DNA of 64,000 bases. Source: Pelagibacterium flavum (GTDB lineage: Bacteria > Pseudomonadota > Alphaproteobacteria > Rhizobiales > Devosiaceae). Under the pieces are notes generated by a model, which ran no database searches, was not told where the DNA came from, and saw only the letters and a program-made list of their open reading frames with translations. Made by a program: the position numbers and the translations under genes. The stretch is taken from assembly GCF_025854335.1 (NCBI RefSeq), contig NZ_CP107716.1:3527001-3591000 (forward strand), given 5' to 3'. How positions within the stretch are numbered: the first letter of the stretch is position 1; the number at the start of each line of letters is the position of its first letter. This document shows, in pieces, positions 1 to 64,000 of this stretch.

Positions 1-396
1 GGGGATATCGATGTCGCGGGTTTCGCGGATCGGCTTGCCATTGTCGAGGGTTTCAAGAACCGCAAACAGCCGGCTTTCCTTCTGAATCTGGCGCGCGATG
101 GCATAGAGATATTTGGCGCGCTCAAAGCCGCTCAGTTGCGACCAGCCGGGGAACGCGGCGCGGGCCGCCTTGACGGCCTTGTCCACATCGGCTTTGCCGG
201 CTTCGGAAATGTCGGCCAGCTTTTCGCCATTGGCCGGATTGGTCGAGGCGAAGGTTTTGCCTGGCCTCGTGAAATCACCATCGATGAAATGGCCGAATTT
301 CCTGCCATGGGCCGCCAGCCAATCGAGGGCCGGGCCGGGCGCTTCGGGGGCCGGGCCGTATTCGAGGGTTTCAAAGATTTCCGCCACTTTGGTCAT
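1..396 (-). CDS. Aldehyde dehydrogenase, N-terminal part (runs off the left edge)
   Basis: The first 132 codons of an aldehyde dehydrogenase family protein are visible; the rest lies beyond the window. The translation starts MTKVAEIFETLEYGPAPEAP and contains the family's N-terminal signatures: HFIDGDF, then FASTNPANGEKLADI, then AARAAFPGWSQLSGFERAKYL. These form the start of the NAD-binding domain; the catalytic Cys/Glu are not in view. The ATG at 396 is preceded by AAAGGAG. It lies 146 bp downstream of deoC on the same strand, separated by hairpins. DeoC releases acetaldehyde, so an aldehyde dehydrogenase that oxidises it is a sensible neighbour, but substrate specificity is inference. Confidence 0.88.
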   Translation of the reverse strand, partial: MTKVAEIFETLEYGPAPEAPGPALDWLAAHGRKFGHFIDGDFTRPGKTFASTNPANGEKLADISEAGKADVDKAVKAARAAFPGWSQLSGFERAKYLYAIARQIQKESRLFAVLETLDNGKPIRETRDIDIP

Positions 397-426
397 TGTA
401 GTCTCCTTTGCCTCACGCGCCGTATC

Positions 427-520
427 GCAATTGGCATGACGCTATTCGCTATGCCAATTGCTGGCGCTCCGGCGGGGCGGCCAAAAAGTTGGCCGGGGTC
501 CTCGCTGCGCTCGTCCGGCC
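427..520. repeat. Compound palindromic intergenic element between deoC and the aldehyde dehydrogenase
   Basis: Three dyads follow each other. GCAATTGGCAT (427-437) pairs perfectly with ATGCCAATTGC (451-461) around a 13-nt loop. GGCCAA (479-484) pairs with TTGGCC (489-494). GGCCGG (491-496) pairs with CCGGCC (515-520). No T-tract follows on the minus strand, so this is either a rho-independent-like stop, an mRNA-stabilising structure or a dispersed palindrome. It sits where expression of the two genes could be uncoupled. Confidence 0.6.
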
Positions 521-542
521 CCTGCCAAACAAGCTCATTGTT

Positions 543-1532
543 TCAGGCCATCGCGAAGCGGTAATCGGCGGCGTAGTGGCCGGTGATGCCGTGTTCGATC
601 TGGCGTTCGATATCGGTCAAAAGCGAGGAGGCGCCAAAGCGGAACAGGTGGGGTTCGAGCCAGTTGCGGCCCAGTTCCTCACGCATCAGCGCCATATAAG
701 TGAGCGCGTCCTTGGCTTTTGAAATGCCGCCGGCCGGCTTGTAGCCGATCTCGATGCCGGTCTGCTCATGAAACCAGCGGATCATGCGGACCATGGCCAA
801 TGAGGTGGGCAGGGTCGCGTTGGTCTTTTCCTTGCCGGTCGAGGTCTTGATGAAATCGGCGCCGGCCAGCATGCAGACCAGCGAAGCCTTGGCGACATTG
901 GTGAGCGTTGCCAACTCGCCGGTGCCAAGAATGGTCTTGATGTGAGCTTCGCCACAGGCGGCGCGCATGGCACGGACCTGATCGTAAAGTCCCTGCCAAT
1001 CGCCGCTGAGCACCATGCCGCGCTCGATGACGATGTCGATTTCCTTCGCGCCGTCCTCGACCGAAGCCTCGATTTCCGCAAGACGTATCTTGAGGGGGGT
1101 CAGGCCGTGGGGGAAGGCGGTGGAAACCGCGGCGACGGGGATATTTGTACCCTCGAGCGCCTTGACGGCGGTCGCAACGAAATTGTGGTACACGCAGACC
1201 GCCGCCGGGGTGATGCCCAGCTTTTTGACGCCCATGGCTTCGACCAGATCGGCGCGGATGGGATTGCGGGCCTTGGCGCACAGGCGTTCGACCCGGCCCT
1301 GCGTGTCATCGGAATTGAGCGTGGTCAGATCCATCAGTGACACGGCCTTCAAAAGCCAGGCAAGCTGGTGGTCCTTTTTGACCGAGCGGCGGGCGCCGAT
1401 CGTTCCGGCGCGGCGTTCGAGCGCCGAGCGGTTCATGCGCACGCGTTCGACCCAATCGAGATCGAGCGGAAAGCCCGGATTGCGCTTGTGGCCGGTGGCG
1501 TGGCTCTGGCTGTCGACGATCTTGAGACTCAT
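543..1532 (-). CDS. deoC: Deoxyribose-phosphate aldolase
   Basis: Cleaves 2-deoxyribose-5-phosphate to glyceraldehyde-3-phosphate and acetaldehyde, the last step of deoxynucleoside catabolism. At 329 aa it matches the long form with an N-terminal extension of about 60 residues rather than the roughly 250-aa E. coli form. The class I aldolase signature GADFIKTSTGK is present; K229 is the expected Schiff-base lysine, and D166 in KEIDIVIERG matches the proton-relay Asp region. The ATG overlaps the stop of the upstream purine nucleoside phosphorylase by 4 nt (ATGA), which indicates translational coupling. It is the last gene of the nucleoside-salvage operon. Confidence 0.95.
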   Translation of the reverse strand: MSLKIVDSQSHATGHKRNPGFPLDLDWVERVRMNRSALERRAGTIGARRSVKKDHQLAWLLKAVSLMDLTTLNSDDTQGRVERLCAKARNPIRADLVEAMGVKKLGITPAAVCVYHNFVATAVKALEGTNIPVAAVSTAFPHGLTPLKIRLAEIEASVEDGAKEIDIVIERGMVLSGDWQGLYDQVRAMRAACGEAHIKTILGTGELATLTNVAKASLVCMLAGADFIKTSTGKEKTNATLPTSLAMVRMIRWFHEQTGIEIGYKPAGGISKAKDALTYMALMREELGRNWLEPHLFRFGASSLLTDIERQIEHGITGHYAADYRFAMA

Positions 1533-2323
1533 ATCTCCTCCATCAGCGCCGGGATGAGGCGCTTCAATTTCTCGGCCCCGTATTTCGCCACGTCCTTGGT
1601 CTGGGTGTGGGAGATGACCTCCTGAGCCATGCCGGCGCCCATATTGGTGATCGAGGAACAGGCCCAGACCTTAAGGCCCAGGAACCGCGCCAGGATCACC
1701 TCGGGGACCGTGGACATGCCGACCGCGTTTGCACCCAGGGTCTGGGCCATGCGGATTTCGGCCGGCGTTTCGAAGCTGGGGCCAGAATACCACATATAGA
1801 TGCCCTCCTTGAGGGCGATTTCGAGGCGGGCGGCGACCGCGTGGGTCGTGGCGCGCAACTCGGGATCGTAGGCATCGACCATGTTGACGAAGCGGGCGTC
1901 GGTATCCTCGCCGATCAGCGGATTGACGCCGGCGTAATTGATGTGATCGGAGAGCAGCATCAGATTGCCGGGCGGAACGTCGTGATCGAGCGAGCCGGCG
2001 GAATTGGTCAGGAGCAGCGTTTTGGCGCCGAGTTCGGCAAGGGTTTCAAGCGCCGGGCGCATGGCGGCGGGGTCGCCATGCTCGTAATAGTGCTGACGGC
2101 CGGTGAGGATGGCGAGACGCCGGGAGCCCATCTGGCCGATGAGCAGATCCTTGCCGTGGCCGGAAACGCCGCCCTGGGGGAAGCCCTTGAGATCGGAAAA
2201 GGGGATCGTGACCTTGTCGGTCAGCAGGTCGCCGATGTCCGACAGGCCCGAGCCCAGGATCAGCGCGGCATCGATCGGGGTATCGCCCGCCAGATTGCGG
2301 ATGGTCTTTTGTGCCTTGGCCAT
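1529..2323 (-). CDS. Purine nucleoside phosphorylase (trimeric type)
   Basis: Phosphorolyses purine (deoxy)nucleosides to base and (deoxy)ribose-1-phosphate. The 264-aa product has the PNP/MTAP family landmarks in order: phosphate loop LILGSGLSDIGD, GRQHYYEHGDP, LLLTNSAGSL, GPSFETPAEIRM (purine-binding Glu and Met) and SSITNMGAG. The Asn in the last motif is typical of enzymes preferring 6-oxopurines (inosine, guanosine) over methylthioadenosine. The gene lies between cdd and deoC. A phosphopentomutase would be needed to link its product to DeoC and is not in the window. Equivalent to punA/deoD-type genes; the symbol is left open. Confidence 0.93.
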   Translation of the reverse strand: MAKAQKTIRNLAGDTPIDAALILGSGLSDIGDLLTDKVTIPFSDLKGFPQGGVSGHGKDLLIGQMGSRRLAILTGRQHYYEHGDPAAMRPALETLAELGAKTLLLTNSAGSLDHDVPPGNLMLLSDHINYAGVNPLIGEDTDARFVNMVDAYDPELRATTHAVAARLEIALKEGIYMWYSGPSFETPAEIRMAQTLGANAVGMSTVPEVILARFLGLKVWACSSITNMGAGMAQEVISHTQTKDVAKYGAEKLKRLIPALMEEI

Positions 2324-2338
2324 GGTTCAAATGCCTTT

Positions 2339-2755
2339 TTAGGCCCGGTTCAAAAATTCCGGGCCGAAAGAGTGCGGCAGAAGTTCGCCCAGCGTCGTAA
2401 AGAGCGGCTCGCCTTCGACCCCGAGGCAGATGATCGGAGTGGTTTCGGAGGCGAATTCGCGGATGCGCTGGCGGCAGCCGCCGCAGGGGGTGACGGGGGT
2501 TGTGCCGGGGCCCGTCACGAAGATCTTTTCGATGCGCTTGCCGCCGCCGGCCAGCATGGCGGCAATGGCCGAGGGTTCGGCGCAATTGCCCACCGGGTAG
2601 GCGGCGTTTTCGACATTGCAGCCCGAATAGATGTTTCCGTCATCGGCAAGGATGGCGGCGCCGACATGGAAGTTCGAATAGGGCGCGTAGGCGCGGGCGC
2701 GGACGGCCTCGGCTGCGTCGAACAGGGTTTTGTCCTGAGGCGAAAGTGTTGCCAT
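2339..2755 (-). CDS. cdd: Cytidine deaminase
   Basis: Deaminates cytidine and deoxycytidine to uridine and deoxyuridine. The 138-aa product is a short homotetrameric-type enzyme. Zinc ligands and the catalytic Glu are visible: CAE (C58, E60) within NVENAAYPVGNCAEPSAI, and PCGGC (C91, C94). The motif reads CAEPSAI where many homologues have CAERNAI or CAERTAI. I chose ATG 2755, which overlaps the upstream stop as TGATG and has AAGGAGC at good spacing. A GTG at 2758 would leave only about 2 nt after the ribosome-binding site. Member of the nucleoside-salvage operon. Confidence 0.94.
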   Translation of the reverse strand: MATLSPQDKTLFDAAEAVRARAYAPYSNFHVGAAILADDGNIYSGCNVENAAYPVGNCAEPSAIAAMLAGGGKRIEKIFVTGPGTTPVTPCGGCRQRIREFASETTPIICLGVEGEPLFTTLGELLPHSFGPEFLNRA

Positions 2756-3717
2756 CACCGCTCCTTGACATAGGGCTGGCCGGCCGCCTTGGGCGCGATG
2801 GCGCGACCGACAAAGCCGGCAAGCAGCAGGATGGTGAGGACGTAGGGCAGAGCCTGCATGGCCTGGGTGGGGACAGCGCCGATCAGCGGGAGTTCGACGC
2901 CTTGCAGGCGGTATTGCATGGCTTCAAGGAAGCCGAACAGGAGGCAGGCGCCGAGGGCGGGATAGGGTCTCCACTTGGCGAAGATGAGCGCCGCGAGCGC
3001 GATATAGCCACGGCCCGAGCTCATTTCACGCGAGAAGCTGGCGGCCTGGGCCGTCGAGAGATACGCCCCGCCTGTGCCAACCAGAACGGCGGTTATGGCA
3101 AGGGCCTTGTAGCGCAGGAAGCTCACCGACATGCCGGCGGTGTCCAGGGCCTTTGGATTTTCGCCCACCGCGCGCAGGCGCAGCCCGAAGCGGGTGCGCC
3201 AGAGCACCCATGCGGTCAATGGCACGGCGAGGAAGGCGAGATAAGTGAGGATCGTGTGTCCGGACAGGAGCCCCGAATAGATGGGGCCGATGACCGGAAC
3301 GCCGGCCAGCTCGCGCGCGAAGGGCAATTCGATGCCGTAAAAGCGGGCACCGCCGGACAGGGCGGGCGTGTTGCCGCCACGGCCGAACCAGGCGGCGCCC
3401 AGAAAGACGGTGAGGCCCGAGGCGAGGAAATTGAGCGCCACGCCGGAAATGATCTGATTGCCGCGGAAATTGATCGAGGCGAGGCCGTGCACGGCCGAAA
3501 ACATCAGTGATACGCCGATGCCGGCCATGAGCCCGAGCCAGACATTGCCGGTGACCGAGGCCACGACGGCGGCGCCGAAGGCCGAGCCGAGCAGCTTGCC
3601 CTCGAGCCCGATATCGACGATGCCGGAGCGCTCGGAGTAAAGGCCGGCGAGGCAGGCGAGGATCAGCGGGGTCGAGACGCGGATGGTGGTGGTGAGAACC
3701 GAGATAATGTCTTCCAT
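2755..3717 (-). CDS. Nucleoside ABC transporter permease (second subunit)
   Basis: Inner-membrane permease of 320 aa in the BPD_transp_2 family (BmpA/Nup-type importers, like B. subtilis YufQ/NupQ). Typical segments are TPLILACLAGLYSERSGIVDIGLEG near the N-terminus and LRAVGENPKALDTAGMSVSFLRYKA, the conserved cytoplasmic coupling loop. About 8-10 hydrophobic segments fill the rest. It overlaps cdd by 1 nt and is 3 nt from the upstream permease gene. With its neighbours it forms the heterodimeric channel for nucleoside uptake; the exact substrate is inferred from the downstream cdd, PNP and deoC. Confidence 0.9.
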   Translation of the reverse strand: MEDIISVLTTTIRVSTPLILACLAGLYSERSGIVDIGLEGKLLGSAFGAAVVASVTGNVWLGLMAGIGVSLMFSAVHGLASINFRGNQIISGVALNFLASGLTVFLGAAWFGRGGNTPALSGGARFYGIELPFARELAGVPVIGPIYSGLLSGHTILTYLAFLAVPLTAWVLWRTRFGLRLRAVGENPKALDTAGMSVSFLRYKALAITAVLVGTGGAYLSTAQAASFSREMSSGRGYIALAALIFAKWRPYPALGACLLFGFLEAMQYRLQGVELPLIGAVPTQAMQALPYVLTILLLAGFVGRAIAPKAAGQPYVKER

Positions 3718-3720
3718 CGC

Positions 3721-4842
3721 CTATGCCCCCTTCTCTTGCGGCACGGGATCGGGGTCTCGCTTCTGCCGGGTGGCCATGAAGGCAAATTCGACCGGACGGC
3801 GCAGCATGTTGCTCATGGCGCCGGTGAAGAGGATCACGAGGGCCTGGATGGTGACGATCATCTCGCGGGTGATGGCGGGCATGGTAAAGGCCAGCTCCTG
3901 CCCGCCCTGATAGAGCACCCCGAAGAGCAGCGCCGAGAGCCCCACCCCGATCGGGTGCGCCTTGCCCATGAAGGCCACGGCGATGCCGACAAAGCCGGTG
4001 CCAGCGACGTAACCCAAAATCAGGCGTCCGTGGGCGCCGGCGGTGTCGTTGACGGCGACCATGCCGACCAGCGCGCCGGAAATGGCCATGGTGGCCATGA
4101 TGAGCTTTGCGTTGGACATGCCCGCATAGCGCGCGGCGGTGCCGTTGTGTCCCATGGTGCGCAGGGCGTAGCCGAATTTGGTGTGCCAGATCAGGATGTA
4201 GACGCCGACCAGGGCGAGAATGGCGAGGATGAAGGAGATGTTGACCGGGGTGTTGCGCAGCAAGGGTATCCATTCGGACAGGAACGGCACACGGGTCACA
4301 TCGACGATGCGGGCGCTCTCGTCGGAGTTGATGTTTTCGGGCTTGAGAATGCGCGAGATGATGTAGCTCATCATCGAGGTGGCGATGAAGTTCATCATGA
4401 TGGTGGTGATAACCACATGGCTGCCGCGCTTGGCCTGCAGATAGCCGGGAATGAAGGCCCAGGCGCCGGCGAAAAGCGCCGAGGCGATCATGATGAGCGG
4501 CAGGGCGAAGGCCCAGTGCAAGCCACCGACGGCCAGAGCGACCAGGATGGCGCCGAGCCCGCCGACATAGGCCTGCCCTTCGCCGCCGATATTGAACAGC
4601 CCGCCATGAAAGGCCACGGCGACGGCAAGGCCGGCAAAGATGAAATTGGTGGTGTAATAGAGCGTGAAGCCGAACCCGTAGCCATAGCCGAAGGCGCCAT
4701 AGAGCATGATACGCACGGCTTCTATCGGGTTTTCACCCACGATCAGAACGACGATGCCCCCGATGATGAAGGCCAGCGTGACGTTGAGCACCGGCAGAAG
4801 GATGACATCGACCCAGCGGGGCAAGGGCATGGACGCACTCAT
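3721..4842 (-). CDS. Nucleoside ABC transporter permease (first subunit)
   Basis: Permease of 373 aa, the longer partner of the pair (NupP/YufP-like). It has the BPD_transp_2 features FHGGLFNIGGEGQAYVGG and YALRTMGHNGTAARYAGMSNAK, the coupling loop that contacts the ATPase. Multiple hydrophobic helices run through the protein, with a charged C-terminal tail rich in Arg, Asp and Lys. The ATG at 4842 overlaps the ATPase stop by 4 nt (ATGA), so the two are probably translated together. Part of the importer for nucleosides that the downstream enzymes degrade. Confidence 0.9.
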   Translation of the reverse strand: MSASMPLPRWVDVILLPVLNVTLAFIIGGIVVLIVGENPIEAVRIMLYGAFGYGYGFGFTLYYTTNFIFAGLAVAVAFHGGLFNIGGEGQAYVGGLGAILVALAVGGLHWAFALPLIMIASALFAGAWAFIPGYLQAKRGSHVVITTIMMNFIATSMMSYIISRILKPENINSDESARIVDVTRVPFLSEWIPLLRNTPVNISFILAILALVGVYILIWHTKFGYALRTMGHNGTAARYAGMSNAKLIMATMAISGALVGMVAVNDTAGAHGRLILGYVAGTGFVGIAVAFMGKAHPIGVGLSALLFGVLYQGGQELAFTMPAITREMIVTIQALVILFTGAMSNMLRRPVEFAFMATRQKRDPDPVPQEKGA

Positions 4843-6431
4843 TGGCTCGACTCGGTGGATTTGGTTTTCTCGCCCGCCTTGACCCCGGCCATGAGCAGGC
4901 CCAGTTCGCCCTCGTCGGCGGTGACCGGATCGGCTTCCCCGACGATCTGGCCATCGAACAGGACGACAATGCGGTCCGAAAGGGAGCGGATTTCATCAAG
5001 CTCGACGGAAACCAGCAATATGGCCTTGCCAGCGTCGCGCATCTTGATGATCTGATTGTGGATGAATTCGATGGCGCCGATATCGACGCCGCGGGTCGGC
5101 TGGCCGACGATCAGAACGTCGGGGTCGCGCTCCATCTCACGGGCCAGGACAATCTTTTGCTGATTGCCGCCTGAGAAATTGGCGGTCTTGAGATCGGCAT
5201 TGGCGGGGCGGATGTCGAATTTTTCGATATGGCGCTGCGCTTCGGCGCGAGCGGCCTTGACGTCGAGCATCAGCCCTTTGCCGTAATTCTCATGATAGCC
5301 CAGAATGGCATTTTCCCACTCGAAGAAATTGGTGACCAGCCCCATGCGGATACGGTCTTCGGGCACATGGGCCAGACCGTTGCGGCGCAGCATGGCGGCG
5401 CTGTCTTCGTTGACGGCGGTCACGTCTTGGCCGTTGATGGAAATGGTGCCCGATTTGGCGGCGCGCATACCGGCTACGCATTCGAGCAATTCAGACTGCC
5501 CGTTGCCCGCGACCCCGGCCACGCCGAGAATTTCGCCGGCCCGCACGCTGAGCGAGATGCCCTTGAGCCGCTCGGTGCCCGCATCATCGGTGACGACGAG
5601 ATTTTTGACGTCCAGCAGCACGTCGCCGGGCTTTGCTTCTTCCTTGTGAACACGCAACAGGACGCGGCGGCCCACCATGAGTTCGGCCAATTGCTCGGGG
5701 CTGGTCTCCGAGGTGACCAGCGATTCCACCATCTGGCCCTGACGCATGACCGAGACCGTATCGGTGATCGCCATGATTTCGCGCAGCTTGTGGGTGATCA
5801 GGATAATGGTCTTGCCCTCGTCGCGCAGCGTCTTGAGCACCTTGAACAGGTGATCGGCTTCAGCCGGGGTGAGCACGCCGGTCGGTTCGTCGAGGATAAG
5901 GATATCAGCGCCGCGATAGAGCGCCTTGAGAATTTCCACCCGCTGCTGCTGGCCGACCGACAGGTCCTGGACCAGCGCATCGACGGGAACATTGAGCCCG
6001 TAATCGTCGGCAAGGCGCTGCAGCTCGCGGCGCGCCTTTTCGACACTGGGGCTCAAAAGCGCCGAATCCTCGGCACCCAGAATGACGTTTTCGATGACCG
6101 AGAAATTGTCGACCAGCATGAAATGCTGGTGAACCATGCCGATGCCAAGCGCCAGCGCGTCGGAGGAATTGTGAATGACGACCGGGCGGCCGTTGACGAC
6201 GATCTCGCCGCTGTCGGCGTGGTAAAAGCCGTAGAGGATCGACATCAGGGTCGATTTTCCGGCCCCGTTCTCGCCCACGATGCCATGCACCGTGCCGCGC
6301 GCAACGGCCAGGTCTATATCCCTGTTGGCGTGAACCGGCCCGAACCTCTTGTTGATCTTTTTCAGTTCGATCGCAAGAGAGGTGTCAGCGGCCGGAGCCG
6401 GCCGCTGAACGTTTTCGGTTTGCGTGTCCAT
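4839..6431 (-). CDS. Nucleoside ABC transporter ATP-binding protein (two fused ATPase domains)
   Basis: The 530-aa protein contains two tandem ABC domains, as in the sugar/nucleoside CUT2-like importers (NupO/YufO, RbsA-like). Domain 1 has Walker A GENGAGKS, signature LSVGQQQR and Walker [12 protein letters not shown]. Domain 2 has a degenerate Walker [10 protein letters not shown], signature FSGGNQQK and [13 protein letters not shown] degenerate second site is normal for this family. It powers nucleoside import at the inner membrane. The gene is second in the operon, 31 bp after the binding-protein gene. Confidence 0.93.
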
Positions 6432-6462
6432 TATCGGACCCTTCCCTTAAAGGGGCGACGAA

Positions 6463-7470
6463 TCAGACCGGGCAGGACTCGTCTTCGCGGTAGTCGTGAA
6501 CGACGATTTCGCCCGAGACGATCTTGGCCGTGATCTCGTCAACCATGGCGCGCATCTCGTCGGTGATCAGTTCGGCGTTGTTTTCGTCAAAAGCCGCCCC
6601 GACACCTTCTTCGGCGAGACCGAGGACCTGAACGTCGTTGGTCCATTCATCATTGGCAAAATCTTCGAAGGCGTCGTAAACGGCAACGTCAACGCGCTTG
6701 AGCATCGAGGTCAGAACCTGTCCGGGGTGGAGATGGTTCTGGTTGGAGTCCACACCGATGCCGAGAACGCCGGCATCCGCCGCGGCCTGGAGAACGCCGA
6801 CACCGGCACCGCCTGCGGCGTGATAGATGACGTCCGCGCCACGATCGATCTGGCTGCGCGCAACTTCGGTGCCACCACCGGGGTTGTTGAACGCATCAAA
6901 GCCCGTGCCGATGGCCGTTTCGATCACTTCGATGTCGGGGTTCACGTAAGCGGCGCCCTGCTTGTAGCCGCAGCCGAAAGCCTGAAGCAGCGAGAAATCG
7001 AAGGCCGGAATGAAGCCGATGGTGCCCGTTTCGGTGGCCATGGCAGCCAGCGCGCCGACCAGGAAGGAGCCTTCATGCTCCTTGAAGACCACCGAGCGCA
7101 CGTTGTCGATATCGTCAACGACGGTGTCGATGATGACAAACGAGGTATCCGGGAAATCAGGGGCAACGGCGCGCAGTGCGGTTTCCCAGGAAAAGCCCGG
7201 CAGAACGATGGGGTTGTTGCCGCGCGCGGCAAACTGGCGGATGGCCTGTTCGCGCTGGGCATCGCCGGCAATTTCAAGATCCTGATAGTCCTGCCCGGTA
7301 TCGGTCTTGAACAGTTCGGCGCCGGTATAGGCCGCCTCGTTGAACGAAGCGTCGAACTTGCCGCCGCCATCATAAACGAGCGCGGGATCGGCAAGGGCCG
7401 TGCCGGCCAGAAGTGTGGTCAGGGCGACGCCGGCGAGGGCGGCGATGCCAGTCTTTGTTGTTTTGGACAT
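6463..7470 (-). CDS. BMP-family nucleoside-binding protein
   Basis: Periplasmic solute-binding protein of the BMP/Med/PnrA family, 335 aa, first gene of the nucleoside operon. A signal peptide of about 27 residues ends at LLAGTALADPAL; there is no lipobox Cys, so it is predicted to be soluble in the periplasm, as usual for Gram-negative members. Family motifs include GGKFDASFNEAAYTGA, IVLPGFSWETAL and AAGGAGVGVLQAA. BMP proteins of this kind bind purine or pyrimidine nucleosides, which agrees with the enzymes downstream. Two Cys residues (FGCGY and the C-terminal ESCPV) are present. Confidence 0.92.
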   Translation of the reverse strand: MSKTTKTGIAALAGVALTTLLAGTALADPALVYDGGGKFDASFNEAAYTGAELFKTDTGQDYQDLEIAGDAQREQAIRQFAARGNNPIVLPGFSWETALRAVAPDFPDTSFVIIDTVVDDIDNVRSVVFKEHEGSFLVGALAAMATETGTIGFIPAFDFSLLQAFGCGYKQGAAYVNPDIEVIETAIGTGFDAFNNPGGGTEVARSQIDRGADVIYHAAGGAGVGVLQAAADAGVLGIGVDSNQNHLHPGQVLTSMLKRVDVAVYDAFEDFANDEWTNDVQVLGLAEEGVGAAFDENNAELITDEMRAMVDEITAKIVSGEIVVHDYREDESCPV

Positions 7471-7589
7471 GATTGATGCTCCCTATTCACGGGCTGCAGA
7501 AAGGGGCCCGGCGACGGCCGGTGCATTTCCACGCGCGATGGGTTCAGATACAATCGCGCAAACAAGGCAGACGCAATAGAGAATTTCAG

Positions 7590-7613
7590 TTTTTTGACCA
7601 TTTGGGCAAAAAA
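7590..7613. promoter_or_regulatory. AT-rich dyad upstream of the nucleoside operon
   Basis: TTTTTTG (7590-7596) and CAAAAAA (7607-7613) form an inverted repeat with a 10-bp spacer, about 120 bp upstream of the binding-protein ATG and within the 177-bp gap to the CoxG-like gene. The half-site reads TTTTTTGACC and resembles the perfect dyad at 55542-55565, upstream of the peptide importer. It is a possible operator or promoter element; the factor is unknown. A homopolymer coincidence cannot be excluded. Confidence 0.35.
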
Positions 7614-7647
7614 TTTTGGGATTGCGGTAAACCGCGAAGATATCCGC

Positions 7648-8115
7648 TTAAAGCTGCGGCTCCAAAGGGACCACCCTGGCGCCCATGGCCGTGCCGAAAC
7701 GTTCGAAAAAGCCGTCTATGACCTTCTGGGCGGAATTGCCGACGATGGCCCTGCCCAGTTTCATGATCTGTCCCGAAGCGCCCCCGGTGGCCTCAAAGCT
7801 TAAAAGCGTGGCCGTATCGAGATCCATCAAGGTGATATCGGCCGAGGCCTGGGCCTTGCCCAGCAGCCCGCCCCTGCCCTGACCGGTCAGGGTATAGCTT
7901 ATGGCCGGATCGATATCGGAGAGAAACAGATCGCCTTTGAAGGTTGGCTGGACCACGCCGAGATTGACGGAGATTTCGAGTTCGAGCGCGGTATCGGACA
8001 CCCAGCGGATCGACTTGCAGCCGGGAATGCAGGCCTTGAGCACTTCAGCATCGTTGAGCGCGTTCCAAACCGCGAGCCGATTGGCTTCGACCCTGTAGCG
8101 TCCACCGAAATCCAA
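7648..8115 (-). CDS. CoxG-like SRPBCC-fold protein
   Basis: Protein of 155 aa resembling carbon-monoxide-dehydrogenase subunit G (CoxG/DUF1857-like SRPBCC fold). The N-terminal pattern DFGGRYRVEANRLAVWNALN and the motif VLKACIPGC are typical. No cox structural genes are nearby, so it is an orphan; in such cases a role in membrane recruitment or hydrophobic ligand binding is possible but unproven. I chose the TTG at 8115 because it is preceded by GAGGAAGA at correct spacing and gives the usual family N-terminus. An in-frame ATG at 8223 would add 36 residues not like the family. Confidence 0.8.
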   Translation of the reverse strand: MDFGGRYRVEANRLAVWNALNDAEVLKACIPGCKSIRWVSDTALELEISVNLGVVQPTFKGDLFLSDIDPAISYTLTGQGRGGLLGKAQASADITLMDLDTATLLSFEATGGASGQIMKLGRAIVGNSAQKVIDGFFERFGTAMGARVVPLEPQL

Positions 8116-8273
8116 GCCGTCTTCCTCTTCATTTAACTCAAACACCGTGTATGCGGCTTTTTGGCACCAATGGCGATAAAACAGCGCCATGTTGTGCATG
8201 CGCAATTGTCTTATCTGTTGCAAGGCGGAATCATGTCACCACATCTGCCAAAGTTGCAACAGGGACGTGGGCA

Positions 8274-9479
8274 ATGAGCACCGAGATGACCCAAACCGAA
8301 GCTCCCCAGCTTATGGACAAACCGCTCCAGTATCTGGACAAGGCCGTGGCGGCGATCAAGGATCTTGGGCTATGGCCCGAGGGCGAGTCCGGCGAAGCGC
8401 CGATCACCGGACTTCTGGCCGAAATCACCCATCTCGACGACACAAAAGTCATCCTGATCGGGCGCGTTCTGACCCAGGCGAGTGCCTTTAACGAGGTGGT
8501 GCGCACTCAGGTCGCTGCCATGAATGTGGGCGAGCGCTACGAGGACATCACAAAATCGTTCAACTCGATCCGTGACGATGCCAAGGGCATGGTCGACCAG
8601 CTCGAGGACGGCAAGATCGATATTTTCGAGCGGGCCTCGAACGTGTGGATGAAGGTTTCGCGCGGCGATATCGCGGCGCGGTTCGACAAGATTCGCGACA
8701 CCTATCTCGACGTCTCGAAAGACACCAAGGACCAGATCGACCGCGAACACACGATCCTTGAAGCCTATCGCGACTTCCGCGGCGCGCTCAAGCAGGCCGA
8801 AGTGATGGCGCTCGAAGTGCTCGAAATCGCCAGCGCGCAGCTCGAGCAGCGCAAGGTTGACCTCAAGGCTGCGACCGAAAAGCTCAACGCGTTCACCGAA
8901 GGCACGCCCGCCGACCGGGCGCGGCTGGAGATGGCGCGGGACGAACGGGTGCGCGACCTGCAGAACGAGGAACGCCGCTATCAGATCGCCAAGGATCTTT
9001 CGGACAATCTGACGATCTCCTATTCGACCTCTGAAGTGATCATGGCGCGGCTGATGCAGACGACCAATGCCAAGGAGCGTGTCTATCAGCAGTCGATCTC
9101 GTTCTTTTCGACCAACGAAACCGTGCTCACAGCCCTTTCGGCCTCGTTTACGGGCCTGTTCGGGCTCCATGAATCCACCGAAACGCTCAATGCCATGAAA
9201 GAAGGCATGAGCCAGAGTCTCGAAACGCTTTCGGACATCGGCGGCAAGGTGCAGGAAGAAGCGCTCAAGGCCGGGTATGGTCCGACCATCCGCGCCGATG
9301 CGGTCAAAAAGCTCGTCGACAGTGTGGTGAGCTATCAGGAAAAGAGCATCGCCATCATCTCCGAAATGCGCGACCAGGCCACCAAGAATTCGGCTGAAAT
9401 CCGTGACGCCGTCGAAGACGGCAAGAAGCGGCTGGCAACGCTCGCCGCTGAAGGCAACGCCCTCGTTTCGGCCCGTTAG
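8274..9479 (+). CDS. TelA-like coiled-coil protein, first gene of a three-gene module
   Basis: Mostly alpha-helical protein of 401 aa. Long heptad-rich segments lie around residues 140-260 and 330-400. The region ARLMQTTNAKERVYQQSISFF followed by TNETVLTALSASFTGLFGLH has the layout of TelA (toxic-anion-resistance) family proteins, but the resemblance is weak and judged by eye. There is no signal peptide or membrane segment. ATG 8274 follows AGGGA; an upstream in-frame start at 8151 would add 41 unlikely residues. The gene is 17 bp before the next, and the three genes almost certainly form one operon. Function unknown. Confidence 0.72.
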   Translation: MSTEMTQTEAPQLMDKPLQYLDKAVAAIKDLGLWPEGESGEAPITGLLAEITHLDDTKVILIGRVLTQASAFNEVVRTQVAAMNVGERYEDITKSFNSIRDDAKGMVDQLEDGKIDIFERASNVWMKVSRGDIAARFDKIRDTYLDVSKDTKDQIDREHTILEAYRDFRGALKQAEVMALEVLEIASAQLEQRKVDLKAATEKLNAFTEGTPADRARLEMARDERVRDLQNEERRYQIAKDLSDNLTISYSTSEVIMARLMQTTNAKERVYQQSISFFSTNETVLTALSASFTGLFGLHESTETLNAMKEGMSQSLETLSDIGGKVQEEALKAGYGPTIRADAVKKLVDSVVSYQEKSIAIISEMRDQATKNSAEIRDAVEDGKKRLATLAAEGNALVSAR

Positions 9480-9496
9480 GATGCGATAACCCGATT

Positions 9497-10447
9497 ATGG
9501 CAAGCGGTGGGGCAATAACGGGACAGACTGGCAAGGCGCCGCTGGACGATGTGATGCTGGCCATGGACGTGGTGGATACACTGCGCCATGAGCAAAATCT
9601 CGTGGCTCGCGAACTGGGGGCCACCGCCCGCGAAGCCGAACTGATCGAGCGCCTGCGCAAGATCTATCACGACCAGGGGATCGAGGTTCCAGACCATATC
9701 CTCAAGGAAGGCGTCAAGGCGCTGGCCGAGAGCCGGTTCACCTATACCCCGCCGCCCAATACATTCTCCAAACGGCTGGCCCGGCTCTATGTGAGCCGGC
9801 AGCGCTGGGGGCGGCCCGTGCTGATCGGGGCGGCGCTGCTGGCTGTGGTGCTGGGAGGATATTTTCTCGTCTATCGGCCCTATCAGGCGGGCATGGAGGC
9901 GGCGGCGCGGATCGAGCTGGCCGAGGGACTGCCGGCCCGGATGGACGAGATCTATCAGCAGATTTTCAACGAAACCAAGGTGCAGTCGGCGCTCGAAGTG
10001 GCCGAGCCCTGGGTAGAGCGCGGCAAGGCGGCGGCCGAGCGCGGCGATCGCGAGGGCGCGCTGGCGGCGATCGATCAGCTCGAAGCCATCCATGAAACGC
10101 TTCTGGCCGAATATTCGATCCGTATCGTCAACCGGCCGGGCGAATCCACGGGGATCTGGCGGTTCCCCAAGGACAATACCGAAGCGACCAATTATTACCT
10201 CGTGGTCGAGGCGATCGGCCCCGAGCAGAATCCGGTGACACTGCCGATCACCAATGAGGAGACAGGGCAGACCGAAGAGGTTTCGACCTGGGCCATAAGG
10301 GTGCCCGATGTCACCTATGAGGCGGTGCGCGCCGACCGGCAGGATGACGGCATCATCCAGCGCAACATTTTGGGCATAAAGCAGTACGGGTTCCTTGATA
10401 CCGACTACGCCATGCCGGTCATGGACGGGGCGATTACCCAATGGTGA
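9497..10447 (+). CDS. Single-span membrane protein of unknown function (DUF6384-like), second gene of the module
   Basis: Protein of 316 aa. Residues 1-100 are soluble and helical (DDVMLAMDVVDTLRHEQNLVA), a proline-rich YTPPPNTF leads to a basic stretch, and one transmembrane helix lies at about 106-126 (VLIGAALLAVVLGGYFLVY). The following helical hairpin and beta-rich C-terminal domain would then be outside the cytoplasm. It resembles proteins listed as DUF6384 in alphaproteobacteria; this is from memory. It starts 17 bp after the TelA-like gene and ends 7 bp before the third gene, so the products probably act together at the inner membrane. Confidence 0.7.
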   Translation: MASGGAITGQTGKAPLDDVMLAMDVVDTLRHEQNLVARELGATAREAELIERLRKIYHDQGIEVPDHILKEGVKALAESRFTYTPPPNTFSKRLARLYVSRQRWGRPVLIGAALLAVVLGGYFLVYRPYQAGMEAAARIELAEGLPARMDEIYQQIFNETKVQSALEVAEPWVERGKAAAERGDREGALAAIDQLEAIHETLLAEYSIRIVNRPGESTGIWRFPKDNTEATNYYLVVEAIGPEQNPVTLPITNEETGQTEEVSTWAIRVPDVTYEAVRADRQDDGIIQRNILGIKQYGFLDTDYAMPVMDGAITQW

Positions 10448-10454
10448 GGCTGCA

Positions 10455-11951
10455 ATGAGTGTAAGCGGACCTCAGGCCATGCGGGCGCTCGATGATGCGC
10501 TGCGCGACATAAGGCGCGAGGAAGACGACATCACAAAGCGCATCGCGCGGGCCAATGAGCGCGTCGGCAAGCTGCGCGAGACCGAATTGGGGCAATTGCG
10601 GGCGCTGGCCACCGTGCGGCTTTCGCCCCAGGTGCGGGCCGAATTGACCGGAACGCTGAGCCAGGCCGAGAGCCGGGCGCGCGAGATGCTCAAGAGCCAT
10701 GCCGCCGCGATGGCCGACATGGAAAAGGTGCTGGCGGGCAAGGAGACAGAACTTGCCAAGCTGAGCACCGAGCGGCAGGACCTGCTCGAAAATACGCAGA
10801 AATGGCAGGCCGAAATCGACGCCCTGGACGAACCCGTCAAGGCGGCGCTGGCCAATGACGCGGCCTATGGGGCGCTGGTTGCAGAGCGGGCCGAGACCGA
10901 AAAGGTCGCCAATGAAGCCGATCGCAAGGCCGATATGGCCGAGGCGGACCGTGAAGAAAAGGGCAAGCCCTATCGCGACGATCCGCTGTTTTCCTATCTG
11001 TGGGATCGCGGATACGGCACTGGTGCCTACAAGGCCGGCAACATAACGCGCATGCTCGACGAGTGGGTGGCGCGGCTGGTGGGCTTTGCCGATGCGCGGC
11101 CCAATTATGCAATGCTGATCGCCATACCCGAGCGCCTGCGCGAGCATGCCGAGAAACTGGCCGCCGATGCTGACGCGCTCGACGAGAAGGTTCGGGCGCG
11201 CGAGACGGCGGCGCTGGATGCGGCCGGTGGCGCGAAGGCACGTGCGGCGCTGGAGGCGGCACAGGCGCGGGTTGAGGCCATCGATGCGGAATTGCTGGCT
11301 ATCGAGGACGAGCGCGAGAACCTGACGGAAAAGCAAAAGCAGATTGCCGACGGGGGCGACCCGGCCTTCGCCAAGGCCGTGGACATGCTGGCCGAGGCGA
11401 TCAGCGCCACGGGCATCGAGAAGCTTCTGACCGAAGCGCGGGCCACCCGCACCGAGGAGGACGACGCGATCGTGGTGCGGCTCGAGGAGACGCGGCGGCG
11501 CATTGCCGAAGAGCAGCTCGAGCTCGACGATGAACGCAGCCGGCTCAAGGTGCTCGAGGCGCGCAGGCGCGAGCTCGAGGACATAGAGTTCGAGTTCAAG
11601 AAATCGCGCTATGACGACCCCCGGTCCCGGTTCGGCAATGACAAGCTGGTGGGCGATCTTTTGACCGAATTTCTCAAGGGCGGGATGACCGCGGCGGCCT
11701 ATTGGGGCCAGTGGCGGGAGTCCCAGGACTGGACCGGCACATCGGGCCCGATCGTTCCCACTTCGCGGCCCCGGTCGAAAAGATCGAAAGGCGGGTTTTC
11801 GGTGCCGCCGGGCGGCTTTTCGCCACGGCCGCCTTCGGGCGGCAATTGGGGCGGCTTCTCGCGCCCCCGCAGCGGCGGCTTTGGCGGCGGCGGATTCAAG
11901 ACCGGTGGCGGTTTCAAGGGCGGCGGATTCAAGACCGGCGGCGGTTTCTGA
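10455..11951 (+). CDS. Long coiled-coil protein with glycine/phenylalanine-rich tail, third gene of the module
   Basis: Protein of 498 aa. Residues 1-200 and 245-390 are charged, heptad-rich and predicted coiled coil, separated by a conserved-looking globular patch (RDDPLFSYLWDRGYGTGAYKAGNITRMLDEW). A linker rich in Pro, Ser and Arg follows. The last roughly 25 residues are repeats of the type GGGFKTGGGF, alternating glycine with Phe and Lys. No signal peptide or membrane helix is visible. ATG 10455 lies 7 nt after the upstream stop. The architecture suggests a scaffold or filament-forming partner for the two upstream proteins; no function is known to me. Confidence 0.72.
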   Translation: MSVSGPQAMRALDDALRDIRREEDDITKRIARANERVGKLRETELGQLRALATVRLSPQVRAELTGTLSQAESRAREMLKSHAAAMADMEKVLAGKETELAKLSTERQDLLENTQKWQAEIDALDEPVKAALANDAAYGALVAERAETEKVANEADRKADMAEADREEKGKPYRDDPLFSYLWDRGYGTGAYKAGNITRMLDEWVARLVGFADARPNYAMLIAIPERLREHAEKLAADADALDEKVRARETAALDAAGGAKARAALEAAQARVEAIDAELLAIEDERENLTEKQKQIADGGDPAFAKAVDMLAEAISATGIEKLLTEARATRTEEDDAIVVRLEETRRRIAEEQLELDDERSRLKVLEARRRELEDIEFEFKKSRYDDPRSRFGNDKLVGDLLTEFLKGGMTAAAYWGQWRESQDWTGTSGPIVPTSRPRSKRSKGGFSVPPGGFSPRPPSGGNWGGFSRPRSGGFGGGGFKTGGGFKGGGFKTGGGF

Positions 11952-12019
11952 TCTCTTCATAGCGGTCCGGGAGGGAAGGGCCCTGCAAGCGAGCGCTTGA
12001 CAGGCTTGGGTTCCGCTTG

Positions 12020-12056
12020 TATTCAACTAATTAGTTTACAACTAAACGGTTGAATA
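12020..12056 (+). promoter_or_regulatory. Probable ArsR autoregulatory operator
   Basis: A double dyad shares one centre at 12038. The outer arms are TATTCAAC (12020-12027) and GTTGAATA (12049-12056); the inner arms are TTAGTT (12031-12036) and AACTAA (12040-12045). It ends 2 bp before the ATG of the adjacent ArsR gene, the usual place for self-repression by this family. Its AT richness also stands out in this GC-rich region and may cover the -10 element. Confidence 0.7.
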
Positions 12057-12058
12057 CA

Positions 12059-12406
12059 ATGCCCGCCAGCGACCCTCTCAGCCAGATCTTCGGCGCCCTC
12101 GCCGATCCCACACGCCGCGACATTCTGGCCCGGCTCTCATTGGGCCAGGCGAGCGTGGGGGAATTGGCCGAGCCGCACGAGATGAGCCTGGCTGCCGTCT
12201 CCAAGCACATCAAGGTGCTCGAGAACGCCGGGCTGATCGGGCGCAAGAAGGACGCGCAGTTCAGCTACTGCACGCTGGTGGCGAGCCCGCTGAAAGACCT
12301 TCAGGGCTGGCTCGATGCCTACCGGAAGTTCTGGGACGACAATCTCGACCAGTTCGAAACCTACCTTGCCGAGCTTCAGCGCGGCGACCCCGATTCAAAA
12401 CAGTAA
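12059..12406 (+). CDS. ArsR-family transcriptional regulator
   Basis: Winged-helix repressor of 115 aa. The N-terminal ALADPTRRDILARLSLGQASVGELA and recognition helix MSLAAVSKHIKVLENAGLI are standard for the ArsR/SmtB family. No Cys-rich metal site is seen, which fits the subgroup paired with SRPBCC (AHSA1-like) genes rather than metal sensors. The ATG at 12059 sits just after a strong dyad (12020-12056), suggesting autoregulation; a TTG at 12050 inside the dyad is the alternative start. The SRPBCC gene follows 16 bp downstream and is the likely target. Confidence 0.92.
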   Translation: MPASDPLSQIFGALADPTRRDILARLSLGQASVGELAEPHEMSLAAVSKHIKVLENAGLIGRKKDAQFSYCTLVASPLKDLQGWLDAYRKFWDDNLDQFETYLAELQRGDPDSKQ

Positions 12407-12422
12407 GCCAGGGAACAGTCCA

Positions 12423-12914
12423 ATGAGCGACACAGTCATCGACCTTCCGGCCGACAAGCCAATCATTACCTTCACCCGCACCTTCAAGGCGCCCCGTGCG
12501 CTGGTCTGGAAGGCCTATACCGAACGCGAACACGTCGCGCGGTGGTGGGGGCCACGGTCCATCGGACCGGTGGAGATCATCGAACATGATTTCAGGCCAG
12601 GCGGGAGCTGGCGCTATGTGCAGGACGTGCGGGATGCCGGCAAGGTCACCTTTTTTGGCCGGTTCGTCGAGATCGATGCGCCGGAAGGCTATGTGAACAC
12701 TTTCGGATTTGAGAGCCCGTTCGCTTCAACCAAGGGCAAGGAAGGACGCGAGACCCAGCGCTTTGAAGATATGGGCGAGACGACCCGCTATATCGGCACG
12801 TCCCATTTCGACGATTTTGCGAGCCGCGATGCCGTTGTCGCCTCGGGCATGGAAAGCGGCGCGCGCGAACAGATCGAGCAGTTCGCAAATTATGTTCGGG
12901 AACTGGGGCAGTAA
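12423..12914 (+). CDS. SRPBCC (AHSA1/START-like) domain protein
   Basis: Protein of 163 aa with the activator-of-Hsp90-homologue-1-like fold. Typical landmarks are TRTFKAPRALVWKAYTEREHVARWWGP at the N-terminus and FRPGGSWRYVQ. Such proteins bind hydrophobic ligands in a deep cavity; the true ligand is unknown. The gene forms an operon with the ArsR regulator just upstream, a very common bacterial pair. It ends 59 bp before the convergent kinase gene. Confidence 0.88.
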   Translation: MSDTVIDLPADKPIITFTRTFKAPRALVWKAYTEREHVARWWGPRSIGPVEIIEHDFRPGGSWRYVQDVRDAGKVTFFGRFVEIDAPEGYVNTFGFESPFASTKGKEGRETQRFEDMGETTRYIGTSHFDDFASRDAVVASGMESGAREQIEQFANYVRELGQ

Positions 12915-12973
12915 CCCAAACAGCCGCATGGAAACGACCGACGTCGCTTCAAGCCATTGTTGCCGCCCGCGAA

Positions 12974-14011
12974 TCAGATTTCGATCTGCAGGCGGGCACG
13001 GGTGCCTTGCGGCACCTCGTCATAGGCAAGCGTCGCGCCAAGCCCCGTCGCCGTTGCGGCAATGACGCGAGACCCCACGCCGGTGCCATGAATTTTGCCC
13101 TCGCCGGTCCACCCTACCCCATCGTCCTCGACGATGATCTCACACGTACCGGGCTCGATCTGGCTGGCTTTGACGCGGATTTCGCCGGGCTCGCGATCCC
13201 GATAGGCATATTTGGCGGCGTTGGTGACCAGCTCATTGACGATAACGCCGACCGAAACCGCCTTGTCGGTGGGAATGCGGATGGCTTCGGCGACGAGCTT
13301 GATGTCTGCGGCGGCGCCGTCGAGACTCATTGAGATCTGTATTTCGTTGGCCAGATTGCCCAGATAGGCATCGATCTCGACAAAGCGAACGTCATCGGTG
13401 GTGTAGAGTCGCTTGTGGATACCGGCAATTGCCGAGATGCGCCCCTGGGTTTCGGCGAGCGCTTCCTTTGCCGCCGGGTCGGCAACAGCGGCCGCCTGGA
13501 GCCTGACAAGCGCAGCAACCAACGCCAACGAATTGGCGACGCGATGGTTGACTTCGGCCAGAGCCAGTTCGGCGCGCTCCTTGGCGGCGCGCAGTTCGCG
13601 CTCGGCCTGCTCACGCGCCTTGCGCAGGCGCGAGGTCAGAATGGCCTGTTCGACAGCATTGCTCAAAAGCTCGAGAAAATCCTCGCCCACGGTCTTGAGG
13701 ACGTAATCGGCCGCACCGGCCTTGAGCGCGGAGACGGCAATTGCCGCTTCGGTCGATCCGGTCACATAGACGACCGGTGGGGATTCCTCACCTGCCGCCA
13801 CCTCCTCAAGCATGCTCAGCCCGGTGCCGTCGGCCAGATAGTGATCGAGAACGAGGACATCGATGTCGCCCCCACCAAGCCGTTCAAAGCCTTGTTCGGC
13901 ACAGGTGACATGGATGATCTCGCGACCTTGTCGGCCCAGCACCTTCTGGACCAGCCGCCCGAGGGCGGGATCGTCATCAACATAGAGAATTTTGGCGGGT
14001 CTGTTGGGCAT
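12974..14011 (-). CDS. Receiver-HWE/HisKA_2 hybrid histidine kinase
   Basis: Cytoplasmic protein of 345 aa. Residues 5-120 are a receiver domain with acidic pocket VDDDP, phospho-acceptor D56 (VLVLDHYLAD) and K106. A coiled-coil linker follows, then a HisKA_2-type dimerisation domain with H156 (EVNHRVANSL) and an HATPase domain with NELVTNAAKYAY. There is no membrane segment. It is the last gene of a three-gene cassette, 5 bp after the single-domain regulator, and probably receives phosphate from the membrane kinase or reads out its regulator. Kinases of this class often act in general stress or light signalling in alphaproteobacteria; that role is not shown here. Confidence 0.9.
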   Translation of the reverse strand: MPNRPAKILYVDDDPALGRLVQKVLGRQGREIIHVTCAEQGFERLGGGDIDVLVLDHYLADGTGLSMLEEVAAGEESPPVVYVTGSTEAAIAVSALKAGAADYVLKTVGEDFLELLSNAVEQAILTSRLRKAREQAERELRAAKERAELALAEVNHRVANSLALVAALVRLQAAAVADPAAKEALAETQGRISAIAGIHKRLYTTDDVRFVEIDAYLGNLANEIQISMSLDGAAADIKLVAEAIRIPTDKAVSVGVIVNELVTNAAKYAYRDREPGEIRVKASQIEPGTCEIIVEDDGVGWTGEGKIHGTGVGSRVIAATATGLGATLAYDEVPQGTRARLQIEI

Positions 14012-14016
14012 TTGCC

Positions 14017-14460
14017 TTACGCGGTCTCCGGAACCTGCATGACGGAAAAGAACATGCCCAGCTGGCGGATGGCGTTGGCAAATCCGTCATAGTCCACCGG
14101 CTTGGTGATGTAGACATTGGCACCAAGATCATAGCAGCGCTGAATCTCGCGCTCGTCATCGGTGGTGGTGAGCACAACGACAGGCGTGCGCTTTGTATGG
14201 GGGTTTGCCTTGACCTTTTCGAGAATTGAAACCCCGGTCATGTCGGGCAGGTTGAGATCGAGCAGGATCAGATAGTGACGATGGGTGCTCACGACGCCGC
14301 TGCCATCCTCGCCAAACAGATAGGCCAGCGCATCGGTACCGTTGACGAAGGGGATGATCTCATTGTTGACCCCGGCGCGACGGATGTTCTTTTCGATCAG
14401 GCGCGCGTGCCCATCATCATCCTCGATCATAAGAATGGTGACTGGTTTTGCCTCGGTCAT
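14017..14460 (-). CDS. Single-domain response regulator (Rcp1-like)
   Basis: Receiver domain only, 147 aa, no output domain. The acidic pair is in LMIEDDDGHARLIEKNI, the phospho-acceptor is D68 (LILLDLNLPDMTG), and the Lys lies in VYITKPVD. The sequence style (loop FGEDG, then HRHYLILLDLNLP) matches Rcp1-type regulators paired with phytochrome-like or CHASE3 kinases. I chose ATG 14460, which has AAGGA at good spacing; a TTG at 14466 overlaps the kinase stop but is too close to the ribosome-binding site. It probably shuttles phosphate between the two kinases on either side. Confidence 0.9.
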   Translation of the reverse strand: MTEAKPVTILMIEDDDGHARLIEKNIRRAGVNNEIIPFVNGTDALAYLFGEDGSGVVSTHRHYLILLDLNLPDMTGVSILEKVKANPHTKRTPVVVLTTTDDEREIQRCYDLGANVYITKPVDYDGFANAIRQLGMFFSVMQVPETA

Positions 14461-14462
14461 GA

Positions 14463-15956
14463 TCAATCCTTGCTTTTTGCGATGGCGCGCAGATCAGGCG
14501 CGATTGTAACGGTAAACGTGGTTCCCTGCTCAGGGTTCGATTGCAACTGGATGTCCCCGCCAAGATTGCGGGCCATTATCCGCACATGGGCGAGCCCGAT
14601 ACCCTCTCCGGGGACATTCTGGTTGCCCGATCGCCGGAACAGCTCAAACACGCGGTCATGATCCTGGGCGGAAATTCCACGGCCATTGTCGATCACATCG
14701 ATAACGATACGGCCGTCGCGTTCCTGCCGACCATTAACGGTAATCGCTATGGGGCGCTCTGGATGCCGGTACTTTATGGCATTGTCGAGAAGGTTGCCCA
14801 AAATCTGTTCCAGCGCCAGGCGGTCGGAAAACACCGGTGGGCTGGAAACCTCGATAATTATCTCGCCGTCGGATTCGGTGACCTGATGGCGCACGGCCGA
14901 TACAGCGGATTCCACAAGCTCTTCGAGATCGATCCGCTCGGCCTTGAGCTTGCGCCGACCCTCCCGTGAAATCTTGAGAATGGCGTTGATCAGGCCATCC
15001 ATCTTCTTTGTCGAAGAGCGGATGAACCCTATGGCCTCGGGAAGGTCTTCGGTCGCAGTCCGGCGCGCTTCGAGGAGAACCGGATCCTCGGGATCGCCGG
15101 AATGGCTGTCAACGAGTGCGTTGATGGGGCCAAGGGAAGCCTCGAGCTCGGAGGTAAAGCCCATGATGTTGACGAGCGGCGAGCGCAAATCATGGGTCAC
15201 TATATAGGCGAAACGCTGCACTTCCTCGTTGGCGCGCATGAGGTCGCGTGTGCGCTCGCCGACCCGGGCCTCCAGGTCGCGGTTGAGGATTTCGACCTCG
15301 GCGCGAGCCGTATCGATTTCGCGCGTGTAGCGCAGGACCAGCCAGGCGGCGCCACCGACAACCCCGATGATGACCAGTGCGCCGATAATGGCGATGATGC
15401 GCAGCGCGCCCACGGCACCACGCTGTTCGACAACGCCATTGAAGGTTCGCTCGTCGGCCGCGCTGACGATCGCGTCGAGGAGTGTTGTGATCCGCTCCAT
15501 GATGATTTCGCCCTGATCGGTCCGCACCAGGTCCAACGCGCCTTGCAGATTGCCCTGCCGGGCCAGATCGAGCGTCCTGTCGAGCTCGGCCAGCTTGTTT
15601 TCGATATCGGTGCGCATCTGGATCATGGGCTGCTCGGCCGCCAGATAGGGCACAAGCAGTTGATTGAGCAGATCGTAAGCGGGCATTATGCGATCGACGA
15701 CGTCGCGATAAGGCTCGAGGTAGCGTTCATCGAGCGTGAGCAGATAGCCGCGCTGGCTCGACTGGGCACTCTGGAGCAAATTGCGCAAATCGACCGCCGC
15801 AATGCGCGCACCGCGGGCCTCGGCCACTTCGTCGAAATGGGCACCGTTGCGTTCGACCAGCCAGATTGCGGTGCCGACAATGCCTATCAGCGCCAAAAGG
15901 CCAACTATGATCAGCGCAAGGCTGGACCGGGCAAAGCCCTTTGACGATATTGGCAT
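14463..15956 (-). CDS. CHASE3-domain membrane histidine kinase
   Basis: Sensor kinase of 497 aa. TM1 is at about 11-33, a periplasmic CHASE3-type helical domain at about 38-178 (LLQSAQSSQRGYLLTLDERYL), and TM2 at 183-208. A coiled-coil linker leads to HisKA with H255 (AYIVTHDLRSPLVNIMGF) and HATPase boxes NLLDNAIKYRHP, DNGRGI and GEGIGLAHVR. ATG 15956 gives the usual short N-terminus; its ribosome-binding site is weak. The stop overlaps the start region of the regulator gene. CHASE3 ligands are unknown. The 137-bp divergent gap to the VWA gene should hold both promoters. Confidence 0.9.
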   Translation of the reverse strand: MPISSKGFARSSLALIIVGLLALIGIVGTAIWLVERNGAHFDEVAEARGARIAAVDLRNLLQSAQSSQRGYLLTLDERYLEPYRDVVDRIMPAYDLLNQLLVPYLAAEQPMIQMRTDIENKLAELDRTLDLARQGNLQGALDLVRTDQGEIIMERITTLLDAIVSAADERTFNGVVEQRGAVGALRIIAIIGALVIIGVVGGAAWLVLRYTREIDTARAEVEILNRDLEARVGERTRDLMRANEEVQRFAYIVTHDLRSPLVNIMGFTSELEASLGPINALVDSHSGDPEDPVLLEARRTATEDLPEAIGFIRSSTKKMDGLINAILKISREGRRKLKAERIDLEELVESAVSAVRHQVTESDGEIIIEVSSPPVFSDRLALEQILGNLLDNAIKYRHPERPIAITVNGRQERDGRIVIDVIDNGRGISAQDHDRVFELFRRSGNQNVPGEGIGLAHVRIMARNLGGDIQLQSNPEQGTTFTVTIAPDLRAIAKSKD

Positions 15957-16093
15957 TTTTGGTGATGAGGTCCGGCCGTCGTAGTATCGAGTTGAACTTT
16001 TGCCGGAAAATTGAACCGAAGACAAGCGGCGCGGCCGACCCGACCTTGCAGGGCACGGCGCCGCGGCCCATATTCGGAGGGAAAGGAGAGGAC

Positions 16094-16819
16094 GTGGCCG
16101 AAAAGACACCGACGAAAGCTCCCAATACCCCTCCGACCGCCGATCGCGCATCGCATGCGGAGGTCGCCGATTTCGTTGCCAAAGTGGGCGCCATGAGTGC
16201 TGCGAGGACGACGAATGCGGATGAACGCGGTCGCCTGCTGTTTGCCATGGACGCCACAATGAGCCGCCAGCCCACCTGGGATCTGGCCTGCCAGTTGCAG
16301 GGCGAAATGTTTGAAACCGTGGCCAAGACAGGCGGGCTCGATGTCCAGTTGATCTATTTCCGCGGCTTTGGGGAATGCCGGGCTTCGCGCTGGGTTTCCG
16401 ACGCGCGGGCGCTGGCGGGCCTTATGACCGGCATCGATTGCCGCGGCGGGCACACCCAGATTTCCAAGGTGTTCGCCCACGCCCGAGCCGAGCACAACAA
16501 GAAAAAGATCAATGCCGTCGTCTATGTGGGCGACGCCATGGAAGAAGATATCGACAAGCTGGCCCAGAAGGCGGGCGAGCTGGGGCTCTTGGGCTGTCCG
16601 ATGTTCCTGTTTCAGGAAGGACACGACCCGATGGCGCAAACGGCCTTCAAGGAATTCGCGCGGCTGACCAAGGGCGCCTATGCGCGGTTCAACGCCGGCG
16701 CGGCGGCGGAACTGGCCGCCTTGCTGCGGGCAGTGGCCGCCTATGCCAGCGGCGGACGAGCGGCGCTCAAACTCCAGCAGGGCGGGACGGCGAAACTGCT
16801 CCTCGAACAGCTTTCATGA
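16094..16819 (+). CDS. VWA-domain protein
   Basis: Soluble protein of 241 aa with a von Willebrand A-like fold. The MIDAS metal motif is visible as D53-A-T55-M-S57 in [15 protein letters not shown]. The rest follows the fold ([16 protein letters not shown], then [16 protein letters not shown]). GTG 16094 is chosen because AGGAGAG lies 4-5 nt upstream; nothing supports an upstream ATG. The stop overlaps the start of the J-domain gene (ATGA), so the two are translationally coupled, a pair repeatedly seen in alphaproteobacteria. Function unknown; a metal-dependent adaptor or chaperone-linked assembly role is a guess. Confidence 0.85.
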
Positions 16820-17553
16820 TCTGGTTGCTGCTTGTCGGCGCCGTGGCGCTGATCGCGCTCTATCTCTATTCACTTTTTGTGCAGGGCGAGATCCGGCAAT
16901 TGGTGCGCACGTTGCGCTGGGTTGTGGGGGGCGGACTTGTCGCAGGCGCGGCGTTGCTTGGCCTGCGTGGGCAAATGCTCTTGGCCAGTTTCATGGCGGC
17001 GGGCGGGCTGGGCGTCTTGATGCGCGGACGGCTGGGGCCGATCGATTTCGGGGCCGGCCTGTCGAGCCCGAACAATGTCTCGAGCGTTTCTTCGGCCTAT
17101 CTCGACATGAAACTCGAACACGAAACGGGGTCGGTTTCGGGCACTGTGCGGGCGGGGCATTTTGCCGGACGCGAATTGGCCGACCTTTCAGCGGAAGAGT
17201 GCTGGGCGCTCTATGATGAAGTGGGCGATGATCCGGACTCGCTGGCACTTTACAAAAGCTGGCTGGACGCCAATCGCGCCGGTTGGCGCGACTATTTCGC
17301 CAGTGAGTTCGGAATGGAAACCGGCGATGAGGAAGCCGAGGCCTCCCACACGGCGCCCGGCGTCAGCGGGCTGGAGGAAGCCTATGAGGTGCTCGGGCTG
17401 GAACCGGGAGCCAGTGCCGAGGCGATCAAGGCGGCACATCGCAAACTGATGAAAAAGGTCCACCCCGACACGGGCGGATCGGCGTTTCTGGCCGCCAAGA
17501 TCAACCAGGCCAAGGATTTGCTGCTCAAGGAGACCGCCTCGCGCAAGCCGTGA
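16816..17553 (+). CDS. Membrane-anchored J-domain (DnaJ-like) protein
   Basis: Protein of 245 aa with hydrophobic helices at about 2-22 and 35-69, a soluble middle region, and a C-terminal J domain from about residue 187. The essential tripeptide H216-P217-D218 lies in KKVHPDTGG, preceded by [22 protein letters not shown]. The C-terminal position of the J domain and the N-terminal membrane anchor recall DjlA/TIM14-type co-chaperones, which recruit DnaK to the membrane. It is coupled by a 4-nt overlap to the VWA gene and probably directs DnaK to that protein or its partner. Confidence 0.88.
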
Positions 17554-17674
17554 GGGAAAACGCGTTGTTTTCCACAGGCGGTTGTAACACCGCCACGCAC
17601 TGATAGACTTTGCTCAGTTTGATCGCCCCGGGCCGCTGTTGTCTGGTGGCCTGAACAAGAAATGAGTGGGGTTC

Positions 17675-19675
17675 ATGTTTTCGGGTTTCGTCATCAATCC
17701 ACCGGTCTTTTTCGGCGCCATAATCATTATTGCCGTCTTCCTTTTGATCGGGGTCGTGGTGCCCGATCAGGCAGCCGATATCTTTTCCGCATTGCAGGCC
17801 GGTATTCTTGGCAATTTCGGCTGGCTGTACCTGCTGTCGGTGGGCATTTTCCTCGCGGCGGTGCTGCTGTTTTCGCTGGGGCGCTTCGGATCGCTCAAGC
17901 TGGGACCCGACGATGCGACGCCGGACTTCAAATATCTCTCCTGGATAGCGATGCTGTTTGCGGCCGGCATGGGAATCGGGCTGATGTTTTATGCCGTCGG
18001 CGAACCGATGACCCATTTTTACGCTCCGCCGACCGCCGAGCCGGGCAGTATCGCGGCAATGCGCGAATCGATGGCGGTGACGTTTTTTCACTGGGGCATC
18101 CATGCCTGGGCGATCTATGCCGTGGTGGGGCTGTCGCTGGCCTATTTCGGCTATCGCTACAACCTGCCCCTGACCATACGGTCCGGGCTTTACCCACTGC
18201 TCAGGAGCCGGATCAACGGACCGATCGGGCACGCTGTCGACATCTTCGCCATTGTGGGCACGATGTTTGGAATCGCCACCTCGCTGGGGCTCGGGGTCAA
18301 CCAGATCAATGCCGGGCTCAACTATCTGGTCGGCCTGCCGATCGGACCGCAGGTGCAGGTGCCGCTGATCGCGATCATCACGACGCTGGCAACCGTCTCG
18401 GTGGTCACGGGGCTCGACAAAGGCGTGCGCATCCTTTCGGAAACCAATCTGGTCGTGGCCGTTCTGCTCATGGTGTTCGTGCTGATCGTGGGGCCGACGG
18501 CGGATCTTTTCCGCGATTTCGTTCAGAATATCGGGCTCTATCTCGATACGCTGCTGTTGCGGACCTTCAACATCTATGCCTATGAGCCCACGCCCTGGGT
18601 CGATGGCTGGACGCTGTTCTACTGGGCCTGGTGGATTTCGTGGTCGCCGTTCGTTGGCATGTTCATCGCGCGCATTTCGCGCGGGCGCACGGTGCGCGAA
18701 TTCATCGTCGCGGTGCTGTTCATCCCGGCCGGCTTCACCTTTTTCTGGATGACGGTGTTCGGCAATACGGCGATGTTTATCGACACCGGGGTGGCGGCCG
18801 GAGAACTGGGCGCGGCGGTGGCCAACGACGTGGCGGTGGGGCTGTTCCAGTTCTTTACCTACCTGCCGCTCCCGGCGGTCACCTCGACGCTGGCAGTCAT
18901 TCTCGTTGCGGTGTTTTTCATCACCTCCTCGGATTCGGGTTCGCTGGTCGTGGACACCATCGCGGCCGGCGGGGAGACGGAAACCTCAACCGCGCAGCGC
19001 ATCTTCTGGTGCGTCATGGAGGGCGTTGTGGCGGCCGGGCTATTGCTGGCAGGCGGGCTCGGTGCGCTGCAATCGGCGACCATCGCAAGCGCCCTGCCCT
19101 TCACATTCGTGATGCTTGCGCTGGTGTGGTCCCTTTATGTCGGCATGCGGGCCGACCTTGCCCAGCAGGACGCGCAAGCGGCCTCACCCCATTCCGGACC
19201 GGCCCATCCTGCCTCGGGGCTGACCTGGCAAAGGCGGCTGGCCCTGATGCTCAAGGCGCCAACGCTCAGGGAGGTCAAGGCCTTCATCGGCGGCGACGCC
19301 AAGGCGGCGCTCGAACAGGTGCGGGACGAATTGGCCAAGCGCGGTTGGGAGGCGCATCTGGAAGAGGACGAGGCGGCCGGGACCATCGCGCTGGTGGCAC
19401 CGTCCGAGGCGATGCGCAACTTCGTTTACGGCCTGCAGAGCGCCGAACAGCCTCTGGCGGCGTTCACGGCCTTTGAGGCCAGCCGGCCCGAAGTGCGCCA
19501 CGAGGCGCGGACCTATTTCTCGGATGGTTCGAAAGGCTATGATGTGATGGGGATGACGCGCGAGCAGCTCATAGCGGACGTGCTGGTCCAGTTCGAGCGC
19601 TACCTGGCGCTGGTCCAGATGCCGGCGTCCCAGCTCGTGAGCGCAGCCCCCGAGCACAGCGTCGAGACAAGCTAA
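17675..19675 (+). CDS. BCCT-family betaine/choline/carnitine transporter
   Basis: Secondary transporter of 666 aa with about 12 membrane helices (residues 1-500) and a long cytoplasmic C-terminal tail of about 150 residues. Family signatures are [14 protein letters not shown] and the Trp-rich substrate helix [29 protein letters not shown]. The GMGIG motif is that of sodium-coupled members such as BetP, while the length and long tail resemble BetT; so the coupling ion and substrate (choline or glycine betaine) are open. It imports osmoprotectant. ATG 17675 is used; a GTG at 17666 is possible. It appears to be a single-gene unit. Confidence 0.93.
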
Positions 19676-19682
19676 GGCAGTT

Positions 19683-19704
19683 CGGGGAGGGCAAGCCCTC
19701 CCCG
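19683..19704. terminator. GC-rich hairpin between convergent genes
   Basis: CGGGGAGGGC (19683-19692) pairs perfectly with GCCCTCCCCG (19695-19704), leaving only a 2-nt spacer. It lies 7 bp after the BCCT stop and 5 bp before the end of the convergent GNAT gene. There is no T-tract on either side, so termination is inferred from position and stem strength and could serve both strands. Confidence 0.6.
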
Positions 19705-19709
19705 ACCGT

Positions 19710-20147
19710 TCAGTAGTTCTTCATTTTCAGATGAGGAATGCCGGCGTCCATGAACTGGTCGCCAAAGGCGACGAACCCGAGACGGGCGTAAAAGCCCGTC
19801 TTGTCGGACTGGCTTTCAAGATAGCAGCGCGGCTGACCGTTTTCGCCCGCCACCTGCACCGCAAACTCGATGAGCCGGGCGCCGAGCCCTTTTCCGCGAT
19901 GGGACGCCGCGATCGCCACACGGCCGATCTTGGCATGCTCGGGCTTGAACAGGATGCGGGCGGCCGCAACGACCGCGCCATCGAAGATGCCCACGATGTG
20001 GGCGGCCGTCATGTCGTCGGCATCGTGCTCGAGCTCTTGCGGCACGTTTTGCTCGATCACGAACACCTCCCGCCGCAGGGCAAAGCCGAGATTGCACAGC
20101 GGCGAGAAGACCGGGACGGCGAGCAGCGTGAAGTCGTGTTGCGCCAT
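19710..20147 (-). CDS. GNAT N-acetyltransferase (ElaA-like)
   Basis: Acetyltransferase of 145 aa. The acetyl-CoA loop is in IGRVAIAASHRGKGLGARLIEFA (the R-G-x-G-x-G pattern), preceded by LRREVFVIEQNVPQELEHDADD, which is characteristic of the ElaA/YjcF subgroup. The substrate is unknown. Its ATG overlaps the edd stop by 1 nt, making it the last gene of the amino-sugar kinase-zwf-pgl-edd operon. That coupling is the only hint that the target could be related to sugar metabolism. Confidence 0.87.
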   Translation of the reverse strand: MAQHDFTLLAVPVFSPLCNLGFALRREVFVIEQNVPQELEHDADDMTAAHIVGIFDGAVVAAARILFKPEHAKIGRVAIAASHRGKGLGARLIEFAVQVAGENGQPRCYLESQSDKTGFYARLGFVAFGDQFMDAGIPHLKMKNY

Positions 20148-21961
20148 CAGGCGAAAACGCTCGCGCCGCGATCGGCTGTGCCCACGAGTTGCCGGAACCC
20201 GGCGAACAATTCGCGGCCCATGCCGTAATGCTGGTCCGTCAAATCCTCGGTGGCCGCCGGGCGGGCCGCAAACTCCTCGGCATCGCCCAGGTAGTCAAGC
20301 GTTCCGGTTTCGGCATCGAGGCGCAGCAGATCGCCATCCCTCACCCTGGAGATGGGTCCGCCATCGGCGGCCTCGGGGGTCATGTGGATGGCGGCGGGCA
20401 CCTTGCCCGAAGCGCCCGACATGCGCCCGTCGGTGACCAGCGCCACCTTGATGCCCCGATCCTGCAGAATGCCGAGCACTGGCGTGAGCTTGTGCAATTC
20501 GGGCATGCCGATGGCCTTGGGGCCCTGAAAGCGGATAACGGCGATAAAATCGGAGGTCAATTCGCCGGCCTTGAAGGCGTCCTGCAGGCCCTGCTGGGAG
20601 TGAAAGACCCGCGCTGGCGCCTGGACGAGTCGGTTTTCGGCCTTGACGGCGGAGATCTTGATGACCGATTTGCCCAGATTGCCCGAGAGCAGTTTCAACC
20701 CGCCGGACTTGGCGAAGGGCTCGCTGGCCACGGTCAGCACCTTGGGGTTGCCGCTCTGGGCAGGTGCCGGCTCAAAAGTCAGCTCTTCTTCGATATAGCG
20801 CGGCTCTTTGGTGTAGGCGTCGAGCCCCTTGCCCCAGACGGTGGTCACATCGTCATGGAGATAGCCCGCGTCGCGCAGTTCGCGGATGAGGAACCCCATG
20901 CCGCCGGCCGCATGGAAATGGTTCACGTCGGCCAGACCGTTGGGATAGACGCGCGCCAGAAGCGGAACGACGTCGGAGAGGACAGACATGTCTTCCCAAG
21001 TGATCTTCAAACCCGCCGCGTTGGCCATGGCAACAAGGTGCATTGTGTGATTGGTCGAGCCGCCCGTGGCGAGCAGGCCGACCAGGCCGTTGACTATGGA
21101 TTTTTCGTCAATGACGTGACCGGCGGGAGTATATTCATTGCCCTGCGCGGTAATGGCCAGCGCCCGTTTGGTGGCGGCTTTGGTCAGCGCATCGCGCAGC
21201 GGGGTGCCCGGATTGACGAAGCTGGCGCCGGGCAGGTGCAGGCCCATGATTTCCATGAGCATCTGATTGGAATTGGCGGTGCCGTAAAAGGTGCAGGTGC
21301 CGGGACCGTGATAGGATTTGGATTCGGCTTCGAGCAGCTCGTCGCGCCCGACCTTGCCTTCCATATAGAGCTGACGAACGCGCGCCTTTTCATCGTTGGG
21401 CAGGCCGGTGGTCATCGGACCGGCGGGGATGAACACCGCGGGCAGATGCCCGAAGGTCAGAGCCGAGATGACGAGGCCGGGGACGATCTTGTCACAAATG
21501 CCAAGGAAAACCGCGGCATCGAACATGTTGTGGGACAGGCCGACGGCAGCGGCCATGGCAATCACATCGCGGGAAAACAGCGAAAGATCCATGCCGAGCT
21601 GGCCCTGGGTCACGCCATCGCACATGGCGGGCACGCCACCCGCGACCTGGGCAACACCACCGGCCTCGCGCGCTGCCTCGCGGATGATGGCAGGGTAGGT
21701 CTCATAGGGCTGATGGGCCGATAGCATGTCATTGTAGGAGGTGATGATGCCCAGATTGAGCGCCTGGTCGCCAGCCAGCTGAGCCTTGTCGGAGGGACCG
21801 CATGCTGCAAAGCCGTGGGCGAGATTGCCGCACGAAAGCGCCGAGCGGTAAACGCCCTGGGCGCGCGCCTTGTCGAGCCGGTCGAGATAGGTGCGGCGCG
21901 AGGCTTCCGAGCGCCGCGCGATGGCGTCGGTCACGTCCTTGATTGTGGTTTTTACGGTCAT
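20147..21961 (-). CDS. edd: Phosphogluconate dehydratase
   Basis: Entner-Doudoroff enzyme that dehydrates 6-phosphogluconate to 2-keto-3-deoxy-6-phosphogluconate. At 604 aa it is the usual length of the IlvD/Edd family (Fe-S dehydratases). Characteristic stretches are [60 protein letters not shown] and [15 protein letters not shown]; the Cys residues in the second, third and fourth are the expected cluster ligands. It lies 51 bp after pgl in the kinase-zwf-pgl-edd-GNAT operon. The aldolase eda is not in the window. Confidence 0.97.
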
Positions 21962-22012
21962 GGTCGCCTCCTTAGCGAGGATGAAGGAGGTGACCCTGGG
22001 TCTGGTTGGGCC

Positions 22013-22711
22013 TCAGGGACACCAGAAGAGGGAAACGGGAATATGGTTTTGTGAAAGGACGGCGCGCACCGGCATGGATTCGACCGGGCCGGTCTGAAGC
22101 GCCTTGTCGAGCACCTGGGCTTTTTCATCGCCTTCGATGTGGAGATAGAGGGCGCGCGTGGCCAGCAGACGGGGCAGTGTGAAGGTGACGCGCGGTTCGC
22201 CCGCGCCGGGGGCATTGATGGCGATGAGCGGGCCATCGGCATTGAGCGCGTCCTGAAGCGTGTCGCCGCCGGGAAAGAACGAGGCGGTGTGGCCGTCATT
22301 GCCCATGCCGAGGACCACGGCATCGAAGGGCATGGGCAGGCAATCGAGAGCGGCGTTGGCCTTTGCGATCCCCGCCGCGTCGGGCTCGGGCGTCCCGGCG
22401 TAAAGCGGGACAAAGGCAGCGACGGCGGCGGGACCGGCCAGAAGATGTTCCTTTACCAGCCGCGCGTTCGAGCGTTCGGAATTTTCGTCCACCCAGCGCT
22501 CGTCGACAAGGGTGATCGCCACATTTTCCCAATCGACGTCCTGGCGCGCTCCGAGCACTTCGAAGAAGCGTTTGGGGGTCGAGCCGCCGGAAACGGCAAG
22601 CGAAGCCGTGCCGCGTTCATCGAGCCCGGCATTGAGGTTTTCGGCAATTGCATCGGCAAGGGTTTCGGCCAGCCGGTCCTTTGTCGAAAAGACGTTGCGC
22701 TCAATGGTCAT
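22013..22711 (-). CDS. pgl: 6-phosphogluconolactonase
   Basis: Hydrolyses 6-phosphogluconolactone to 6-phosphogluconate. The 232-aa product belongs to the glucosamine/galactosamine-6-phosphate isomerase fold family (DevB/Pgl type), with LAVSGGSTPKRFFEVLG near the N-terminus, ITLVDERWV and VVLGMGNDGHTASFFPG, the last being the lactonase signature with its conserved His. It lies 18 bp downstream of zwf and 51 bp upstream of edd, in pathway order. Confidence 0.95.
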   Translation of the reverse strand: MTIERNVFSTKDRLAETLADAIAENLNAGLDERGTASLAVSGGSTPKRFFEVLGARQDVDWENVAITLVDERWVDENSERSNARLVKEHLLAGPAAVAAFVPLYAGTPEPDAAGIAKANAALDCLPMPFDAVVLGMGNDGHTASFFPGGDTLQDALNADGPLIAINAPGAGEPRVTFTLPRLLATRALYLHIEGDEKAQVLDKALQTGPVESMPVRAVLSQNHIPVSLFWCP

Positions 22712-22729
22712 CGCGGTCTCCCAGATGTT

Positions 22730-24211
22730 TCAGGCATCGCCTTCGTGCCAGGTGCGGCCGTCGCGCTCGATCAGCGCGACCGAGGCAGTCGGCCCCCATG
22801 TTCCCGCAGTGTAGGTCTGGGGGGCATCTGACGCATTGTCCCAGGCCTGACGGATCGGGTCGATCCAGCGCCATGCGGCCTCAAGCTCGTCGCGGCGCAT
22901 GAACAGGGTCTGATTGCCGCGAATAACATCCATCAAAAGCCGCTCATAGGCTTCGGGGGTGCGTTCGGAAAAGGTTTCGGCAAAGGACAGATTGAGCGGC
23001 ACCTCGCGCAGGCGCATACCGCCGGGACCGGGATCCTTGATCATCAAAAACAGCTTCACGCCCTCGTCGGGCTGCAGGCGCAGGACAAGCTTGTTGGGCC
23101 TTGGCGCGCCTTCGGCATGATCGAATATGGAATGGGGGATGGCGCGGAACTGAATGACGATTTCCGAAACACGCGAGGGCAGACGCTTGCCGGTGCGCAG
23201 ATAAAAGGGCACGCCGGACCAGCGCCAGTTCTCCACCTCGGCCTTGATCGCAACAAAGGTTTCGGTTTTCGAGCCCTTCTTGTCCTCGGGCAATTCGTCC
23301 TGATAGGAGGTGACCGAACCGCCATTGACCGCGCCGCCCTTGTATTGACCGCGCACGGTAAACTTGGAGACATTGTCGCCGGTGATGGGCTTTAGCGAGC
23401 GCAGGACCTTAAGCTTTTCGTCGCGCAGGGCATTGGCATCGTCAGACGCCGGAGGCTCCATGGCGACGAGGCACAAAAGCTGCATCATATGGTTTTGCAC
23501 CATATCGCGCAGGGCGCCGGAATCGTCGTAATAGCCGCGCGTGCCCGCGCCGACATCCTCGGCTACCGTGATCTGGACGTGGTCGATATGGGCGGCGTCC
23601 CAGATGGGCTCGAACAGGATATTGCCGAAGCGCAGGGCCAGAAGGTTCTGGACGGTTTCCTTACCGAGATAGTGATCGATGCGGTAAACCTGATCTTCGG
23701 CGAAGACCTCGGATATCGCATCGTTGATTTCCATCGAGGATTCGAGGTCGTGCCCCAGGGGCTTTTCGACCACGACGCGGGCATCGCGGCGCCAATAGCC
23801 CTTGTTGTCGAGATAATCGCAGATGGGTCCGAACAGGGAGGGAGCCACCGCGAGATAGAAGGCGCGCTCGATCTCGGGTTCTGTGCGCAGGGCCTTTTCG
23901 AGATCGGCCCAGCCGTCCTTGTCGGTCACATCGTTGGCGATATAGGAAAAGCACGAGATGAATCGGGCGATCACATCCTTGTGCTGATCGACCTTTTCAA
24001 CAAATTCAGTGACCGCCTCGCGGGCGAATTTCTGGAAATCGGCATCGGAGAGTTCCGAACGCGACACGCCGATGATGCGCGAGCGCTCATCGAACTGGCC
24101 ATCGGCAAAGCGATGATAGAGCGCGGGGATCAGCTTGCGCCGGGTCAGATCACCAGTGGCACCGAACACCACATAATCGAATGGCTGGACCGGAATAATG
24201 CGTGCGGACAA
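22730..24211 (-). CDS. zwf: Glucose-6-phosphate 1-dehydrogenase
   Basis: Oxidises glucose-6-phosphate to 6-phosphogluconolactone, reducing NADP. The 493-aa product has the nucleotide-binding loop VVFGATGDLTRRKL and the catalytic motif RIDHYLGKE with its conserved His, plus KPLGHDL. The start is TTG 24211: a GGAGG sits 7 nt upstream and the N-terminus then reads MSARIIPVQPFDYVVFGATG; no ATG is available upstream of the nucleotide loop. It is 24 bp after the amino-sugar kinase gene. Confidence 0.96.
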   Translation of the reverse strand: MSARIIPVQPFDYVVFGATGDLTRRKLIPALYHRFADGQFDERSRIIGVSRSELSDADFQKFAREAVTEFVEKVDQHKDVIARFISCFSYIANDVTDKDGWADLEKALRTEPEIERAFYLAVAPSLFGPICDYLDNKGYWRRDARVVVEKPLGHDLESSMEINDAISEVFAEDQVYRIDHYLGKETVQNLLALRFGNILFEPIWDAAHIDHVQITVAEDVGAGTRGYYDDSGALRDMVQNHMMQLLCLVAMEPPASDDANALRDEKLKVLRSLKPITGDNVSKFTVRGQYKGGAVNGGSVTSYQDELPEDKKGSKTETFVAIKAEVENWRWSGVPFYLRTGKRLPSRVSEIVIQFRAIPHSIFDHAEGAPRPNKLVLRLQPDEGVKLFLMIKDPGPGGMRLREVPLNLSFAETFSERTPEAYERLLMDVIRGNQTLFMRRDELEAAWRWIDPIRQAWDNASDAPQTYTAGTWGPTASVALIERDGRTWHEGDA

Positions 24212-24235
24212 GGACGGGCCTCCGTCATTAACAAA

Positions 24236-25111
24236 TTAGCGGGCGGCGTTCTGGCGGGCCAGGATCACAGCGCCATGCAAAGGTTCGGCGCGGGGCAGAG
24301 AGACGTAATCGCCATAGCGGATTTCGAGCAAAGGCATAAGCCTCTGGCCAAAGCCGCCGACAATGGCCAGTCTGTCTGCACCACAGGATTTGAAGTAAGA
24401 CACATAGCGATCGATATAGCCAAGCTCGATTTCCATCAGCTCGGCGGCGACCGGATCGCCTTTTTCGAAATATTCGATGAAAAGCGGCATCAGCGCGCCA
24501 TAATCGGCGGGCTGGCGCCTGTCGAAACTCCAGGCCATCACCGCATTGAGATCGCCGCCCAGTTCGGCGAGGACAGCCTCGGTGAGCGGCGAGGTTGCGA
24601 CCAAACCGTCATGGGCCTCGACCGTGTAGCGCACAAGTTCGCGCCCCAAAATGGCACCCGACATCTGATCGCCGATGTGAAAACCCCAGCCGCCGACCTG
24701 AAAACGCTGGCCTTCGACCAGCGCCATGCCCGCCGAGCCGGTTCCGACAATAATGACCGCGCCATCCTCGCCCTCATGGGCGCCGGCGCGGGCGATGTCG
24801 ATATCGTCATAGACGGTGACATGGGCGAAGGGCCACGGGCGCAGCGCGAAAGCCTCGCGCGCCGAGGGCAGCCGTGCGCCGGCCATGCCAAAGCACGCCT
24901 CGGTGTTTGCGGTTTCCCCATAATCGAGCCCGGCCAGGGCAAACACCTGCCTTGTGCCTTCCTGAATGGAGGCATAGGCCGGATCGCCGCCTTCGAGCTG
25001 GAGATTGGACCGCCCGCCACGCGCTTCGGCGAGGGTTTCAAGGTTGGCATCGGCGAGGCGGATGCGGCAATTGGTGCCGCCGCCATCAACGCCGAGGAAG
25101 TATTTTGGCAC
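24236..25111 (-). CDS. BadF/BadG-family amino-sugar kinase (glucosamine or N-acetylglucosamine kinase)
   Basis: ASKHA-fold kinase of 291 aa. Phosphate loop 1 is FLGVDGGGTNCRIRLAD; the second region is GAVIIVGTGSAGMAL followed by VGGWGFHIGDQMSGAILGRE, typical of the BadF/BadG/BcrA family members that phosphorylate glucosamine or GlcNAc. The GTG at 25111 is used; a GGGGAG lies about 11 nt upstream. It is first in an operon with zwf, pgl and edd. The nagA/murQ locus at 56-64 kb has no kinase, so this one is a good candidate to phosphorylate the imported amino sugar. Other hexoses remain possible. Confidence 0.85.
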   Translation of the reverse strand: MPKYFLGVDGGGTNCRIRLADANLETLAEARGGRSNLQLEGGDPAYASIQEGTRQVFALAGLDYGETANTEACFGMAGARLPSAREAFALRPWPFAHVTVYDDIDIARAGAHEGEDGAVIIVGTGSAGMALVEGQRFQVGGWGFHIGDQMSGAILGRELVRYTVEAHDGLVATSPLTEAVLAELGGDLNAVMAWSFDRRQPADYGALMPLFIEYFEKGDPVAAELMEIELGYIDRYVSYFKSCGADRLAIVGGFGQRLMPLLEIRYGDYVSLPRAEPLHGAVILARQNAAR

Positions 25112-25279
25112 GATCGGATCAGCTCCCCGTTTTCGCGGCGGACCATACTGCGCTTGCGCATAGGACGAAAGTATTATGAGGTCAAATCGTAAATCGGCCC
25201 GATGGAGCGATCAGGCTGGTTGAAGAGCTGAACGGGCGCAGCCATTTTGGCCCCGATACTGACAGCGGAGGGCATAGGT

Positions 25280-25810
25280 TTGGCAAATCACATTCTGGTT
25301 CTGGGCGGGACGCGTTCGGGAAAGACGGCGCTGGCCGAGCGCCTTGCCCTGCGGGACAGCGCGTCTCCCGCCTATCTGGCCACTGCCGAGGCGCTGGACG
25401 ATGAAATGATCGAGCGTGTTTCGGCCCACCAACGGGCCCGCGAGGGGCGATTTGCCACCATCGAGGAGCCGCTGGAGCTGCCGCAGGCACTGTTTGCGGC
25501 GGCGCAGGCCCATGATGTGATTCTGGTGGATTGCCTGACCTTGTGGATCACCAACCTTTTGAGCATGGAGCGCGACGTGGCCGAGGAGGTCGATCTGCTG
25601 GTCGAAGTGCTCGAAAATATCACCGACACCCAGGTGATCCTGGTTTCCAATGAGGTGGGGCTGGGGATCGTGCCCGACAACGCGCTGGCCCGCACGTTCC
25701 GGGATTTGACCGGGGCGGCGCATCAGGAATTGGCGGGGATTTGCGAGCACGTCTATTTCGTGGTTGCGGGGCTGCCCATGGTGGTCAAGGGCAAGACGCC
25801 CAAGCTTTAG
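25280..25810 (+). CDS. cobU: Adenosylcobinamide kinase / adenosylcobinamide-phosphate guanylyltransferase
   Basis: Bifunctional enzyme (CobU/CobP) of nucleotide-loop assembly: phosphorylates adenosylcobinamide, then transfers GMP. The 176-aa product has the P-loop LVLGGTRSGKTALAE and the signature VILVDCLTLWITNLL, then VSNEVGLGIVP. TTG 25280 is preceded by GGAGGG about 8 nt upstream; a TTG at 25247 has no comparable signal. Its 3' end overlaps the convergent cbiB gene by 4 bp. The upstream 168 bp is shared with the divergent sugar-kinase gene; no cobalamin riboswitch is seen there. Confidence 0.94.
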   Translation: MANHILVLGGTRSGKTALAERLALRDSASPAYLATAEALDDEMIERVSAHQRAREGRFATIEEPLELPQALFAAAQAHDVILVDCLTLWITNLLSMERDVAEEVDLLVEVLENITDTQVILVSNEVGLGIVPDNALARTFRDLTGAAHQELAGICEHVYFVVAGLPMVVKGKTPKL

Positions 25811-26763
25811 AAGACGATCGAAAATAGCGCCCATACGGCAAGGATGCCGAGGGCTATGAGCATGGCCTTGTCGTAAAGGCTTATGGCGGTTGCAATATCC
25901 TCGGCGGTGAGGTTGCGCTTGCCCTTACCCATTTTCGGCAGATCGAGCAGTTCGCCCTTGTAAGCGCGCGGGCCGCCGAGGCCGAAACCCAGCGCTCCGG
26001 CGATGGCGGCTTCGGGCCAGCCGGCGTTGGGCGAGGCGTGACCGGGTGCGTCGCGGCGGGCAGTTTCCCAGGCGGCTGTGGGGTCGGCTCGTGGCATGGC
26101 ACGGGCTGCCAGGGCGAACAGGGCGGCTGTCAAACGCGCGGGGATGAAATTGACCAGATCGTCGAGCTTGGCCGACGCCCAGCCGAAGGCGGCGTGGCGC
26201 TCGGAGCGGTGGCCGATCATGGAATCGGCGGTGTTGATGGCCTTGTAGATCGCGGCGCCGGGCAGGCCGAACAGGGCGAGATAGACCAGGGGGGCGATGA
26301 CACCGTCGGAGGTGTTTTCGGCCAGGGTCTCGATGGCGGCGCGGGAGACCCCCGCCTCGTCGAGTTCGGCGGTGTCGCGGCCCACGATGTGGGCGACTTC
26401 GCGGCGGGCGCCCTCGATGCCCTGTTCGCGCAGGGCGCGGGCGACGGCGAGGACGGCGTCGCGTAGGCCTTTCTGGGCGATCAGTGTCGAGGCGAGGAGG
26501 ATTTCTATGAGCCAGCCGAAGGGCAGGAAACGCAGGATCTGCTGGAGGCCGAGGGTGACGATGAGGACGGCGAGAACCACGATGGCGATGGCGATGGCGC
26601 CCGCTATCTTGCGGGAACCAAAGGATTTTTCGGGGTGGTTCTGGCGCTGGTCCAGAGCGTCGATCAGTTTGCCGATCCAGATGACCGGGTGGCCAATGCG
26701 ATCTGTGAGCCAGGCGGGGTAGCCGACGAAGCGCTCGAGAAGGGCGGCGAGAAAGGCGATCAC
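25807..26763 (-). CDS. cbiB: Adenosylcobinamide-phosphate synthase
   Basis: Membrane enzyme (CbiB/CobD) that attaches aminopropanol (or its phosphate) to adenosylcobyric acid. The 318-aa product has several membrane helices and family motifs RFVGYPAWLTDRIGHPVIWIG, ETLAENTSDGVIAPLVYLALFG and RSERHAAFGWASAKLDDLVNF. The start is GTG 26763, overlapping the cobQ stop as GTGA. It is last in the cobA-cobB-cobQ-cbiB operon. The name cobD is used for this gene in Pseudomonas-type nomenclature. Confidence 0.94.
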   Translation of the reverse strand: MIAFLAALLERFVGYPAWLTDRIGHPVIWIGKLIDALDQRQNHPEKSFGSRKIAGAIAIAIVVLAVLIVTLGLQQILRFLPFGWLIEILLASTLIAQKGLRDAVLAVARALREQGIEGARREVAHIVGRDTAELDEAGVSRAAIETLAENTSDGVIAPLVYLALFGLPGAAIYKAINTADSMIGHRSERHAAFGWASAKLDDLVNFIPARLTAALFALAARAMPRADPTAAWETARRDAPGHASPNAGWPEAAIAGALGFGLGGPRAYKGELLDLPKMGKGKRNLTAEDIATAISLYDKAMLIALGILAVWALFSIVF

Positions 26764-28226
26764 GATTGCGGCTCCCGGGCGAGGGCGAGGATGGCGTTCA
26801 GATCGAGATGGGTTTCGAGGTGGGTGGCGAGGTCGTCCAGGGTCTGATCGATCATGGCATCGAATTCGAGCAGCGGGTCGGTGGAAACGCCAAGGTCTGC
26901 AAGAAATTGGCGGCGGAATGCGTCGGCGGCAAAGAGGCCGTGCAGATAGGTGCCCATGATTTTCCCGTCCGCCGAGCGGGCGCCTTCGGGGGTGCCATCG
27001 ACATGGGCGAAGGGGCGGGATGTGTCGGGGCCGGTGGTTGTGCCCATGTGCATGTGGTAGCCGGTCAGCGGCAGGTCTGAGAGGGCGTCGTTGGCGGTTT
27101 CGAGGCGGAGCTGCTTGCCCCCTTCGAGACGCGTCGTGACGGCGAGATGGCCAAGTCCCTGGGTTTGCCCGGCTTTTCCTTCGATGCCGTCGGGGTCGGC
27201 CACCATGGTTCCGAGCATCTGGTAGCCGCCGCAGATGCCCAGTACGTGGCCGCCGGCGCGGATATGGGCGGCGATGTCGATATCCCAGCCCTGCTGGCGG
27301 AGGAAGTCGAGATCGGCGCGCGTGGCTTTCGAGCCGGGGAGGATGATGAGTTTTGCCTCACGGGGAATGGGCTGGCCGGGCTGGACGATGATCAGGCGAA
27401 CGCCAGGTTCGGCGCGCAGGGGATCGAGGTCGTCGAAATTGGCGATGCGGGCCAGACGCGGGACGGCGATTACGGTTTCGGCGGAATTTTGTTCAATTGT
27501 TTCCAAGGCCAGGACATCTTCGGCCGGAAGCCGTGACGCATCGGGAAAATGGGGGACAACGCCGAGGCAAGGGCGCGAGGTACGGGTTTGCACGAAGTGG
27601 CGGCCGGCATCGAACAGGGACGGGTCGCCGTGGAACTTGTTGACCAGCGTTGCCGCGATCAGATCGGCATCGGCGGGGTCGATAACGGCGAAGGTGCCGA
27701 CAAGCGAGGCGATGACGCCGCCGCGGTGAATGTCGCCGACCAGGATCACCAGAATCTTGGCTTGCTGCGCGAAACCGAAATTGGCGATATCGCCATCGCG
27801 CAGGTTTATTTCCGATGCACTGCCGGCACCCTCGACGATGACGAGATCGTTCTGGGCGGCGAGAAGGTCAAACGCATCGAGGACGGCGGGCATGAATTGG
27901 GTGCGGGATGAAAAGTACTCGCGGGCCGACATGGAGGCGACACGACGCCCCCTGATAACCACTTGAGAACCTGTATCTTTTTCCGGCTTGAGCAGGACCG
28001 GGTTCATCAAGGTGGTGGGCTGCTTGCGGGCGGCTTTGGCCTGCAGGGCCTGGGCGCGGCCGATCTCGCCGCCATCGGATGTAACGGCGGCATTGTTGGA
28101 CATGTTCTGGGGTTTGAAGGGCGCGACCGACAGACCGCGATTGGCGAAGGCGCGGCAAAGTCCGGCCACGATCAAGGACTTGCCGACATCGGACCCGGTG
28201 CCCATGACCATGATGGCGCGGGTCAT
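26760..28226 (-). CDS. cobQ: Cobyric acid synthase
   Basis: Amidates positions b, d, e and g of adenosylcobyrinic acid a,c-diamide, using glutamine and ATP. The 488-aa product has an N-terminal dethiobiotin-synthetase-like domain (P-loop MVMGTGSDVGKS) and a C-terminal class I glutamine amidotransferase domain with nucleophile Cys in VLGICGGYQML and His in MGTYLHGLF. It overlaps cobB by 4 nt upstream and cbiB by 4 nt downstream. Confidence 0.96.
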   Translation of the reverse strand: MTRAIMVMGTGSDVGKSLIVAGLCRAFANRGLSVAPFKPQNMSNNAAVTSDGGEIGRAQALQAKAARKQPTTLMNPVLLKPEKDTGSQVVIRGRRVASMSAREYFSSRTQFMPAVLDAFDLLAAQNDLVIVEGAGSASEINLRDGDIANFGFAQQAKILVILVGDIHRGGVIASLVGTFAVIDPADADLIAATLVNKFHGDPSLFDAGRHFVQTRTSRPCLGVVPHFPDASRLPAEDVLALETIEQNSAETVIAVPRLARIANFDDLDPLRAEPGVRLIIVQPGQPIPREAKLIILPGSKATRADLDFLRQQGWDIDIAAHIRAGGHVLGICGGYQMLGTMVADPDGIEGKAGQTQGLGHLAVTTRLEGGKQLRLETANDALSDLPLTGYHMHMGTTTGPDTSRPFAHVDGTPEGARSADGKIMGTYLHGLFAADAFRRQFLADLGVSTDPLLEFDAMIDQTLDDLATHLETHLDLNAILALAREPQS

Positions 28227-29575
28227 TGCGGGCCTCTTTCGATGATGTGGGCGTAGGACCCCATGACGTTATCGAGCACGCAGCCCATGGGGTCGAGGGG
28301 GGTGTCGAGGGCGTCAAACGCCGCAAATAACGGCGGCAAAGGGGATGAAGTGGAGTGTTCGGTGAGGCCAGGGTACCGGCCATTGGACAAGACCTGCCGG
28401 GAATAGTGAAATTCGTGCGCACACAGTCTTTCCGGCCATGGCAATGGCGAAGAATGGGTGAGGCGGCGATAGCCGAGGACGCGCTTGGGGCGGTCGATGG
28501 CGGTGGAAACCGGCAAAAGGTTTGCCATGGGGTAGGTCGCCCCCGATTTGTCGGTGAGGGCCCGCCCAAGGACCATATAGCCACCGCATTCGCCATAGAT
28601 CAGCGCGCCGCGGTCGCGCGCTTTGATAAGGCCGGTTTTGAAACCCGCTGCGTTGGCGAGGGTGGCGCCATGGAGTTCGGGATAACCGCCGGGAAGGAAG
28701 ACGGCGTCGGCATCTGCATCTGGCGCCTGATCAGCCAGGGGCGAAAAAAAGCTCAGCGAGGCTCCGCCAGCATGCCAGCTTTCCAGCAAGTGGGGATAGA
28801 CAAAGGCAAAGGCCGCGTCATGAGCGATGGCGATGCGCTGGCCGAGCGGCGCAAGGCTGGGGACCGGCGCGGCGGAGGCCACCGGGGCGGCGATGGCGCC
28901 GAGCAGGCGGAAATCGAGATGGGTGGTCATCACAGACCCGGCGCGGGCCAGATGGTCATCGATCCCCTCGATGTCGCCGGGAAGGACGAGGCCGAGATGG
29001 CGTTCGGGCAGCGCGAGATCGGCGCGGCGCGGGATGGCGCCAAGGCAAGGGATGCCGGTTTTTGCCAGCGCGGAGCGCAGCATGGTTTCGTGGCGGTCGG
29101 AGGCGACCTTGTTGAGGATGATCGCGGCGATGGAGACATCGTTCCGCCATGAGGCAAAGCCGTGGACGAGGGCTGCGACCGACTGGGCCTGGCGGTCACA
29201 ATCGAGGACGAGGACAACAGGCAGGTTGAGCGTTGCGGCGAGGTCGGCCGTGGAGCCTTTGCCATCGATGGCGGAATCGAACAGGCCCATGACCCCTTCG
29301 ATCAGCAGCGTATCATGGCGCTCGGCATGCCGGGCGGCGCGGGCCACAAGGGTGGCGGCGTCCATGGCCCAGGGGTCGAGATTGATTGCGGGGGAGCCGG
29401 CAGCTCTGGAGAGAAAGGCGGGATCGATATAGTCGGGGCCGGTCTTGGCCGGGGCGACGCGATAGCCCGAATTTGTGAGCGCCCGGGCGATGCCGAGCGT
29501 TATGGCGGTCTTGCCCGAACCCGAGCGCGGGGCGGCGATGATGAAGCCGCGAGGGACGGGATCAGCCAATGGCAT
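28223..29575 (-). CDS. cobB: Cobyrinic acid a,c-diamide synthase
   Basis: Amidates the a and c side chains (hydrogenobyrinic acid in the aerobic pathway). The 450-aa product has P-loop IIAAPRSGSGKTAIT, substrate motif KTGPDYIDPAF and a C-terminal amidotransferase domain with Cys in IYGECGGYMVLG. The N-terminus MPLADPVPRGF at 29575 begins just before the P-loop domain and overlaps the cobA end by 14 nt; longer starts would run into cobA with non-family sequence. Confidence 0.95.
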   Translation of the reverse strand: MPLADPVPRGFIIAAPRSGSGKTAITLGIARALTNSGYRVAPAKTGPDYIDPAFLSRAAGSPAINLDPWAMDAATLVARAARHAERHDTLLIEGVMGLFDSAIDGKGSTADLAATLNLPVVLVLDCDRQAQSVAALVHGFASWRNDVSIAAIILNKVASDRHETMLRSALAKTGIPCLGAIPRRADLALPERHLGLVLPGDIEGIDDHLARAGSVMTTHLDFRLLGAIAAPVASAAPVPSLAPLGQRIAIAHDAAFAFVYPHLLESWHAGGASLSFFSPLADQAPDADADAVFLPGGYPELHGATLANAAGFKTGLIKARDRGALIYGECGGYMVLGRALTDKSGATYPMANLLPVSTAIDRPKRVLGYRRLTHSSPLPWPERLCAHEFHYSRQVLSNGRYPGLTEHSTSSPLPPLFAAFDALDTPLDPMGCVLDNVMGSYAHIIERGPQ

Positions 29576-30419
29576 TCTCCCGCTGGGCGGCGGCGTACCA
29601 GTCGAAAGTCTCGCGGTAGCGGGAGACGGGGCCGAGGACGATGATGGCCGGGGTGGGTACGTTGGCATCGGCCAGTTCCCCTGCCCGGCCCAGGGTAGAT
29701 TCAAGAACGGTTTGATCGGGCAAGGCGGCATTGGAGACGATGGCGAGTCGATCGGCGGGATCACGACCGGCGGCGATCAGTTTTTTTGCGATCGAGGGGA
29801 GATGCTTGACGGCCATATACATCACAATGACCGGGGAGGCTGTGGCGATGGAGCCCCAATCCACGCCCTGCGGGATGCCGCCCTTTTCGTCGTGACCGGT
29901 GAGGAATACGACGGTGTGGTTGGTGTCGCGATGGGTGACGGGGATTCCCGCATAGGCCAGCCCGCCGATCCCCGCCGTAATGCCGGGCACGATGCGGAAA
30001 GCGATGTTTTCGCGGGCAAGGGTCTGGACCTCCTCGCCGCCGCGCCCGAACATCATGGGGTCGCCCCCCTTCAACCGCAGCACGCGCTTGCCGGCGCGGG
30101 CGTGTTCGACGAGTTTCAAGGTTATGTCAGCCTGTTTGGCCGAAGGCTTTCCGCCGCGCTTGCCCGCATAGATCTTTTCGGCTTTTGGATTGGCCATGTC
30201 GAGCAGGCCGGGGCCAACGAGGGCGTCATAGACGATGACATCGGCCTGCCCCAGAGCGTGATAGCCCAAAAGCGTGATAAGGCCGGGCGCGCCGGGGCCG
30301 GCGCCAACCAGCCAGACCGAGCCCGGCGCGAACACCGGAAACTGCGCGGCATCGAGACGAGCGAAATGGCCCTTGTTCATCGATTTGCGCTTGAGCCAGC
30401 CGAGCACGCGAATCCCCAT
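29562..30419 (-). CDS. cobA: Uroporphyrinogen-III C-methyltransferase
   Basis: Methylates uroporphyrinogen III at C2 and C7 to precorrin-2, the branch step to cobalamin and siroheme. The 285-aa product is a stand-alone SUMT with LVGAGPGAPGLITLLGYHAL, VIVYDALVGPGLLD, RLKGGDPMMFGRGGEE and GIPVTHRD. The first loop reads GAGPGAPG where many SUMTs have GAGPGDP. ATG 30419 follows AAAGGAA. It heads the cobA-cobB-cobQ-cbiB operon and is divergent from cobK with only 33 bp between the start codons. Confidence 0.95.
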   Translation of the reverse strand: MGIRVLGWLKRKSMNKGHFARLDAAQFPVFAPGSVWLVGAGPGAPGLITLLGYHALGQADVIVYDALVGPGLLDMANPKAEKIYAGKRGGKPSAKQADITLKLVEHARAGKRVLRLKGGDPMMFGRGGEEVQTLARENIAFRIVPGITAGIGGLAYAGIPVTHRDTNHTVVFLTGHDEKGGIPQGVDWGSIATASPVIVMYMAVKHLPSIAKKLIAAGRDPADRLAIVSNAALPDQTVLESTLGRAGELADANVPTPAIIVLGPVSRYRETFDWYAAAQRENAIG

Positions 30420-30452
30420 TTCCTTTTTGAAGGTGTTGTATAAGTCTATGCC

Positions 30453-31217
30453 ATGAATTCGGGCAATCGCGACACCACTGGCAAGCGCATATTGATCCTT
30501 GGGGGAACGACCGAGGCGCGCGAACTTGCGGGCATGCTGGTTAAAACCGGTTACGACGTCATCACCTCACTGGCGGGGCGGACCGATAATCCACGTTTTC
30601 CGGCGGGTATCGTGCGGATCGGCGGGTTTGGCGGCAAGGAGGGGCTGGCCGCCTATATCAAATCCAATGACATCCACATGCTGATTGACGCGACCCATCC
30701 CTTTGCGGCGCAAATATCGATCAATGGCGTTGCCGCCGCTTCGGACGCCGGTGTACCCCTGATCCGGCTCGAACGCCCCGCGTGGGAAGCGCCCAAGGGT
30801 GCAGTCTGGGTCGAGGTGGGGACCGCCCAGGACGCAGTGGACGCCCTGCCGCGCGGCGCGCGGGTGCTGCTGACGGTGGGCCGGCAGGAATTGGGACCGT
30901 TCCTGGCCCGCACCAGCTGCCATTACACAGCGCGCATGATCGAGGTGCCGGCCGGGCTGCCCGATGACTGGGACGTGATTGCGGCGCGCGGGCCGTTTAC
31001 GCTTGCGAGCGAAATCGCCTTGATGGAAGACCGCGGCATCACCCATCTGGTGACCAAGAATTCGGGCGGCGCGCAGGTGGCAGCCAAACTGGCTGCGGCG
31101 GCAGAGCTTTCAATCCCCATCATCGTGATCCGGCGCCCCCTTCTGCCCAAGGCAGAAACCGTGGATTCGGTGGTTTGGGCGCACGAAAGCGTCAAGCGGA
31201 TTTTCCGAACCGGTTGA
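30453..31217 (+). CDS. cobK: Precorrin-6A reductase
   Basis: NADPH-dependent reduction of precorrin-6A to 6B in the aerobic pathway. The 254-aa product has RILILGGTTEARELAG, VRIGGFGG, LIDATHPFAAQIS and VLLTVGRQELGPF, all family hallmarks, and the C-terminal KNSGGAQVAAKLAAA. ATG 30453 is divergent from cobA. The 3' end overlaps the convergent cbiG-like gene by 26 bp. Confidence 0.95.
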   Translation: MNSGNRDTTGKRILILGGTTEARELAGMLVKTGYDVITSLAGRTDNPRFPAGIVRIGGFGGKEGLAAYIKSNDIHMLIDATHPFAAQISINGVAAASDAGVPLIRLERPAWEAPKGAVWVEVGTAQDAVDALPRGARVLLTVGRQELGPFLARTSCHYTARMIEVPAGLPDDWDVIAARGPFTLASEIALMEDRGITHLVTKNSGGAQVAAKLAAAAELSIPIIVIRRPLLPKAETVDSVVWAHESVKRIFRTG

Positions 31218-32187
31218 CGTCGACAGGCGTATCGGCCCGTCCCAGGGCACAGGTCACATTGCCCGCGATCCGCTTGGGCATGATGAGCGTTCCGGCCTTT
31301 ATGGCCACCGCCTCGCAAACGCCCGAAAGTCCGATGGCCGCCTGGACACTGGCCGAAGGGGTTGCCAGCCGCTTTTTCTCGCGGTCGATTTCCCGGCGGG
31401 TGAACGTGCGCAGGGGCACGCCGAAATGGGTGGCGGCCTCGAGAAGCGCGGGTGTTCTGCCATGGGTGTGGATGGTGGCCAGCGCGGCAAGGGCCTTTGG
31501 GGCGATGCCGGCGGCTTCCAAAGTGGTCTCGACCAGCGTTATCACCTCGCAGGCCGCCGCCTTGCTGGTACAGCCCAGCCCCGCAACGATGGTTTTGGGG
31601 TGGACGAGCAGGCCGGGGCCTGGCGCGGGGCTCTCGGTGAGGCGGAGCAGTTGGCTGCCATCGCGCGAGACCGGATAGCCGGCCAGTTCGAGCCAGCCCG
31701 AAAGGCCTTCGACACGCAGCTTTTCCCCCTTGAGGAGCGCCGCCATCAGCGGGCGCACCGCCTCGGGATTGGCCACCACATAGCCGGGGGGCGGATCGTC
31801 GAGGGAGAAATCGTAGAGCGAATCGGAAGTGGCTGTGACAGCGGCAAAGCCGCGAAAGCCGTCCGCTATCCAGCGGGCCAAAGCATTGGCGCCGCGATGG
31901 CTGCCCAGCAGGGGCACGGCAACCTTGCCATCGGCGGAAACCGCAACCACGGGCGGTTCGGACATCTTGTCACCCAGCGTGCCGGCGAGGAGCCGGATCA
32001 ACGCGCCGGTGGCGCACACCCCGACGATGGGAGCGCCCTGACGATAGGCATCGGCAGCCAGAGGCGCGGCGTCTATCCGGCCCGGACCGCACAAATGCAC
32101 CGGCGCACCCAGAAGCTGGGCGACGTGACGGGCGATCTCATCGCCGCGAGGCGAGGTGGAAAATACGAGCGGGGTCTTCAACGCCAA
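31192..32187 (-). CDS. CbiG/CobE-type cobalamin biosynthesis protein
   Basis: Protein of 331 aa. The N-terminal half (FSTSPRGDEIARHV, GVCATGALIRLLAG, LLGSHRGANALARW) matches the CbiG N-terminal and middle regions. The C-terminal 130 residues (TIVAGLGCTSKAAACEVITLV, LATIHTHGRTPALLEAA, AAIGLSGVCEAVAI) match CobE/CbiG_C. CbiG opens the delta-lactone in the anaerobic route; in alphaproteobacteria CbiG-like proteins occur alone or fused to CobJ and their role is less clear. The start is unsure: TTG 32187 has no good ribosome-binding site, and another TTG follows at 32181. Confidence 0.88.
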   Translation of the reverse strand: MALKTPLVFSTSPRGDEIARHVAQLLGAPVHLCGPGRIDAAPLAADAYRQGAPIVGVCATGALIRLLAGTLGDKMSEPPVVAVSADGKVAVPLLGSHRGANALARWIADGFRGFAAVTATSDSLYDFSLDDPPPGYVVANPEAVRPLMAALLKGEKLRVEGLSGWLELAGYPVSRDGSQLLRLTESPAPGPGLLVHPKTIVAGLGCTSKAAACEVITLVETTLEAAGIAPKALAALATIHTHGRTPALLEAATHFGVPLRTFTRREIDREKKRLATPSASVQAAIGLSGVCEAVAIKAGTLIMPKRIAGNVTCALGRADTPVDVNRFGKSA

Positions 32188-32301
32188 AATTTAAGTTGAG
32201 TGAGGCAGTTCGGTTTTTCGCCTAGCACGGTTGGGGGAAGTGGGCAATGTGTTGGGGCGGGGACGCCGCGCATATGGCGGATCGACGAGAGGTTGGGGGT
32301 A

Positions 32302-32332
32302 CTGGATCCCGGGTCTTCGCCCGGAATGACGG
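32302..32332. repeat. Dispersed intergenic palindrome, short copy
   Basis: CTGGATCCCGGG, a short loop, then CCCGGAATGACGG lies in the 180-bp gap between the cbiG-like and lacI-type genes. The sequence is close to the reverse complement of the left arm of the longer element at 48871-48974 (ATCCCGG and GATGACG cores). Such palindromes are scattered between genes in alphaproteobacterial genomes. Nothing else was recognised in this gap. Confidence 0.6.
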
Positions 32333-32372
32333 CGGTGGGGAGGAGGGGCTGGGGGCAGCCTCGGCCCGGCGG

Positions 32373-33392
32373 TCAGGTGATGCGAGCGACCGACTCGCGG
32401 GGGACCAGATGGACGGGCAACTCAATGATGGGGAGCTCGGCCTTTGTACGCCCTTCGATAATGTCGAGGACCAGATTCATGGCGTGGCGCCCCATTTCCT
32501 CTTTGGGCTGATGCACGGTCGAGAGGCCGGGCACATAGGTATCGGCGAGCACGATATCGTCGAACCCCATGACCGAGAGATCGTCCGGCACCGAAATGCC
32601 ATAGCGGTGAAGCTGGGAGATAAAGCCCATGGCCGCCTCGTCATTGGCGCAGAAAATGGCGGTGGGGCGGTCCTTGAGCGAGAGGAAACTCTGGGCGGCG
32701 GCGCGCCCGCCAATGGCCGAAAAACCGCCTTCGAAAAACCAGGTATCGTTGACAGCGATCCCCGCTTCGCCCATGGCGCGGCGCAAGCCGTTGGCGCGGG
32801 CCCGGCGTACCGGGGTGCGGTGGGGGCCATAGGCGTGGCCGATGCGGGTATGTCCCATTTCGATCAGATGCCGGCCGGCGACATAGCCGGCGCGTTCGTT
32901 GTCGATCAGGATATGGGGCACGCGCATATAGCCGCGCTCCTCGCTCATGGCGACGATGGGCGGGGGGCCGGCATAGAGCTGCTGCAACAGTTCAAGGTCG
33001 TGGTCGGCGATTTCGTGGCCCGAGAGAATGATAACGCCATCCACCCTGGCATTGCGCAAATTGGACAGGATCAGATCCTGGGTGCCGCCGGGGCTGGGAT
33101 TGGCAATGATCGTGGAATAGGAAGAGGCTTCAGCGCGGCGCTGGATGCCGCGGAAGATTTCCGAATAATAGATGTTGCCGATATCGGCGGCGACCACGAG
33201 GACGGTGTTGGCGCGCTGCTTTTTGAAATTGCGCGCGGTTTCCGATTGCACATAATGGAGGGCGTCAACGGCTTCCTGCACCTTGCGGCGGGTCTTTTCG
33301 GTGACGGTTTCAGGCGCGTTGATGGCCCGCGAGACTGTGGCCGTCGACACGCCGGCCTGGCGCGCCACGTCTCCGATGGATGGTCTTTTCAC
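32373..33392 (-). CDS. LacI-family transcriptional regulator
   Basis: Regulator of 339 aa: N-terminal helix-turn-helix SIGDVARQAGVSTATVSRAIN with hinge, followed by a periplasmic-binding-protein-like effector domain (VLVVAADIGNIYYSEIFRGI, GHEIADHDLELLQQL, AIFCANDEAAMGF). GTG 33392 places the first residues (VKRPSIGDVAR) exactly as in the family and has AGGGGC just upstream. No sugar genes are adjacent; it sits between cobalamin genes and a small exported protein. Its targets are unknown. Confidence 0.92.
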   Translation of the reverse strand: MKRPSIGDVARQAGVSTATVSRAINAPETVTEKTRRKVQEAVDALHYVQSETARNFKKQRANTVLVVAADIGNIYYSEIFRGIQRRAEASSYSTIIANPSPGGTQDLILSNLRNARVDGVIILSGHEIADHDLELLQQLYAGPPPIVAMSEERGYMRVPHILIDNERAGYVAGRHLIEMGHTRIGHAYGPHRTPVRRARANGLRRAMGEAGIAVNDTWFFEGGFSAIGGRAAAQSFLSLKDRPTAIFCANDEAAMGFISQLHRYGISVPDDLSVMGFDDIVLADTYVPGLSTVHQPKEEMGRHAMNLVLDIIEGRTKAELPIIELPVHLVPRESVARIT

Positions 33393-33523
33393 TTGCCCCT
33401 GCCCCAAACAGCTGCTTTTGAGGCCCCTGTTTACGCCAATTGTGGCCGGAGCGGAACCACGGGCGAAGTCAATGGAATCAAGGCGGCTTGCGAAAGCCAT
33501 ATTCGCCGGGCAATCATCGCTCC

Positions 33524-34015
33524 ATGTTGCGCCGATTTGTGTTTGCCATAGCCATTTTCTCCAGCGTTTCCGGCAGTTTTCCGGCGGCGGACTGGACGCG
33601 TTACGTTAACCCGCGATTCGGCGCGGCCGTCGATATTCCGGCCGATTTTGCCGCCGAGGGCCCGGCCCAGGTGGCTGGAGAAGGCAAAAGGTTTCGCGCT
33701 TCGAACGGGCGGGCGGTGATTACCGCCTGGGGCGGGCCGGTGTTAGAGGCCGATTTTCTGGCCGAGATGCGGGGGCGGATCGGGGCTGAAGAGGCTGAAG
33801 GCTGGACGATCACCTACCGCTCGGAAACTCCGGACTGGGCGGCGTGGGGCGGAACGCGCGGCGGGCACGTCTTTTACGCCAAGACCATTCTTGTCTGTAA
33901 CGGGCAGCAAACCGCCAATGTGCGGCTCGACTATCCGGCGATGGACGTGCCGGCGTTCGACGCCGTGGTCAACCGGCTGGGGCAGAGCCTGGCGCAGGAC
34001 GGGGCGTGTTTTTAA
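33524..34015 (+). CDS. Small exported protein of unknown function
   Basis: Protein of 163 aa with a signal peptide of about 21 residues (MLRRFVFAIAIFSSVSGSFP, then AADW). The mature part begins DWTRYVNPRFGAAVDIPADF, a pattern common in periplasmic beta-rich proteins of unknown role. Cysteines at VCNGQQ and near the C-terminus (GACF) may form a disulfide. ATG 33524 is 131 bp from the divergent lacI-type gene, and the 3' end overlaps the convergent caspase-like gene by 4 bp. I do not recognise the family. Confidence 0.7.
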   Translation: MLRRFVFAIAIFSSVSGSFPAADWTRYVNPRFGAAVDIPADFAAEGPAQVAGEGKRFRASNGRAVITAWGGPVLEADFLAEMRGRIGAEEAEGWTITYRSETPDWAAWGGTRGGHVFYAKTILVCNGQQTANVRLDYPAMDVPAFDAVVNRLGQSLAQDGACF

Positions 34016-34542
34016 GGAGCAGGCCAGAGCCGGAAGCGATCGTCGGGAGCCACCAGAGCATTGGCCGCTGCAATGCCATCGGGCCATGACATGGCTCGGC
34101 CGAAGACCGAATGGATGAGGCCGCTTAAAATCGGGGCTATCGCGGCGCCGTCCGGGTAGTCCTTCGGGGCGATATAGTGGGCAGCGCCGGCGGCGAGAAG
34201 GGCGGCGGCGAAAGCGTCGGTCCCGGTGCCGCAAGCCGTCGATATCACCGTTGAGGCGTCTACCCGTATTCCAGTGAGATCAGTAGCGCGGAGGCGGTTA
34301 CCGGCAAGATCGAGCGTGTCGATCCCGCGCGCCATTTCAGGCATTATGAACCCTTCGTCGTCACCATGGCCGGTGATGATAGCAAGGTCGCTCGGGCCAC
34401 CATTGAAATTGAACGCGGTCAGAACCGCGCTCGGCCCTCCGATGCGGCGAAGCTGAACGTCAATGCCTTGGACTTCAAGCAGCGCACGAATGAGCAGCGG
34501 CTCGTCGCCCGGCTCCAGCGCGATGATGACGGCACGGCTCAA
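34012..34542 (-). CDS. Caspase/CHAT-fold-like protein, translationally coupled to cobO
   Basis: Protein of 176 aa, no signal peptide or membrane segment. Two motifs spaced as in clan CD cysteine peptidases are visible: H59 in LAIITGHGDDEGF and C104 in TVISTACGTGTDAFAAALLAAGA, each after a hydrophobic strand. The C-terminal half would fit the rest of a small caspase-like domain. TTG 34542 overlaps the cobO stop by 4 nt, so it is the last gene of the riboswitch-controlled cobW-cobN-cobO operon. Function unknown; the peptidase reading rests on motif geometry only, and a non-proteolytic role is possible. Confidence 0.65.
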   Translation of the reverse strand: MSRAVIIALEPGDEPLLIRALLEVQGIDVQLRRIGGPSAVLTAFNFNGGPSDLAIITGHGDDEGFIMPEMARGIDTLDLAGNRLRATDLTGIRVDASTVISTACGTGTDAFAAALLAAGAAHYIAPKDYPDGAAIAPILSGLIHSVFGRAMSWPDGIAAANALVAPDDRFRLWPAP

Positions 34543-35180
34543 AACTCAATCCCCGCCTGGGCCTTGATGCCCTGTTCGCGGAAGGGGTGTTTGATCTGGG
34601 TCATTTCGGTGACCAGATCGGCGATCTCGATCAATTCGTCCTTGGCGTTGCGGCCGGTGACGATGATGTGCTTGTCGGCCGGGCGGGTCTTTAGGGTTTC
34701 GAGGACTTCATCGAGCGGTAGATAGTCGTAGCGCAGGCAGATGTTGAGTTCGTCGAGCAAGACCATCTGGTAGTCGGGATCGGCGATCAGTTCCCTGGCC
34801 CGGTCCCAGGCCTGGCGGGCGGCGGCCAGATCGCGCTGGCGGTCCTGGGTTTCCCAGGTGAAGCCATCGCCCATGGCGTTGATCGAGACCTGATCGGGGA
34901 AGTGCTCCAGAATATCGCGCTCGCCGGTGTGCCATTTGCCTTTCACGAACTGGACGATGCCGATTTTGAAGCCGTGGGCAATGCCGCGGAACACCATGCC
35001 GAAAGCGGCTGTGGATTTGCCCTTGCCCTTGCCGGTGTGAACGATGAGCAGGCCCTTTTCGTTCGAATTGGCCTCGACCAGCTTGTCGCGGGCGGCCTTT
35101 TTCTTTTTCATCTTTTCAGCGTGATAGGCGTCGCGTTCGGCCTCGGTCATCCGGTCGGTCTTTTTGGTGCGTTCGGTCAT
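34539..35180 (-). CDS. cobO: Cob(I)yrinic acid a,c-diamide adenosyltransferase
   Basis: Transfers the 5'-deoxyadenosyl group from ATP to the cobalt of corrinoids (CobO/BtuR/CobA family). The 213-aa product has a highly charged Lys-rich N-terminus and the unusual P-loop GLLIVHTGKGKGKSTAAFG, then VLLDELNICLRYDYL and KHIIVTGRNAKDELI. The start codon is 4 nt inside the end of cobN. Confidence 0.96.
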   Translation of the reverse strand: MTERTKKTDRMTEAERDAYHAEKMKKKKAARDKLVEANSNEKGLLIVHTGKGKGKSTAAFGMVFRGIAHGFKIGIVQFVKGKWHTGERDILEHFPDQVSINAMGDGFTWETQDRQRDLAAARQAWDRARELIADPDYQMVLLDELNICLRYDYLPLDEVLETLKTRPADKHIIVTGRNAKDELIEIADLVTEMTQIKHPFREQGIKAQAGIEF

Positions 35181-38100
35181 GTCTCGTCCTCGAGATAGGC
35201 GTAGGCGGAATTGGAGCGGGGGGTCCAGAAGCCGCGGATGCGGGCTTCGGAAAACTTTTCGATCAGCTCATCATAGCCAAAGCGGTTGGCGGTGATGAGG
35301 AAATCGCGGGTGACGTCGTCCTCGATGAAGGCAGCGAAGGCCAGGTCGAAATGGTGGGATTTGATGGCGCCTGTGGTGGCGGCAAAGCCGAACATGAAAT
35401 CGACCGTCGCGATGATCTCGAAGGCGCCACGATAGCCGTGGCGCTTCATGGCGTCGATCCATTTGGGATTGACCACGCGGGCGCGCATCACACGGGCGAT
35501 TTCTTCCTCGAGCGTCCGGACTTTTGGGGTTTCGGGACGCGAGGTATCGAGATGATAGGCGGCGGGCTTGTGGCCCGAGAGGGTTTCGACGGCGGCGGAA
35601 AGGCCGCCTTCGAACTGATAATACTGATCAGAATCGAGCAGATCGTGCTCGGCATTGTCCTGGACATGGACGACGGCATCAGCCGATTTGAGGCGGGCAG
35701 CAAACAGCGTTTTTTCGGGCACGCCTTCGGTGTGGGCGCCATAGGCGTATTGGCCGGTGGCGAGGACGGCTTCGGCGAGGTCCGATTTTTCGGCCCATTT
35801 GCCAGTATCGACCAGCTTGCCGATGCCTGCACCATAGCCTCCCGGCGCAGCGCCGAAAATGCGGTGGCCGGCGCGCAAACCCGCTTCGTCCTGTGTGGCG
35901 CCTTGTTCCATCATGGCCAGAGCGTCGGTGCGCATGCGGGCGGCGATGGGGTTGTCCTCGATGGGTTCATCCAGGGCCCCGATGGCGCGGATGGCGCGAT
36001 CGAACAGGGCGATCTGGGCGGGGAAGGCATCGCGGAACAGGCCCGAAATGCGCAAGGTGACATCGACACGGGGGCGGCCGAGCTTGGCGAGCGGGATGAT
36101 CTCATAGCCCGAAACGGTGAGCGAGGCGCCCTGCCAGACGGGCCTGGCGCCGATCAGGGCCAGAGCCTGGGCGATGTCGTCTCCGCCGGTGCGCATGTTG
36201 GCGGTGCCCCAGACGCTCATGGCGAGCGAAGTGAGCCAGAGGCCATGATCCTGATAGTGGCGCTTCAAGAGATTTTCGGCGGCTTTGTGCCCCAGTGCCC
36301 ATGCTGTCTGGGTAGGGATGGCGCGGTTATCGACCGAATAGAAATTGCGGCCGGTGGGCAGCGTATCGATGCGGCCACGGGTGGGGGCACCCGAGGGGCC
36401 GGGGGCGACGAACTTTCCGGCGAGGCCGTCGAGGAGCGATTTGATCTCGTTGGGACCGGAAGCGGCCAAGCGCGGACGGATGGCGGTTTCGATGGTATCG
36501 AGGACTTCCACCGTGGCGGTCCAGTCGGGATCGGGCGCGCGGCCGGTGACGAGATCGGCGGCGAGGGCTTCGAGGCGGTCGATGGTGTCTCCGTTGGAGC
36601 GCCACATCCCATTGGTGGCCAAGACATCCGGCTTAGGGCCGCTCCAGGGGGCGGAAAGGTCGAGGGAGAGGGGATCGATGCCGAGCTTGAGATCGTCGGC
36701 CAACGCGCGGATGAGCGAAGCATCGCCCCCCTGCCCTTCTCCACGCGGGACGCGGGCGAAGGCGACGAGCAGATCGCGCTCGAATGTGCCGGTGGGGGAC
36801 TGGCCGAAGATGTGCAGGCCGTCGCGGATCTGGGCTTCCTTTAACTCGCACAGGAAATTGTCGATCTGGTTGAGCGCTTCGGTTTCATCGTCGGGCAGGC
36901 GCAGATCGAGATCGAGGCGGGCGTCGCGGGTGAAATCGAGGATCTTGCGTTTGAGGCTCTCCAGACGCCGCTGGTCCATGCCGAGGGCAGCATAATATTC
37001 ATCGAGCAGGGCTTCGAGGTCCTTGAGCGGGCCGTAGGTTTCGGCGCGGGTCAGAGGGGGGACCAGATGGTCGATGATGGTGGCGCCGGTGCGGCGTTTG
37101 GCCTGGGTGCCTTCGCCCGGATCGTTGACGATGAAGGGGTAGAAATGGGGCACCTGCCCCCAGAGGACCGAGGGGTAGGATTCGCTGTCGAGGGCATTGG
37201 CCTTGCCGGGCAGCCATTCGAGATTGCCGTGCTTGCCATTGTGGATAAGAGCGTCGACGCCGAACGCATGGCGCAGCCAGAGATAGGAGGCGATATAGGC
37301 GTGAGGAGGCACGAGATTGGGATCGTGGAAACTGATCTCCTCGGGCACATCGTAGGCGCGGGCCGGCTGGAGCAGGATGGCGATGTTGCCGAAGATTTTT
37401 ATGGGCAGATGAAAGGCGTCGCCGCGCACGAAGGGATCGGCTTCCGGCGTGCCCCAGCGGGCGGGGACATCCTCGCGGATGCAGGGGTGAAGGGTTTCGA
37501 GCCAGGCCTTGTAGGTTTCAATCGGAAGGGTGGCGTCCGAAGTGCCCTGCCGGGGGCGGGCGTTGGTAGGGCCGGATTGGAGGTGTTCGATGAAGGCGGT
37601 GCCCGACGGCGGAACAGGCCGAACATGATAGCCCGCTTCAGCGAGGGTTTTGAGAATTTCGACGCTCGACTGGGGGGCGTCATAGCCGACGCCGTTGGCG
37701 AGGCGGCCATCCTTTAGCGGGTAGTTGGCGAGGACGAGACCGATCTTGCGCTCGGGGGGCGATTTGGCGCGCAGGCGGGCGTAGTTTTGCGCGAGGTCGG
37801 TGGCGCGGGCGATGCCGTCGGGTTCGGGGGTGAAGGCGGTGAGCGGGCATTGGGTGCGCTCGTGCCAGACCGCTTCGGCCTTGTGGCCGACGATCAGCGC
37901 GCCGACGCGGCCATCGATTTCGGGCAGGACCACCTGCATGGCGAGGTCCTTGGAGGTCAAGCCGCGCGGGTCGGCTTCCCACATGATGGGTGGGCGCGAG
38001 CCCTGGACGAGCTGGATCACCGGCGCATCGGTGAGGGCGAACGGGTTTTTCTCGGGGGCGAGATCGTTGATGCCAAGGGCGAAGCCGATGAGGTTGAAGA

Positions 38101-38896
38101 TGGCGGCAGGCTCGATGTCACCCAAAGCTTGGCGCACGAACGCAGCGCAGTCGGGAGATTTAAGCGAGGAGATGACGATGGGCACTGGCGCCAGACCGTG
38201 ACGCTCCAGCCCGCTTATCAGCGCTTCGAGCGTCGCTGTGCCCGAACCCTCGAGGACGGCGCGGTAAAACAGAATGGGCACATGGGCCGGCTTTTCGCGC
38301 GTCGTTCCCATCGGTTCGGGACAAACATCCCGCGCCAGCTGGCCGACAATTCCTCGTTCCCGATCCCAGAAGCCGAAGGCGGGGAAGGGATCGGGGGCAT
38401 GGGCGATGGGATTGCCCGCAGCGAGGGCGCGAAAGGCCGATAGGATCGCATCGGCGTTGTCAGGGCCGCCGGTCAAAAACAGTTTGTGAAGGGCGTGCCA
38501 ATCGGGCTCGGGGATTGTGGAGCGGGACAACAGCACAGGATCGGGGACCGCGTCGCCGGGCAGGAAGGCCAGAGGAATCGATTTTTGCCGTGCCAGCATT
38601 TCGATTTCATCGCAGCCATAGGGCCAATAGGCCGAGCCGCCGATGAGGCGGATCACGATCAGTTTGGAATGAGCGAGGGTATCTTGGCACCAGAGGTCCA
38701 CCGAGAAATTGTGGGTCAGCCGCATGAGATTGGCCAGCCGCAAGCCGTCCTCGCCAGCCCTATCGGCGGCGGCGGCGAGCATGGCCAGTTCGCTATCGGC
38801 GGACGAAGCGAAGGCGAAATCGCCCGGGGTCTGGGCGAGGTCGATGGCCTCGCCTTCCTGCTGGAGCGCACCGGCCTGGGCGGCAAGCAGATGCAT
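35177..38896 (-). CDS. cobN: Cobaltochelatase large subunit
   Basis: ATP-dependent insertion of cobalt into hydrogenobyrinic acid a,c-diamide, with CobS and CobT (not in this window). The 1239-aa product has normal family length and the Mg-chelatase H-subunit-like motifs IHNGKHGNLEWLPGKANAL and DPGEGTQAKRRTGATIIDHL. It starts with ATG 38896, sharing its A with the stop of the upstream 4-TM gene (TGATG). It lies in the cobalamin-riboswitch operon and marks the aerobic (late cobalt insertion) pathway. Confidence 0.96.
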   Translation of the reverse strand: MHLLAAQAGALQQEGEAIDLAQTPGDFAFASSADSELAMLAAAADRAGEDGLRLANLMRLTHNFSVDLWCQDTLAHSKLIVIRLIGGSAYWPYGCDEIEMLARQKSIPLAFLPGDAVPDPVLLSRSTIPEPDWHALHKLFLTGGPDNADAILSAFRALAAGNPIAHAPDPFPAFGFWDRERGIVGQLARDVCPEPMGTTREKPAHVPILFYRAVLEGSGTATLEALISGLERHGLAPVPIVISSLKSPDCAAFVRQALGDIEPAAIFNLIGFALGINDLAPEKNPFALTDAPVIQLVQGSRPPIMWEADPRGLTSKDLAMQVVLPEIDGRVGALIVGHKAEAVWHERTQCPLTAFTPEPDGIARATDLAQNYARLRAKSPPERKIGLVLANYPLKDGRLANGVGYDAPQSSVEILKTLAEAGYHVRPVPPSGTAFIEHLQSGPTNARPRQGTSDATLPIETYKAWLETLHPCIREDVPARWGTPEADPFVRGDAFHLPIKIFGNIAILLQPARAYDVPEEISFHDPNLVPPHAYIASYLWLRHAFGVDALIHNGKHGNLEWLPGKANALDSESYPSVLWGQVPHFYPFIVNDPGEGTQAKRRTGATIIDHLVPPLTRAETYGPLKDLEALLDEYYAALGMDQRRLESLKRKILDFTRDARLDLDLRLPDDETEALNQIDNFLCELKEAQIRDGLHIFGQSPTGTFERDLLVAFARVPRGEGQGGDASLIRALADDLKLGIDPLSLDLSAPWSGPKPDVLATNGMWRSNGDTIDRLEALAADLVTGRAPDPDWTATVEVLDTIETAIRPRLAASGPNEIKSLLDGLAGKFVAPGPSGAPTRGRIDTLPTGRNFYSVDNRAIPTQTAWALGHKAAENLLKRHYQDHGLWLTSLAMSVWGTANMRTGGDDIAQALALIGARPVWQGASLTVSGYEIIPLAKLGRPRVDVTLRISGLFRDAFPAQIALFDRAIRAIGALDEPIEDNPIAARMRTDALAMMEQGATQDEAGLRAGHRIFGAAPGGYGAGIGKLVDTGKWAEKSDLAEAVLATGQYAYGAHTEGVPEKTLFAARLKSADAVVHVQDNAEHDLLDSDQYYQFEGGLSAAVETLSGHKPAAYHLDTSRPETPKVRTLEEEIARVMRARVVNPKWIDAMKRHGYRGAFEIIATVDFMFGFAATTGAIKSHHFDLAFAAFIEDDVTRDFLITANRFGYDELIEKFSEARIRGFWTPRSNSAYAYLEDET

Positions 38897-39339
38897 CAGC
38901 GGTCGCTCCAGGGGCGGACCGTGAGGGCCAAGGCGACAATGCCAGCAAGGGCTGTGGACATGATAGTAAGCGCGTCCAACTGATTGCGGCCAGAAACGAC
39001 GCTCAGAACGAGTAGCGGCAAGACTGCACCGGTCATCCCCCCGATCAGGATCACGCCGGTCCAGCGTTGTGAGGTGGTGTAGAGCATATCATCGGCCACC
39101 AGCCAAAGTGCGGCGGCGGCGATGGCCGCGAGTAACCCAAGCTGCCAGCTGTAAACGAGATGGCCGATGAATATGAACGGGAGAAGATTTAGGAATGACT
39201 CGTTTTCCCAGGACCGCCCGACGACCATGAAGGCAACGAACGTCACCAGTGCGCCAATGACAGGGCCGGCCAGAACGATCCACGCCGCAAGCGCCAGTCG
39301 GGAGCGTCGATAGGCAGTTTCCGTATCCGGCCCTGTCAT
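38896..39339 (-). CDS. Four-helix membrane protein of unknown function between cobW and cobN
   Basis: Protein of 147 aa with hydrophobic segments at about 16-41, 50-82 (perhaps two passes), 93-115 and 121-141, and short charged ends. No metal-binding His/Cys cluster is seen apart from H60. I do not recognise it as CbtA, CbtB, HupE/UreJ or a CorA-like cobalt transporter. ATG 39339 is 2 bp after the cobW stop, and its stop shares a base with the cobN start, so it is expressed with the cobalt-insertion genes. A role in cobalt or corrinoid handling is inference from position. Confidence 0.72.
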   Translation of the reverse strand: MTGPDTETAYRRSRLALAAWIVLAGPVIGALVTFVAFMVVGRSWENESFLNLLPFIFIGHLVYSWQLGLLAAIAAAALWLVADDMLYTTSQRWTGVILIGGMTGAVLPLLVLSVVSGRNQLDALTIMSTALAGIVALALTVRPWSDR

Positions 39340-39341
39340 CG

Positions 39342-40394
39342 CTATGCCGCCTCGGCAATCTTTTTCAGGCTCGCCTCGATGGCATCGCGGGCCAGGGGGC
39401 TTTCGCCGATGACCACGAGGCGGGTTTCGCGCGCTTCGCCCTCTTGCCAATCTCTATCGAAGTAGGCGTTGACGCGGGGGCCGACCGCCTGGATGGCCAG
39501 GCGGGCGCGGGCGCCGGGGATGGCAGCAAAGCCTTTGAGGCGCAAAACGTCATGGGTGGCGATGGTATCGGCGATGGCGGTGAGGAGCTGGTCGCGGCCG
39601 GGGCCGGAAGGGATGGTGAGCGAAAACGAATCGAAATCGTCATGCTCATGGCCCTCGCCATCGTGCTCAAGCTCGTGATGGCTTTCGCGGCCCTCAAGAT
39701 TGTCCTCGGTGGACATGCCAAGACCGAGCAGGGCAAGCGTATCGACGTGGCCGTTGGCGGCGCGCACGATCTGTGTGCCAGGGCGCATGTGCTTTTTGAG
39801 TTCGGCTTCGACGGCTTCGAGGGCGGCGGGTTCGACAAGGTCGGTCTTGTTGAGAACGATCATGTCGGCGGCGACCATCTGGTCTTCGAAAAGCTCGCCC
39901 AGCGGGGTTTCGTGATCGAGCATTTCATCGAGCCGGCGCTGGGCGTCGACGGCCTCTTCGTTGGCGGCGAAGCGGCCTTCGGCGAGCGCGGCGGCGTCGG
40001 CAACGGTCACCACGCCATCGATGGTGACCTCGGCCTTGATCTCGGGCCAGTTAAAGGCGCGGATCAGGGGCTGGGGCAGTGCCAGCCCCGAGGTTTCGAT
40101 GACAATGTGATCGGGGCGGTCAGGGCGGGCAAGGATCTGGTTCATGGTGGGGATGAAATCGTCAGCCACGGTGCAGCAGATGCAGCCATTGGCCAGTTCG
40201 ATCATATCCTCCTCGCGGCAGGTTTCGTCCCCGCACCCGGCGAGCACGTCCTTGTCGACCCCGATATCGCCGAACTCGTTGATGATGAGCGCGATGCGCT
40301 TGCCCTTGGCGTGGGCGAGCAGATGGCGGACAAGGGTTGTCTTGCCGGCGCCGAGGAAGCCCGTGATGACGGTTGTCGGGATTTTCGAGGTCAT
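39342..40394 (-). CDS. cobW: CobW GTPase (COG0523 metallochaperone)
   Basis: G3E-family GTPase thought to deliver cobalt for corrin metalation. The 350-aa product has Walker A GFLGAGKTTLVRHLL (residues 12-26) and the metal-binding motif CICC (residues 71-74). It also has Walker B-like IVIETSGLALP, NKTD and a His/Asp-rich stretch (HELEHDGEGHEHDDFD) before the C-terminal domain. ATG 40394 is preferred because GGAGGGT lies 4-5 nt upstream; an ATG at 40406 overlaps that site. First gene after the cobalamin riboswitch. Confidence 0.95.
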   Translation of the reverse strand: MTSKIPTTVITGFLGAGKTTLVRHLLAHAKGKRIALIINEFGDIGVDKDVLAGCGDETCREEDMIELANGCICCTVADDFIPTMNQILARPDRPDHIVIETSGLALPQPLIRAFNWPEIKAEVTIDGVVTVADAAALAEGRFAANEEAVDAQRRLDEMLDHETPLGELFEDQMVAADMIVLNKTDLVEPAALEAVEAELKKHMRPGTQIVRAANGHVDTLALLGLGMSTEDNLEGRESHHELEHDGEGHEHDDFDSFSLTIPSGPGRDQLLTAIADTIATHDVLRLKGFAAIPGARARLAIQAVGPRVNAYFDRDWQEGEARETRLVVIGESPLARDAIEASLKKIAEAA

Positions 40395-40441
40395 GCGACC
40401 CTCCATGGAATAGCTGAAACAATCTAGGCTGAAAGGGGGCG

Positions 40442-40462
40442 CCGCGCAGAGCGGCTGCGCGG
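40442..40462 (-). promoter_or_regulatory. Possible riboswitch expression-platform hairpin
   Basis: CCGCGCAG (40442-40449) pairs with CTGCGCGG (40455-40462) around AGCGG. On the minus strand the hairpin is followed by GCGCCCCCTTTC, about 40 nt before the cobW ribosome-binding site and about 180 nt after the B12 box. It could be the terminator or anti-sequestor of the cobalamin riboswitch; the alternative partner was not identified. Confidence 0.4.
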
Positions 40463-40639
40463 TGGGCGCAGCGGACCTGTCGCCTTAACATGTCCTATGC
40501 GCGATCGGCTCCCCTAACGGGCAAAGGGCGGATCGGACAGGACGGATCGCGGGCCGGCCGCGGGAAAACTTCTGGTCGTCACAGCAACACCCTCCGTGTG
40601 CAAATGCGAAATGCCGCCCCCATCATGGGGCCGGTTCTC

Positions 40640-40945
40640 TGTGCTGGCAGGTCTCCTGGCTGGCCACTTTCGAGCAATTCGGCGATTGTCCAATCGCCTC
40701 ATGGCTCCCGATTCTCATCGGGCGCGCTTCCGAACCGCAAAAGTGATATCCACTTTTGCTGGAAGCGCTTCATCGGCTTCCGGATGCCTTCCCGACCCTC
40801 AGGATCAGTGGATTTTCCGGAATCCATCGCGGCTTACAGTTGCGGGGGCAGCCACGGCATTGGCCCCTTTTGGGTCGTCCGCACCGTGTTCCCTTTTGCT
40901 TCCCGTTTCGACTCTTGCAACGAAAGGGGAACCAACACGGTTCTA
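40640..40945 (-). ncRNA. Cobalamin (AdoCbl) riboswitch
   Basis: Read on the minus strand, conserved elements occur in the right order. First is GGTTCCCC near 40930, then GGGAACACGGTGCGGACG (complement of 40876-40893). Next is GGCTGCCCCCGCAACTGTAA (complement of 40834-40853), and last the B12 box AGCCAGGAGACCTGCC (complement of 40646-40661). It precedes cobW, cobN and cobO, so bound cobalamin should shut these genes down. The variable part between 40662 and 40830 is enlarged by three hairpins. End points are approximate. Confidence 0.93.
40681..40768. repeat. Tandem hairpins inserted in the riboswitch variable region
   Basis: Three perfect stems follow one another. GGCGATTG/CAATCGCC spans 40681-40698. 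CCCGAT/ATCGGG spans 40707-40722. The third is two-tier: GCGCTTCC (40724-40731) with GGAAGCGC (40761-40768), enclosing GCAAAAGTG (40737-40745) with CACTTTTGC (40751-40759). The third resembles the AAAGTGG/CCACTTTT palindromes dispersed in Hyphomicrobiales genomes. They occupy the peripheral domain between the conserved core and the B12 box. Confidence 0.75.
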
Positions 40946-41040
40946 GATGTGCCACGCGCAATGACCCCGCGTCAATTGCATCGGAGAGCGTGCTCGCTTA
41001 TCACCAGAGAGAACCAGACAATCGGAGAGGCAGGATAAAG

Positions 41041-42018
41041 ATGAAAACGCGGCGATTGGGCAAAACCGACTTTCTGGTTTCCGAAATCGGATTGGGTACC
41101 TGGCAGCTGGGCGGCGATTTCGGCCCGATCGAGGATAATGACGCCTCGACGATCCTGGCCAATGCGGCGCGGCTGGGGGTCAATTTCTGGGATACCGCTG
41201 ACGTTTACGGCAACGGGCTTTCCGAGCACCGGATCGGCACGTTCTATGGCAAGCCCGACGGGCTGGTGGTGGCCACCAAGGTGGGCCGTGCGGCGGCGCT
41301 CTATCCCGACAAATACACCAAGGGCGGGGTACGCGAGAGCCTTGAAGAATCGGCACGGCGGCTGTGCGTGGACAGTATCGACCTGGCGCAGCTGCACTGC
41401 GTGCCGCGCGACGTGCTCGAAGCGGGCGAAATCTTTGGCTGGATGGATGAGATCAAGGCCGAAGGTCTGATCAAGAACTGGGGCGCAAGCGTGGAAACGA
41501 TCGCCGAGGCGGAGATCTGTCTTGAGCACGAGGGGCTGGCGACGCTGCAGATCATCTTCAACATCTTCCGCCAGGACGCGGCCGAAAGCCTGCTCGACAA
41601 AGCGATGGAGCGCGATGTGGGGGTGATCGTGCGCCTGCCGCTGGCTTCGGGGCTGCTGTCGGGCAAATATACGCGCGACACCGAATTTTCCCCCACCGAC
41701 CACCGGAGCTACAATCGCGACGGGCAGGCATTTTCAGTGGGCGAGACGTTTGGCGGCATCCCGTTCGAGGTCGGGGTGGAACTGGCCGACGAGTTGCGCG
41801 GCTATGTGCCCGAGGGCCAAAGAATGAGCCTTTTCGCGCTGCGCTGGATTTTGGACCACAAGGCGGTCTCCACGATCATTGCCGGGGTTTCGCGGCCCGA
41901 CCAGATCGGGGTTAACGCAGAGGCCGGGGACCTACCCGAATTGCCGCGATCGGTCCATGAAAGCCTCGCCACCTTCTATGCAGAAAAGGTGCGACCCAAT
42001 ATTCGCGGCGAGATCTGA
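41041..42018 (+). CDS. Aldo/keto reductase
   Basis: NADPH-dependent oxidoreductase of 325 aa. It begins MKTRRLGKTDFLVSEIGLGTW and has the catalytic Asp/Tyr region FWDTADVYGNGLSE, the Lys in VVATKVGR, and His in LAQLHCVP, as in the AKR tetrad, with the C-terminal cofactor region STIIAGVSRPDQI. The substrate is unknown. ATG 41041 follows AGGCAGGA; upstream in-frame codons overlap the riboswitch and are not coding. It is divergent from the cobW operon with no evident functional link. Confidence 0.9.
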   Translation: MKTRRLGKTDFLVSEIGLGTWQLGGDFGPIEDNDASTILANAARLGVNFWDTADVYGNGLSEHRIGTFYGKPDGLVVATKVGRAAALYPDKYTKGGVRESLEESARRLCVDSIDLAQLHCVPRDVLEAGEIFGWMDEIKAEGLIKNWGASVETIAEAEICLEHEGLATLQIIFNIFRQDAAESLLDKAMERDVGVIVRLPLASGLLSGKYTRDTEFSPTDHRSYNRDGQAFSVGETFGGIPFEVGVELADELRGYVPEGQRMSLFALRWILDHKAVSTIIAGVSRPDQIGVNAEAGDLPELPRSVHESLATFYAEKVRPNIRGEI

Positions 42019-42028
42019 GCCGGCTGGG

Positions 42029-42694
42029 TCAGGCCCTTGCCAGCAATGCCGTCAGTTCATCGGGCATGAGCAACGGGACGTCGTGGCCGCAGGGCAATTC
42101 GTGTACCGTCCAGGCCGGATCGTTGCGCAGCGGAGCGGCGACAGAGCCGAAACCATCCCAGCCGGTGGCGAGGATGAAGGCCTTGCGGGCGATCTTGAGA
42201 TAGGCGCCGGTAACTTTGAGGCGTTCGGTGAAAGTGCCCGTCGGCTGTGGCGTGGAGAGAGCAGCGACACGGTCGCATTCGGCCTTCGTGGCGTATTCGC
42301 CGTCGCCGATTTCCGGGGCCGGCACCACCGGACCAGTGAGTTTCTCACCCATGATGTCTTCGAAGGACTGGCCATCTTCAGGAATGAAGGCATCGAGATA
42401 GACGATCGAAGCGATGCGCTCGAGCGCACGCTCGGCAACACCTGTGGCGACGAACCCGCCATAGGAATGGGCGACCAACACCACATCGCTGAGGTCATGC
42501 CAGACCATCTCGTTGACGATGTCGTTGATGTGCGTGCTCAGGGTAATGGGCAGTTGCGCAAGGTGCGAGCGCTCCCCCAGCCCGCTCAGCGTCGGCACAT
42601 GCACGTCATGGCCCGCCGCGCGGAGCCGCTTTGCCACGAGATCCCAACCCCAGGCGCCAGCCCAGGCACCATGCACCACAACAAAGGTCGTCAT
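42029..42694 (-). CDS. Alpha/beta hydrolase (EstC/hydroxynitrile-lyase-like esterase)
   Basis: Hydrolase of 221 aa. Oxyanion region VVVHGAWAGAWGWD, nucleophile S77 in VLVAHSYGG, and catalytic His H204 in LPCGHDVPL match the plant methylesterase/hydroxynitrile-lyase-like subgroup common in bacteria. ATG 42694 has GGAGGAAG at ideal spacing. It is divergent from the HxlR regulator, with a dyad operator between, so it is probably controlled by that regulator. Substrate unknown. Confidence 0.88.
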   Translation of the reverse strand: MTTFVVVHGAWAGAWGWDLVAKRLRAAGHDVHVPTLSGLGERSHLAQLPITLSTHINDIVNEMVWHDLSDVVLVAHSYGGFVATGVAERALERIASIVYLDAFIPEDGQSFEDIMGEKLTGPVVPAPEIGDGEYATKAECDRVAALSTPQPTGTFTERLKVTGAYLKIARKAFILATGWDGFGSVAAPLRNDPAWTVHELPCGHDVPLLMPDELTALLARA

Positions 42695-42710
42695 CGCTTC
42701 CTCCTTTTTA

Positions 42711-42729
42711 TGATTGCAAAATACAATCA
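42711..42729. promoter_or_regulatory. Probable HxlR operator
   Basis: TGATTG (42711-42716) and CAATCA (42724-42729) form a perfect inverted repeat with a 7-bp AT-rich spacer, in the 72-bp gap between the divergent esterase and HxlR genes. The location is right for simultaneous control of both. Confidence 0.6.
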
Positions 42730-42766
42730 CTTGCTTTTTACAACCATTAGACATAGAGTCAACCCT

Positions 42767-43195
42767 ATGGACTCATCGCCTTTTCGCTCCGGCTGCCCGA
42801 TCAATCTCGGCCTTGAAGTGTTCGGGGACAAATGGACCCTATTGATCATCCGCGACATGATGTTTGCGGGCAAAAGGCATTTCCGCGAGTTCCTGGCCTC
42901 GGACGAAGGTATTTCCACCAACATTCTGGCGGACCGGCTGGCCATGCTGACGCGCATCGGCATCATCACCCGGGCCGACGACCCCAGCCATCGCCTCAAG
43001 GCCATCTATTCGCTGACCGAAAAAGGCATCCAACTTCTGCCGGTGATCGCGCAGATCAGCCGCTGGAGCCGCCGCTATATGCCGGTCGACCCCGTGCTGG
43101 CCGCAACAGGGGAGGCGCGGGACCGGGCCGGGCCGGGCGCGGTGGAGGCGCATATGGACGCCTTGCGGGCGGTTCATCTGGCTGGAGCCCCATAG
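42767..43195 (+). CDS. HxlR-family transcriptional regulator
   Basis: Winged-helix regulator of 142 aa. CPINLGLEVFGDKWTLLIIRDMMFAGKRHFREFL is the diagnostic HxlR N-terminus with its Cys (often redox- or electrophile-sensing in this family), followed by ISTNILADRLAMLTRIGIITRADDP. The C-terminal 40 residues are Ala/Arg/Gly rich. It is divergent from the esterase and close to a VOC gene, hinting at response to a reactive small molecule; this is inference. Confidence 0.92.
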   Translation: MDSSPFRSGCPINLGLEVFGDKWTLLIIRDMMFAGKRHFREFLASDEGISTNILADRLAMLTRIGIITRADDPSHRLKAIYSLTEKGIQLLPVIAQISRWSRRYMPVDPVLAATGEARDRAGPGAVEAHMDALRAVHLAGAP

Positions 43196-43261
43196 AACAC
43201 CCTGCCGCTTGGCAGGCAGGTATGAGCTTACGGTCTAAACGACAATATGTAGAGAGGATAC

Positions 43262-43699
43262 ATGGCACTCAAACGGATGGACAATGTCGGAATCGTCGTC
43301 GAAGACCTCGGCCGGGCGATCGAATTCTTTGGCGAGCTGGGGCTCGAGCTCGAAGGGCGGGCAACCATCGAAGGAGAATGGGCCGGACGGGTCACCGGAC
43401 TGGGCGACCAGTGCGTGGAGATTGCAATGATGCGTACGCCGGACGGTCATAGCCGGCTTGAGCTTTCCCGCTTCGTCACCCCCGCCGTTGTGGCGGATCA
43501 CCGCAATGCGCCGGTCAACGCCTTAGGCTACCTCCGCGTCATGTTCACCGTGGACGATATCGACGAAACGCTCGAAAAGCTCGGCAATCGCGGCGCGCAG
43601 CTGGTGGGCGAAGTCGTTCAGTATGAAGACGCGTATAGGCTTTGCTACATCCGTGGGCCGGAGGGGCTGCTGATCGGGCTCGCCCAGGAACTTCGCTGA
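43262..43699 (+). CDS. VOC (glyoxalase/bleomycin-resistance fold) protein
   Basis: Protein of 145 aa with two beta-alpha-beta-beta-beta repeats: MDNVGIVVEDLGRAIEFFGELGLELEG and LRVMFTVDDIDETLEKLGNRGAQLVGE, ending in YIRGPEGLLIGLAQEL. The expected metal ligands (one His/Glu per module) are only partly obvious: the position after MDN is not His, and the final Glu is in AQEL. The function cannot be set further. AGAGAGGA precedes ATG 43262. Confidence 0.88.
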   Translation: MALKRMDNVGIVVEDLGRAIEFFGELGLELEGRATIEGEWAGRVTGLGDQCVEIAMMRTPDGHSRLELSRFVTPAVVADHRNAPVNALGYLRVMFTVDDIDETLEKLGNRGAQLVGEVVQYEDAYRLCYIRGPEGLLIGLAQELR

Positions 43700-43710
43700 A
43701 GAAATCCGGT

Positions 43711-43743
43711 CGGTGCCGGCAGGCTCGTGCGAGCGCGGCACCG
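43711..43743 (+). terminator. Nested hairpin after the VOC gene
   Basis: CGGTGCCG (43711-43718) pairs with CGGCACCG (43736-43743); inside, GCTCG (43723-43727) pairs with CGAGC (43730-43734). It starts 12 bp after the VOC stop. No T-run follows, so termination is inferred from position. Confidence 0.5.
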
Positions 43744-43880
43744 GATCAGCCCATGGCCGCATCAGGATGTACATTTTCGAAGGTTCGACGTGCGCGGATA
43801 AGGATTGGGCTTGATTTTGGCGCGGGAAGCGCGCTTTCGATTTCGGTCCGCCAATCGTGGCGATGTCCGAGACCTGATTC

Positions 43881-44255
43881 ATGACCGCCCTTGCTGCCGT
43901 CCCTTCTCTTTTCTCCCTTGCTGCCCCGATCCTGCTCCTGATCGCCTCGAACGTCTTCATGGCGTTCGCCTGGTACGGACATCTGAAATTTCCCGGAGCG
44001 GCGCTGTGGGTGGTGGTGCTGGTGAGTTGGGGGATCGCGTTTTTCGAATACTGGCTGGCGGTGCCCGCCAACCGGATCGGGTATGGCACCTATTCGGCGG
44101 CCGAGCTCAAGACCATTCAGGAAGTGATTTCGCTCTCGGTCTTCGCGCTGTTTGCGATTTTCTATCTCGGCGAAAAATTCACACTCAACCACATGCTCGG
44201 GTTCGGCTTTATCGCGCTGGGGGCGTTTTTCATCTTCAAGGGGCCGATCCGCTAG
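43881..44255 (+). CDS. DUF486-family small membrane protein
   Basis: Protein of 124 aa with four hydrophobic helices (about 8-28, 38-56, 80-98, 104-120). SNVFMAFAWYGHLKF and VSWGIAFFEYWLAVPANRIGYG are characteristic of the DUF486 family, distantly related to small drug/metabolite exporters. The function is not established. A strong intrinsic terminator follows at 44277. The 181-bp region upstream contains a terminator and nothing else recognised. Confidence 0.9.
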   Translation: MTALAAVPSLFSLAAPILLLIASNVFMAFAWYGHLKFPGAALWVVVLVSWGIAFFEYWLAVPANRIGYGTYSAAELKTIQEVISLSVFALFAIFYLGEKFTLNHMLGFGFIALGAFFIFKGPIR

Positions 44256-44276
44256 AGCCCTGTCTGATGGCAGGAG

Positions 44277-44302
44277 GGACCGCCCCGAAAGGCGGTCCTT
44301 TT
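44277..44302 (+). terminator. Intrinsic terminator after the DUF486 gene
   Basis: GGACCGCC (44277-44284), loop CCGAAA, GGCGGTCC (44291-44298), then TTTT. This is a classical rho-independent terminator on the plus strand; the convergent aztD gene ends at 44307, and on its strand the AAAA preceding the stem makes a bidirectional role possible. Confidence 0.85.
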
Positions 44303-44306
44303 AGTG

Positions 44307-45500
44307 TCAATGGACGGCGCCGGAGCCGCCGGCGACGACGATGCCCATGGGGAGGCCATCGACGGCGATGGTGCCGGAAGGCTCGAAGGCGACCGCGTCG
44401 ATGCGATGGATCTGCGAAGCGTTGGGGTCGGTGACGAGGATTTCGTCGCCCGCCACCGCGATGCGGGGGCGCGGGTCGGACCAATGACCGTCCATGGAAT
44501 AGGGGCCGGTGAGTTCGAGAGTGGCGCTTATTTCACCCGAGAGCGTGTTAAGACGGTGCAAATTGCCGTCTTCGGTGAAGATATAGGCGAACTGCGGCCG
44601 GACGGAATCGACGGCGAAATGCACGCGGCGCGTGGGCAGATCGACGAGGCGGAAGCTTTCCTGATGGGGATCGATCAGAACGAGACGGTCGGCGCCGTAA
44701 TTGCCGAGGAAATACTGGATGCCGACGCCACCGAGCAGGGTCGAACTTTTGCCCTCGGGCAGCGCTTCATCGTAGGGGAGATGGGTTATCTGGGGGTCAT
44801 CGGCGCTGTCAGTGACCAGAAGAAGGCCCGTATCGCAGGCGATGGCAAGCAGATTGCCGGAACTTGCCTCACCATGAAGGCCGGGACAGGCGTGGGTATC
44901 GCCAACCTGCCGGTCGTCGGCGTCGAGCACATTGATACCGACGGGCAAGTTGGAGGGGTCTTCGGGGTGCGGTTCGGTGATGAGCGTATAATCGCCATAA
45001 GCAGCGGCAACACCGTGATGGGGGGCGCCGGACGGTACGATGCGCGGCTCGGTTGCGCCGAAATCAGACTCATCGATGATTTTTGCCACGCCCTCATTAT
45101 CGAAGAACAGGGCGATCTGGCCGTGATGGTCGACGAAGTGGACCGGATATTCGCCTTCGATTGCTGTGTCGAGCAGCGCGGGATCGGTGATCTCGATATC
45201 GCCATGGTCGCCGTGATCGTCGATTGCGATGCCGGTGTCGATGGCCTGGACGATATTGGCATTGCCCTGAACGGCAAAGACGCGCTGGGCGCTGGAGGTG
45301 ACATAGAGGCTGGCTGGACCGTTAAGCGCGAAGGTGTCGACGACTTCGCCGGCTTCGAGGTCGATAACGCTGACGGTTCCCTGGGCCTGATCGGCGACGA
45401 AGGCGCGCCAGACGGAAATCTCGTCGGCATATGCTGCTGTGCCGGGGAGAGACATGCCGGCCAGCAGGATGGCGTGGGATATCGGAGCACTTGGCTTCAC
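44307..45500 (-). CDS. aztD: Zinc metallochaperone AztD
   Basis: Periplasmic protein of 397 aa that, in characterised Paracoccus homologues, hands zinc to the ABC binding protein. There is a signal peptide ending near GTAAYA-DE, then a beta-propeller-like body of about 360 residues. The diagnostic acidic-His motif is DDHGDHGDIEI, with further His-rich patches (HFVDHHGQ, SGAPHHGV, TEPHPED). GTG 45500 is preceded by AGGAGAAA and gives a normal signal peptide. It lies 221 bp downstream of znuA on the same strand and has its own Zur-like dyad. Confidence 0.88.
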   Translation of the reverse strand: MKPSAPISHAILLAGMSLPGTAAYADEISVWRAFVADQAQGTVSVIDLEAGEVVDTFALNGPASLYVTSSAQRVFAVQGNANIVQAIDTGIAIDDHGDHGDIEITDPALLDTAIEGEYPVHFVDHHGQIALFFDNEGVAKIIDESDFGATEPRIVPSGAPHHGVAAAYGDYTLITEPHPEDPSNLPVGINVLDADDRQVGDTHACPGLHGEASSGNLLAIACDTGLLLVTDSADDPQITHLPYDEALPEGKSSTLLGGVGIQYFLGNYGADRLVLIDPHQESFRLVDLPTRRVHFAVDSVRPQFAYIFTEDGNLHRLNTLSGEISATLELTGPYSMDGHWSDPRPRIAVAGDEILVTDPNASQIHRIDAVAFEPSGTIAVDGLPMGIVVAGGSGAVH

Positions 45501-45515
45501 GGGATTTCTCCTATT

Positions 45516-45534
45516 AATGATATAACGTAACATT
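45516..45534 (-). promoter_or_regulatory. Zur-like box upstream of aztD
   Basis: AATGATATAACGTAACATT is an imperfect palindrome (AATGnTA...TAnCATT), 16 bp upstream of the aztD start codon. It resembles the two boxes at 46737-46776. It probably allows zinc-dependent repression of aztD separately from znuA. The remaining 45535-45721 has no recognised feature. Confidence 0.55.
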
Positions 45535-45721
45535 TGCATCCAGATATGCACCGGCGGGACTGGGCAGTAAGGAACCGAAATGAGGGTTCGGGCCTGATAG
45601 CGGTGCAGCCCCTTAAGGTGGCGAAAAGGCCATGGATGTGGGCGGTGATTTCGGGGTGGGGCGGGTGCCCTAAGGCACCCCGCCCCTTTGCCCGGCAACC
45701 GGGTCCGGCAGGCAAACCGGC

Positions 45722-46714
45722 TCAGTCGGCGAGGCAATCGAGAAGATTGTCGGCCATGGTGTTCATCAGCGTGAAATAGAGTTCGGGACCGTCGGCGATG
45801 TCGGCCCCCAGGGGATCGAGAGTGCCGATGCGAGCGCCGGTGCCCTCGGCGATGGTTTCGATGACCTGCGGGGAGAACTGGGGTTCGGCGAAAAGACAGG
45901 CGGCGCCTTGCTGCTCGACTACGGCGCGGAGTTCGGTCATGCGCCCTGCCCCCGGAGCGATCTCGGGATTGACCGTGAACGAGCCCGATGCCTCGATGTC
46001 AAAGCTTTCCTCGAAGGCGTGATAGGCGTCGTGGAAGACAAAGAAGGGCTTGCCGCGGGCCGGTTCGAGGCGGGCATCGATTTCGGCCTGCAGCGCATCG
46101 AGACGGGCGGCCAGGGCCTGGCCGTTGGCATTGTAGGCTTCGGCATTTTCCGGGTCGGCGGCAATCAGCGCGTCGGCGATGGCGGCGACCATCAAGCGGG
46201 CGTTTTGCGGATCGAGCCAGAGGTGGGCGTCGCCATGTTCATGGTCATGCTCGTCTTCATGAGCATGATCGTCCTCGTCGACGTGTTCATCCTCGGCGTG
46301 CTCTTCATGTTCGTGTTCTTCGTGCTCGTCATCGTGGCTGTGAACTTCGAACAAACCGCCTTCGCGAAGTTCGCGAATGTTCATGCCCTCGATATTCATC
46401 ATCTCGACCTTGGTGGCACCGGCCGAAAGTGTATCGAGGGGACCATCGAGGAAGGTTTCGAGATTTTCGCCAATCCAGAAGACCAGATCGGCGCTTTCAA
46501 GCTTGCCGGCGTCGGAGGGGCGCAGGGAAAAGCCATGCGGGCTTGCTGCGCCTTCGATGAGCAGTTCAGGTGTACCCACGCCTTCCATGACGCCAGCGAC
46601 CAGCGAATGCAGCGGCTTTATGGTGGCGACCACATTGGGCGCGGCGAGCGCGGGGGTGGCTGCAAAAAGCGCGATGGCGGCGGGGGCGAGAAGGGCGAAG
46701 GCTTTATTGGGCAT
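45722..46714 (-). CDS. znuA: Zinc ABC transporter substrate-binding protein
   Basis: Periplasmic zinc-binding protein (cluster A-I) of 330 aa. The signal peptide is about 24 residues (ending ATPALA). Zinc ligands are expected at H60 (ASPHGFSLRPSD), a His in DAHLWLDPQ (H164) and a His in FFVFHDAYHAF. A long His/Glu/Asp-rich loop at about 125-164 is typical of ZnuA and AztC. It is divergent from znuC with Zur boxes between. With AztD next door, an AztC-type name would also be defensible. Confidence 0.94.
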   Translation of the reverse strand: MPNKAFALLAPAAIALFAATPALAAPNVVATIKPLHSLVAGVMEGVGTPELLIEGAASPHGFSLRPSDAGKLESADLVFWIGENLETFLDGPLDTLSAGATKVEMMNIEGMNIRELREGGLFEVHSHDDEHEEHEHEEHAEDEHVDEDDHAHEDEHDHEHGDAHLWLDPQNARLMVAAIADALIAADPENAEAYNANGQALAARLDALQAEIDARLEPARGKPFFVFHDAYHAFEESFDIEASGSFTVNPEIAPGAGRMTELRAVVEQQGAACLFAEPQFSPQVIETIAEGTGARIGTLDPLGADIADGPELYFTLMNTMADNLLDCLAD

Positions 46715-46736
46715 TGTCGGAAGGGCTCCAGACGAT

Positions 46737-46776
46737 TATGTTATGACATTACACAGTGATGTAATGCTATAACATT
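46737..46776. promoter_or_regulatory. Two Zur boxes in the znuA/znuC divergent promoter
   Basis: TATGTTATGACATT (46737-46750) and AATGCTATAACATT (46763-46776) are near-palindromes; the second differs from its reverse complement at one position pair. The core resembles published Zur operators. One box sits toward each divergent gene, so zinc-loaded Zur should repress both znuA and znuC-znuB-zur. Confidence 0.8.
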
Positions 46777-46812
46777 GCGACTTGAGTCAATGCGCATCTG
46801 TCAGGATCGGGC

Positions 46813-47652
46813 ATGAAAAATTTTACCGCTCCCGAGCGGGACGACATCGTTCGGATCGAAGGCGTCGGGGTGAAACGCGACGGACGCTGGCTGGTGCGCG
46901 GGGTGGACATGGCCATTGCGCGCGGGGAAATCGTGACGCTGATCGGGCCGAACGGGTCGGGCAAATCGACGACGGTCAAGACCGCTCTGGGCATCATCAA
47001 ACCCGATGAGGGGCGTGTGTGGCGGGCCAAAAACCTTGCCATCGGCTATGTGCCGCAAAAGATCGCCATGGACCGCTCGCTGCCCATGACCGTCGAGCGG
47101 TTGATGGGGCTGACCGGACGCCGGACAAAGGCCGAGATTGCGGCGGCACTGGAAATGGTGGGGATTTCCCACCTCGCTCGCGCGCAGGTGCATTCGCTTT
47201 CGGGCGGGGAATTCCAGCGGGCACTGATTGCCCGCGCGGTGATCGGGCGGCCTGACCTTCTGGTGCTCGACGAGCCCGTGCAGGGGGTCGATTTTTCCGG
47301 CGAGGTGGCGCTTTATGATCTGATCGGGCGGATACGCGATGAGACCGGATGCGGGGTGGTGCTGATTTCCCACGATCTGCATGTGGTGATGGCGCGCACC
47401 GATACGGTGATCTGCCTCAACGGGCATGTGTGCTGCCAGGGCACGCCCGACAGCGTGGCGGCGAGCGGGGAATATGCGGCGCTGTTCGGACCGCGGGCGG
47501 CCGAAACGCTGGCGATTTATCGCCATGAGCACGACCATGCGCATCTGCCCGATGGAACGGTGCGAGATGCCAAGGGGCAACTCCATTTCGACCATCACGC
47601 GCATGGGCCCCATTGCGAGCATGACCATGAAGGAGACCACAGGCATGCTTGA
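46813..47652 (+). CDS. znuC: Zinc ABC transporter ATP-binding protein
   Basis: ATPase of 279 aa with Walker A IGPNGSGKSTTVKTALG, signature LSGGEFQRALIARA, Walker B LLVLDEPVQGVD and H-loop LISHDLHVV. The C-terminal 40 residues are strikingly His/Asp-rich (HEHDHAHLPDG, then HFDHHAHGPHCEHDHEGDH) and may bind zinc on the cytoplasmic face. It overlaps znuB by 8 nt. Confidence 0.96.
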   Translation: MKNFTAPERDDIVRIEGVGVKRDGRWLVRGVDMAIARGEIVTLIGPNGSGKSTTVKTALGIIKPDEGRVWRAKNLAIGYVPQKIAMDRSLPMTVERLMGLTGRRTKAEIAAALEMVGISHLARAQVHSLSGGEFQRALIARAVIGRPDLLVLDEPVQGVDFSGEVALYDLIGRIRDETGCGVVLISHDLHVVMARTDTVICLNGHVCCQGTPDSVAASGEYAALFGPRAAETLAIYRHEHDHAHLPDGTVRDAKGQLHFDHHAHGPHCEHDHEGDHRHA

Positions 47653-48445
47653 GAGCTTTTTCACGCGGGCGCTGATCGCCGGGCTAGGGCTGGCGGCGGT
47701 GACGGGGCCGCTGGGCAGCTTTATCGTCTGGCGGCGCATGGCCTATTTCGGGGATACGATGGCCCATTCGGCCATTCTGGGGGTGGCGCTGGCGCTGTTC
47801 TTTTCATTTTCGCCCGTGGTGGGGGTGTTCGCCATTGCGGTTATGGTGGCGCTGATCCTGGCGTTCTTGCAGCGCCGGGGCACGCTTTCGGCGGATTCGC
47901 TGCTGGGACTGCTCAGCCATTCGGCGCTGGCGCTGGGGCTGGTGCTCGTGTCGCTCATGCCCAATGTGCGGATCGATCTGATGGGATTGCTGTTTGGCGA
48001 CATTCTTGCGGTGTCGGTGAGCGATATTGCGATGATCTATGGCGGGGGAACCCTCGTTCTGGGGGTGCTGGCGTGGCTGTGGCGGCCGATGCTGGCGGGC
48101 ACTGTTTCCGAGGATATCGCGCAGGCCGAGGGGCTGAACCCCGAGCGCACACGGTTGATATTCATGGTGCTGCTCGCGGCACTGATCGCCATATCGATGA
48201 AAATCCTCGGCGTGCTGCTGATTACCGCGATGTTGATCATTCCCGCCACCGCCGCGCGAAGGCTGGCCAATACACCCGAGCAGATGGCGATTTATGCGGC
48301 GCTGGGCGGGATCGCCGCCGTTCTTGCAGGCTTGTGGGCTTCGCTGCATTTCGATACGCCATCGGGACCCTCGATCGTGGTTGCGGCGCTTTGCGTATTT
48401 GCTATTACCTCCATCGTCCCGCTGGGCAACAAGGGAGCCGCCTGA
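47645..48445 (+). CDS. znuB: Zinc ABC transporter permease
   Basis: Permease of 266 aa in the ABC-3 family, with 8-9 membrane helices; MAYFGDTMAHSAILGVALAL and LKILGVLLITAMLIIPA-like segments (MKILGVLLITAMLIIPATAARRL) are diagnostic. Channel component of ZnuABC. ATG 47645 lies inside the znuC end, and zur follows after 3 bp. Confidence 0.95.
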   Translation: MLESFFTRALIAGLGLAAVTGPLGSFIVWRRMAYFGDTMAHSAILGVALALFFSFSPVVGVFAIAVMVALILAFLQRRGTLSADSLLGLLSHSALALGLVLVSLMPNVRIDLMGLLFGDILAVSVSDIAMIYGGGTLVLGVLAWLWRPMLAGTVSEDIAQAEGLNPERTRLIFMVLLAALIAISMKILGVLLITAMLIIPATAARRLANTPEQMAIYAALGGIAAVLAGLWASLHFDTPSGPSIVVAALCVFAITSIVPLGNKGAA

Positions 48446-48448
48446 GAA

Positions 48449-48847
48449 ATGAGTGCGCATTCCGATCTCACCCGCAACCAGTCGCTGGTGCTCGACCGGC
48501 TGGAAAAGGCCGACGCGCCCATGAGCGCCTACGCGATCCTCGACCAGTTGCGCGATGACGGGTTACGGGCACCGCTGCAGGTCTATCGGGCGCTCGAAAA
48601 GCTGCTCGATATGGGACTGGCGCACCGGCTGGAATCGATGAACGCGTTTGTCGCCTGCGCGCATCCGCATTGCCATGATTCAGGGCTGATCGCCTTTGCG
48701 ATCTGCGAGAAGTGCGGGCAGGTTTCCGAGTTCTCTGACGATGTGGTTCGGGAGCGACTGACGGGCTGGGCGGACCGGGAGGGGTTTGTTGTCAAGCGCA
48801 CGACGATGGAGATACGCGGGGAGTGTCGGGTATGTGCGGCCGCGTGA
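48449..48847 (+). CDS. zur: Zinc uptake regulator (Fur family)
   Basis: Fur-family repressor of 132 aa. Winged helix LVLDRLEKADAPMSAYAILDQ, followed by dimerisation domain with His/Cys ligands VACAHPHCHDSGLIAFAICEKCG and a C-terminal CRVC. The paired CxxC motifs are the structural zinc site; His residues in HPHCH form part of the sensing site. Assigned as Zur rather than Fur because it is the third gene of the znuC-znuB operon and Zur boxes occur upstream. Confidence 0.94.
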   Translation: MSAHSDLTRNQSLVLDRLEKADAPMSAYAILDQLRDDGLRAPLQVYRALEKLLDMGLAHRLESMNAFVACAHPHCHDSGLIAFAICEKCGQVSEFSDDVVRERLTGWADREGFVVKRTTMEIRGECRVCAAA

Positions 48848-48870
48848 GGCGGTCGTTTGGGCCAACCACG

Positions 48871-48974
48871 ACACGGCGTCATCCCGGACTTGATCCGGGA
48901 TTCAGTATGCGGCAACGCCTGAGCGCATCTTGAACGCTACCGGGCCCCGGCTCAAGGCCGGGTGACGGAGTGTG
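48871..48974. repeat. Dispersed compound intergenic palindrome
   Basis: Outer arms ACACGGCGTCATCCCGG and CCGGGTGACGGAGTGT are near-complementary, giving a long imperfect dyad; within it GTCATCCCGGACTTGATCCGG and a CCCGG/CCGGG hairpin are evident. It lies between zur and the convergent SIMPL gene. The CGTCATCCCGGACTTGATCC pattern is common between genes in alphaproteobacteria. A shorter relative lies at 32302-32332. Confidence 0.75.
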
Positions 48975-48998
48975 TTGGGATAGTGTGAGTGTGAAAAG

Positions 48999-49724
48999 CT
49001 ATTCCAGGAAATAGGTGATCGTCGTCACCACCCTCACCTTCTTGTCCATCTGCTTTTCGGAGCGCTGGTCGGGGATTTCGACGGCGGCGAGGATCTCGAA
49101 GACGCCCTGATTGGCGGTCTGGATGGTGCCGACTTCGGCGCCCGCTTCCTCGGCGAATTGCTGGGCGGCTTCGCGGGCACGTTGGGTGGCTTCGGCGAGC
49201 ATGTCGGTTTTGAGATCATTGAGCGCGGTGAAAATGTAGCTCGGGCCGGCATTGTAGCTGTCGGAGGAGAACACCACGCCGGCGCGCAAAAGGTCGCCGA
49301 TGTCGCGCGAGGCGGCGGCGATAGCCTCGACATCGTTCGAGGTGACCATGAATTCCTCGGTCAGAACGAAGCGCGCCATGTCGGGGGTGTTGGATGCGTT
49401 GTAGCCGGCGAGACGGTCCTCGACGAGGATATTCTGGACCTGCATCGAATCTTGAGGGAACCCGGCGCCGGTGAGGAAGTCGCGCACTGCGGCATCGGAG
49501 GTTTCGAGCTGGGCGCGGGCATCTTCAAGGGTCGGGCCGGTGGCGACGAACTTGATGGGCCAATAGGCCAGATCGGCGGTGACGTTGCGCTCGGAGAGGC
49601 CTTTGACCGTGACCGTGCGGATGGGCTGGCGGGATTCGATGAGCGCCTGACCGCCCAGCCAGCCGGCCAGAGCCAGACCGATTGCGACGAGCAACGCGGC
49701 GAGAATGCGCGAGATGGATTGCAT
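48999..49724 (-). CDS. SIMPL-domain (DUF541) exported protein
   Basis: Protein of 241 aa. An N-terminal hydrophobic segment (residues 5-28, LAALLVAIGLALAGWLGG) is an uncleaved anchor or signal; the rest is the SIMPL/DUF541 fold, with TVTVKGLSERNVTADLAYW near its start and DMLAEATQRAREAAQQFAEEAG later. Family members (for example E. coli YggE) are linked to oxidative stress, but the mechanism is unknown. ATG 49724 gives the usual membrane-leading N-terminus. Confidence 0.9.
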   Translation of the reverse strand: MQSISRILAALLVAIGLALAGWLGGQALIESRQPIRTVTVKGLSERNVTADLAYWPIKFVATGPTLEDARAQLETSDAAVRDFLTGAGFPQDSMQVQNILVEDRLAGYNASNTPDMARFVLTEEFMVTSNDVEAIAAASRDIGDLLRAGVVFSSDSYNAGPSYIFTALNDLKTDMLAEATQRAREAAQQFAEEAGAEVGTIQTANQGVFEILAAVEIPDQRSEKQMDKKVRVVTTITYFLE

Positions 49725-49861
49725 GATTGGTCCCCAAATTGTCTTGGCCGGTCGCGGCATCGAGATGGAAAAGTCTGCACCTTTTCCTGATGTCACTCCA
49801 GCACGCCCCCCGGCGCAAGGCCGATGGGGCGCTTCAATTGTGACCGGTTTTGGGCAGGCCG

Positions 49862-51520
49862 TTAGGCCACCTTGGAAATATCGGGGACCGCATCGAGCAG
49901 CATGCGGGTGTAGTCGGCCCTGGGGGCGCTGAAGATCTGTTCGACGGGGCCGCTTTCGACCAGATTGCCGTGATGCAGGACGCCCACAGCATCGGCCATC
50001 TGGCGCACCACTGCGAGGTTGTGACTGATGAGCAGATAGGTGAGCCCGAACTCTTCCTGCAGCCGGCTCATCAACTCGAGAACCTGAGCCTGGACGGAAA
50101 CGTCGAGAGCGGAGGTGGGTTCGTCGCAGATGATGAATTCGGGTTGGCTCGAAAGCGCGCGGGCAATCGCGATGCGCTGGCGCTGGCCACCGGAAAACTC
50201 GTGGGGATATTTGCGCATGGAGACCGGATCGAGCCGCACGCGTTCGAGCAGGTCGGCAACGCGATCTGCGATTTCACCGGGCTTTCTGGCGATGCCGAGC
50301 GCCCGCATGGGCTCGGCGATAATTTCGCCCACTCGCCAGCGCGGGTTGAGGCTGGCATAGGGATCCTGAAAGATCATCTGGATTTTCGAGCGGCGCTTTT
50401 TTTCGGCGCCCTTGGACCAGATGTCGGTGTCTTCGAGCCTGACACTGCCGCCAGAGGGCGGCAAAAGGCCGACCATCATGCGCGCACAGGTCGATTTTCC
50501 CGACCCCGATTCCCCGACAAGACCATAAGTCTGGCCACGCTGGATGGTGAAGGACACGCCATTGACCGCGTTGACGATGTTGCGGTTGCGGCCGGTGATG
50601 CGGGCCAGAAAGGAGCCCGAGATATCGAACTGCTTGGAAAGATTTTCGACAACGACGAGCGGTTCGTCGGTCTTTTCCGAAGCAAAGCTGTGGCCCTTGG
50701 CGACCGCCGCCGCGTAGCGCGGGTTCTGGGCGGTGATCGAGGGAATGGCTTCGATCAGCTTGATCGTATAGTCCATTTTGGGACGATTGATGATGTCGCC
50801 CACCGAACCTGTCTCGACGATCTCGCCCTTGTTCATGACGATCATGCGGTCGGCGGCTTCGGCGATGACGCCCATATCGTGGGTGATGAGCATTACGGCA
50901 ACGCCGCGCTCGGCGCACAGGCGCTTTAAGACCTTGATGATCTGAGCCTGAACCGAAACATCGAGGGCCGAGGTGGGCTCGTCAGCGATCACCAGTTCAG
51001 GTTCAGCCGCGAGGGCGAGCGAGATCACCACGCGCTGTCGCATGCCGCCAGAGAACTGATGGGGATAGGAATCGATGCGACTTTCGGGATCGGGGATGCC
51101 CGCATCGGCCAAAAGTGCGATGGCGCGGGTGCGGGCCTCGTCCTGGCTGAGCGGCAGATGGCGGCGGATGGTTTCGATCAACTGCTCGCCGACCGTAAAG
51201 AGCGGATTGAGCGAGGTCAGCGGGTCCTGCATGACCATGCCGATGCGGCGGCCGCGGATCTTGCGCAGGCTTTCCTCATCGAGCCCGTCGATGCGGTCGC
51301 CGCTCAGGGTAATCGAGGTCGAGGAAATTTCACCCGGCCAATCGACAAGGCCCATGATGGCGGTGCCGGTCATCGATTTGCCGGCGCCGGACTCGCCCAC
51401 CACGCCGAGCACTTCGCCGGGCATGATGTCGAACGAGATGGATTTGACGGCGGTGAAGTCACCGCGCCGCAGATGGAAGACGACGGAAAGGTCTTTGACG
51501 GAAAGAACAGGTTGGCTCAT
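49862..51520 (-). CDS. Peptide/nickel-type ABC transporter, fused double ATPase (DppD-DppF type)
   Basis: The 552-aa protein has two complete ABC domains. The first has GVVGESGAGKSMT, FSGGMRQRVVIS and LVIADEPTSALDV; the second has LVGESGSGKSTCARM, FSGGQRQRIAIA and FIICDEPTSALDV. Both sites look competent. Such fusions replace separate D and F subunits in dipeptide, glutathione or nickel importers. Its ATG shares a base region with the permease stop (51520). Last gene of the operon; substrate unknown. Confidence 0.94.
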   Translation of the reverse strand: MSQPVLSVKDLSVVFHLRRGDFTAVKSISFDIMPGEVLGVVGESGAGKSMTGTAIMGLVDWPGEISSTSITLSGDRIDGLDEESLRKIRGRRIGMVMQDPLTSLNPLFTVGEQLIETIRRHLPLSQDEARTRAIALLADAGIPDPESRIDSYPHQFSGGMRQRVVISLALAAEPELVIADEPTSALDVSVQAQIIKVLKRLCAERGVAVMLITHDMGVIAEAADRMIVMNKGEIVETGSVGDIINRPKMDYTIKLIEAIPSITAQNPRYAAAVAKGHSFASEKTDEPLVVVENLSKQFDISGSFLARITGRNRNIVNAVNGVSFTIQRGQTYGLVGESGSGKSTCARMMVGLLPPSGGSVRLEDTDIWSKGAEKKRRSKIQMIFQDPYASLNPRWRVGEIIAEPMRALGIARKPGEIADRVADLLERVRLDPVSMRKYPHEFSGGQRQRIAIARALSSQPEFIICDEPTSALDVSVQAQVLELMSRLQEEFGLTYLLISHNLAVVRQMADAVGVLHHGNLVESGPVEQIFSAPRADYTRMLLDAVPDISKVA

Positions 51521-52458
51521 CAGCGCAGCCTTGGATTGAGGGCGTCACGCAGCCAGTCACCCAGAAGGTTGACCGACAGGGCGAGGAGCACGAGCGTGAT
51601 GGCGGGGAAAAACAGGATCCACCATTCGCCCGAGAACAGGAACTGCTGGCCGATACGGATCAGCGTGCCCAGCGAGGGTTGGGTGGGCGGAACGCCGACG
51701 CCGAGGAACGAGAGCGTCGCTTCGGCGATGATGGCGAGGGCCAGCCCGATGGTGCCGATGACCAGAACAGGACCGAGCACATTGGGCAGGATGTGGCGGA
51801 TCAGGATGAAAACCGGTTTGACCCCTATGATGCGGGCGGCCGAAACGTAATCCTTTTGCCGCTCGACCATCGTGGTGCCGCGCACGGTCCGGGCGAACTG
51901 GGCCCAGTCCGAAAGCCCGATGGAAAAGATCAGGACAAAGATCGCCATGGATTCGCGCTGGTTGGGTGGAATGATGCCGCGCGCGATACCGAAGATCAAA
52001 AGCGCGATGAGGATCGAGGGAAAGGAAAGCTGGATATCAGCGATGCGCATGATGATGGTGTCGGTCAGCCCGCCCCGATAGCCCGCGATCAGGCCCAGAG
52101 TGACGCCGAGCAGCATGGCGAACAGGATGGCCGACAGACCGACCATGAGCGAGACGCGCGAGCCGTAGAGAATGGCGGAAAAGACGTCGCGGCCCTGATG
52201 GTCCGAACCGAGCAGGAAGAAGCTGCCCGAAAAGCTTTCGCTCACGGGCGGGGTAAACCCGTTCATGAGATTGAGGGTGCGCGGGTTGAAGGGATCATAG
52301 GGGGCGATAAAGGGCGCAAAGATGGCCGCAAGGATCAGCACCGTGGCAACGATCGAGGAGACGATGGCCACCGGCGACGTACGGTAGGAATAAAAGATAT
52401 CGGAATCGATGATGCGGGCAAGCCGGCCTTTGGGGGCTGTGGGGGTTATATCGTTCAT
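51520..52458 (-). CDS. Peptide/nickel-type ABC transporter permease (DppC type)
   Basis: Permease of 312 aa with an N-terminal cytoplasmic region, about six membrane helices and the EAA loop YVSAARIIGVKPVFILIRHILPN. LGSDHQGRDVFSAILYGSRVSL is the family signature. Forms the channel with the DppB-type subunit encoded 3 bp upstream. Confidence 0.94.
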   Translation of the reverse strand: MNDITPTAPKGRLARIIDSDIFYSYRTSPVAIVSSIVATVLILAAIFAPFIAPYDPFNPRTLNLMNGFTPPVSESFSGSFFLLGSDHQGRDVFSAILYGSRVSLMVGLSAILFAMLLGVTLGLIAGYRGGLTDTIIMRIADIQLSFPSILIALLIFGIARGIIPPNQRESMAIFVLIFSIGLSDWAQFARTVRGTTMVERQKDYVSAARIIGVKPVFILIRHILPNVLGPVLVIGTIGLALAIIAEATLSFLGVGVPPTQPSLGTLIRIGQQFLFSGEWWILFFPAITLVLLALSVNLLGDWLRDALNPRLR

Positions 52459-52461
52459 TGC

Positions 52462-53442
52462 TCAGTGCCCCTTTGCCGCGCCGACCCGCAGGCGCGGATC
52501 CACGACGTAATAGAGTATGTCGACGATGAGATTGACGATCACGAAGACGAAGCCGACAAAGATCAGGTAGGCGGCCATGACCGGCACATCGACGACGGCG
52601 ACCGAGGATAAAAACAACGAGCCGATGCCGGGCCACTGGAACACGGTTTCGGTGATCAGCGCTCCGGTGATGATCGAGCCCAGTTGCAGGCCGGCGATGG
52701 TGATGACGGGGACCATCGTGTTCTTGAGCGCGTGCGAGAAGTTGATGGCACGCTTGGAAAGGCCCCGGGCGCGAGCGAACTTGATATAGTCCTGGCGCAG
52801 CACTTCGAGCATTTCGGCGCGCACCAGGCGCATGATCAGCGTCATCTGGAACAACGACAGTGTGATGGCGGGCAGAATGATCGAGCGCAGGCCGGTTTCA
52901 GTGAGAAAGCCGGTGCGCCACCAGCCGAAATCGATGACCTCGCCGCGCCCGAAACTGGGCAGCCACTGCAGTTCGACGGCGAAGATGTAGATCAGCCCGA
53001 TGCCGATCAGAAAGGTCGGCAGCGAAACACCGATCAGCGAAAACGCCATGATGGCGGCAGCGGCGGGGTTCTTGCGGTTCAGCGCGGTAAAGACGCCAGC
53101 TAGAATGCCGAACACCAGAGCGATGGCGGCTGAAGTGAGCGCCAGCTCGATGGTCGCGGGCAGGCGCGACATGATGAGTTCTGCGACCGGCGTCTGAAGA
53201 CGATATGAAATGCCGAAATTGCCCTGCAGGGCATTGACGATAAAGCGAAAGAACTGCTCGTAGAAGGGATCGTTGAGGCCTAGGCTTTCGCGCAGGAATT
53301 CCTGATCGGCCATCGAGGCTTCCTGGGAAACCATGGAGGCGACCGGATCGCCGACATAGCGGAACATGACGAACGAAATCAGAGCGACAGCAAGCATCAC
53401 CAGTATGGATTGCCCGAGGCGCTTGAAGATGAAGGCCAGCAT
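52462..53442 (-). CDS. Peptide/nickel-type ABC transporter permease (DppB type)
   Basis: Permease of 326 aa. The N-terminal helix LGQSILVMLAVALISFVMF, six predicted helices and the EAA loop YIKFARARGLSKRAINFSHAL identify it. It lies 176 bp after the binding-protein gene, with a strong hairpin in the gap that should lower its expression relative to the binding protein. Confidence 0.94.
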   Translation of the reverse strand: MLAFIFKRLGQSILVMLAVALISFVMFRYVGDPVASMVSQEASMADQEFLRESLGLNDPFYEQFFRFIVNALQGNFGISYRLQTPVAELIMSRLPATIELALTSAAIALVFGILAGVFTALNRKNPAAAAIMAFSLIGVSLPTFLIGIGLIYIFAVELQWLPSFGRGEVIDFGWWRTGFLTETGLRSIILPAITLSLFQMTLIMRLVRAEMLEVLRQDYIKFARARGLSKRAINFSHALKNTMVPVITIAGLQLGSIITGALITETVFQWPGIGSLFLSSVAVVDVPVMAAYLIFVGFVFVIVNLIVDILYYVVDPRLRVGAAKGH

Positions 53443-53570
53443 GGATGTGGTCTCCGTGAACGCTTTTGCGCTTCAGTCCGGGACGGCCCGAACCCATGTG
53501 CATTGCGTTTGAACTTTATCGGAAAATTCGCCGGCGACAATCGCGGGCTTTGCAAGGCTTCGCAAACAAA

Positions 53571-53599
53571 CGCCGCGCCACAGAAATTGTGGCGCGGCG
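53571..53599 (-). terminator. Strong hairpin between binding-protein and permease genes
   Basis: CGCCGCGCCACA (53571-53582) and TGTGGCGCGGCG (53588-53599) pair perfectly over 12 bp with a 5-nt loop. On the minus strand it is followed by TTTGTTTGCG, a weak T-tract. It lies 20 bp after the binding-protein stop. Partial termination or 3'-end protection would favour binding-protein excess. Confidence 0.75.
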
Positions 53600-53618
53600 C
53601 GCTGTCTGAACGACCGGC

Positions 53619-55196
53619 TTATTCGAAGACCACGCCCGTCATGGAGGGCTGGTTTTCCGGATGCACGGCAAGGGTCATGTCGTCGCGCATTGCATAGGCC
53701 AGGACCTGATTGTGGACCGGGATGAAGACACGATCTTCCTGAACCTGAGCCCAGATGTCGGCGATGACGGCGTTGCGGGCTTCGAGATCGGTCATGGTGC
53801 CCAGCGATTCAATCATTTCGTCGACTTCTGGGTTGGAATAAAGGCCGATATTGTACGTGCCGTAGTCCTCGCCCTTGGTGTGAACCAGGTCGTTGAAGTT
53901 ATAGGCGGAATCGAAGGTGGGAACGCCCCAGCCCAGGAGATAGAAGTCCGTCTCGCTGTTGAGGATCAACGGCGAATGCTGGGCAATCGGGCGCGACGCC
54001 AGCGTCACGTCAATGCCGATCTGGCCGAGCATGCCCACAAAGGCCTGCGAAATGGCTTCGTCGTTGACGTAACGGTCGTTGGGAGTATCGAGAGTGACCG
54101 AGAAGCCATCGGGATAGCCGGCTTCGGCCATCAGCTCGTTGGCACGCTCGACATCAACCTCCGGGCAGGCATCAAGCTCTTCGGTCCAGCCGTTCACGAA
54201 CGGAGGCATGTTGACGCAAGTGGGCAGCGACTGACCGCGCATCACCACCTGACGAATGGCCTCGCGGTCGATGACCAGCGACATGGCTTCGCGCACCAAG
54301 GGGTTGGCGAAGGGGTTTTCGTCGGTGATGTTGGAGCTGATGAGCGGCTCGTCATCCATTGCGTAACCGAAATAGATGGTGCGGTTTTCAGGGCCGGTCT
54401 CGACCTTGATACCATCGGTGCCGGCAAGACGCTCGATATCCTGTACGGGAACGTCCTGAACCAGATCGACCTCGCCCGAGAGCAGGGCGGCGACGCGGGT
54501 CGCGTTGTCGGAGATCGGGGTGTAGATGATTTCAGTGACCGCCGGAGCGTCGCCCCACCAGTTTTCATTGACGGTCAGAACCGAGCGGACGTCGGGATCA
54601 CGTTCGGCGAGGACGTAGGGGCCCGTGCCGTTGGTGTTGCGGACCGCGAAGTTTTCCTCGCCAGCGGCAAAATCCTGGACTTCCTGAAGGTCGTTTGCTT
54701 CCGACCAGCCCTTGTCCATGATGAAGGTGTTGGTGATGTTGTTGGGATAGAGCGGGGAAGGCCCGGCCATCTGGAATTCGACCGTGTAGTCGTCAACCGC
54801 GGACACGCTTTCGACGTCGGCATGGAGCTGACGCATGTTGGAATTTTCGGACTTGGCCCGCTCGATGGAGAAAACCACGTCTTCGGCGGTGAACTCTTCG
54901 CCGCCGTGGAAGGTCACGCCCTCACGCAACTCGAAGACCCAAACGGTCTCGTCGCCTTCCTTGACGTACCAGTCGGTCGCAAGGCGCGCCTGAAGATTGC
55001 CTTCAACATCGCGATCGAGAAGCGTCTCGTAGATGTGGTGATTGAAGGTGTGAGTCACGCCCTGGTTCTGCGAGTGCGGATCAAGCGTGAGTGCATCGGA
55101 CTGACGGGCCCAGCGCAGCGTTTCAGCGCTGGCCGCGCCAACAAGCATGGTGGTGGCAAAAAGAGCCGCCGCGATGCCGGTGAGCGTGTTTCGCAT
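53619..55196 (-). CDS. Peptide/nickel-type ABC transporter substrate-binding protein
   Basis: Periplasmic SBP_bac_5 family protein of 525 aa. The signal peptide is about 24 residues (MRNTLTGIAAALFATTMLVG, then AASAE). Family features: LRWARQSDALTLDPHS, then WVFELREGVTFHGGEEFTAEDVVFS and GTGPYVLAERDP. It carries a Cys pair (PTCVNMPP and LDACPEVD) likely to form a disulfide. ATG 55196 follows AAGGGGATAA. First gene of the operon. The ligand (peptide, opine or other) cannot be told from sequence. Confidence 0.93.
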   Translation of the reverse strand: MRNTLTGIAAALFATTMLVGAASAETLRWARQSDALTLDPHSQNQGVTHTFNHHIYETLLDRDVEGNLQARLATDWYVKEGDETVWVFELREGVTFHGGEEFTAEDVVFSIERAKSENSNMRQLHADVESVSAVDDYTVEFQMAGPSPLYPNNITNTFIMDKGWSEANDLQEVQDFAAGEENFAVRNTNGTGPYVLAERDPDVRSVLTVNENWWGDAPAVTEIIYTPISDNATRVAALLSGEVDLVQDVPVQDIERLAGTDGIKVETGPENRTIYFGYAMDDEPLISSNITDENPFANPLVREAMSLVIDREAIRQVVMRGQSLPTCVNMPPFVNGWTEELDACPEVDVERANELMAEAGYPDGFSVTLDTPNDRYVNDEAISQAFVGMLGQIGIDVTLASRPIAQHSPLILNSETDFYLLGWGVPTFDSAYNFNDLVHTKGEDYGTYNIGLYSNPEVDEMIESLGTMTDLEARNAVIADIWAQVQEDRVFIPVHNQVLAYAMRDDMTLAVHPENQPSMTGVVFE

Positions 55197-55765
55197 ATCG
55201 AGTTTATCCCCTTGACAAAAATTACCCGCCATCGGCGCCCTTTGCCAGGCGCCGATGGCGGAAGCCATCATCCAGAAAACGCCCCCGCCTGTTGGGCCGG
55301 AACGAGATACTGACTTGGGGGTCGAATATGTCGAAACGGCACGGTCAGACGATTAAGCTCTTTCTGTTGATCGATGTGCAGGGATTGTCTTTTTTTGCAT
55401 GACGATCCCTCCCTGCGACTTGGGGCCAGCACCGCGTGGGCGTTTGAGACCCAGGCGGTGCACGCCGAAGCCGCAACAAAGCGTCTTTTGTTTGATCGCG
55501 CAATGGGTATGTGGGCGACGTTTACGTCAGATATACTGTCCTTTTTTGACTATCCGGTCAAAAAACTGCCGAATTCCGGGCAACTCCGGCGTACTTGCCG
55601 GTACTACCTGCTGAAAATATTGGCAAAAAAATTTTTGTGCGCGATTGCTGGACAGCCTTCTCACCCATGGAAGTGGCGCCGAATACGCCTGAATCACGGC
55701 AACTGGGTGAGTGCCGCCCAAGAGTGGAAATCCGAACGAAATACCCGGTGGGCCGCAGCGCTGTG
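55197..55765. other. Intergenic region with AT-rich dyads upstream of the peptide importer
   Basis: No convincing gene is seen in this 569-bp region. It should hold the importer promoter on the minus strand. A perfect dyad, TTTTTTGAC (55542-55550) / GTCAAAAAA (55557-55565) with spacer TATCCG, lies about 350 bp upstream of the start codon, and an A7-T5 palindromic tract (GCAAAAAAATTTTTGTGC) lies near 55623-55640. Open frames here have atypical composition and no family features. Confidence 0.5.
55542..55565. promoter_or_regulatory. Perfect TTGAC dyad, possible operator
   Basis: TTTTTTGAC and GTCAAAAAA form a 9-bp perfect inverted repeat around TATCCG. It shares the TTTTTTGAC half-site with 7590-7598 upstream of the nucleoside importer. 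Possible binding site of a common regulator; alternatively a bidirectional terminator, since T-runs flank a short stem. Confidence 0.45.
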
Positions 55766-56113
55766 TCAGCCTGCGGGAGGCTCCCACAATTCGATTGGGT
55801 TGCCTTCGGGGTCGTGGATGCGGGCGAAACGGCCGGTTTCGGGGGTGTCCCACTCGGCGCGGGTTTCGACCGCGATGCCGGCCTCTTTCAGATCAGCCAT
55901 CAGGGCCGAAAGGTCATCGACGCGGAAATTGATCATCCACTGCTTGTCGGACGGGAAATAATCGGTTTCGCGCTTGAAGGGAGCAAAGACGGTCATTCCG
56001 GCCTCCTGCTCCCAGAAGCCGGGAACGCCGAGATGGGTTTCATACCATTTCGCCAGCGCCTCGGTATCACCAGAGCGAAAGAATACGCCGCCTATGCCTG
56101 TTGCCTGCGCCAT
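55766..56113 (-). CDS. VOC (glyoxalase-fold) protein
   Basis: Protein of 115 aa, the single-chain VOC type: GIGGVFFRSGDTEALAKWYE, then LGVPGFWEQEAG, then WMINFRVDDLSALMADLKEAG and FARIHDPEGNPIELWEPP. The final Glu in IELWEP is a usual metal ligand; the substrate is unknown. ATG 56113 is chosen; an ATG 18 bp upstream is possible. Divergent from the Rrf2 regulator across 128 bp. Confidence 0.9.
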   Translation of the reverse strand: MAQATGIGGVFFRSGDTEALAKWYETHLGVPGFWEQEAGMTVFAPFKRETDYFPSDKQWMINFRVDDLSALMADLKEAGIAVETRAEWDTPETGRFARIHDPEGNPIELWEPPAG

Positions 56114-56241
56114 GTCCAGCCTCCCCGCCATCGGTCGATATTGGGATACGTCCTGGGGAGAAAGGTCAAGAGGTTGCACCCGAGGGCAAGGCCAATTATG
56201 ACATAATCGCCTTTTATGAGGAGCGCCTGCCTCTCGTGTCG

Positions 56242-56679
56242 ATGATATCGCAAAAAGCCCGCTATGCCCTGCGCGCCCTTGTGGCGCTGACGCGCGCCGG
56301 CGAGGGCGAAAGCCTGATGATCTCGGAAATCGCCACCGGGCAGGACATTCCGAAAAAATTCCTCGAACAGATCCTGCTCGAACTCAAGCGTAACGGCGTT
56401 GTGATGTCGAAACGCGGCAAGTCGGGCGGCTATCTGCTCTTAAAGGCGCCGGCGGAGATCAGCTTCGGGGAAGTGCTGCGCATCATCGACGGCCCGATCG
56501 CCCCCCTGCCGTGCCTGTCCAAAATCGCCTATCGGCGGTGCATCGACTGCCGCAGCGAGGACGATTGCGAAATCCGGCACGTGTTTTCCAAGGTGACAGA
56601 CGCGACGCGCGCAGTGCTCGACCGCACGACGCTGGCGGACGCCATCGGGGAAGTCGATCTTCTGGAAAAAGCCAGCTAG
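56242..56679 (+). CDS. Rrf2-family transcriptional regulator
   Basis: Regulator of 145 aa: MISQKARYALRALVALTRAG, ISEIATGQDIPKKFLEQILLELK and GKSGGYLLLKAPAEISFGEV are the Rrf2 winged-helix signature. Downstream, cysteines in PLPCLSKIAYRRCIDCRSEDDC could ligate an Fe-S cluster as in IscR/NsrR. It is not part of an isc/suf operon; it is divergent from a VOC gene and convergent with nagA (4-bp overlap). ATG 56242 is used; GTG 56236 is the alternative. Confidence 0.9.
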   Translation: MISQKARYALRALVALTRAGEGESLMISEIATGQDIPKKFLEQILLELKRNGVVMSKRGKSGGYLLLKAPAEISFGEVLRIIDGPIAPLPCLSKIAYRRCIDCRSEDDCEIRHVFSKVTDATRAVLDRTTLADAIGEVDLLEKAS

Positions 56680-57827
56680 CCGATAACCCGTTCGCCTTCG
56701 ACCCAGACGCCTTCGACATCGAGCCCATCGGACAGGTGCACCATCGACGCTGTGGCGCCCGAGCCCAAATGTCCAAATGTTTCGGCGAGGCCGATCGCCT
56801 GGGCGGGGTAAAGCGAGGCCATGCGCAGGACCTCGTCGAGATCGACGCCGATGGTCTTGTGCATATAGGAAATGGCATCGATCATGGTGAGGTCGGCACC
56901 AGCCAGCGTGCCATCGGCCAGCCGCAGAGCGCCGTCGGCGCGGATGATCTCGCGGCCGTTGAGCGTGAAGCCGGTCATGTCGGTCCCCATGGGGGACATG
57001 GCGTCGGTGACGAGAAAGATCTTACCCGGACCGGTCTTGGCGCGCAGGGCAATCGCGATGGTTGCCGGGTCGACATGGATGCCATCGGCGATCAGGCCGG
57101 CCCAGACGCCATTGGCGAGCGCCGCTCCGACAAGGCCGGGCTCGCGATTGCCGAGTTGGCTCATGGCGTTGAACAGATGGGTGACCATGGATGCCCCCGC
57201 CTCAAAGGCCAGCACCGCGCCGGCGATGCCGGTATCTGAATGGCCCACGGAAACGGTGCCCCCAGCCTGGACCAGCCGTGCGATCTGATCGGGACCGACG
57301 GACTCTACGGCGATGGTGGTCAGCAGCGCCGGCATGGCGTGGCGGGCCGCGGCAAGTGCCTGCAGGTCTGCTTCGTCCATGGGGCGGATGAAGGCGGGAT
57401 TGTGGGCGCCCTTGCGAGCGACCGACAAATGCGGGCCTTCGATGTGCAGGCCGACAAATCCCGGAACTTTTTGTGCATGCGCGGCGATGCCCGCATCGAG
57501 CGCGGAGCGGGTGACCTGGCGTGTGTCGGTGACGAGGGTAGGCAGGAGCGCGGTGGTCCCGAACTGGAAGTTCGCAGCACAAAGCCGGCGCAGGCCCTCG
57601 ACGCTGCGATCTTCGTTAAACAGCACGCCGCCCGCGCCATTGACCTGAAGATCGACAAAGCCGGGCACCAGCATGCCATGGCCAAGATCGATTTCGGTGG
57701 TGCCGGCAGGAACGTCCGAAGGGTGGACGAGGGCTTTGACGCGGCCGTCTTGGACCAGCACGACCCGTCCCTCGTGCCAGGTGCGGCCGTCAAAGATCCT
57801 GGGAGCCGAGAGCGAAAACATGGTCAT
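56676..57827 (-). CDS. nagA: N-acetylglucosamine-6-phosphate deacetylase
   Basis: Amidohydrolase of 383 aa that removes acetate from GlcNAc-6-phosphate. Motifs in order: VPGFVDLQVNGAGGVLFN, LHIEGPHL (metal-ligand Glu), VSVGHSDTG and VTHLFNAMSQ (His ligands), LIADGIHVD, and catalytic Asp in FLVTDAMSPMG. It overlaps the SIS deaminase gene by 4 nt and forms an operon with it. Confidence 0.96.
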   Translation of the reverse strand: MTMFSLSAPRIFDGRTWHEGRVVLVQDGRVKALVHPSDVPAGTTEIDLGHGMLVPGFVDLQVNGAGGVLFNEDRSVEGLRRLCAANFQFGTTALLPTLVTDTRQVTRSALDAGIAAHAQKVPGFVGLHIEGPHLSVARKGAHNPAFIRPMDEADLQALAAARHAMPALLTTIAVESVGPDQIARLVQAGGTVSVGHSDTGIAGAVLAFEAGASMVTHLFNAMSQLGNREPGLVGAALANGVWAGLIADGIHVDPATIAIALRAKTGPGKIFLVTDAMSPMGTDMTGFTLNGREIIRADGALRLADGTLAGADLTMIDAISYMHKTIGVDLDEVLRMASLYPAQAIGLAETFGHLGSGATASMVHLSDGLDVEGVWVEGERVIG

Positions 57828-58849
57828 AGGGTCGATGTTACCTTGCGCAGATGCGGGGGTTCGTCGGGGTTGAACCCGCGATGGCGGGCCAGCGCTTCGA
57901 TAAAGCCGTAAAACGAGATGACCAGGGCGATGGGATCGGTCAGTGGATGACCGGTGCGCGCGACAGGCAGCGCGATGCCCGAACCGGGCCGAGGATCAGT
58001 GACAAAGACCGAGCCGCCCTGCCCGGCCAGCCGGGCGCAGGTTTCCAGAATCGAGGAACGGGCCTTGTCGTCGGCACTGAGGGCGAGAACCGGAAAACCC
58101 TTCTGGACGATGGCGGCGGGGCCGTGCAGCACTTCGGCTGTGGAATAGGCCTCGGCATGCAGGCCCGAGGTTTCCTTGAACTTGAGCGCCGCCTCATGGG
58201 CGATTGCCGCGCCGGGACCGCGGCCGAGCACATAGAGCGAACTGGCGTTTGCCGTCGCTTCGACCAGAGGCGACCAGTCGCAGGCAAGGGCATTCTCCAG
58301 CGCTTGGGGGAGAGAATCGAGCGCATCGAGAAGGGTCTTGTCACCTGTCCAGCCGGCAACGAGAGCCAGCCCGGCCACCGCCGAGGTGACGAAGGTCTTT
58401 GTGGCGGCGACCGATTGTTCCTCGCCGGCGCAGATGTCGATGACATGATGGGCGGCTTCGGCGAGCGGCGAGGCCGGGGTGTTGGTGATGGCGATGGCTG
58501 TCGCGCCCGAGCGGGAGGCGCTTTGCAGCATGGAGACGATATCGGGGCTTTTGCCCGACTGGGAGATGCCGATGGCGGCGGCGCGGTCGAGCTTGAGATC
58601 GACGCCGTAGATCGAGGCGATGGAGGGGCCAACGGAGGCGACGGGAACACCGGTGGACAGCTCGCAGGCATATTTGAAAAAATTCGCCGCGTGATCGGAC
58701 GAGCCACGGGCGATGGTGATGATGAGGCGCGGATCGGCATCGGCAAGGGCCTTTGCCGCGGCGTCGAGCGCCGGACGCCCCTCGCCGAGCAGACGGGCCA
58801 CGGCGGCAGGGATTTCGGCGATTTCGCGCTTCATGTGTGTCTGGGTCAT
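57824..58849 (-). CDS. SIS-domain glucosamine-6-phosphate deaminase (NagB-II type)
   Basis: Protein of 341 aa with two SIS domains, like the isomerase half of GlmS without the glutaminase domain. IITIARGSSDHAANFFKYACE, GISQSGKSPDIVSMLQSA and EEQSVAATKTFVTSAVAGLAL are the sugar-phosphate loops; ETSGLHAEAYSTAEVLHGPA contains the conserved His-Gly-Pro. In nag loci such proteins convert GlcN6P to fructose-6-phosphate and ammonia. Operon: gntR - this gene - nagA. Confidence 0.9.
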   Translation of the reverse strand: MTQTHMKREIAEIPAAVARLLGEGRPALDAAAKALADADPRLIITIARGSSDHAANFFKYACELSTGVPVASVGPSIASIYGVDLKLDRAAAIGISQSGKSPDIVSMLQSASRSGATAIAITNTPASPLAEAAHHVIDICAGEEQSVAATKTFVTSAVAGLALVAGWTGDKTLLDALDSLPQALENALACDWSPLVEATANASSLYVLGRGPGAAIAHEAALKFKETSGLHAEAYSTAEVLHGPAAIVQKGFPVLALSADDKARSSILETCARLAGQGGSVFVTDPRPGSGIALPVARTGHPLTDPIALVISFYGFIEALARHRGFNPDEPPHLRKVTSTL

Positions 58850-58882
58850 GCCGGGTGTTCCTAACTTCTTGCTTTGTCGCGC

Positions 58883-59638
58883 TCAGGCTTGCAGGCGCAA
58901 TTCGGCGACGAAATCATAGGCGTCGCCGCGATAGATGGAGCGGGTGAATTCAACGATCCGCCCGGAGGGCAGATATGAGGTGCGCTCGATACGCAGGCTG
59001 GCAGCGCCGGGGGCGACATCGAGCAGTTCGGCGTCATGCCTGCCCAGGTTGACCGCGGCTATGCGCTGGATGGCGCGCACCGGACGATTGCCCGTCTCGT
59101 CGAGCTTGGCGTAAAGCGAATTTTCGATGGCATCGGGGTCGGGAAGCACCGAGGCGGCGAGCGAGGCGCGCTCGATGGCCAGGGGATTGCCGTTGGCAAT
59201 CCGAAGCCGGGCGATGCGGGCGACTTTTTCGCCGGCGCCAAGGCCCAAAATGACGGTTTCCTCGTTGGAGGGGTCGTAAAGGCCGCGATCAAGCCATTGC
59301 GAACTCAGTGTCATGCCGCGGCGCGCCATATCCTCTGTGAACGAGGTGAGGCTGGAGAGCGATTGTTCGACCCGCTGGACTGTGGGGGCAACGAAGGTGC
59401 CCGACCCGTGGCGCTGGATCAGAATGCCGTCGGCCACCAGATGCTGGACCGCCTTGCGCACGGTGACCCTGGAGATTTCAGCGGTGGCGGCGATGTCACG
59501 CTCCGAGGGCAGCGCATCGCCGGGGTTGATGAGGCCGGTCCTGACCGCCTCCTCGATCGACCGCCGCAAGCGCATGTATAGCGGCCCGCCACCCCCGCCG
59601 GCGGTCTGCCTGAAAATGTCCTCGATGGTGGCACTCAT
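58883..59638 (-). CDS. GntR-family regulator with UTRA domain (NagR/HutC type)
   Basis: Regulator of 251 aa. N-terminal winged helix PLYMRLRRSIEEAVRTGLINPG and LPSERDIAATAEISRVTVRKAV; C-terminal UTRA effector domain (LARRG-like region EDMARRGMTLSSQWLDRG, then RIARLRIANGNPLAIERASL). Adjacent nagA and SIS genes suggest it senses GlcN6P or GlcNAc6P. ATG 59638 gives the usual domain start. Divergent from murQ. Confidence 0.92.
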   Translation of the reverse strand: MSATIEDIFRQTAGGGGGPLYMRLRRSIEEAVRTGLINPGDALPSERDIAATAEISRVTVRKAVQHLVADGILIQRHGSGTFVAPTVQRVEQSLSSLTSFTEDMARRGMTLSSQWLDRGLYDPSNEETVILGLGAGEKVARIARLRIANGNPLAIERASLAASVLPDPDAIENSLYAKLDETGNRPVRAIQRIAAVNLGRHDAELLDVAPGAASLRIERTSYLPSGRIVEFTRSIYRGDAYDFVAELRLQA

Positions 59639-59692
59639 CGGACCGCTCCTCGTCCGGCCCAACGCCGGGCACCCCTCTTCGCGGCTATAATA

Positions 59693-59710
59693 CCAATAAT
59701 AGACCATTGG
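59693..59710. promoter_or_regulatory. Candidate GntR operator near the regulator gene
   Basis: CCAAT (59693-59697) and ATTGG (59706-59710) form a dyad around AATAGACC, 55 bp upstream of the gntR start. The overlapping TGGTCTATTATTGGTAT (minus strand) resembles HutC-type TGGTCTA half-sites. A second dyad lies at 59814-59828. Confidence 0.5.
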
Positions 59711-59813
59711 CCAAGCTGGAAGACCGGAAATTTCGTAAAAAGTCAGAAACTCCCAAATTTCTGGACAATTCCGGAGGCACATATCCGTTGCTCACGACAA
59801 TTTCGTAACACCC

Positions 59814-59828
59814 CCACTGGACAAGTGG
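59814..59828. promoter_or_regulatory. Second candidate GntR operator, in the murQ promoter
   Basis: CCACT (59814-59818), GGACA, AGTGG (59824-59828) is a perfect inverted repeat just before an AT-rich stretch (GGTATTTTTTT) that could be the -10 region of the murQ-ABC operon. Position supports control of the divergent unit. Confidence 0.45.
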
Positions 59829-59920
59829 TATTTTTTTGGCATTATCGAGGGAACAGGAGGATTGTGCATGCCACGAAGGGGCGACATGCTGATCGGAACG
59901 ATTGCGCACAGGCGGAAGCC

Positions 59921-60823
59921 GTGAGCGCGCCCGTTGCCACCGAACATTCCGATCCGCGTTTTACCGGCCTCGACGGCTGGGACGACGCCGCCATTCTTTC
60001 CGCCCTGCTCGACGGCCAGAAGCGCGGCCTCGACGCTGTGACCGCCGCCATTCCAGACATTGCCAAAGCCGCAGCCATGGGCGTTCAAGCGCTGCAGGCG
60101 GGCGGGCGACTGATCTATGTCGGCGCCGGCAGTCCGGGGCTGATCGCGCTTGGCGATGCGCTGGAAATTCCCCAGACTTACGGCATTGCCCGCGATCGCA
60201 TCGAAATCGTGATGGCTGGCGGACTGGCGATGACCCAGGAACTTCTTGGCGGGCCGGAAGACGATGCCGGGCTGGGGGAGGCCGATCTTGGCGCGCTCGG
60301 TATCGGGCCCAACGATTGCGCCATCTGCATTTCGGCGAGCGGGACGACGCGATATACCGTTGCCGCCTTGCGAGCGGCCAGGAGCGCGGGTGCGAGGACG
60401 GTCGGTATTGCCGGAAATGGCGGCGCGCCGCTGCTACTTGAAGCCGACGTGGCAATCCTTCTGGCCACGGGCGCGGAAGTGATTTCCGGCTCGACGCGGA
60501 TGGCGGCGGGCACCGCACAAAAGGCGGCGCTCAACATGCTTTCCACCCTGATCGGGGTCCGGATGGGGCATGTGCATGATAATTTCATGGTCAATGTCAC
60601 AGCCGATAACGACAAGCTGGTCCTCAGAGCGACCGGCATAGTGGCGCACATCGCCGGGGTTGGACCTGAGATTGCGGCGCGGGCCATGGAAACGGCAAAT
60701 AACGAGGTAAAGCCCGCGATCCTTCTGGCCGCGGGTGCAAAAGATCTGTCCGAGGCGCGGGAGTTACTCGCGCAATCGGGCGGTGTCGTACGCAAGGCGC
60801 TGGGCCTTTTGGGCCGCACATGA
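59921..60823 (+). CDS. murQ: N-acetylmuramic acid 6-phosphate etherase
   Basis: Cleaves the D-lactyl ether of MurNAc-6-phosphate to GlcNAc-6-phosphate, the NagA substrate. The 300-aa SIS-fold product has LIYVGAGSPGLIALGDALEIP, ICISASGTTRYTVAALRAA, GAEVISGSTRMAAGTAQKAALNM and FMVNVTADNDKL. Catalytic glutamates align with E82 and E113, matching E83/E114 in E. coli from memory. Two usual motifs deviate: GAGSPG for GAGTSG and GTTRY for GRTPY. GTG 59921 has GGCGGAA upstream. First gene of the plus-strand unit with the sugar ABC importer. Confidence 0.9.
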   Translation: MSAPVATEHSDPRFTGLDGWDDAAILSALLDGQKRGLDAVTAAIPDIAKAAAMGVQALQAGGRLIYVGAGSPGLIALGDALEIPQTYGIARDRIEIVMAGGLAMTQELLGGPEDDAGLGEADLGALGIGPNDCAICISASGTTRYTVAALRAARSAGARTVGIAGNGGAPLLLEADVAILLATGAEVISGSTRMAAGTAQKAALNMLSTLIGVRMGHVHDNFMVNVTADNDKLVLRATGIVAHIAGVGPEIAARAMETANNEVKPAILLAAGAKDLSEARELLAQSGGVVRKALGLLGRT

Positions 60824-60844
60824 GCCTTGTCCGACGAGGGAACG

Positions 60845-60869
60845 CCCGTCCGGAGCTTTTCCGGACGGG
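60845..60869 (+). promoter_or_regulatory. Leader hairpin between murQ and the sugar-binding protein
   Basis: CCCGTCCGGA (60845-60854) pairs perfectly with TCCGGACGGG (60860-60869) around GCTTT, 24 bp before the binding-protein ATG. No T-tract follows. It may be a processing or stabilising structure that separates murQ from the highly expressed binding-protein gene. Confidence 0.55.
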
Positions 60870-60892
60870 GTCAACAAAGAAGAGGAACCATC

Positions 60893-62155
60893 ATGATCTC
60901 GAAATCGAGACTGCTTTGCACAAGTGCAGGTTTCGTTGTGGCCCTGACGGCAACACCGTTGCTGGCCCAGGACGTGACGCTGACCATCGAAAGCTGGCGC
61001 AATGACGATCTGACCATCTGGCAGCAGACCCTGATCCCGGCCTTCGAGGCCGGCCATCCGGGCATCAAGGTCAATTTCGCGCCCACCGCGCCGACCGAAT
61101 ACAACGCGGCGCTCAACGCCAAGCTCGATGCGGGCTCGGCTGGCGATCTGATCACCTGCCGTCCGTTCGATGCATCGCTGGCCCTGTTCGAGGCGGGCTA
61201 TCTCGCTCCGCTCGACGATCTCGAAGGCATCTCCAATTTCTCGGACGTCGCCAAATCGGCATGGAACACGGACGATGGCTCGACCCCGTTCTGTGTGCCG
61301 ATGGCTTCGGTGATCCACGGCTTTATCTATAATGCCGACGCCTTTGCCGAACTGGGACTGGAAGAACCCACCACGGTCGAGGAATTCTACGCCGTGCTCG
61401 ACGCCATCAAGGCGGACGGTAGCTATATCCCCATGGCCATGGGCACTGTGGACCAGTGGGAAGCTGCGACGATGGGCTACCAGAATATCGGCCCGACCTA
61501 TTGGAAGGGTGAAGAGGGTCGGCTGGCGCTGATCGCAGGCGAACAGAAACTGACCGACGAGGGCTGGGTCGAACCCTATCGCGAGCTTGCCCGCTGGGCT
61601 GACTATCTCGGCGAGGGGTTCGAGGCCCAGACCTATCCCGACAGCCAGAACCTGTTCACGCTGGGCCGCGCCGCCATATTCCCGGCCGGCTCATGGGAAA
61701 TCGCGCTGTTTGAAGAACAGGCCGATTTTGCCCTGGGCGCCTTTCCGCCTCCGGTCGTTGCCGAAGGGGGTACATGCTATATTTCCGATCACAACGACAT
61801 CGGCATCGGCATGAACGCGGCAACCGAGCACCCTGAAGAGGCCCGCACGTTCCTCAACTGGGTAGCCTCGAGCGAATTTGCCTCGCTTTATGCCAATGCA
61901 CTTCCGGGCTTTTTCGGACTTTCGAGCGAGCCGGTGGAAATCGACAATGCGTTGGCCAACGAGTTCGTCTCCTGGCGCAATGATTGTGAATCGACGATCC
62001 GCTCGACCTACGCGATCCTGTCACGCGGCACGCCGAACCTTGAAAACGAAACCTGGAACGCTTCGGCCAATGTGATCAACGGCACCGAGACCCCCGAGGA
62101 CGCTGCCGCGCGTCTGCAGGAAGGTCTCGACAGCTGGTACACGCCGGGCATGTAA
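60893..62155 (+). CDS. Sugar ABC transporter substrate-binding protein
   Basis: Periplasmic binding protein of 420 aa in the SBP_bac_1 (CUT1) family. Signal peptide of about 25 residues ending ATPLLAQ; mature start DVTLTIESWRNDDLTIWQQ, then IPAFEAGHPGIKVNFAP and NAKLDAGSAGDLITC. Three Cys residues in the mature part (ITCRPF, PFCVP, GGTCYIS) may form a disulfide. AGAGGAA precedes ATG 60893. The ligand is probably an amino sugar or muropeptide sugar given nagA and murQ, but neutral oligosaccharides are possible. Confidence 0.93.
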   Translation: MISKSRLLCTSAGFVVALTATPLLAQDVTLTIESWRNDDLTIWQQTLIPAFEAGHPGIKVNFAPTAPTEYNAALNAKLDAGSAGDLITCRPFDASLALFEAGYLAPLDDLEGISNFSDVAKSAWNTDDGSTPFCVPMASVIHGFIYNADAFAELGLEEPTTVEEFYAVLDAIKADGSYIPMAMGTVDQWEAATMGYQNIGPTYWKGEEGRLALIAGEQKLTDEGWVEPYRELARWADYLGEGFEAQTYPDSQNLFTLGRAAIFPAGSWEIALFEEQADFALGAFPPPVVAEGGTCYISDHNDIGIGMNAATEHPEEARTFLNWVASSEFASLYANALPGFFGLSSEPVEIDNALANEFVSWRNDCESTIRSTYAILSRGTPNLENETWNASANVINGTETPEDAAARLQEGLDSWYTPGM

Positions 62156-62161
62156 GCACCG

Positions 62162-62259
62162 GGCGCCCCCTCCCGGCCTGCCTTTCCCCCTGGGAGAGGA
62201 CGGGGCAAGGGGGCGCCAGACGTTCACGACCTGTTTCGGGCGGCCCTGCCGCCCGGCTT
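62162..62259 (+). terminator. Tandem hairpins between binding-protein and permease genes
   Basis: GGCGCCCCCT (62162-62171) pairs with AGGGGGCGCC (62208-62217), enclosing a smaller CTCCC/GGGAG-type stem. A second hairpin, CGGGCGG (62237-62243) with CCGCCCG (62249-62255), is followed by GCTTTT, as in a weak intrinsic terminator. Together they would reduce permease transcription relative to the binding protein, as at 53571-53599. Confidence 0.65.
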
Positions 62260-62283
62260 TTACAAGCCGAGGGGAAAATCATC

Positions 62284-63219
62284 ATGGCGGTGGATCAGGA
62301 CAAAGTGTCCAAACCCGCGCGGCGCTGGCATATCGCCGTGTTTCTGACGCCGGCGGTGCTTGTTTATACCGCCATCATGATTGTCCCGCTGTTTTCGACG
62401 CTGTTTCAGTCGCTGTTCAATACAGTGGACGGAGAGCGCGCCTTTGTGGGCCTTGGCAATTTCGGAACGCTGTTTTTCGATCCGCGCTGGGCGGCGAGCT
62501 TCTGGAATGCGCTATCGAACAATTTCTGGTTCTTTGTGATCCACATGATCGTGCAGAACCCCATAGGGGTGTTGCTTGCGGCGATCCTGTCCAACCCCAA
62601 TCTGCGGCTGCGGGGCTTTTACCGCACGGCGATCTTTATCCCCACCATCCTCTCTTTCGTGATCGTGGGGTTCGTCTGGAAGCTGATCCTGTCGCCGCTG
62701 TGGGGGATTGCACCCAACATGCTCGACGCCATCGGGCTGCGGAGCCTTTTTGCGCCATGGCTGGGACAGGAGGGCGCGGCGCTGACCACGCTGGCGCTGG
62801 TTTCTGTCTGGCAGTTCGTGGGCATTCCCATGATGCTGATTTACGCGGCGTTGCTCTCGATCCCTGATGAGGTGATCGAGGCGGCGGAAATCGACGGGGT
62901 AACGGGGGCCAAGCAGTTCTTCAAGATCCAGCTGCCGCTGATCCTGCCGACTATCGGGATCATTTCGATTTTGACCTTTGTGGGCAATTTCAACGCATTC
63001 GACCTGATTTATGTGAGCCAGGGCGCGCAGGCAGGTCCGAATTTTTCGACCGACATTTTGGGCACCCTTCTCTATCGCACCTTCTTCGGCTTCCAGCTCC
63101 AACTGGGCGATCCGAACATGGGCTCAACGATTGCGACCATGATGTTCCTGATCATTCTCGTTGGGGTTTCGATCTATCTGTTCGGTATCCAGACGCGGCT
63201 TCGGAGGTATCAGTTCTGA
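62284..63219 (+). CDS. Sugar ABC transporter permease (MalF/UgpA type)
   Basis: Permease of 311 aa with six membrane helices. N-terminal helix IAVFLTPAVLVYTAIMIVPLF and EAA loop VIEAAEIDGVTGAKQFFKIQLPLI are diagnostic of the CUT1 family. The stop overlaps the next gene start by 1 nt (TGATG). Confidence 0.95.
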   Translation: MAVDQDKVSKPARRWHIAVFLTPAVLVYTAIMIVPLFSTLFQSLFNTVDGERAFVGLGNFGTLFFDPRWAASFWNALSNNFWFFVIHMIVQNPIGVLLAAILSNPNLRLRGFYRTAIFIPTILSFVIVGFVWKLILSPLWGIAPNMLDAIGLRSLFAPWLGQEGAALTTLALVSVWQFVGIPMMLIYAALLSIPDEVIEAAEIDGVTGAKQFFKIQLPLILPTIGIISILTFVGNFNAFDLIYVSQGAQAGPNFSTDILGTLLYRTFFGFQLQLGDPNMGSTIATMMFLIILVGVSIYLFGIQTRLRRYQF

Positions 63220-64000
63220 TGAATACGGCACGCTCCTCCCTGCCCCGCGCCCTTGCCGCCCATGCGGTGCTGATCGCCTATACGCTGATCGCTCTGTTTC
63301 CGGTGTTCGTGATCGTTATCAACGCCTTCAAGGAACGCCGGGCGATCTTTTCCGATCCGCTGGCGGTGCCGACCCCTGAGAGTTTCTCGCTGATCGGGTT
63401 CGAGACGGTAACGAGCCAAGGCAATTTCCTGCTCTATTTTCAGAACTCGCTGATCGTGACGGTGGCGTCGCTGTTCTGCGTATTGCTGTTTGGCGCCATG
63501 GCGGCGTTTGCGCTGTCGGAATACAGGTTCAAGGGCAATCCGCTCATGGCGCTCTATCTGGCGCTGGGAATCATGATCCCCATCCGGCTGGGCACTGTGG
63601 CGATCCTGCAGATCATGGTGGCGACGGGGCTGGTCAATACCCATACAGCGCTGATCCTTGTTTACACGGCGCAGGGCCTGCCGCTGGCCATCTTCATTCT
63701 TTCCGAATTCATGCGGACCGTATCGGCGGATCTGAAAAACGCCGGGCGTGTGGACGGGCTATCGGAGTACCGGATTTTCTTCACGCTGGTTCTGCCGCTG
63801 GTGCGGCCGGCGATGGCGACGGTGGCGGTGTTTACCATGATCCCGATCTGGAACGATCTGTGGTTTCCACTGATCCTGGCGCCGGCCGAGGCGACCAAGA
63901 CCGTGACGCTGGGGGCGCAGGTGTTCATCGGGCAGTTCGTGACCAACTGGAACGCGGTGCTGGCGGCGCTGACCCTCGCCATCATTCCGGTTCTGGTTCT
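63219..64000 (+). CDS. Sugar ABC transporter permease (MalG/UgpE type), cut by the right edge
   Basis: The first 260 codons are visible. N-terminus MNTARSSLPRALAAHAVLIA, then LFPVFVIVINAFKERRAIF (helix 1), FQNSLIVTVASLFCVLLFGAMAAFALSEYRF and EAA loop LKNAGRVDGLSEYRIFFTLV. At this family's normal length (about 280 aa) only some 20 codons are missing. The ATPase of the importer, if linked, would lie beyond the window. Confidence 0.94.
   Translation, partial: MNTARSSLPRALAAHAVLIAYTLIALFPVFVIVINAFKERRAIFSDPLAVPTPESFSLIGFETVTSQGNFLLYFQNSLIVTVASLFCVLLFGAMAAFALSEYRFKGNPLMALYLALGIMIPIRLGTVAILQIMVATGLVNTHTALILVYTAQGLPLAIFILSEFMRTVSADLKNAGRVDGLSEYRIFFTLVLPLVRPAMATVAVFTMIPIWNDLWFPLILAPAEATKTVTLGAQVFIGQFVTNWNAVLAALTLAIIPVLV

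Follow-up and report, generated by a model that had tools for sequence, protein, structure and literature searches.

A co-inherited three-gene set in Pelagibacterium flavum suggests a protein machine at the membrane that has not been described

Three adjacent genes and the architecture of their products

The window analysed here is a stretch of 64,000 nt from contig NZ_CP107716.1 of Pelagibacterium flavum, and all coordinates are positions within it. Three open reading frames, designated A, B and C, follow one another on one strand (+), with intergenic gaps of 17 bp (A/B) and 7 bp (B/C). A scan for promoter and terminator consensus sequences returned no site. The genes, and the segments of their products that are discussed below, are as follows:

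8274..9479 (+), gene A, 401 aa
8670..9164 (+), two long helices of A that span residues 133-205 and 212-297 in an AlphaFold2 model and are taken to form an antiparallel hairpin
9165..9293 (+), stretch of A at residues about 298-340, very highly conserved but modelled with low confidence
9497..10447 (+), gene B, 316 aa, DUF6384 (PF19911)
9542..9793 (+), N-terminal helical part of B, residues 16-99, with conserved LDDVMLAMDVVDTLRH; read as cytosolic
9818..9874 (+), residues 108-126 of B, the predicted transmembrane span, with basic residues ahead of it
9875..10444 (+), putative periplasmic part of B: remainder of the membrane helix, a helical hairpin and a strand-rich domain
10455..11951 (+), gene C, 498 aa
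10935..11150 (+), conserved centre of C, residues 161-232: DPLFxYLWxRGYGT ... NYAMLxxIPxRLxEH
11892..11915 (+), internal copy of the C tail motif, GFKTGGGF, residues 480-487
11925..11948 (+), C-terminal octapeptide of C, GFKTGGGF, residues 491-498

The product of A, the slowest-evolving of the three genes, is mainly helical and matches no Pfam family above the cut-off. Its AlphaFold2 model has block pLDDT values of 76-97 over residues 131-280, declining to 48 by residue 300, and the conserved segment at residues about 298-340 is a candidate partner-binding or switching region. A fold search against the PDB returned helical background together with ClyA-type proteins, and the fold of A weakly resembles those of membrane-active helical proteins (ClyA-type, BAR). 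That A is an intracellular relative of the ClyA/Xax alpha-pore formers, and that the set controls membrane permeabilisation, nevertheless appears very unlikely; A has no significant sequence or Foldseek match to ClyA/XaxA proteins, and it differs from them in its partners and in carrying no export signal recognisable by eye. With Kyte-Doolittle peaks near 1.0 and neither a strong membrane span nor an export signal visible by eye, A and C both look cytosolic.

The product of B matches DUF6384, listed by Pfam as a family of unknown function, over residues 11-316 (457.6 bits against a cut-off of 25). Residues 108-126, with a mean Kyte-Doolittle value of 2.35, form its sole strongly hydrophobic span, and the basic residues ahead of the span suggest an N-in topology, in which B would cross the inner membrane once and its C-terminal part would lie outside. 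The helical part at residues 16-99 is modelled with moderate confidence (pLDDT about 50-86), and the part after the span with pLDDT mostly above 90. The latter ends in the strand-rich domain (residues 206-316), which has an invariant Trp at its end; the matches listed from a PDB fold search with B fall on the helical hairpin and not on this domain, a result that speaks neither for a new fold nor against a known one.

The weak family matches of C are to coiled-coil proteins, and from its sequence C looks like a coiled coil. Its tail is glycine-rich and contains two exact copies of GFKTGGGF. Of 93 C proteins, 89 show the tail pattern, as do 10 of the 12 listed from plasmids, viral contigs and phage, the remaining two deviating at one position; the Pseudomonas form is SFSTSDSF. 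The motif is kept even where the rest of C is 12-23% identical, and a DNA pattern for GFxTGGxF followed by a stop occurs once in the genome, at the end of C.

These results bear out a preliminary description of the locus as three closely spaced genes that include a single-span membrane protein with an outer domain (B, with one hydrophobic span and a long C-terminal part) and a coiled-coil protein with a repetitive glycine-rich tail. Its view that the set had no described function likewise agrees with the literature searched, in which we found no described function for A, B or C. DUF6384 went unmentioned in that literature, which was mostly without subscription papers, and among the papers listed on TelA/XpaC/PspA/StiP, Pelagibacterium/Devosia, phiR1-37 and megaplasmids, titles and the beginnings of abstracts contained no description of A-B-C. 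Labels given elsewhere to A ('cell surface protein' or 'merozoite surface protein 3b') and, in some sources, to relatives of C ('chromosome segregation ATPase') look misleading.

Co-inheritance on chromosomes, megaplasmids and a jumbo phage

All three genes are under purifying selection (dN/dS 0.03-0.29, three genes in five species pairs), and 92 of 100 loci contain the complete A-B-C set in the same order; seven others are cut by contig ends and one lacks A. Thus, A, B and C are not chance ORFs. Gene A is present in 32 of 37 genomes from the Pelagibacterium/Devosia family, and in a survey of 61 related genomes B and C adjoined A in every genome bearing it (38/38). One genome of another order contains two separate complete sets. 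The preliminary description had named separation of the genes in other genomes as one outcome that would count against it; the neighbourhood survey that it proposed found A, B and C kept adjacent far beyond the genus. In a sample of the phylum that included the genome under study, A was found in 2/398, B in 2/299 and C in 2/398 genomes, the searches for A and C having scored no more than 3-4 first-look candidates in each genome, so that these counts leave absence unproven; in a sample of the class, likewise including this genome, C was found in 2/142.

In the Pelagibacterium/Devosia family, the usual upstream neighbours, on the opposite strand, are a BMP-type transporter and a coxG-like gene, names that derive from a reading of the sequences rather than from a profile test. 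Upstream neighbour clusters cover 75, 71 and 63 of the 100 loci. Because gene context is variable among the 14 loci listed, which are mostly from other families, we take these neighbours as local synteny and not as parts of the set. Mirror-tree correlations of the three genes are 0.91-0.95 with 29 taxa and 0.75-0.92 with 22 taxa, and are given little weight since they lack an unrelated-gene control.

The set also occurs on mobile elements. Matches were obtained on 11 plasmids, each of at least 323 kb and two typed as conjugative, and the same A-B-C order was observed on all 10 plasmids examined. The Yersinia jumbo phage phiR1-37 (262 kb) carries the set in this order as g190-g191-g192, and further copies are present in IMG/VR contigs. 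The g190 protein is 41% identical to A, and g191 scores 92.1 bits to DUF6384, whose cut-off was passed by all 10 B proteins compared with it, namely g191 and nine from plasmids or viral contigs. The weakest of the three phage matches is that of g192, with an hhalign probability of 97.5% against C alignment A10, which includes Pseudomonas plasmid members, and of 6.0% against C alignment A8; the C proteins of three plasmids gave 99.9%, 99.9% and 99.1% against A8. In trees of 29 chosen taxa, which do not include the copies from P. silesiensis, Rhizobium, Methylorubrum and Microvirga, A, B and C each group the phiR1-37 copy with the same megaplasmids. Scans for further viral relatives returned phiR1-37 alone or nothing. 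A tblastn search with one bacterial C (P0166) had no match among phages, and among plasmids it matched three from Alphaproteobacteria, all already known. PMC13030884 contains no reference to g190-g193.

The presence of the set in a jumbo phage, in IMG/VR contigs and on large plasmids, two of them conjugative, would suit a phage-plasmid conflict device that acts in immunity or exclusion at the inner membrane and that later became a core set in the Pelagibacterium/Devosia family, as would a weak PADLOC match of C to LmuB of Lamassu (22.7 bits, E 1.2e-5). This match, however, spans residues 12-383 of C, mostly coiled-coil-like sequence, and the set has no nuclease, ATPase or known effector domain above cut-off. 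The near-general occurrence of A in the family is also unlike the patchy distribution of defence loci, and we regard such a device as improbable. In the same PADLOC comparison, A matched RTasSLATT weakly (11.8 bits, E 0.036), and B had no match.

The size of the mobile hosts, together with the segregation ATPase label on some relatives of C, could instead indicate a scaffold, filamentous or cytoskeletal, whose task is to position large DNA molecules or cell structures rather than to guard the membrane. However, C falls far below the SMC profile cut-off (21.4 bits against 567.35; E 4.6e-5, residues 226-378), no ATPase family was found above cut-off, and in the window's genome the set lies on the chromosome. 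Moreover, a device that did nothing but position DNA would not be expected to have the conserved outer domain of B, and the prospects of this explanation are poor.

Comparison with TelA and other membrane systems

In the preliminary description, A was called TelA-like. This label is not upheld by the TelA profile, PF05816. A had no match to it at E up to 1, and a search with 19 relatives of A (E up to 10), which touched 37 families, did not have it among the 25 that were listed. The window's genome has no match, whereas 3 of 14 control genomes do. Membership of A in the TelA family is rejected on this basis. The fold of A hints at a resemblance to TelA that is without significance. Among the best 50 BFVD fold matches of the A model, ranks 2, 16, 17 and 40 are taken by proteins named for TelA or for resistance to toxic anions or tellurite, none with E<=0.001. 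Of the profiles compared with A by hhalign, TelA scored best (30.3, probability 8.4%). The TelA alignment, A6, comprised 8 of 11 matches; L137, with an internal stop, was left out, as were L142 and L143, which are partial or fall below the cut-off. The score of 30.3 was reached by 0/150 column, 2/100 block and 0/100 reversed-block shuffles, and when the alignment is forced it follows a collinear path over the full length. TelA against reversed C scores 30.8, above A against TelA.

XpaC is a membrane protein. TelA and XpaC form a two-gene stress locus in Listeria, lmo1966-lmo1967 (PMC12791056). Likenesses of the A-B-C set to TelA-XpaC are some resemblance in fold, short of significance, between A and viral TelA proteins, and the StiP gene that lies within 3 kb of the set on two related Pseudomonas megaplasmids. 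In contrast to TelA-XpaC, the membrane partner is a DUF6384 protein, a third gene is nearly always present, A lacks a PF05816 match, and the genome of the window contains no TelA, StiP or TerD. StiP is found on 3/11 and TerD on 4/11 plasmid or phage records, and StiP beside the set was the only contextual hint that we found of a putative stress role for A-B-C.

The TelA-like names among the fold matches, the top hhalign score with its column-shuffle result and collinearity, and the megaplasmid StiP genes would all fit a divergent TelA-type stress system, with A a remote TelA homologue, B in place of XpaC and C an added cross-linker, conferring tolerance to oxyanions or cell-wall-acting agents. 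The low hhalign probability, the two block shuffles that reach the score, the higher score of reversed C, and the lack of both a PF05816 match and a fold match at E<=0.001 argue against it, and we consider this reading unlikely.

A likeness to PspA/ESCRT-III systems (PMC11237479) lies in the inferred architecture, in that coiled-coil proteins are combined with membrane partners in varied gene layouts. None of the three proteins had a match to PspA_IM30, PspC or toastrack at E up to 1, and the main text of PMC11237479 does not mention DUF6384, tellur- or TerD.

A putative membrane-tethered scaffold

The reading that we favour, to which we assign a probability of roughly 0.4, is that A, B and C together form a single scaffold of three components, tethered to the membrane and both inherited and transferred as a unit, that stabilises or remodels the inner membrane. 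Its likeliest role would be to maintain or protect this membrane. We infer the topology, contacts, assembly and membrane function of the set as follows. B would sit in the inner membrane with its small helical domain in the cytosol and its larger domain in the periplasm. A, cytosolic and with a long hairpin, would gather at the inner membrane face on the cytosolic domain of B, and C would cross-link the assembly, its C-terminal aromatic/Thr/Gly-or-Asp motif docking most probably on A. The periplasmic or membrane state may be sensed through B, and the assembly may stabilise or remodel the inner membrane, as has been proposed for the TelA-XpaC and PspA systems. A more elaborate version, which we hold to be doubtful, is a self-contained membrane machine of a new kind, composed of a DUF6384 transmembrane receptor, an A polymer on the inner face and a C cross-linker that closes through its repeated terminal peptide; megaplasmids and jumbo phages would have spread it to defend or remodel the host inner membrane, and it would have become a core component in the Pelagibacterium/Devosia family.

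The set stays intact on chromosomes of Alphaproteobacteria, on megaplasmids of Gammaproteobacteria and in a jumbo phage, which makes it very likely that the three proteins do a joint job used by both cells and mobile elements; the chromosomes that carry it include those of soil and marine bacteria. Since the Pelagibacterium/Devosia family mostly keeps the set, its function in the cell should be approachable by simple gene removal. The one locus without A (L038) encodes the only full-length C that lacks any form of the tail motif, and this exception, together with the terminal peptide of C, offers a direct and cheap handle on the interaction. Broad relatives of C occur in Roseomonas, Acetobacteraceae, Gammaproteobacteria and Omnitrophica.

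Architecture and co-inheritance of the three genes

The set was delineated by ORF reading, and its divergent upstream neighbours were named by eye. Judging from named top hits and from genomes of the same genus, the window's genome is close to Pelagibacterium.

4839-8223, minus strand: BMP-type transporter genes and a coxG-like gene, divergent, upstream of A
8274-11951, one strand throughout: the three-gene A-B-C set
8274-9479, same strand as B and C: A, 401 aa
9497-10447, same strand as A and C: B, 316 aa, DUF6384 (PF19911)
10455-11951, same strand as A and B: C, 498 aa

The tight spacing proposed in the preliminary description is borne out, with intergenic gaps of 17 and 7 bp on a single strand. 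Profile searches match B to the Pfam family DUF6384 at 457.6 bits and place neither A nor C in any Pfam or NCBIfam family over cut-off; weak matches of C to SMC (E 4.6e-5) and LmuB (E 1.2e-5) are of the kind expected of coiled coils. Residues 108-126 of B form the sole strongly hydrophobic segment across the three proteins. Across five species pairs, dN/dS ranges are 0.03-0.14 (A), 0.10-0.24 (B) and 0.10-0.29 (C).

The three genes form a genuine set that is inherited together. Of 61 related genomes, 38 contain A, 39 contain B and 40 contain C, and according to the listed coordinates B and C adjoin A in the order A-B-C in all 38 A-bearing genomes. Genome G022 has B and C without A, and G031 has a C fragment only, at a contig edge. 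Within the window's family (37 genomes), A, B and C are present in 32, 33 and 34 genomes, respectively; all three are found in 6 of 24 genomes from other families of the same order. A complete set is likewise present in 92 of 100 sampled loci, comprising 80 kept from 482 relatives in a scan of named genomes with A, where A is present by construction, and 20 fetched around B, with some genomes represented in both groups. Seven of the eight incomplete loci have a contig end 38-843 bases away. The one examined locus without A, L038 from G022, contains no A remnant; its B and C are strongly diverged, C lacks the tail motif, and the locus is perhaps a decaying set. With starts estimated, the A-B gap has a median of 30 bp (range -8 to 311; 97 loci) and the B-C gap a median of 4 bp (range -4 to 148; 93 loci).

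G533, from another alphaproteobacterial order, carries two separate complete sets (L169 and L170), whose C proteins both end in GGFKTGGGF. In G044, A is split over two reading frames (L046:2136-3306) beside open B and C genes, which is a frameshift or an assembly error.

In the window's family, the coxG-like gene and BMP-type transporter (names by eye) usually lie upstream on the opposite strand and are kept in most loci; outside this family the surroundings differ.

Plasmid and phage copies

Relatives of A at 39-65% identity lie on 11 plasmid records, and gene order was examined in 10 of these. Six plasmids are annotated with A, a DUF6384 family protein and C in that order (P. aeruginosa PA83, pNY8709-IMP; P. 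amygdali pMPPla107; Pseudomonas FeN3W; pBASL58; Bradyrhizobium p195_1). Four plasmids without usable annotation (L155, L156, L159 and L160) have three such ORFs in succession: B was verified by Pfam profile on the first three, and C by tblastn on L155 and L160 and by profile on L156 (99.9%) and L159 (99.1%), as on PA83 (99.9%). The putative B of L160 was assigned from its position and sequence ends.

Among 50,697 phage records, the Yersinia jumbo phage phiR1-37 alone matches (two accessions), with g190, g191 and g192 in A-B-C order. The first shares 41% identity with A, and g191 matches DUF6384 at 92.1 bits and the B-family alignment at 99.7%. The weakest link is g192, which matches a C alignment at 97.5% (E 7.7e-12) with Pseudomonas plasmid members included and at 6.0% without them; its gene place, its tail and its matched C centre favour it as the C counterpart. 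Since g190 and g191 are secure, the lowered weight of g192 leaves the odds of the readings unchanged. Four further, putatively viral IMG/VR contigs carry A, three of them with three ORFs in a row; B was verified by Pfam on one contig.

In the trees of A, B and C, whose long branches call for caution, phiR1-37 joins FeN3W, pMPPla107 and pBASL58 (support 0.990, 0.675 and 0.929), and the five Pseudomonas copies included group with the phage (1.000, 0.999 and 1.000). The simplest reading is that A-B-C moved as one unit.

On pMPPla107 and pBASL58, the region upstream of A includes a StiP gene, which belongs to the Ter stress systems, and a gene resembling peptidyl-tRNA hydrolase; the StiP of pMPPla107 is of the StiP-PELOTA form. 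Across the 11 plasmid and phage records StiP occurs on three and TerD on four, and neither was found in the window's genome; the set is thus independent of Ter genes. On pMPPla107 (L153:2627-8839), the row of genes upstream of the set includes NYN-LOTUS, StiP-PELOTA, metallophosphoesterase and PTH2-like genes. The PA83 plasmid carries the type IV CRISPR gene csf2 (L151:17782-18828) about 5 kb beyond C.

Relationship of A to TelA

A had been described as TelA-like, but PF05816 fails to match it and gave zero matches in a profile search of the window's whole genome. A deeper A profile aligned to alphaproteobacterial TelA with an hhalign score of 30.3 (probability 8.4%). None of 150 column-shuffled TelA profiles reached this score, nor did any of 100 reversed-block profiles, whereas 2 of 100 block-shuffled ones did; reversed TelA scored 18.9 against A. 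Control scores near or above this value (A with C, 27.8; A with reversed A, 27.0; TelA with reversed C, 30.8), together with the two block shuffles, leave the identification of A as TelA unsupported. A may nevertheless be built like TelA.

The tail of C and a candidate scaffold

Much of C evolves fast, and its best conserved parts are the centre (residues ~161-240) and the end, where the pattern [F/W/Y]-x-[T/S/N]-[G/S/T/R]-[G/D/E]-x-[F/I/L] is found in 89 of 93 C proteins. The four exceptions are one-residue variants at two loci (L051 and L055), a 277-aa frame close to a contig end (L115), and the C of L038, the locus without A. Per 1000 residues, the motif core occurs 12.9 times within the final 90 positions of C and 0.15 times elsewhere in the protein. 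Among 12 C proteins from plasmids, putatively viral contigs and the phage, ten keep the pattern, often repeated (e.g., SFSTSDSF, GFSSSDSF, DFRTGGSF), and those of pBASL58 and Rhizobium are off by one position each. Identity to the window's C is 16-23% for Pseudomonas C proteins and 12% for the phage protein, yet the tail pattern is kept. Searching the window's genome for a DNA pattern that encodes GFxTGGxF followed by a stop codon gave a single site, within C itself; in this form the motif is therefore no general tag. The partner of the tail more likely lies inside the set, judging from sequence, and the single case of L038 suggests that it may be A.

The best reading of A-B-C is a tethered scaffold. 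The genes are inherited as a unit, their products contain one membrane span, and the tail is conserved. In the topology, contacts and assembly that we would predict, B would serve as membrane anchor and sensor, A would assemble on the cytosolic face, and C would act as a cross-linker, docking through its tail. A role at the membrane may be proposed by likeness to the TelA-XpaC (PMC12791056) and PspA (PMC11237479) systems. The literature searched yielded no mention of DUF6384 and, among the papers listed, no description of the set. We take A-B-C as a putative variant of the membrane-stress scaffolds, with an appreciable possibility that it forms a separate kind.

Public labels of relatives (L151-L158, P0004-P0302) look misleading: A proteins are entered as 'cell surface protein' or 'merozoite surface protein 3b', and C proteins as 'chromosome segregation ATPase' or as 'YgcG'. 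Forms of the tail motif also occur in C relatives from a Gammaproteobacteria MAG, Roseomonas, Acetobacteraceae and Omnitrophica (P0166, P0197, P0202 and P0227).
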